DNA of 22,280 bases from an uncultured Granulosicoccaceae bacterium (GTDB lineage Bacteria > Pseudomonadota > Gammaproteobacteria > CALCKW01), in NCBI GenBank assembly GCA_937941555.1, contig CALDHJ010000362.1, positions 1-22,280 of the forward strand, written 5' to 3'. The notes under the pieces are model-generated. The model saw nothing but the letters and a program-made list of their open reading frames with translations, had not been told where the DNA came from and did not search any database. The position numbers were made by a program, and so were the translations under genes. Numbering within the stretch: position 1 is the first letter of the stretch; each line of letters opens with the position of its first letter. Shown piece by piece: positions 1-22,280 of the stretch.

Positions 1-777
1 CTGATCACCGCCGCCACCGCACAATGGCACGACTTCGAGGTGTTGCGTGACGCACTGCCGGCAGACGGCAGCATCAGCCTCAGCGACCACACCACCGAGT
101 TCTCGACCTTGATCGTGAGCGGACCGGAATCACGCGCGCTGTTTGAAGGCCTCAGCGATGACGCCGACCTGAGTTTGAGCTGGCTCAGCGTGCAACGCGC
201 CACGGTCGCGGGCAAATCCGCCACGCTCGCTCGGGTGAGCTTCGCTGGCGAACTCGGTTGGGAAGTGCACGCCAAAAACGCCGACATCCCGGCTCTCTAT
301 GAAGCGATCACCAAAGCCGGCGCGAAACCCTTCGGCATGTACGCTCTCGATTCGATGCGACTCGAGAAGGGATACCGCACCTGGAAGGGCGATCTCTCGA
401 CTGACTACAGCCTGGTACAAGCCGACCTCGGGCGCTTCATCAAGCTCGACAAAACGCAGGACTTCCCGGGCAAGACCGCGATCCAGACTGAAATACAAGC
501 CGGTCCGAGCAAGCGTTTCGTACACCTTGAAGTCGACGCGGGCGAGTGTGACGCACCCTACATGTCGACGGTGTGGCAGGGGGACGAGATCGTCGGCGAG
601 ACCACGTCCGGCGGCTGGGGTTACCGCAGCGAGAAGTCACTCGCACTCGCCATGCTCAAGAGCGAGCTCGCCGAACCTGGCACCGAGATCGAAGTCGACA
701 TCTACGGCGAACGCCGCAAGGCGACGGTCATGAGCGGCCCCGCCTGGGATCCGAAGAACGAGCGCATTCGCGCCTGA
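1..777 (+). CDS. Dimethylglycine/sarcosine dehydrogenase-like protein, C-terminal GcvT region (5' partial)
   Basis: The reading frame is open from base 1, so the N-terminal part, presumably an FAD-binding DAO domain, lies outside the window. The visible ~258 residues match the folate-binding GcvT/aminomethyltransferase half of dimethylglycine or sarcosine dehydrogenases. Signs are a GELGWEVH stretch, a Met-Tyr-Ala-Leu-Asp-Ser-Met-Arg-Leu-Glu-Lys-Gly-Tyr-Arg run, a WKGDLSTDY segment followed by LGRFIKLDK and FPGK, and a terminal barrel with GETTSGGWGYR. Family members oxidise N-methylglycines and pass the one-carbon unit to tetrahydrofolate, as in glycine betaine catabolism. The exact substrate cannot be decided without the flavin domain. 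A strong terminator follows within 20 bases, so this is the last gene of its transcript. Confidence 0.85.
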   Translation: MITAATAQWHDFEVLRDALPADGSISLSDHTTEFSTLIVSGPESRALFEGLSDDADLSLSWLSVQRATVAGKSATLARVSFAGELGWEVHAKNADIPALYEAITKAGAKPFGMYALDSMRLEKGYRTWKGDLSTDYSLVQADLGRFIKLDKTQDFPGKTAIQTEIQAGPSKRFVHLEVDAGECDAPYMSTVWQGDEIVGETTSGGWGYRSEKSLALAMLKSELAEPGTEIEVDIYGERRKATVMSGPAWDPKNERIRA

Positions 778-794
778 GCAAACGGCTCGCTACC

Positions 795-822
795 AGCCCC
801 GCCTTGTGCGGGGCTTTTTCTT
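795..822 (+). terminator. Rho-independent terminator after the dehydrogenase gene
   Basis: The 8-base arms AGCCCCGC (795-802) and GCGGGGCT (808-815) pair perfectly around the 5-base loop CTTGT. A T-rich tail, TTTTTCTT, follows. It lies 18 bases after the stop codon at 777 and reads in the direction of that gene. Confidence 0.9.
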
Positions 823-910
823 GAAGGGATAAAACGACCAACCTCGAGTTGCCTGCGGCAGCCACTCTTGGGTAGGGTGCCACAGTGTTCTCGCCAGTCG
901 CGACGCCCCC

Positions 911-1291
911 ATGGTCACACCGCTCTACGCCGCCCTCATCGCCATCCTGTTCATCGGACTGAGCTTTCGCACGCTCACCCTGCGCCGACGACTCGGCGTC
1001 GCGATCGGCACCGGCGACAACCTGGCACTCGAACGCGCCATCGCGGCGCACGCCAACTGCGCAGAATACGTGCCGATAGCGCTCTTGATGCTGTTTTTCC
1101 TCGAGCAACTCACGGGCTCCGCCACCACCGTGCACGTGCTCGGCATCGCGCTGGTGACGGGCCGCGTGGTGCACGCCTACGCCGTGAGTCAGGTGGATGA
1201 AGACATTCGCCTGCGGGTGTTGGGCATGGTGCTGACCCTCGGCTGTCTGATCTCGGCCACGCTCCGCGTGTTGACGCACTACCTCAACTGA
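911..1291 (+). CDS. MAPEG family membrane protein
   Basis: A 126-residue protein with about four hydrophobic segments (roughly residues 3-22, 52-68, 73-92 and 100-122). The MAPEG signature is visible: a charged RAIAAHANCAEYVPIALL stretch (about residues 43-60), in which Arg, His-Ala-Asn and Glu-Tyr-x-Pro are the conserved positions. MAPEG proteins include glutathione transferases and eicosanoid enzymes of eukaryotes; the small bacterial YecN-like members are mostly uncharacterised. A glutathione-linked detoxification role is a family-based guess. The gene has its own leader after the upstream terminator and converges on the isocitrate lyase-family gene with a 12-base gap. Confidence 0.85.
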   Translation: MVTPLYAALIAILFIGLSFRTLTLRRRLGVAIGTGDNLALERAIAAHANCAEYVPIALLMLFFLEQLTGSATTVHVLGIALVTGRVVHAYAVSQVDEDIRLRVLGMVLTLGCLISATLRVLTHYLN

Positions 1292-1303
1292 TCGGCGCCC
1301 TGC

Positions 1304-2071
1304 TCACTGCGCAGTGGCGTCACCGTAGCCCGCGGCAAAATCCGCCATGGCGCGGCGCCAGGGGCCCGGCCCGTGGCTCACGCGCGCCACGCCAGCGCCG
1401 GTGAGCTCACCCAGGCTTGGCATTTTGCCCATGACCATCACGTTGACCGGCAACGGGGAGGCTTCGCACAGGGTTGCAATATTCGGCAGCGCCCGCAGTC
1501 CCGGCGCAAAGAACCCGCTCGCACCCGCGCCCGCGTAGGCAACCGCCCGCGATGTCGCCTCCGCCAGCAGTGCAGCCGGGTCATCCTCTTTTGAGGCTTT
1601 CAGGTACACATCGGTGCGGGCGTTGATGAAGAAGGACAGGCCCTCGGCCTCGGCCATGGCGCGAATCGCCTGGATTCGTTCGACCTGCGCGTCGACAGCG
1701 TGCAACCCGCTGCCGCCGACGATCTGGTCTTCGAAGTTGATGCCGACGACGCCAAGGCCCATGAGCGCCTTCACGTTGTCGGCCACCGCGTCGGGTGCCT
1801 CGGCATAGGCGCCTTCGAAGTCGACACTGACAGGCACCTCAACACAGGCCACCATGCGCTCGACGGCCTGCAACAACGCCGCCATCGGCAGCGCCTGCCC
1901 GTCGGCATAGCCGAGTGAACCCGCGACCGACCAACTGCCGGTCGCAACAGCCGGGGCGCCAGCGTCGGCGAGTGCCTTGGCGCTACCGGCATCCCACATG
2001 TTGTAAAGCACGAGCGGGTTGCCCGGCACGTGCAGCTGTTGAAAACGGAGAGCGAGTTCGGTCTGGTTCAC
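1304..2071 (-). CDS. Isocitrate lyase/phosphoenolpyruvate mutase family protein
   Basis: A 255-residue TIM-barrel protein of the ICL/PEP mutase superfamily, with a GTG start. Visible marks are NMWDAGSAKAL near the N-terminus, a metal-site strand VSVDFEGAY around residue 102, GINFEDQ around residue 135 and INARTDVY around residue 168. The flexible-loop KKCG motif of true isocitrate and methylisocitrate lyases is absent where expected, so C-C lyase activity on those substrates is unlikely. Relatives are usually annotated as carboxyvinyl-carboxyphosphonate phosphorylmutase or oxaloacetate decarboxylase-like, mostly without evidence. The substrate is unknown. The gene diverges from the sulfotransferase unit across 156 bases. 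No strong ribosome binding site precedes the GTG, so the start is the least certain part. Confidence 0.82.
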   Translation of the reverse strand: MNQTELALRFQQLHVPGNPLVLYNMWDAGSAKALADAGAPAVATGSWSVAGSLGYADGQALPMAALLQAVERMVACVEVPVSVDFEGAYAEAPDAVADNVKALMGLGVVGINFEDQIVGGSGLHAVDAQVERIQAIRAMAEAEGLSFFINARTDVYLKASKEDDPAALLAEATSRAVAYAGAGASGFFAPGLRALPNIATLCEASPLPVNVMVMGKMPSLGELTGAGVARVSHGPGPWRRAMADFAAGYGDATAQ

Positions 2072-2227
2072 AGATCGTTACCGGGTGACGCGGCAGTTCG
2101 GCCAGCAGAGCACTCCAACATAAGGATCAACAGCGGTCGCTGCAAGCCATTCACCCCCTGCGACAGAGTCGACAGTGCAGGCACCGCACTCTAATGTGAG
2201 CTCATTGCGAGGCTGAGCGGCACCCCA
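2072..2227. other. Divergent intergenic region between the ICL/PEPM gene and the sulfotransferase operon
   Basis: This 156-base spacer must carry promoters for both directions. A weak sigma-70-like pair for the plus strand can be proposed: TCGACA at 2169-2174 and TCTAAT at 2190-2195. Its spacing of 15 bases is short, so I hold it only lightly. GAGG at 2210-2213 is a possible but distant ribosome binding element for the ATG at 2228. I see no terminator or convincing operator palindrome. Confidence 0.3.
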
Positions 2228-3259
2228 ATGACTACAACCGACTGGACCGTCGAGGACGCACGCGCGCTGCGTGCTGAAGTGAACGCCCAGCGCACGCGCC
2301 ACGCTCGTTTGAAACGCCTGGCCAGGCCTGCTGTGCACGCCGGCTACCGGGTTGCGCGCCTGATCACACGAGGCGGCAGCGATCAACGTGTGATGCACAA
2401 AGCCGCCGCCCGCATGAACAGCAACCAGACGTCGGCTTTCGACGGCTACTCCCCCCGCCAGGGCGATGTCGTCGTGTCAGCTTATTTCAAGGCCGGCACC
2501 AACTGGGTGATGCATATCTGCCACCAGATCGCTCACCTCGGACAGGCCGAGTTCGAGCATATCCAGGACGTCATACCCTGGCCTGACGCCGCGCAACCCC
2601 GATTCTGGATCAACCTGAACGATCCACTGCCCTACCACTCCCCAACCGGATTGCGCGTGATCAAATCGCATCTCCCGGCCAATCTCGTACCGAACCGTTC
2701 CGCGGCGCGCTATGTCGCGGTCACACGCGACCCCAAAGACTGCGCGGCCTCAGGGTACCCGTTCTTCAATAGGTTGCTGTTCGGCCCGGCCAGTCCCCCG
2801 CCTGACCCGTGGCTCGCCTTCTGTTCGAGCGAACACGCTATCTGCGGCCCCTGGAGCCAACACGCTGCGAGTTGGTACGCGCGGCGTGACGAGCCCAATG
2901 TGTTGTTCCTGCACTACGAAGACATCAAGCGCGAGCCGGCGGACACGGTCGACACGCTCGCCGCGTTCCTCGGCGTGACACTGGACGCACCCGCGCGCGA
3001 ACAAGTCATTGCCCGCACCGACTTTGCCGCGATGAAAGCCGACAACCACAAGTTCTACCCCGTGAACCAGTCGGCCTGGTCCAGCCGCGGTGGCGCGATC
3101 ATCCGAGCCGGCCGGGTCGGGGACAGCGCGACACTCTTCAGTGCGGCGGCGCGCAGGCAATGCGACACGCGCATCGCCTCGCAACTCGCCAAGCTGGATA
3201 GCCAGTTTCCCTACCACGCCCGATACGGCCAACAGACTGACGCGGAGCCGTTGGCATGA
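2228..3259 (+). CDS. Sulfotransferase domain protein (PAPS-dependent)
   Basis: A 343-residue protein with the sulfotransferase fold. The 5'-phosphosulfate loop is YFKAGTNW (residues 86-93), with Lys88 at the catalytic lysine position of the usual YPKSGTTW. The likely catalytic base is His148 in IKSHLP. The 3'-phosphate-binding segment is RDPKDCAASGYPF (167-179). Near the C-terminus IIRAGRVGD (about 293-301) corresponds to the RKGxxGDW motif that closes over PAPS, but its Trp is replaced. Such enzymes move a sulfate group from PAPS to a hydroxyl or amine; the acceptor cannot be read from sequence. There is no signal peptide, so it is probably cytosolic. It is the first gene of a three-gene unit; its end overlaps the GMC oxidoreductase start by 4 bases (ATGA), which implies coupled translation. 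Confidence 0.85.
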   Translation: MTTTDWTVEDARALRAEVNAQRTRHARLKRLARPAVHAGYRVARLITRGGSDQRVMHKAAARMNSNQTSAFDGYSPRQGDVVVSAYFKAGTNWVMHICHQIAHLGQAEFEHIQDVIPWPDAAQPRFWINLNDPLPYHSPTGLRVIKSHLPANLVPNRSAARYVAVTRDPKDCAASGYPFFNRLLFGPASPPPDPWLAFCSSEHAICGPWSQHAASWYARRDEPNVLFLHYEDIKREPADTVDTLAAFLGVTLDAPAREQVIARTDFAAMKADNHKFYPVNQSAWSSRGGAIIRAGRVGDSATLFSAAARRQCDTRIASQLAKLDSQFPYHARYGQQTDAEPLA

Positions 3260-4860
3260 AGGAGCAGACCTACGACTACGTGATCGTCGGCGGCGGCGCA
3301 GCCGGCTGCGTGCTCGCGAGCCGCCTCGCGACCGACAGCGACGCGCGCGTGGCACTGGTCGAACGCGGCGACGCCGACACCAATCGCTGGATACACATCC
3401 CGGCCACATTTTTCAAAGCGCTGCAAAGCCGTGATACCGACACCGTCACATCCGAGCCCGACCCCTCACTCGACGACAAACCCTTCCCGGTGCCGCAAGG
3501 CCGCGTGCTCGGTGGCGGGTCGTCGGTCAACGGCATGATCTACATGCGCGGCCAGGCGGCCGACTACGACGACTGGGCTGATCGACACGGTTGCATCGGG
3601 TGGTCCTACGCCGACGTGCTGCCGGTCTTCAAGCGCCAGGAGCGCAACACCCGCCTCGCCGATGCCTACCACGGCACGGACGGGCCACTGGTGGTCGCGG
3701 ACCCGTCAGCCCCGCATCCGGTCGCCGCCCAGATCATCGCCGCCGCCCACTCGGCCGGCATAGCCGCCACCGACGACTTCAACGGCGCCTCACAGGCGGG
3801 TGCAGGCTGGTATCAGGTCACGGCGCACGCGGGCAAACGCCAGTCAGCTGCGACCTGTTTTCTCAGGCCGGCGTTGACACGCGAGAACCTGACCGTGCTA
3901 ACCCACCATCACGCTGCACACATCGAGTTCAGCCAACGCCGTGCCACTGCCCTGATCTGCCTCGATGCGCACGGTGAGACCCTGAAACTCAGGGCGGCGC
4001 GCGAGATCGTGCTGACGGCCGGCAGTTTTCACAGCCCCAAGCTCCTGATGCTGTCCGGCATTGGCCCGGCAGCCGAGCTTCGACGCCACGGCATCCGCGC
4101 GTTGCACGACACCGCCGGCGTCGGCGCCAACTACCAGGACCACGTCGGTGCCCCGGTCACGAGGCGGCTCAAGGACGCGCGCGGTCTGTTTGGTGCCGAC
4201 ACGGGCCTGGCCGCACTCCGACATGGACTCGACTACGCGCTGTTCAAACGCGGGCTGCTGACCAGCAACCTGCTGCAAGCCGGCGCCTGCGTCGACACCA
4301 CCGGCAGTGGCCGGCCGGACGTTCAATACAACTTCGCCCCGTTTGCACCCGACGCACCGGGTAAGCCACCCTTGCCCTTTCACGCCATTCAGGTACACCC
4401 GATGACGATGCGTCCGCGCTCGCGCGGGTATCTCGGGCTCGCCTCCACCGACCCACGCGACGCACCACGCTTTCACGCCTCGACGCTGTCGGATGACCAC
4501 GACCTCGACACCCTGCGCCGCGGGGTTCGCCTGGCGCGCGACATCTGCGAGCAACCAGGACTGCGTGAACTCCTGGGAGACGAAGTCTGGCCTGGCGCAG
4601 ACGTCAGCAGCACCACCGGATCAAACGCACTCGACGACGCGATTCGGGCCCAGGCCCGCACCATCTTTCACCCGGCCGGCACCTGCCGCATGGGCAGCGA
4701 CGGCGAGGCCGTCGTCGACACACAGTTGCGGGTACGCGGGGTCGAGGGGCTTCGCGTCGCCGACTGCTCGGTCATGCCCGCGCTGACCTCGGGCAACACC
4801 AACGCACCGACCCTGATGATCGCGGACCGCTGCGCTGACGCGATCTTGTCGGACGACTAA
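3256..4860 (+). CDS. GMC-family FAD-dependent alcohol oxidoreductase (choline dehydrogenase-like)
   Basis: A 534-residue glucose-methanol-choline oxidoreductase, about the normal family length. The dinucleotide fold YVIVGGGAAGC lies at residues 8-18. GMC signature 1 (GRVLGGGSSVNGMIYMRG) lies near residue 85 and signature 2 (TAGSFHSPKLLMLSGIGP) near residue 255. The catalytic His is His472 in FHPAGTCRMG, and Asn516 in SGNTNAPT sits 44 residues later, the same spacing as the His/Asn pair of choline oxidase. The enzyme should oxidise a primary or secondary alcohol to a carbonyl using FAD. It shares an ATGA overlap with the sulfotransferase, and the cupin gene follows after 11 bases, so the three probably act in one pathway. 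Without a betaine aldehyde dehydrogenase or BetI nearby, I would not call it betA. Confidence 0.9.
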   Translation: MKEQTYDYVIVGGGAAGCVLASRLATDSDARVALVERGDADTNRWIHIPATFFKALQSRDTDTVTSEPDPSLDDKPFPVPQGRVLGGGSSVNGMIYMRGQAADYDDWADRHGCIGWSYADVLPVFKRQERNTRLADAYHGTDGPLVVADPSAPHPVAAQIIAAAHSAGIAATDDFNGASQAGAGWYQVTAHAGKRQSAATCFLRPALTRENLTVLTHHHAAHIEFSQRRATALICLDAHGETLKLRAAREIVLTAGSFHSPKLLMLSGIGPAAELRRHGIRALHDTAGVGANYQDHVGAPVTRRLKDARGLFGADTGLAALRHGLDYALFKRGLLTSNLLQAGACVDTTGSGRPDVQYNFAPFAPDAPGKPPLPFHAIQVHPMTMRPRSRGYLGLASTDPRDAPRFHASTLSDDHDLDTLRRGVRLARDICEQPGLRELLGDEVWPGADVSSTTGSNALDDAIRAQARTIFHPAGTCRMGSDGEAVVDTQLRVRGVEGLRVADCSVMPALTSGNTNAPTLMIADRCADAILSDD

Positions 4861-4871
4861 GGAGACACACC

Positions 4872-5249
4872 ATGACCCCAAACTTCTTCAACCTGAACGA
4901 CACCACTGGCGGCATCGAACGCGAACTCGCGCCGGGGATCACGACACGCATCCACACCGGCGAGCACGCTATGGTGTCGGTCGTGCGCTTCGACGCCGGT
5001 ATCCGCGGCACGGTACACCACCACCCCGAGGAACAGTGGGGGCTCTGTGTCGAGGGCGGTGGTACGCGCTTTCAGGGTGATCTCGCCGTGGCGGTTGCAC
5101 CAGGGGATTTCTGGCGCACCCCGGGTGGCGTGCCCCACACCATGGAGGCCGGCGACGACGGGCTTGTCGTCATGGACGTGTTCGCGCCGCCGCGCAAAGC
5201 CTATACCGAACCCGGCAGCGGTTTTGCCGCCGAGTCCGACACCGACTAA
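4872..5249 (+). CDS. Small cupin-domain protein
   Basis: A 125-residue single-domain cupin. Motif 1 is GTVHHHPEEQWGLCVEGGG (about residues 44-62), giving His, His and Gln/Glu as metal ligands. Motif 2 is PGDFWRTPGGVPHTM (about 78-92) with the last His ligand. The tail VFAPPRKAY resembles KdgF-like cupins that linearise unsaturated sugar products, but sequence alone does not fix the reaction; isomerase, lyase and dioxygenase activities all occur in this fold. A good ribosome binding site, AAGGAGA at 4859-4865, overlaps the stop codon of the GMC gene and sets the start at 4872. The gene ends 5 bases before the convergent peroxidase stop, with no visible terminator between them. Confidence 0.85.
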   Translation: MTPNFFNLNDTTGGIERELAPGITTRIHTGEHAMVSVVRFDAGIRGTVHHHPEEQWGLCVEGGGTRFQGDLAVAVAPGDFWRTPGGVPHTMEAGDDGLVVMDVFAPPRKAYTEPGSGFAAESDTD

Positions 5250-5254
5250 CCGAT

Positions 5255-7255
5255 CTACTGCAACTCTGACACGAGGAACACATTCGGCTGGATGTCGCCA
5301 TCCAACAAGGCCGTGTTGTTGACGATCACGTCCGTCAGGGTCTGCTGATAACTCAAACCGGTTTCCGCCACCAAGGACGCGAGATCATCGTTCCAGAGGT
5401 AGAAACGCGGGTCGCCATCGCGCAGCGCCGCAAACTGGTGCGCCCACATCGCGTGTTGCAGCTCACCGAGATCCGAGCCGACAGGGCGCGGTTCGGACAC
5501 CATGCCCACAAAGGCATCGACCTGATCGACATCGCCATAGAGCGCCTGCAAGCGGGCCGCAAGTGTGCTGCGGCGCACCCCGACCACGGCCTCGCCATCT
5601 GCTGCGTCGGTGCCGGGGATCAGCACGTTGCCGTCAGCATCGCGGAGTTCGACAAAATCCATGATGGCCGGGTTGTTGATCGCGTCCCCCGCCGCAAGCA
5701 GCGGATCACCGCGGTCGAAATCAGCCGTTGCCTCGCCCGTGATCTCGGTGAAGCTGCCCACGGCTGGCAGGCCATAGGCCACGCGCAGGCTGTTGTAGTC
5801 GGGGATGCCGTGGTCGCGCTGGCGAAAGACGTCTAGCGCGCCAAGATCACTGACGAGGTTGAAACAGGTCGGCAATTCCACGCCGTCGAGGCAGGCGTCC
5901 GGGTTCGTGATGTCGGTACGCGGCAATTGGAACAACACGCTGCGCAACTGGTTGTCGATCTGCTCGTCGTTCAGATACTGCGCCTCGGCACCCAGACCCG
6001 CGGCGACCGGACCGACGCCGAGTAACGCGAGCAGACGCGGATTGGCGAAGGCGACGTTGAGTGGCACCGCCAGCTCCACTTCGTTGCCAAGCACCTCGAT
6101 CTCGATGCCCGTATCAGCAAAGGCGGCGAGCTCGGACTCGCTGAAGTGGCCGACGTCCACGGCCATTTCGATCTCGCCATGAATCATGCTGTGGGCGCGA
6201 AACCCCACGGTTGCAAATTCGTTGGTGACGCGCGCGTCGACATTGGGCTGATAGCCGTTGGCCGCCGGCAGCTGTACGCCAAGCGCCGGCAGGAACTCGT
6301 TGTAGGTGATGTACTGGGTGGTGGCAATCACGAGCTGGCGCGCCGCCTGAAACTTGCGCTGTTCCGACCAGTCAGCGGGCAGCAGCGAGACGAGACGATT
6401 GTGCTCACGCGCAAAGAGCGTGTGGGCTGCGGTCAAACCGATATTCTCGTTGGCTCGCACATCGCCGGTGACAACTGTTTCCGCGCCAGCAACATCCGCC
6501 CGCAGCCGGCCAACGATTTCCATCTCCGGCGCACTCGTGGCATCGCCGCGCGCGTTGGCAGTGGGCAGCGTGTTGTCACTGCTCATGAGCAAGCGTGCCC
6601 CGTTATTGCGCCGATCGCCGTCGACGGGCCCCTCGCGCAACCACTCCTGGCGTTCACGGCTGCCGTAGACGGCCCAGCCATCGAGCAGCGGCGTCACGGT
6701 GTTGATCTGTTCGCGCGGCGTGGTGACCCCGGTGCCGGGAGCCGCGGCACTGCGGGTCATGCTCAGCGCGTTGGCGCTATTGGAGAAGTGCTCCAGCGGA
6801 TCAAATTCATCGAAAGGCTGCTGCACCACTTCGTCCCCGCCCTGGCGCAGTCCGATGTTGTGGTCGACAAACTGGCCCCAGGTCCAGGCCCATTGCGTGA
6901 CTCCGTTCTCCGAGAACAGGTTCTGCGCCCCGTCGGCGAAGACGCGGTTACTCAGATAGCGCAAGTCAGGCCCGCTCATCATGGCGCCGATGCCGTCTGC
7001 ATACTGTGCAGGTGCAACCCTGCCGTAGGGCAGGCCTGCGGGAATACGGCTGTCGTTGTCGCGCTCACGGTCGCGTCGGCGTTGCCGGGGCGCGGTCGAA
7101 CCGTCCTGCTGCACGGCGACGTCACCGAAACCGAGTTGCTCGAGCAGGCTTTGCGCCCGTATCTCGTGCGGTGTGCTGATCAAGCCAAGAGCCGTCGCGA
7201 CTGCCAATGCAGTACCGGCGAGGCGGTGGGGTCTTTTTTGTGGCTGTTGCGCCAT
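5255..7255 (-). CDS. Exported animal-type haem peroxidase
   Basis: The start at 7255 gives 666 residues opening with a Lys/Arg-containing N-terminus and a hydrophobic stretch (about 12-28) ending near IRAQS, read as a signal peptide. A TTG start 84 bases further up would bury this signal. Peroxidase-cyclooxygenase hallmarks are present: distal His132 in WGQFVDHN, catalytic Arg267 in GDVRANEN, LTAAHTLFAREHNRL just after it, and proximal His355 in FRAHSM. QRDHGIPDYNSLR near the C-terminus is also typical. Asp131 and Glu270 match the two residues that bind haem covalently by ester bonds in myeloperoxidase; its third link, Met, is Asn271 here. Family members use peroxide to oxidise halides or phenols, mostly outside the cytoplasm. 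The substrate is unknown. Confidence 0.9.
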   Translation of the reverse strand: MAQQPQKRPHRLAGTALAVATALGLISTPHEIRAQSLLEQLGFGDVAVQQDGSTAPRQRRRDRERDNDSRIPAGLPYGRVAPAQYADGIGAMMSGPDLRYLSNRVFADGAQNLFSENGVTQWAWTWGQFVDHNIGLRQGGDEVVQQPFDEFDPLEHFSNSANALSMTRSAAAPGTGVTTPREQINTVTPLLDGWAVYGSRERQEWLREGPVDGDRRNNGARLLMSSDNTLPTANARGDATSAPEMEIVGRLRADVAGAETVVTGDVRANENIGLTAAHTLFAREHNRLVSLLPADWSEQRKFQAARQLVIATTQYITYNEFLPALGVQLPAANGYQPNVDARVTNEFATVGFRAHSMIHGEIEMAVDVGHFSESELAAFADTGIEIEVLGNEVELAVPLNVAFANPRLLALLGVGPVAAGLGAEAQYLNDEQIDNQLRSVLFQLPRTDITNPDACLDGVELPTCFNLVSDLGALDVFRQRDHGIPDYNSLRVAYGLPAVGSFTEITGEATADFDRGDPLLAAGDAINNPAIMDFVELRDADGNVLIPGTDAADGEAVVGVRRSTLAARLQALYGDVDQVDAFVGMVSEPRPVGSDLGELQHAMWAHQFAALRDGDPRFYLWNDDLASLVAETGLSYQQTLTDVIVNNTALLDGDIQPNVFLVSELQ

Positions 7256-7273
7256 GGGCGTTCTCGTTGTGGG

Positions 7274-7302
7274 GTTATGCCCTTCAACGCACGTCCAGCC
7301 AA
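7274..7302 (-). promoter_or_regulatory. Candidate promoter for the haem peroxidase gene
   Basis: Read on the minus strand, TTGGCT (complement of 7297-7302) and CATAAC (complement of 7274-7279) are separated by 17 bases. Each matches the sigma-70 consensus at 4 of 6 positions. The expected transcript start would leave only about a dozen leader bases before the ATG at 7255. It is a visual call only. Confidence 0.3.
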
Positions 7303-7342
7303 AGGGTTGACACCCGCCCCCGCTCAAGCGCGCGGCCACTCA

Positions 7343-7355
7343 GTCGCTATGCGAC
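7343..7355. repeat. Short inverted repeat in the peroxidase/TMEM43 divergent spacer
   Basis: GTCGC (7343-7347) and GCGAC (7351-7355) form perfect arms around TAT. It lies 25 bases before the TMEM43-TerB start and about 90 bases upstream of the peroxidase start. It could be an operator, but a 5-base arm in GC-rich DNA can occur by chance. Confidence 0.25.
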
Positions 7356-7379
7356 CAATAAGCCCCTCCGGATGCCACC

Positions 7380-8867
7380 ATGTTCAGTCTCCCGTTCAGC
7401 CGCAGCCGACGAGAACGCAGCCGAGGCAGCATCCTGTTCGGCGCCCTGCTGATCTGGGTCGGTATGACAGCGCTGTGGAAAAACGAGGTGCGATTTGACC
7501 TCGTTGGCGCAGCCAAAGACGCGTTCCCGGTCTACAACGCACACAACGTTTATCCCGGCGACAATTTCAGTTTCTCGGGGCGTCTCGATCCCGGGCTGAC
7601 CATTCCCGGTCAATACGTGGCGCCAATGCGCGGTTACATGGCGGTCGAACGCGTTGCCGAAATCTACGCCTGGGACCGCGAGTCGCGCTCGGACGGGCCG
7701 GATCGCTGGACCCTGCGCTGGCAATCACGTCCCGAATCCAACAGCCGCAACGGCCACCTGCAGCAGCGGTTGCAGAGCGCGCAACTGCTGCCGCCAGACT
7801 ACGCACTGAACGACCTGCGAATCGACCCGCAATCCATTCGCTTTGTCGACCCCTACCGGGTCATCAACCCGGGACAACTGCAGTGGCGCGACAGTCGGCT
7901 GCGCCCGGCATCGCACTCCCGCGAGTACTTTCATTTTCCGGCATCCGGCACAACCGCGGGTGGTCCTCAGCTCGGTGACGAACGCCTGTCCTATCGTGCG
8001 ATTCCGGTGCCACCGGTCGCCACCTACTTCGGCCGATTCGACGGCAAACAGGGTGTCGTCGACGACAGCCAACGACGCGACGGGCTGATCAACGACATCA
8101 TTCAGAACGAGGGCATCCTGCACCACCTGGTGTCAGGCGAGCGCGACACCGCACTCGAGAGCATCGCCGCCGATCAGGCGAGGCTCACCCTGATAGTGCG
8201 CCTCGTTGGCACCGTTGCCACTGTGCTCGGCGTGCACCTGCTGTTGGCCAAGGTGTTCGGACTGTTGCTCATGCTGCCGTTCATCGGTGCGCTGGTCGAA
8301 CGCGCGTTGTTCCTCGTGTCCTGCGTGATCGGCGCAGCACTCGCGGGCCTGACCATCGCCACTGGCTACGCGGTGGCACATCCACTTGCGCCGATCGGGT
8401 TGTGCGCGGCCATTGCCGCGGCGATCTACACGCTACGCCAGCGGGCACGCGGCCAATCAAACGCGGCGCGCGAGCAGGTTCAGATTCAATACCGCAGCCA
8501 GCTCACACACAACAGCCTCGCCGAGATCGAATTCATCGAGCTCGCCCGGCTGGCCGCGCTCGACAGCGAGATCGGCGACGGCGAGCGTGCGATGCTCATG
8601 CGCTGGGGACACGAGCGGGGCTGGAGCGCAGAGCGCTGCGAATCCCTGATCGCCAAAGCAGCGGAATCAGACGGCGGTTTCCTGCCGCGCGACAGCACGC
8701 CGGTGATGATCGCTAACCTGGTGCGCATCGCGCTCGCCGACGGCACCCTGAGTTCGCGCGAGCTGGACCGCATCAAAGCCATTGCGCAACGCGCCGACGT
8801 CGACGATCAATTGGTCAACGCCCTGATCCGGCAAACGCAACGCTCCATGACAACCGCGGCACCCTGA
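7380..8867 (+). CDS. TMEM43-like membrane protein with C-terminal TerB-like domain
   Basis: A 495-residue protein. An N-terminal membrane helix (about residues 17-34) is followed by a large soluble part (about 35-255). That part has TMEM43/LUMA-family features, including a MAVERVAEIYAWDRES stretch near residue 80 and GDERLSYRAIPVPPVATYFG near residue 200. A cluster of hydrophobic helices (about 262-346) includes a long run with AKVFGLLLMLPFIGALVER. After a charged linker, a helical acidic domain (about 380-488) carries the TerB pattern, with ALDSEIGDGERAML and IALADGTLSSRELDRI as paired acidic motifs. TMEM43 proteins organise membranes in eukaryotes, and TerB-like domains bind divalent metal and sit at membranes in stress systems. 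The combined function is unknown. The gene diverges from the peroxidase and converges on rlmJ with a 5-base gap. Confidence 0.75.
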   Translation: MFSLPFSRSRRERSRGSILFGALLIWVGMTALWKNEVRFDLVGAAKDAFPVYNAHNVYPGDNFSFSGRLDPGLTIPGQYVAPMRGYMAVERVAEIYAWDRESRSDGPDRWTLRWQSRPESNSRNGHLQQRLQSAQLLPPDYALNDLRIDPQSIRFVDPYRVINPGQLQWRDSRLRPASHSREYFHFPASGTTAGGPQLGDERLSYRAIPVPPVATYFGRFDGKQGVVDDSQRRDGLINDIIQNEGILHHLVSGERDTALESIAADQARLTLIVRLVGTVATVLGVHLLLAKVFGLLLMLPFIGALVERALFLVSCVIGAALAGLTIATGYAVAHPLAPIGLCAAIAAAIYTLRQRARGQSNAAREQVQIQYRSQLTHNSLAEIEFIELARLAALDSEIGDGERAMLMRWGHERGWSAERCESLIAKAAESDGGFLPRDSTPVMIANLVRIALADGTLSSRELDRIKAIAQRADVDDQLVNALIRQTQRSMTTAAP

Positions 8868-8872
8868 CCGCG

Positions 8873-9706
8873 TTACTCCGGCACCAGCACCGCGCAGCGG
8901 CTGTGGCCCGCGCCGTCCCCAAGCGCACCAGCCAGCGTCGGCAATAGCGGCTGCAAGGTGTCGAGCAGCGTCCAGGGTGGGTTGACCACGATCATGCCGG
9001 ACGCGGTCATGCCCTTCGCGTCGGTGTCCGGTGCGATGCCGAGCTCGAACTGCTGCACGTTGCGAAGGCCGCTGTCAGCGACCCGGCGTTCGAGCCGCTC
9101 GACGCGCACTCGCTCCACCACCGGGTACCAGAGCGCATAGGTGCCAGACGGAAATTTGCGGTAGGCACCTGCGATCGCGTCGACCACCCCATCGTAGTCG
9201 GACTTGATCTCGTAGGAGGGGTCTATCAGCACCGCTGCGCGCCGACTCGCAGGCGGCATGAGTGCCTTGAGCTTGGCAAAGCCGTCCTCGCGTGCAACGC
9301 GGATGTTGCAGTACCCCCGCATATTGCCGACCAGCGCCTCGTGATCGGCCGGATGCAGTTCGCAAAGCCAAGCCCGGTCTTGCGGGCGCAGCCAGTGTGC
9401 TGCGATCGCAGGCGACCCCGGGTAGACCGAGAGTGAACTCCAGGTATTGAATGCCTTGACGGTCTCGAGATAGGGCGCGAGCGCCGGCTCATCAGAGCCG
9501 TAGATGCAATCAATGCCAGACTTGTATTCTTGCAGTGACGCCGTCTCGGCCGCGTCGAGCGCGAACAGCCCGCCGCCGCTGTGGGTATCGAGGTAGTCGA
9601 AGGACGCGTCTTTCTTGCCGAGGTGGCGCAGGATCTCGATCAACACCAGGTGTTTGAGGACGTCGGCGTGGTTGCCGGCGTGGAAAGCGTGGCGATAGCT
9701 CAGCAA
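8873..9706 (-). CDS. rlmJ: 23S rRNA (adenine(2030)-N6)-methyltransferase RlmJ
   Basis: A 277-residue protein that aligns along its length with E. coli RlmJ (280 residues), which methylates A2030 of 23S rRNA with SAM. The N-terminus LSYRHAFHAGNHADVLKH is nearly identical to the family. SAM-binding DTHSGGG starts at Asp40, and GMTASGMIVVNPPW lies near the C-terminus. The catalytic motif, DPPY in E. coli at Asp164, is DPSY here (162-165). I chose the TTG at 9706 because it gives exactly the family N-terminus MLSYRH; no ATG or better start lies near. The frame stays open much further upstream, through the divergent iclR gene, but that part is an antisense shadow. Confidence 0.93.
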   Translation of the reverse strand: MLSYRHAFHAGNHADVLKHLVLIEILRHLGKKDASFDYLDTHSGGGLFALDAAETASLQEYKSGIDCIYGSDEPALAPYLETVKAFNTWSSLSVYPGSPAIAAHWLRPQDRAWLCELHPADHEALVGNMRGYCNIRVAREDGFAKLKALMPPASRRAAVLIDPSYEIKSDYDGVVDAIAGAYRKFPSGTYALWYPVVERVRVERLERRVADSGLRNVQQFELGIAPDTDAKGMTASGMIVVNPPWTLLDTLQPLLPTLAGALGDGAGHSRCAVLVPE

Positions 9707-9801
9707 GCGACGGTACTCGGGTGCGGAATCGAGCGGCGCATTGTCCCACGCGCACCGGCTGCGAGTGCAGCAACGAAGTAATAAGTACGCGTTCGACACG
9801 C

Positions 9802-9831
9802 TTGAACTCGACGATAGATCGGTATCATACT
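9802..9831 (+). promoter_or_regulatory. Candidate promoter of the IclR gene
   Basis: TTGAAC (9802-9807) and CATACT (9826-9831) are separated by 18 bases and each matches the sigma-70 consensus at 4 of 6 positions. An alternative -10, TATCAT at 9823-9828, would have a 15-base spacer. The start codon lies at 9869, leaving about 30 leader bases. The region is visibly richer in A and T than the flanking genes. Confidence 0.4.
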
Positions 9832-9848
9832 GCGAGAACGGGTCTCGC
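9832..9848. promoter_or_regulatory. 17-base inverted repeat, candidate IclR operator
   Basis: GCGAGA (9832-9837) and TCTCGC (9843-9848) are perfect arms around ACGGG. The repeat lies directly after the proposed -10 and 20 bases before the iclR start. A second palindrome, CCATATGG (9848-9855), abuts it. IclR-type regulators bind palindromes of about this size and often control their own gene, so autoregulation is a reasonable inference; no binding evidence exists. Confidence 0.4.
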
Positions 9849-9868
9849 CATATGGAATATAGTGCCGG

Positions 9869-10699
9869 ATGCACCTGGACCGCCTCACCGCCATTCTGGA
9901 AATCGTCGCCGTCGCCGGACGGCCGGTGACGGTCGCCGAGGTGCAGAGAGTGGCCGGGCTGCCCAAACCCACCTGCTACCGATTGATCCAGCAGCTGTGT
10001 GATCAACACCTGATCGAACAGCCCACCGAAGACGGGCGCTACGTGATCGGCGAGCGCCTGATTCGCATCGCCTTGCTCGGCAAGTCCGATGTCGACGTGC
10101 GGCGCTGCGCCGCGCCAGTGTTGCGCCAGGCCGCCACCGCCTTTAACGAAACCGTGTGCCTCGCGCGGTTTCGCAACAGCAAGGTCGAGATCATCCACGT
10201 CGAGACACCGGACGACCCGACCCGCGCCTACATCCATCCCGGCCTCGGCGAGCGCCCGCTGCACGCCTGCTCCTGCTCCAAGGCGATTGCCGCGCACACC
10301 GAGCCCGCGTTTCAGGACAGCATCCTGCGCGGCAGCCTCAAGGCCTACACCGAACACACCAAAACGTCTGCCGCCGCGCTCAAACGCGAATTCAAGCAGA
10401 TTCGCGCGCAAGGCTACGCCGACTGCGATCAGGAGATCGACATCGGTATTGCAAGCGTGGCCGCCCCGGTGTCGATCGGGTCGATCGGCGCGACTTTCAG
10501 CGTGACAACGGTCGGCCCCATTCGCCGCTTTGACACCGCTACGCGCCAACAGACAGGGCAACAACTCATCCGCGTCGCTGACAAGATCAGCGGTGCAATT
10601 CAACTGTGCAATGTGGCCGAGGTGTCGCACCACACCCCGCCCGAACCCCAAGCCCGCGCACGCCACGCCGGCAAACACCCCCAGGGAGACAGACCATGA
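9869..10699 (+). CDS. IclR-family transcriptional regulator
   Basis: A 276-residue regulator, slightly longer than usual because of a ~25-residue polar, Pro/His-rich tail. The N-terminal winged helix-turn-helix (about residues 5-60) contains VTVAEVQRVAGLPKPTCYRLI. The GAF-like effector domain (about 75-250) shows NETVCLARF, GERPLHACSCSKAIAA and the late ASVAAPVSIG motif, where small ligands bind in this family. The segment usually rich in small residues before GKA carries two cysteines here (Cys134 and Cys136), which could react with a thiol or electrophile; that is inference. Its stop overlaps the SBP56 start (ATGA at 10696), so regulator and enzyme are co-translated and the enzyme is its most likely target. 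Confidence 0.88.
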   Translation: MHLDRLTAILEIVAVAGRPVTVAEVQRVAGLPKPTCYRLIQQLCDQHLIEQPTEDGRYVIGERLIRIALLGKSDVDVRRCAAPVLRQAATAFNETVCLARFRNSKVEIIHVETPDDPTRAYIHPGLGERPLHACSCSKAIAAHTEPAFQDSILRGSLKAYTEHTKTSAAALKREFKQIRAQGYADCDQEIDIGIASVAAPVSIGSIGATFSVTTVGPIRRFDTATRQQTGQQLIRVADKISGAIQLCNVAEVSHHTPPEPQARARHAGKHPQGDRP

Positions 10700-12096
10700 C
10701 CATGCGACCGGACCCGACCTTCCACGCCTCACCCAAGCTCGCGATGCAGGCGCCCGCCGAAAAATTCGGCTTCACCATCATGCTCAGCCCCGACGGCAAG
10801 AAGTCGGACGGCATCGCCGTCGTCGACCTCGACCCCGAGTCGTCGAAGTACGGCAAGATTGTCCACAAGGTGATCGTGCCCACCAAGGGCGATGAGTTTC
10901 ATCACTTCGGCTGGAATGCCTGCTCGTCGGCGCTGTCGCCGATGTCGGGTCACGCTTTTCTCGAGCGCCGTTATCTGATCGTGCCGGGCATTCGCTCATC
11001 GCGCATCTACATCATCGACGTCAAAGAACCGCTCAAGGCCAAGATTCACCATATCGTCGAGCCCGAGGAGATCTTCGCGAAGACCGGCTACTCGCGCCCA
11101 CACACCATCCACTGTGGCCCCGAGGGCATCTATGTCTCGACCCTCGGCGGCGGCGGCGAAGACGGCACCGACGGCCCGCCCGGCATTTTCATCATGGACT
11201 GCGAGACCTTCGAGGTCATCGGGCGCTATGAAATGGACCGCGGCAAACAGGACAAGCACTACGACTTCTGGTGGAACCTGCCGCAGGACTACATGGTGAG
11301 TTCCGAGTGGGGGTTGCCACCACAGTTTGAAAACGGCGTGGTCCCCGACGACCTGCTCTCGAACAAATACGGCCACTCGATCCACTTCTGGGACTTGCGT
11401 GCGCGCAAGAACATCCAGACCATCGATTTCGGAGAGAACTACCAGATGGCGCTCGAAGTGCGCCCGGCACACGACCCGACCAAGTCCTACGGATTTTGCG
11501 GTGTCGTGGTCGACACCACCAATTTGCAAGGCGCGATCTTCACCTGGTGGCGCGACGCAAAAGGCAAGTGGAAAGCCAAGAAGACCATCACCATCGACCC
11601 GGTCCCGGCCGACGCCGACGACCTGCCGCCGCTGTTGAAGGGCTTTGGCGCAGTGCCACCGCTCGTCACCGATATCGACCTGAGCCTCGACGACAAATAC
11701 CTCTACGTCGCCTGTTGGGGTCTTGGCGAGATGCACCAGTACGATGTGTCCGACCCCATGAAGCCCAAACTCGCGGGCAAAGTGGAGCTCGGCGGCATCG
11801 TCGCCAAACACAAACACGCCAACGGCAAAGACTTCGCCTACGGCCCGCAGATGGTCGAGATCAGCCGCGACGGCAAGCGCGTCTATTGGACCAACTCGCT
11901 CTACTCGACCTGGGACGACCAATTCTACCCCGACGACGAGGGCGGACAGATGGTCATGGCGCGCGTTGGCGACGAAGGCGGCTTCGAACTCGACAAGGAC
12001 TTCTACATCAACTTCCCGAAAGGTTACCGCAGCCACCAGATCCGGCTCGAAGGCGGCGACTGTTCAACCGACAGCTTCTGCTACCCATCGGTCTAG
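10696..12096 (+). CDS. Selenium-binding protein (SBP56) / methanethiol oxidase family
   Basis: A 466-residue protein close in length to human SELENBP1 (472). The conserved EFHHFGWNACSS is at residues 67-78; Cys76 matches human Cys57, the reported selenium site. RPHTIHCGPEGIYVSTLG, KYGHSIHFWDL and WGLGEMHQYDV follow, and GGDCSTDSFC lies near the C-terminus. Family enzymes use copper to oxidise methanethiol to formaldehyde, hydrogen sulfide and hydrogen peroxide. Unlike the periplasmic bacterial methanethiol oxidase described from Hyphomicrobium, no signal peptide is visible, so this form looks cytosolic. The start at 10696 is set by CAGGGAGACAGACC before the ATG and by the ATGA overlap with iclR; a longer frame from 10606 lies within iclR and is unlikely. 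The membrane-protein gene begins 3 bases after its stop. Confidence 0.9.
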   Translation: MTMRPDPTFHASPKLAMQAPAEKFGFTIMLSPDGKKSDGIAVVDLDPESSKYGKIVHKVIVPTKGDEFHHFGWNACSSALSPMSGHAFLERRYLIVPGIRSSRIYIIDVKEPLKAKIHHIVEPEEIFAKTGYSRPHTIHCGPEGIYVSTLGGGGEDGTDGPPGIFIMDCETFEVIGRYEMDRGKQDKHYDFWWNLPQDYMVSSEWGLPPQFENGVVPDDLLSNKYGHSIHFWDLRARKNIQTIDFGENYQMALEVRPAHDPTKSYGFCGVVVDTTNLQGAIFTWWRDAKGKWKAKKTITIDPVPADADDLPPLLKGFGAVPPLVTDIDLSLDDKYLYVACWGLGEMHQYDVSDPMKPKLAGKVELGGIVAKHKHANGKDFAYGPQMVEISRDGKRVYWTNSLYSTWDDQFYPDDEGGQMVMARVGDEGGFELDKDFYINFPKGYRSHQIRLEGGDCSTDSFCYPSV

Positions 12097-12099
12097 CGA

Positions 12100-12771
12100 T
12101 TGGAACCGACCTCTCTGACGGCCCTCTGGTGGGCCGTCATCATCTCGGGCCTGTACCACGGCATCAACCCGGGCATGGGCTGGCCGCTGAGTGTCACAGC
12201 TGCGTTAATGGAGAAAAAGGCCAGCGCCCTGCCCCGGGCGCTGGGCCTGCTCGCGCTCGGCCATCTACTCGCCATGCTCGCGATCCTGCTGCCCTTCTCC
12301 GCCCTGGCGGTTCTCGTCACCTGGGAGCGCGAGATCCGCATCGGGGCCGGGCTGCTCGTGATCGCGATGGGGGTCTATCTCTGCATCAACCGCCGCCACC
12401 CGCGCTTTCTCGCGCGCGTGCACCCGGCGCGGCTCGCGCTCTGGTCCTTTCTCGCCGCCATGGCCCACGGCGCGGGGCTGATGCTCGTGCCGATCTACCT
12501 CGGCCTCTGCGCTATAGACGAACTCGAGGGCGGCCACCTCGCAGCACAACTGCTGATGAACGGCAGCCTCAGCATCGCGCTGACCGTCGCTGTCGCTCAC
12601 ACCCTGGCCATGACCCTCGCCGGCGGCATCATCGCCATCGGCGTCTACAAATGGCTCGGCCTGACATTCGTGTCAAAGACCTGGTTCAACCTCGACCTCG
12701 TGTGGGCACTCAGCCTGATCGCGGTGGGCGTGTTCGGCGTGTATTCCGCGTGGTTCTCATCGCACCCGTGA
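12100..12771 (+). CDS. Polytopic membrane protein with intramembrane histidines, SBP56-linked
   Basis: A 223-residue, strongly hydrophobic protein with about six helices and short loops, starting at a TTG 3 bases after the SBP56 stop. Four helices carry histidines in small-residue settings: YHGINPGMGW (His20), LGHLLAM (His55), AHGAGLM (His123) and AHTLAMT (His167). The first and third look like related halves, suggesting an internal repeat. Such histidines recall HupE/UreJ and NiCoT/RcnA-type metal permeases, but the exact HX4DH signature of nickel transporters is missing, so no family is assigned. Position makes it the third gene of the iclR-SBP56 transcript. Metal (perhaps copper) supply to SBP56, or export of a product such as sulfide, are hypotheses. 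No ATG start is available. Confidence 0.7.
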   Translation: MEPTSLTALWWAVIISGLYHGINPGMGWPLSVTAALMEKKASALPRALGLLALGHLLAMLAILLPFSALAVLVTWEREIRIGAGLLVIAMGVYLCINRRHPRFLARVHPARLALWSFLAAMAHGAGLMLVPIYLGLCAIDELEGGHLAAQLLMNGSLSIALTVAVAHTLAMTLAGGIIAIGVYKWLGLTFVSKTWFNLDLVWALSLIAVGVFGVYSAWFSSHP

Positions 12772-12912
12772 GACTGCAATGCCTAACCCTGGCAGGAAAA
12801 AGTGTCGCTGGCGTCTGGCTTCTATTCGTATCGACTCTGAGCGATTCTTATTCGGTCAGCGATGTCAGTCTCTAACGAGCCGCCCGACTACAGTTGATCG
12901 CCAACGCCATAT
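12772..12912. other. Convergent intergenic spacer, no feature seen
   Basis: This 141-base stretch separates the converging membrane-protein and PII-like genes. It is less GC-rich than its neighbours. I found no T-tailed hairpin, no gene and no repeat in it. Plus-strand frames through it are shadows extending from antisense of the PII-like gene. Confidence 0.4.
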
Positions 12913-13224
12913 TCAAAACCGCTCAGCCCGCACCACATCGCAATCGGTGATGCTGACCACGCCTATATGCCGCTCGACCACATCGAACACGGCGTCGAGC
13001 ATGGCGTCGAGTCGTTCGGTGCGCAGGATGCAGACGATGGCGACCATGCCGCCTGCGCTCGAGACCTGCCCCTCACGGGTCCAGCGGCCGCTTTGGCCGC
13101 TGCCGCCGAGCACGGGCAGGACGGTGTAGCCGGTGACGCCGGAGCGGTCGAGTACGTTGGTCAGGCGGCTTTCCATCGGTGCCTCGATGATGATTTCAAC
13201 GCGTTTGGCGCGGGTGGTGTGCAT
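12913..13224 (-). CDS. PII-like signalling protein paired with SbtA (SbtB/CPII type)
   Basis: A 103-residue ferredoxin-fold protein of the PII superfamily. The pattern RVEIIIEAPMESRLTNVL, then GVTGYTVLPVLGGSGQSGRW, matches the first strand-helix and T-loop base of PII-like proteins found with bicarbonate transporters. The T-loop is shorter than in GlnB/GlnK, and the uridylylated tyrosine context is lacking. The C-terminal CGPxGC redox motif of cyanobacterial SbtB is absent. SbtB binds cAMP, AMP or ADP and gates SbtA; the same role is inferred here. A strong AGGAGG at 13233-13238 (minus strand), inside the end of sbtA and 8 bases before the ATG, sets the start. The gene follows sbtA after 4 bases. 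Confidence 0.8.
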   Translation of the reverse strand: MHTTRAKRVEIIIEAPMESRLTNVLDRSGVTGYTVLPVLGGSGQSGRWTREGQVSSAGGMVAIVCILRTERLDAMLDAVFDVVERHIGVVSITDCDVVRAERF

Positions 13225-13228
13225 GCGG

Positions 13229-14221
13229 TCAGCCTCCTACGGCCCGTGCGACGCTCAGGTACAGCGGGATGCCGACCGTGAGGTTGAACGGAAAGGTGAT
13301 GCCCAGCGACATCGTGAGGTAAATCGACGGGTTGGCCTCAGGCAGGGCCACGCGCATCGCGGCCGGCACCGCAATGTACGAAGCTGACGCGCTGAGGGTC
13401 ATGAGCAGCAGGGTGCCGCCGACCGAGAGCCCGACGAGCGACGCGCCCAACAGCCCTGCGCCCGCCCCAACCACCGGCATCAGCAGACCGAATCCGATCA
13501 GCCCCGGTCGCAGGTGTTTGGCGCTGCTGCGCAGGCCACGGCCCGCCACCAGGCCCATGTCGAGCAGGAAGAGGCACAACACGCCTTTGAACGGGGACAC
13601 GACAAAACTTTCGATTTCGACCAGGCCGTCTTCGCCTGTGATGTAGCCGATGAGGAATGACCCGATCAGCAACACGATCGAGCCGTTGAGCAGGATCTCG
13701 CGCAGCAGGCCCTGGCGATCGCGCGCGTCCACTGGGTTACCAGTGTCGGCAGAGAAACGCGCGGCGATCCACAGCGCCGAGAGTATCGCCGGCGCCTCCA
13801 TGATGGCCGCCACCGCAACCAGGTAGCCTTCGCTCGCGATGCCGGCCGACTCCAGCACCGAGGTCGCCGCGACAAAGGTCACGATCGAGATTGACCCGTA
13901 GTGGCCTGCGACAGCGGCCGCATCGACGACACTGAGCCCTGTCGTGACCCGCAGCATGGCGAAGGCGACAAACGGCAGACTGAACGACAACACCGTGCCG
14001 GCGAGCATGCTCGCGACCAGATCGCCGTCAACGCCGTGACCGCTGACGCTGACGCCCCCTTTGAACCCGATGGCGAAAAGCAGGTACAGCGAGAGGGTTT
14101 TGGCCGCCGCTTCGGGGATCGTGAGATCGGACCTTGCGAGCGCCGCCAACACACCAAGCGCAAAAAAGAGAATCAGGGGCGACAGCAGGTTGTCTGCTGC
14201 GAGCGTCAACACGGTATCCAC
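13229..14221 (-). CDS. sbtA: SbtA-type sodium-dependent bicarbonate transporter
   Basis: A 330-residue membrane protein with about ten hydrophobic segments in two halves, as in SbtA. Diagnostic stretches are LLSPLILFFALGVLAALARSD with TIPEAAAKTLSLYLLFAIGFKGG, then VAGHYGSISIVTF with AIMEAPAI, and in the second half LDMGLVAGRGL, LSASASYIAVPAAMR and ITFPFNLTVGIPLY. SbtA imports bicarbonate with sodium across the inner membrane. I prefer the GTG at 14221, preceded by GAGAGAA on the minus strand, because it places the first helix where family proteins have it; a TTG at 14296 would add 25 unlike residues. The PII-like gene follows immediately, and a beta-carbonic anhydrase diverges upstream. Confidence 0.88.
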   Translation of the reverse strand: MDTVLTLAADNLLSPLILFFALGVLAALARSDLTIPEAAAKTLSLYLLFAIGFKGGVSVSGHGVDGDLVASMLAGTVLSFSLPFVAFAMLRVTTGLSVVDAAAVAGHYGSISIVTFVAATSVLESAGIASEGYLVAVAAIMEAPAILSALWIAARFSADTGNPVDARDRQGLLREILLNGSIVLLIGSFLIGYITGEDGLVEIESFVVSPFKGVLCLFLLDMGLVAGRGLRSSAKHLRPGLIGFGLLMPVVGAGAGLLGASLVGLSVGGTLLLMTLSASASYIAVPAAMRVALPEANPSIYLTMSLGITFPFNLTVGIPLYLSVARAVGG

Positions 14222-14329
14222 TGCAGGGGCATTCTCTCGGCGGAAGTCAGGCGGCCAGCTCCACACGCCGCCGCCCGTCAGCTTAACGCACGGCAACCCT
14301 CATAACGGCCTCCAGTGGGCGCGGCCGTG

Positions 14330-14358
14330 TCGACGCTACCCGGCTCAGACGCTACCAT
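14330..14358 (+). promoter_or_regulatory. Candidate promoter of the carbonic anhydrase gene
   Basis: TCGACG (14330-14335) and TACCAT (14353-14358) are separated by 17 bases; each matches the sigma-70 consensus at 4 of 6 positions. The implied start leaves about 25 leader bases before the ATG at 14390. The 168-base spacer 14222-14389 must also hold the sbtA promoter in the other direction, which I could not place. Confidence 0.3.
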
Positions 14359-14389
14359 TTGTCGGACTTTCCACTGCGACTGCACGGTC

Positions 14390-14995
14390 ATGAGCGATCT
14401 CGACGACCTCTTTTCCAAGAACCGCGCGTGGGCCAACGGCGTGCGCACGGTGGACCCCGACTACTTTCTGCGGCTGTCGAAACAGCAGGCGCCGAAGTAC
14501 CTCTGGATCGGCTGTTCGGACAGCCGCGTGCCGGCGAACCAGATCATCGACCTGCCGCCGGGCGAGGTGTTCGTCCACCGCAACATCGCGAACGTGGTCG
14601 TGCACACGGACCTCAACTGCCTGTCAGTGATCCATTACGCCGTCGCGGTGTTGCAGGTCGATCACATCATTGTCTGTGGCCACTACGGCTGCGGCGGGGT
14701 CATGGCGGCACTCGATGACCGCTTCGACCGCGGCCTGATCGACAACTGGCTGCGCCATATCCAGGACGTCTACCGCCAACACCGCGACGAGGTCGACGCA
14801 CTCGACACAGATCAGGACAAGGTCAATAGGCTGTGCGAACTCAATGTCATGGCGCAGGTGGCAAATGTACGCAAAGCGCCAACCGTGCGCCGCGCCTGGG
14901 CGACCGGGCAGTCATTGAGTGTCCACGGCGTGATCTACGGCCTCGAGGACGGGCTGCTCAAGAACCTCGACGTGAGTGTCTCCGGCGAGGCCTAA
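14390..14995 (+). CDS. can: Beta-class carbonic anhydrase
   Basis: A 201-residue beta-carbonic anhydrase. The zinc ligands and catalytic dyad fall at exactly the E. coli Can positions: Cys42, Asp44 and Arg46 in GCSDSR, then His98 and Cys101 in CGHYGCGG. RNIANVVVHTDLNCLSVIHYAV and NWLRHIQDVY are further family marks. The enzyme interconverts carbon dioxide and bicarbonate in the cytosol. The ATG at 14390 gives the family N-terminus; the upstream in-frame extension does not resemble it. Divergence from sbtA across 168 bases suggests a joint inorganic-carbon function. It ends 9 bases before the convergent tesB stop; a 5-base hairpin there has no T-tract. Confidence 0.93.
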   Translation: MSDLDDLFSKNRAWANGVRTVDPDYFLRLSKQQAPKYLWIGCSDSRVPANQIIDLPPGEVFVHRNIANVVVHTDLNCLSVIHYAVAVLQVDHIIVCGHYGCGGVMAALDDRFDRGLIDNWLRHIQDVYRQHRDEVDALDTDQDKVNRLCELNVMAQVANVRKAPTVRRAWATGQSLSVHGVIYGLEDGLLKNLDVSVSGEA

Positions 14996-15004
14996 CGCGC
15001 CGGA

Positions 15005-15859
15005 TCAGTCCGGTTCCCTGACCTGCAACACCCCCTCCTGCGCGAGGCTCGCGAGCAGGCGACCGTCGGCGTCGAAAATGTCGGCGTCGGCGTGGGCGCG
15101 GCTGTGGCTGAGCACCCGTGCGCGGTAGTCGAAGCGCATCCACTCGGTCAGCGCGAAGGGCCGGTGCAGCCAGAGCGCGTGATCGAGGCTCGCGATCTGC
15201 AGGCCCTTGGCACCGAGGCGGTGGCCGGTCAGGCGCAGCGCGGTCGGCAGCAGAAAGAAATCCGACAACCAGCCGAACAGCCCGGCGTGCTGCGCGTCGG
15301 CGTCGGGCGCGTCGCCGAGCCAACGAAACCAGATCGTGTTATCGGCCGAGCGCAGCCCGGATATCAGCCCGGAGGGCTCGCCACGGATCTCGAAGGCCTC
15401 CATCGGGTGCGGAGCGTCTTTGTCTTCTCTGAAGAATCCGCGCTTGAGCGCCGCCGTGTCCACAACCGGGTAGTCGTCCGGCGTGCCGTGGACGGGCGCG
15501 GACACGGCTTGTATCTCGATGTTCTCCGCGTAGGTGTGGAAGCTGCAAATGCCGGAGAAGAGCAACGCGTCGGACTGCCAGGCCTCGACACGGCGGGCGC
15601 TGAAGTTGCCGCCATCGCGCAACCGGCTGACGCGGTATTCGACGGGTGCGTCATGCCGGCCGGCGCGCAGGAAGTAGGCGTGCAGGGAATGCAAAGACCG
15701 CCCCTCGATACACTGGCACGCCGCCGACACAGCCTGGCCGACCAGCTGGCCGCCGTAGCTGTTGGGCGTGCCGAAGCCGTCGGTGTGACCGAGGAAGGTG
15801 TCGTCGGCCGTGCGTTCGAGCATCAGGTTGCGGGCAAGCTCTTGTGCACTTGGGTTCAT
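15005..15859 (-). CDS. tesB: Acyl-CoA thioesterase II (TesB family)
   Basis: A 284-residue double hot-dog protein, near E. coli TesB (286). Family stretches are FGTPNSYGGQLVGQAV near residue 30, SLHSLHAYFLRAG near 57 and DGGNFSARRVEAWQ near 84. The catalytic Asp lies in SLDHALWLHRP near residue 227, and the Gln in LAQEGVLQV close to the C-terminus. The Thr of the E. coli Asp-Thr-Gln triad falls in a region reading SHSRAHADADIFD here, so Ser or another residue must take its place. It hydrolyses medium- to long-chain acyl-CoA to free acid and CoA in the cytosol. It stands alone, with 80 bases to the Nudix gene upstream. Confidence 0.92.
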   Translation of the reverse strand: MNPSAQELARNLMLERTADDTFLGHTDGFGTPNSYGGQLVGQAVSAACQCIEGRSLHSLHAYFLRAGRHDAPVEYRVSRLRDGGNFSARRVEAWQSDALLFSGICSFHTYAENIEIQAVSAPVHGTPDDYPVVDTAALKRGFFREDKDAPHPMEAFEIRGEPSGLISGLRSADNTIWFRWLGDAPDADAQHAGLFGWLSDFFLLPTALRLTGHRLGAKGLQIASLDHALWLHRPFALTEWMRFDYRARVLSHSRAHADADIFDADGRLLASLAQEGVLQVREPD

Positions 15860-15939
15860 GGCGGTGTCGGATTCAGCGTTGACGGGGATTCAACAGGGTA
15901 ACAGGGTGTGTGCAAACAACGCGCGTGGCCGGGCGTTCG

Positions 15940-16446
15940 TCAGCGGTAGCTGAGCTGATACTGGCCCAGCGTGTCGCCGTCGAAATCGAGCGTGCCGTCG
16001 ACGATCGCGCCGTCGAGCACGCGTTCGAGCCAGAGCCGGTCGTCGGCCCACATGCGCGCGAAGGGGATCCGATCCCGCGCACACCAGAAGGGGTCGGCTT
16101 CGTCGGTTGCGTGCGGCTCGCCGCTGAAGTCGGTCGAGACAAACACGAATACCCGCAGACGGTAGCCATCGGCGAAGCGAAAACGCAGCTCGCCGCGCGC
16201 GTCGAGCGCGTGCACGGCTACACCAGTCTCCTCGGCCACTTCGCGCACCGCGCAGGCTGCAGCGGTCTCGCCCGGGTCAAGCTTGCCACCCGGTCCGTTG
16301 ACCTTGCCTGCGCCGAGACCGCGCTTTTTCTCAATCAGGAGTATCCGGTTGTCACACAGGCAAAACACGAGGGTGGCAAGGTGGTCGGCAGGCCAGTGTT
16401 GGCCAGACGAGACACCGTTTTCTGCCAAGTTGTCAGTCGATGCCAT
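15940..16446 (-). CDS. Nudix hydrolase (MutT/8-oxo-dGTPase-like)
   Basis: A 168-residue protein from the ATG at 16446. A full Nudix box is present, GKLDPGE followed after seven residues by REVAEETGV (about residues 57-80), so the metal-binding glutamates are intact. KVNGPGGKL before it, and the C-terminal DDRLWLERVLDG, resemble 8-oxo-dGTP/purine nucleoside triphosphate pyrophosphatases of the human MTH1 type. It would hydrolyse oxidised or other nucleoside diphosphate derivatives in the cytosol; the substrate is not certain. A GTG 45 bases upstream is in frame but adds residues of no family likeness. No strong ribosome binding site marks either start. Confidence 0.87.
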   Translation of the reverse strand: MASTDNLAENGVSSGQHWPADHLATLVFCLCDNRILLIEKKRGLGAGKVNGPGGKLDPGETAAACAVREVAEETGVAVHALDARGELRFRFADGYRLRVFVFVSTDFSGEPHATDEADPFWCARDRIPFARMWADDRLWLERVLDGAIVDGTLDFDGDTLGQYQLSYR

Positions 16447-16546
16447 ACAAATTGCCCAGAATCCTTCGGTTTGTTGTGAGGCTGCCGACACAGTCGCCAG
16501 ACGTGTATGCCAGCTTCGGATTCAAAATCCCACACGGGTGCGCAGT

Positions 16547-16623
16547 TGAACCGTATAATTGCGTAGCTTGATGCCCTGCAACACCTCTTTTTTGACGAAA
16601 ACAGCCACATAATAAAAATAACA
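16547..16623 (+). promoter_or_regulatory. AT-rich promoter region between the Nudix gene and the subtilisin-fold gene
   Basis: This is the most AT-rich stretch of the window. It contains a perfect -10 hexamer, TATAAT at 16554-16559, with no good -35 at normal distance, and an A/T run (16606-16623) directly before the ATG at 16624. On the minus strand TTGCAG (complement of 16575-16580) with TATACG 18 bases downstream could serve the Nudix gene. No clear ribosome binding site precedes the plus-strand ATG. Confidence 0.35.
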
Positions 16624-17271
16624 ATGGCCCACACTCCCCCTCTCGCCCGCCGGCTCCGGCTCGGCATCATCGGCGACGGTGCCGGTGCAATTGACGCCGA
16701 TCAGCTCGGCGCCGCCAGCGCCTTTCGCGCCGTGGATGGCGATGTCACACGCCAGCTTCCGGCCTTTGGGGCCGGCGCTGCGAGCGCCGTGGCGCTTGCA
16801 CAGCTGCTCGGCACGCACGACCACCTGTTGTTGTTCGATGCGCAAATTCCAGGCGCCGACGCGCAACGGCCCGAGGTGCTGGCCGAAGCACTCTCCTGGT
16901 TGCTCAACCAGGGCGTTGACCTGGTGGCATTCTGCCACGGCTGTGACACACCGGATCACGCCCTGAACGCAGCGCTCGACCGCAGCCACCGCTTCGGTGT
17001 GACCTTGATTGCCGGTGTGACTGCGCCCTGGCCATCGACCCACCCGGCAGTGATCGGAGTGGCGGCCCAGGTGGACGCTGACGCAGGCTTGCAATGGCTC
17101 GGCGGCGACGCCTGCAGCGTGCTGCACGGCGGCACCGGCGACCCCGCCGTCGCCGTGGGCGATGTGGCAAACGTGCTGCTCTCGGGCATTGCCACCGGGT
17201 TGGTGCGGCACGACCTGCTCACCCACTTGCAGCAGCATTGCGGTAGCACAGCACAACGCCGCGCCGGCTGA
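16624..17271 (+). CDS. Subtilisin-fold protein lacking the catalytic triad (putative pseudoprotease)
   Basis: A 215-residue protein with no signal peptide. Read against subtilisin it follows the S8 fold in order. RLGIIGDGAG (11-20) replaces the VAVIDTGV strand, with Gly at the catalytic Asp position. PAFGAGAASAVALAQLLG replaces the SHGTHVAG helix, with Phe at the catalytic His. HLLLFDAQIPG then EALSWLLNQGVDLVAFCHG matches the core strand-helix-strand. ALNAALDRSHRFGVTLIAGVT ends with Thr at the oxyanion Asn, and HPAVIGVAA matches the PSVIAVGA strand. GGTGDPAVAVGDVANVLL replaces GTSMASPHVAG, with Gly at the catalytic Ser. All functional residues are thus changed while the scaffold is kept, suggesting a binding or regulatory role. 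It is also much shorter than most subtilases. Its stop abuts the cobC stop on the opposite strand. Confidence 0.65.
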   Translation: MAHTPPLARRLRLGIIGDGAGAIDADQLGAASAFRAVDGDVTRQLPAFGAGAASAVALAQLLGTHDHLLLFDAQIPGADAQRPEVLAEALSWLLNQGVDLVAFCHGCDTPDHALNAALDRSHRFGVTLIAGVTAPWPSTHPAVIGVAAQVDADAGLQWLGGDACSVLHGGTGDPAVAVGDVANVLLSGIATGLVRHDLLTHLQQHCGSTAQRRAG

Positions 17272-17877
17272 TCACCTTCCGAGTGAAAAATCCGGGCGGT
17301 TGGCGCCGAGGCTGATCGGCACACCGTCGCGCCACTCTACCGTGTGCACATGCGCCAGCGAACAGCCGGCGTCGAAGGCCGTGCTCAGCGGCTGATCAAA
17401 GATCACGCACAAGAGCGCACGGATGGTGCCGCTGTGGGAAAACACCACCGTGGGCGACACGGGCGCGTGCCGAAATTCAGCAAGCCAGGCCCCGGCCCGG
17501 GCCGCCACGTCCGGGTAGGATTCGCCACCCGGCACCTGCGCGTCAAACCAGCGCTCGCCCCAGCGTTTGGCATCGGCCGCGTGGCTCGCCTCGACCTCCT
17601 CCCAGCGCTTGCCTTCCCACTCACCAAAGTGCATCTCCCGCAGGCGCGGCTCGGTTGTGAGTAGCAGGCCGAACCGGTCAATCAACGGTTGCGCACTTTG
17701 CACCGTACGCCGCAGATCGCTCGCAATCACCTGAGCAGGCGCTACGTCCGACCAGCTCGCGGCCAGTGCGGCGACGTCTGCGAATCCTTTTGTGGAGAGT
17801 TCGACATCAGTGTGGCCGATCAGCGCGCCCTCGCCCTCGGCTTTCTCGCCGTGACGCACCAGTACGAGTCGGGTCAT
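17272..17877 (-). CDS. cobC: Histidine phosphatase family protein, probable alpha-ribazole phosphatase (CobC-like)
   Basis: A 201-residue phosphatase of the phosphoglycerate mutase fold. The phospho-acceptor His9 lies in LVRHGE, and IASDLRRTVQSAQPL, LREMHFGEWEG and VFSHSGTIRALL complete the active site. Placement directly after cobS points to the alpha-ribazole-5'-phosphate phosphatase step of cobalamin nucleotide-loop assembly; from sequence alone a general phosphatase cannot be excluded. The ATG at 17877 overlaps the cobS stop by 4 bases (ATGA), so the two are translationally coupled. An in-frame start 33 bases upstream lies within cobS and is less likely. Confidence 0.83.
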   Translation of the reverse strand: MTRLVLVRHGEKAEGEGALIGHTDVELSTKGFADVAALAASWSDVAPAQVIASDLRRTVQSAQPLIDRFGLLLTTEPRLREMHFGEWEGKRWEEVEASHAADAKRWGERWFDAQVPGGESYPDVAARAGAWLAEFRHAPVSPTVVFSHSGTIRALLCVIFDQPLSTAFDAGCSLAHVHTVEWRDGVPISLGANRPDFSLGR

Positions 17878-18617
17878 GCTTGCACCACCATCGCCAGGAG
17901 AACTGCGCACTCGGCCACCACGATCACCGCGCCGAAACCGTCGCCGGTGATGCCGCCAAGCCGCTTGGAAAAATAGAGATAGGCCATCCCCGATATCACC
18001 GTGGCAGCACCCGCTGCCAGCACCCCGCCGAAGACGTCAACGATAATCACGAGCACCGCCACGAACACGGCGGTGGTGCCGGGCGGGCGCTCGCCGACAA
18101 AGGGCGCGCCGGCTCCGCTGTCACGCAGGTAGGGCAGGCTCGTCATGAGGGGCAGTACGCTTGCGCGCGCGAGGCTGTGCGCGAGCACCAACGCGCTGAA
18201 GGCTGCAGCCGGGGACAATGCCACCAACAACGCCACACGCAGCAGGCAAGCCAGTACGAGCGCCACCACGCCGTAGCTGCCGACGCGGCTGTCGCGCATG
18301 ATCTCAAGCGTGTGTGCGGTGTCGCGACCACCGCCCATCCCGTCGGCGGTGTCAGCCAGCGCGTCTTCGTGCAGTGCGCCGGTGACCAGCACGGCCGCAA
18401 GCACCGCGAGCACCGCCGCCACAGCCGGGGTCGCGAGGCTCACCGCCGCAAGGTAGACCGCGCCGCTGATTGCCCCGATCACCGCGCCGACCACCGGAAA
18501 CCACGCGAGACTTGGCGGCACCCACTCCGGTGCGTAGCCGACCCAAGCCGGAGCCGGCAGGCGGGTCAGAAAGGTTTGCGCGGTGAAGTAGTGACGCGCG
18601 GCACTGGCGGGCGTCAC
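17874..18617 (-). CDS. cobS: Adenosylcobinamide-GDP ribazoletransferase (cobalamin synthase)
   Basis: A 247-residue membrane enzyme, the same length as E. coli CobS. It joins adenosylcobinamide-GDP to alpha-ribazole (or its phosphate) at the inner membrane, the last assembly steps of vitamin B12. Diagnostic motifs are FLTRLPAP near the N-terminus, ALHEDALADTADGMGGG around residue 80, EIMRDSRVGSYG around 105 and LGGITGDGFGA near the C-terminus. The GTG at 18617 overlaps the rhodanese stop in the form GTGA and gives the family N-terminus; a longer upstream frame is a shadow inside the rhodanese gene. The cobU, cobT and other corrinoid genes are not in the window. Confidence 0.92.
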   Translation of the reverse strand: MTPASAARHYFTAQTFLTRLPAPAWVGYAPEWVPPSLAWFPVVGAVIGAISGAVYLAAVSLATPAVAAVLAVLAAVLVTGALHEDALADTADGMGGGRDTAHTLEIMRDSRVGSYGVVALVLACLLRVALLVALSPAAAFSALVLAHSLARASVLPLMTSLPYLRDSGAGAPFVGERPPGTTAVFVAVLVIIVDVFGGVLAAGAATVISGMAYLYFSKRLGGITGDGFGAVIVVAECAVLLAMVVQA

Positions 18618-19009
18618 GGCGACTTGCTGACGTCTTCCACGCTGCCACCGGCTTCGCTCCAGGCGGTGAAGCCGCCCTCGAGGTGACAGACGTTCTCCAG
18701 ACCCATGTCCTGCAGCGTCTTGGTCGCAAGTGCCGAGCGCCAGGCGGAGGCGCAATACAAGACCAGCTTGTCACCACTGGCAAAGACATCGCGGTGGTAG
18801 GGGCTCTCGGGGTCGACCCAAAATTCGAGCATGCCGCGCGGGGCGTGCACGGCACCAGCGACCTTGCCAAGCTTGTGCAATTCGCGGATGTCGCGGATGT
18901 CGACGAAGCGCACGCCGTCCTGTCCGTGGAGGGCCTTGGCATCGGCCACGCTGAGGGTTTCGATTTCAGCGTTGGCTTCGCTGACGAGCTTGGCGGCGGT
19001 CTTTTTCAC
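18614..19009 (-). CDS. Rhodanese-like sulfurtransferase domain protein
   Basis: A 131-residue single-domain rhodanese. The catalytic loop is CASAWRS, with Cys86 as persulfide carrier and Arg91 closing the six-residue loop. FVDIRDIREL, KVAGAVHAPRGMLEFW and HLEGGFTAW are the usual flanking motifs. It lacks a signal peptide, so it is probably cytosolic. The GTG at 19009 has GGAG 8 bases upstream; an upstream in-frame start would add about 19 residues without family likeness. It leads the operon with cobS and cobC, though no link between rhodaneses and the cobalamin loop is established. Chance co-transcription is possible. Confidence 0.85.
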   Translation of the reverse strand: MKKTAAKLVSEANAEIETLSVADAKALHGQDGVRFVDIRDIRELHKLGKVAGAVHAPRGMLEFWVDPESPYHRDVFASGDKLVLYCASAWRSALATKTLQDMGLENVCHLEGGFTAWSEAGGSVEDVSKSP

Positions 19010-19064
19010 GGGTGGGCTCCGGGGATACGGTTCGTCTCGCTCGCATGATACCGCGACACCACGC

Positions 19065-19092
19065 AAAAAAAGCCCGGGCAGGGGGCCCGGGC
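19065..19092 (-). terminator. Rho-independent terminator after the Spy/CpxP-like gene
   Basis: On the minus strand the two GCCCGGGC arms (complements of 19085-19092 and 19072-19079) pair perfectly around a 5-base loop. Seven T residues follow (the A-run 19065-19071 of the plus strand). It lies about 70 bases downstream of the spy-like stop and separates that gene from the rhodanese operon, whose promoter must lie at about 19010-19064. Confidence 0.9.
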
Positions 19093-19159
19093 AAATGGAG
19101 GAGACACACTTTCGGAGTCCGGCGGGACGCGCAGGTTCCCGCCTCGGGGCTAACCCCTA

Positions 19160-19621
19160 TCAGGAACCGTGGCCGCGCTTGTGGCCGCGACCCCAGCGCT
19201 TGGACTTGCTGAGCCACTCGTTGAACTCGGCGCGTTGATCGTCGTTGAGCACCGAGTTGATCTCCTGGCGGGCGGTTCCGAGCTGCGTCACCATGGCACG
19301 AGCATGCTCGGCTGCGGTGTCAGCGAGGGCCTCGACCTGGGCGTCGTAGTCGGCGGCCGTCGGGTCGAGCTCGACGAGCTTGTCGCGGCCCATTTTCATG
19401 TCCTCGCGGGCGGCTTTCACGATCGGCATCGCGCGCTCGACAATGGTCTTCACTTCCGCCTGTTGGGCATCGTCGAGGTCGAGGTGTCGTGCGGCTTTCT
19501 CGACCATGCGATCGGGGTTGAACATGCGGTTATGGCCACCGCCGGCCACAGCGTAGGTCGAGACAGCGGCACCGGCGAGCAAGGTGATGCCACCAACGGT
19601 GGCGAGCAGAGTCTTCATCAT
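19160..19621 (-). CDS. Spy/CpxP-family periplasmic chaperone-like protein
   Basis: A 153-residue protein with an N-terminal signal peptide (about residues 1-26: MMKT, hydrophobic core, AVAGG) and an all-helical mature part. Two degenerate LTxxQ-type elements are visible: LDLDDAQQAEV near residue 48 and LNDDQRAEFNEWL near 126. The C-terminus is basic and His/Gly-rich (WGRGHKRGHGS), which could bind metal. Spy and CpxP are periplasmic; Spy is a chaperone for unfolding proteins, and CpxP restrains the CpxA sensor. The presence of cpxA/cpxR 0.6 kb away and a CpxR box upstream supports a Cpx-regulated role. GGGAG precedes the start; the second ATG (19618) would also work. A strong terminator follows. 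Confidence 0.85.
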   Translation of the reverse strand: MMKTLLATVGGITLLAGAAVSTYAVAGGGHNRMFNPDRMVEKAARHLDLDDAQQAEVKTIVERAMPIVKAAREDMKMGRDKLVELDPTAADYDAQVEALADTAAEHARAMVTQLGTARQEINSVLNDDQRAEFNEWLSKSKRWGRGHKRGHGS

Positions 19622-19653
19622 GGGGAACTCCCGTTCCGGTTGGGTTCGACTAC

Positions 19654-19659
19654 AGTATC
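19654..19659 (-). promoter_or_regulatory. Candidate -10 element for the Spy/CpxP-like gene
   Basis: On the minus strand GATACT (complement of 19654-19659) matches the -10 consensus at 4 of 6 positions, about 33 bases upstream of the spy-like ATG. No good -35 is visible, as often happens at activator-dependent promoters. The CpxR box would then sit about 45-59 bases upstream of the transcript start, a usual activator position. Confidence 0.3.
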
Positions 19660-19691
19660 GACACCCCCGCGTCAGTGTGTGTCAGGCGCCT

Positions 19692-19706
19692 GTAAAGCTG
19701 TGTAAA
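19692..19706 (+). promoter_or_regulatory. CpxR box (GTAAA-N5-GTAAA)
   Basis: GTAAA at 19692-19696 and GTAAA at 19702-19706 are separated by exactly 5 bases, a perfect match to the CpxR recognition sequence described in E. coli. It lies in the 97-base spacer between the divergent spy-like and beta-barrel genes, with cpxA/cpxR alongside. The second half-site overlaps the ribosome binding region of the beta-barrel gene. Confidence 0.75.
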
Positions 19707-19718
19707 AGGACATTTCCC

Positions 19719-20213
19719 GTGAAAAAGGCCTTGATTGCCACGGTGCTGAGCACCGCCCTTGCCGCACCGGCATTCGCCAACGAATGGGTACTCGGCGCGT
19801 CGCTGGGGCTGTTGCGCCCCGGCGGTGACAGCGGCGAAACCACGCCTGCGCTCACCGGCAGTGGATCGATCGCACTCGAATTTCTGAACCTCGGCGTGCT
19901 CGACGTCGGCGCAACCTTCGAATACATGAAAGGCATCAGCCAGGCTGAAGTGGACAACCAGGATGCAGACGTGTCGGCAAAGGCCGCGTGGCTGACGGCG
20001 CGCACACTCGGACCACTCTACGTGATCGCCCGCACCGGTCTGATCGAGCTGGAGCTCGACCCCGTTGCCGGCGGACTCGACGGTTCGCGCGAGAAAGCGC
20101 TGAGTGTGGGGCTGGGGTTCAGTGTCGGTTTGCGCTCGGAGCTTCTGTACACGCGCATCGAACACGACCAGGGCGACTCAACACACTGGCTTCAGCTGTT
20201 GTGGGGATTCTAG
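19719..20213 (+). CDS. Small outer-membrane beta-barrel-like protein
   Basis: A 164-residue protein from a GTG start with AAAAGGA 9 bases upstream. The signal peptide is clear (KKALIATVLSTALAAPAFA, cleavage before NEW). The mature part is a series of short alternating strands: WVLGASLGLLRP, GSIALEFLNLGVLDVGATFEYMK, KAAWLTARTLGPLYVIARTGLIELEL, ALSVGLGFSVGL and ELLYTRIEHD. It ends in an aromatic strand with terminal Phe (LLWGF), the C-terminal mark of outer-membrane barrels. No enzymatic motif is visible. It resembles small OmpA/OmpW-like or outer-membrane beta-barrel domain proteins with about eight strands, but I cannot name a family. It lies between spy-like and cpxA and converges on cpxA with a 16-base gap. 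Confidence 0.72.
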   Translation: MKKALIATVLSTALAAPAFANEWVLGASLGLLRPGGDSGETTPALTGSGSIALEFLNLGVLDVGATFEYMKGISQAEVDNQDADVSAKAAWLTARTLGPLYVIARTGLIELELDPVAGGLDGSREKALSVGLGFSVGLRSELLYTRIEHDQGDSTHWLQLLWGF

Positions 20214-20229
20214 GCTCCGGCCTGCGCCA

Positions 20230-21564
20230 TCAGGTAAGAGTCGGCAGGCAGACCGTGACCACCAGGCCGCCGCCCTCCCGGTTGCTTGCCAGGAGCGAGC
20301 CGCCGTGCCGCAACACCGCCTCACGCGCTATAGCAAGCCCGACACCGTGCCCGCCGGTACGGGTGTCTCGCGCATCATCGGCCCGGTAGAAGGCCTCAAA
20401 GAGGCGAGGCAGCCTGGCCTCGTCCACGCCCGGGCCGCGATCGGCGATGCTGATCTCGGCGATGTTGTCACGCGAGGCGACGCGCAACTCGACCACACCG
20501 TTGTCAGGTGAATACCGCATGGCGTTGCGCAGGATGTTTTCGAACGCGCTGCTGAGCTTGTCGGAATCGCCGTGCACCCGCGCTGACGCGGCAGCCATCG
20601 TCACCCGTACGCCCTTGTCGGCAAACTCGAACTCGGCATTTTCCCCGAGGCTCTCGAGCAATGGCAACAGGTCGAGCGCTTCGAAATCGAGCGTATCGGC
20701 ACCGCTCTGCAGGCGCGAGAGCGACAGCACCTGACCGATCAGGTTGTCGAGGCGGCCAAGCTCGGCCTCCGCCCGCGCGAGCATGTCAGGTGCCTTGTGG
20801 GGATCGTCCTGCGCCATGGTCAACGCGACCTGCAAGCGGGCCAGCGGCGTGCGCAGTTCGTGTGAAACATCGCGCAGCAATTGATGCTGAGAGGTCAGCA
20901 GGCCGTCGACCCAACTCGCCATGCGGTTGAATTCGGAGCCCAGCTGCCCGATCGCGTCCTGGCGATTGGCCAACTTCTCCGGTACACGGGCTTGTAAATC
21001 GCCCTCGGCAAGGCGCTGGGTGCTGTGGCTCATCACCCGTAGCGGTCGGGTCAGCATCCACGCGATCCAGGCACTGGCCAGCACCAATGCGCTGAGCGCG
21101 AACAGCCAGCCAACGGGCTTGGCGAACTTCCAGACACTGCGTACATTGGGCATCAGGATGACGCGGTACTGAGCGCCGTCAATTTCAAAGGTGGAGTGCA
21201 CGTAGCGTTGCATGCGGCGGTTCAATTCCTCGGCATCGCTGCGGCGCGCGCGGTTGAGCTGCTGCATCATCCAGCGCGGTGGCGGCGTGCCGACCGGTCG
21301 AAAGCCCTGCAGCACCACCAGCCCGATACTTTCGTCGCGCTGCAGGCGCGACTGCAGGCTGCGCAGGCTGTCGGTGCGGATCGACTGCTCAACCTGGCTC
21401 TGCACATCACCAAGATCGCGCTCGTAGATGTCCTCCCAGACGCGGTCGACCACGAACCAGAACGCCGCCCCGCTCAGGGCAATGGCGACCAATGCAGAGG
21501 CGCTGATGGCACAAAACACCCGCAGGAAAACGCCGTGGCGGGCGAGAAATCCGCGCAGCTGCAT
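20230..21564 (-). CDS. cpxA: CpxA-like envelope-stress sensor histidine kinase
   Basis: A 444-residue membrane kinase from the ATG at 21564. Order: first membrane helix (about 14-39), periplasmic sensor region (about 40-148), second helix (about 150-170), HAMP (RPLRVMSHSTQRLAEGDL), then the dimerisation domain with phospho-acceptor His235 in DVSHELRTPLARLQ. The ATPase domain has the N box NILRNAMRYS, G1 DRGPGV, FEAFYRADDARD and G2 GGHGVGLAI. The HisKA, FYR.DDARD and NALRYS-type stretches read closely like E. coli CpxA, and the partner regulator and nearby spy gene agree. The kinase phosphorylates CpxR in response to envelope damage. GTG codons at 21579 and 21627 are alternative starts that would overlap cpxR; ATG 21564 lies 7 bases after its stop. 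Confidence 0.87.
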   Translation of the reverse strand: MQLRGFLARHGVFLRVFCAISASALVAIALSGAAFWFVVDRVWEDIYERDLGDVQSQVEQSIRTDSLRSLQSRLQRDESIGLVVLQGFRPVGTPPPRWMMQQLNRARRSDAEELNRRMQRYVHSTFEIDGAQYRVILMPNVRSVWKFAKPVGWLFALSALVLASAWIAWMLTRPLRVMSHSTQRLAEGDLQARVPEKLANRQDAIGQLGSEFNRMASWVDGLLTSQHQLLRDVSHELRTPLARLQVALTMAQDDPHKAPDMLARAEAELGRLDNLIGQVLSLSRLQSGADTLDFEALDLLPLLESLGENAEFEFADKGVRVTMAAASARVHGDSDKLSSAFENILRNAMRYSPDNGVVELRVASRDNIAEISIADRGPGVDEARLPRLFEAFYRADDARDTRTGGHGVGLAIAREAVLRHGGSLLASNREGGGLVVTVCLPTLT

Positions 21565-21571
21565 CAATCGA

Positions 21572-22280
21572 TCACGCACCGGACGGGGCACCTGCGCTGC
21601 TCGGCGCGTAGAGGTAACCCTGGCCACGCACCGTCTTGATGCGCGCCGAACCGTCGAGGTGATCGCCGAGTTTCTTGCGCAGGTTGCTCACGTGCATGTC
21701 GGTGCTGCGGTCGTAGAGCGCGAGCTTGCGCCCGAGCGCCGCTTCGCACAACGTCGCCTTGGTCACCACTTCACCGACGTGCTGCAACAACACGATCAGC
21801 ACATTGAACTCAGTGCTGGTGAGCACGAAGGGCTCACCGCCACGCGTCGCGGTGCGGGTGGCCGGATCGAGGGTGATGTCACCAACGGTCACCGGCCCGT
21901 TCTGGTCGCTCGGCGACTCTTCCTGACTCGCTCTGCGCAAGATCGCGCGCACGCGCGCTGCCAGCTCACGCGGGTTGCAGGGCTTGGGCAGGTAGTCGTC
22001 CGCGCCCATTTCGAGTCCAACGATGCGGTCGATGTCATCGCCGCGCGCAGTCAACATGATGACCGGCACCTGCGATCCGACACGGATCTCGCGCAGCGCA
22101 TCGAAACCGTCGAGTTCAGGCATCATCACGTCGAGGACCACGAGGTCGACGCCACCACGCGACACGGCCTCGACGGCCTCGCGCCCATTGGGCACAACCT
22201 GCACTTCAAAACCCTGGCCGGTCAGGAATTCGGAAAGCAGATCAGAGAGTAGCGTGTCGTCGTCCGCCAACAACAGGTGG
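21572..22280 (-). CDS. cpxR: CpxR-like OmpR-family response regulator (5' end outside window)
   Basis: The frame runs to the window edge; only the first few residues should be missing, because LLLADDDTLLSDLL is the usual start of a receiver domain. The phospho-acceptor Asp is in VVLDVMMPELDG, and the switch Thr and Lys lie in VIMLTARG and DDYLPKP. A winged-helix DNA-binding domain follows a short polar linker. The stretches DRSTDMHVSNLRKKLG and IKTVRGQGYLY match E. coli CpxR closely. It should bind GTAAA-N5-GTAAA sites, and one exists at 19692-19706. The cpxA gene follows after 7 bases. The promoter of the pair lies outside the window. Confidence 0.88.
   Translation of the reverse strand, partial: HLLLADDDTLLSDLLSEFLTGQGFEVQVVPNGREAVEAVSRGGVDLVVLDVMMPELDGFDALREIRVGSQVPVIMLTARGDDIDRIVGLEMGADDYLPKPCNPRELAARVRAILRRASQEESPSDQNGPVTVGDITLDPATRTATRGGEPFVLTSTEFNVLIVLLQHVGEVVTKATLCEAALGRKLALYDRSTDMHVSNLRKKLGDHLDGSARIKTVRGQGYLYAPSSAGAPSGA

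Follow-up and report, generated by a model that had tools for sequence, protein, structure and literature searches.

A short pseudosubtilase related to the leader peptidase QhpE in a genus of Granulosicoccaceae

A gene from an uncultured bacterium of the Granulosicoccaceae, a gammaproteobacterial family, encodes a short protein that is kin to QhpE, is predicted to have the subtilase fold and lacks the catalytic triad; the gene is under purifying selection and lies in a conserved chromosomal slot. We propose that the protein is a non-proteolytic relative within the QhpE line, maintained by selection in a genus whose four genomes yielded no qhp partner gene, and that it may act in binding or regulation as a soluble protein. 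We give this reading a probability of roughly 0.6. The partner could be a protein, a peptide or a small ligand. The protein belongs to a conserved pseudoenzyme family that, in the data searched, is limited to a small lineage.

Gene, putative promoter and homologues in the genus

The window, which is the whole stretch of DNA analysed (22,280 nucleotides), is contig C362 of a draft genome (G000; 3.43 Mb in 600 contigs, 79% complete). Three congener genomes (G001, G002 and G003) are 96, 93 and 99% complete. The gene and its upstream features are as follows.

16624..17271, plus strand: pseudosubtilase gene, 215 amino acids, nearest to QhpE (open reading frame list, profile matches and structure comparison)
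15940..16491, minus strand: Nudix hydrolase gene, divergent, adjoining the pseudosubtilase gene in 4/4 genus genomes (Pfam and synteny)
16554..16559, plus strand: TATAAT, the sole exact copy in the window on both strands, 70 bases before the ATG

Homologues were collected in several searches. The first protein search (5.8 billion clustered proteins; 5383 candidates scored) gave seven proteins, two of which are near-copies of the window protein, and a profile search (7999 candidates scored) gave at least nine; these relatives are called clade 1. Clade-1 orthologues with 57 and 65% identity are encoded in two of the three other genus genomes. In G002, the protein encoded next to the Nudix and thioesterase genes has 211 residues and 25% identity to the window protein. 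A profile of this protein together with one QhpE (7996 candidates scored; best 120 of 135 matches listed) gave at least 12 proteins of the G002 kind, called clade 2 (P0011, P0013-P0022 and P0028; P0011 is full length and 100% identical to the G002 protein), and also matched numerous S8 proteins of short length, among them one that its source calls QhpE. The 109 QhpE rows came from this same profile, and alignment A4 contains 129 rows (8 of clade 1, 12 of clade 2 and 109 of QhpE). P0001 and P0007 differ little from the window protein and were excluded from A4. P0007, a database protein of 119 residues, equals the window protein minus an internal stretch, which could reflect an error of assembly or a deletion variant that occurs in the population. 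Two weak matches were set aside by eye, L004 as ABC ATPase-like and L051 as flavoprotein-like; the G307 match L052 falls inside an S8 domain already counted as L023. Longer S8-like frames of 489-894 residues are present in the four genus genomes.

The first-pass annotation had proposed to check whether gene neighbours recur, and they do: thioesterase, Nudix and pseudosubtilase genes are adjacent in all four genomes of the genus. The order continues in G000, G001 and G003 with histidine phosphatase, CobS, rhodanese, Spy-like and outer-membrane-like genes; within the 19.9-kb stretch of G002 the outer-membrane-like gene comes directly, and the four intervening genes were not found there. When the same slot was searched for with the Nudix neighbour, it was found at E 1e-15 in 3 of 274 genomes, all of this genus (G001 was not among the genomes listed).

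The pseudosubtilase gene probably has a promoter of its own. In G000, G001 and G003 both flanking genes are encoded on the opposite strand; in G002 the next downstream gene, 231 bases off, is on the same strand. The three congeners likewise have TATAAT, at -70, -73 and -114, and it sits inside the string CCGTATAATNGC in G000, G001 and G003; by chance, at least one copy appeared somewhere in 27 of 100 shuffles of the 22-kb window. In all four genomes, the 24 bases before the ATG contain none of the five Shine-Dalgarno-like strings tried. An A-rich leader (16600-16623) lies directly before the ATG and is similar in two congeners.

Between congeners, the dN/dS values of the pseudosubtilase gene were 0.16, 0.26 and 0.48, with dS near saturation, and those of seven neighbouring genes ranged from 0.09 to 0.36 (21 values). 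The value of 0.48, for the window versus G001, exceeds all 21 neighbour values. Thus, the gene is constrained, and one pair is looser than the neighbours. This comparison, which had been suggested at the outset, also bears on the possibility of a decaying pseudogene or a chance open reading frame. In favour of that possibility are a longer overlapping frame on the opposite strand (16522-17256), the small number of relatives found and the one high dN/dS value. However, all three values are below 0.5, base changes fall mostly at the third position of the pseudosubtilase frame, the frame is open in 4/4 genomes and TATAAT lies upstream in 4/4. Decay or chance is therefore very improbable; the first-pass annotation had already judged from the intact frame and length that the gene was not simply decaying.

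Predicted fold and the catalytic places

Pfam gave no S8 match for the window protein, only DUF3572 below its cut-off, and Pfam S8 matched none of the 12 clade-2 proteins. In a PDB sequence search, the best match was tRNA pseudouridine synthase (E 0.052), an unrelated enzyme, and subtilisin DY came second (E 0.072). As the first-pass annotation had recommended, a predicted structure was compared by Foldseek, and subtilases were matched; residues 2-213 of the 215 align to the subtilase core. The model thus points to an S8 subtilase fold with a subtilisin-like alpha/beta core. It should be mentioned that this good model relies on the rows of QhpE, because AlphaFold2 with six clade-1 rows alone reached a pLDDT of 44. 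In the Foldseek list for this six-row model, the probability of subtilisins reached 0.96 over some 50 columns, but none had E below 0.001 and unrelated folds were interspersed.

The catalytic places and one further conserved codon are located as follows.

16672..16674, plus strand: Gly17 codon, catalytic Asp place (QhpE rows: Asp in 106/109, 3 gaps)
16771..16773, plus strand: Ala50 codon, catalytic His place (QhpE rows: His in 109/109)
17020..17022, plus strand: Thr133 codon, oxyanion Asn place (QhpE rows: Pro in 109/109)
17113..17115, plus strand: Cys164 codon, invariant in 20/20 rows of both pseudosubtilase clades and found in 0/109 QhpE rows
17131..17136, plus strand: Gly170-Thr171 codons, nucleophile Ser place (QhpE rows: Ser in 109/109, column 171 in A4)

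The protein had been described as a subtilisin-fold protein with its catalytic positions replaced, and this description is borne out, since the catalytic places are lost in all homologues examined. Of the four proposed replacements (Gly, Phe, Thr and Gly), the losses of Asp, His and Ser stand; the Phe lies two residues off the His place, which is occupied by Ala50, and the nucleophile Ser aligns to Thr171 in A4 and to Gly170 in another alignment, so that the letter at this place depends on the alignment. The missing oxyanion Asn is not a special feature of the protein: because all QhpE rows have Pro there, the fourth loss is not the family's own.

The replaced positions were also tested across homologues, another of the proposed checks. 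In clade 1, place 17 is Gly in 7/7 filled rows, place 50 is Ala, Val, Gly or Pro, and place 171 is Thr in 6/8 rows and otherwise Pro or Tyr. In clade 2, place 17 is Ser in 12/12 rows, place 50 is never His, and place 171 has mixed letters in a gappy stretch, with Ser in 2/12. By its residues, the window protein would not be an active S8 peptidase, which has the Asp-His-Ser triad, and it would fall in the class of pseudoproteases, which combine a protease fold, lost catalytic residues and a gene under selection.

Kinship with QhpE

The lead to QhpE was a 30% match in a Luminiphilus genome (locus L006). There, a radical SAM protein (705 bits with TIGR03906, the QhpD model) is followed by an ABC transporter, a 217-residue subtilase (209 bits with NF049966, the NCBIfam QhpE model) and, by eye, a flavoprotein-like gene. 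This qhp-type cluster with QhpD, ABC transporter and QhpE spans 3247-8259 of L006, and its flavoprotein-like stretch shows up as two overlapping frames.

The window protein itself matched NF049966 with 36 bits (E 4.3e-9), below the curated cut-off of 165, and the five other clade-1 proteins scanned gave 29.8-40.2 bits, also far under the cut-off. At E 1e-40, 109 of the 129 A4 members matched this model, and the window protein was not among them. NF049966 was the best match of 6/6 clade-1 proteins scanned. It was also the commonest match of clade 2, in which 5/12 proteins matched with an E limit of 1 (lowest value 6.3e-4); at this threshold the G002 protein and 7/12 clade-2 members had no NF049966 match. 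A home-built QhpE HMM (109 rows) outscored a generic S8 HMM (25 rows, from 25 of the 29 loci L020-L048) for 7/8 clade-1 and 12/12 clade-2 proteins, the clade-2 scores being low (2-18 bits). By hhalign, clade 1 was joined to QhpE with 97.8%, clade 1 to clade 2 with 96.8% and clade 2 to QhpE with 84.7%; to generic S8, the values were 96.2% (73 columns) for clade 1 and 19.0% for clade 2. In a tree of 77 rows (7/8 clade-1, 8/12 clade-2, 37/109 QhpE and 25 generic), both clades form one group (98), which joins between the QhpE and generic rows, closer to QhpE; the branching point is unsure because long branches meet there, as the tree program warned.

These comparisons bear on whether the family arose in another S8 group, the link to QhpE being an artefact of profile depth. 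The unequal HMMs (109 versus 25 rows), the long branches and the eighth clade-1 protein, the fragment P0009, which prefers the generic HMM (22.9 versus 20.5 bits), are in line with such an origin. We consider it improbable, since the independent NCBIfam model is the best match throughout the clade-1 proteins scanned and the commonest in clade 2, Pfam S8 misses the window protein, the length is near that of the model and the oxyanion Asn is absent in both.

The window protein and QhpE also share a short single-domain core without room for a propeptide: 215 residues against 219 model positions, and against a median of 224 in the 109 QhpE rows, among which only lengths near that of the query were admitted. 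The short form without propeptide noted in the first-pass annotation is thus confirmed. QhpE has 40 positions that are conserved in 96 or more of its 109 rows; the majority of clade 1 retains 16 of them (among others G14, G19, W92, A130, P137, G169, A175 and L202) and that of clade 2 retains 9. The window protein departs from QhpE in the triad, in N and S of NxSxG and in GDARC. N102 and S104 are invariant in 109/109 QhpE rows and changed in 20/20 rows of the two clades, and G106 is variable, with half of the clade-1 rows retaining it. The GDARC motif (148-152) is lost in clade 1, and its Asp is kept in 11/12 rows of clade 2. Every filled row of the two clades has L7, R9, Cys164 and A177, each of which is seen in no more than 1/109 QhpE rows, positions 7 and 9 being a gap in many of these; Cys104, His140 and His168 are further invariant in clade 1 only. 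We read this pattern as a changed function and not as simple loss.

The genomic company also differs. QhpD (TIGR03906) and QhpC (PF08992) were over cut-off in 6/6 QhpE-bearing genomes and in 0/4 genus genomes, in which the gene has other neighbours. QhpC had no match in the four genus genomes, including G000 at its 79% completeness. (An earlier QhpC search of 56 relatives was blank even in its 14 controls and was rerun on the QhpE-bearing genomes.) QhpD gave 20 bits in G000 and 19 bits in G003 against a cut-off of 453, with similar matches in 12/14 control genomes; these are taken as other radical SAM proteins.

Possible role and known systems

According to PMC7876137, QhpE is a short cytosolic subtilase that removes the leader of QhpC in a single-turnover, suicidal manner. 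PMC6636752 describes CspC and CspA of Clostridioides difficile spore germination as soluble bacterial pseudosubtilases with two triad residues replaced and a proposed function in signalling. The remark in the first-pass annotation that it knew of no described function for such a form needs qualification, since relatives of this form have been described. In CspC, Gly and Thr occupy two of the three triad places (PMC6636752). By description, CspC differs from the window protein, a bare core, in carrying a prodomain and a jelly-roll insert, and an active relative, CspB, accompanies the Csp proteins (ibid.). In the titles and abstract openings of the literature searched, no QhpE-derived pseudoenzyme was described. 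PagA, the maturation subtilase of the cyanobactin prenylagaramide, shares the subtilase fold, but its structure 4h6w ranked below ordinary subtilisins in the Foldseek list (rank 46, E 1.5e-6); we take PagA to be an active protease of a peptide pathway.

Because QhpE is single-turnover and suicidal, one can readily picture a switch to binding, and together with the signalling by CspC and CspA this led us to choose a soluble binding or regulatory protein. On this reading, the family has a common ancestor with the short cytosolic subtilases of the QhpE line. Its own line dropped the three triad residues, together with the majority of the remaining QhpE signatures (N and S of NxSxG, GDARC), retained core residues of the fold and fixed residues of its own. 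The gene would be transcribed from its own promoter and maintained by selection with no qhp partner genes found, and binding might take place in the old cleft or on a new surface, as in CspC and CspA.

Leader-peptide recognition, which the first-pass annotation had suggested, would mean that the protein binds some ribosomally made peptide or subunit for chaperoning or delivery, in the way QhpE binds its peptide but without cutting. It fits the kinship with QhpE, whose substrate bears a leader, and the similar length. However, neither QhpC nor QhpD over cut-off was found in the four genus genomes, and N102 and S104 belong to what we take, from subtilisin, to be the substrate-binding strand. Because this strand is changed, a new ligand is likelier than the old leader, and we regard leader recognition as rather unlikely. 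An enzyme with new chemistry, drawing on residues that became fixed once the lines had split (in clade 1, for example, Cys104, His140, Cys164 and His168), is quite improbable: their invariance, and that of Cys164 in 20/20 rows versus 0/109, would suit it, but of the four only Cys164 is common to clade 2, and by alignment it appears to precede the old Ser loop and so would not occupy a catalytic place.

The binding or regulatory reading can be extended tentatively. A QhpE-type leader peptidase may have lost both its pathway and its catalysis and been recruited in a single lineage of gammaproteobacteria for binding or regulation by a new surface around Cys164 and the conserved termini, with two anciently split clades (21-25% identity) now in the same chromosomal slot of one genus. 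The family may thus be a case of a peptide-maturation protease turned stand-alone pseudoenzyme after pathway loss, with an active relative, QhpE, that is biochemically described. Whether the leader-binding cleft was kept for binding or rebuilt is a testable question, and a family model could group about 20 proteins that carry no functional name.

Rfam gave no match within the 22-kb window. Elsewhere in it, an animal-type haem peroxidase of 694 residues (5255-7339, minus strand; PF03098, 277.6 bits) is encoded in this bacterial DNA, and a 495-residue protein (7380-8867, plus strand) matches TMEM43 with 43.6 bits and TerB slightly under its cut-off. The region 10606-14995 encodes an SBP56 selenium-binding protein, presumably of the methanethiol oxidase type, followed by an Sbt-type bicarbonate transporter (PF05982) and a carbonic anhydrase (PF00484), possibly an inorganic-carbon set.
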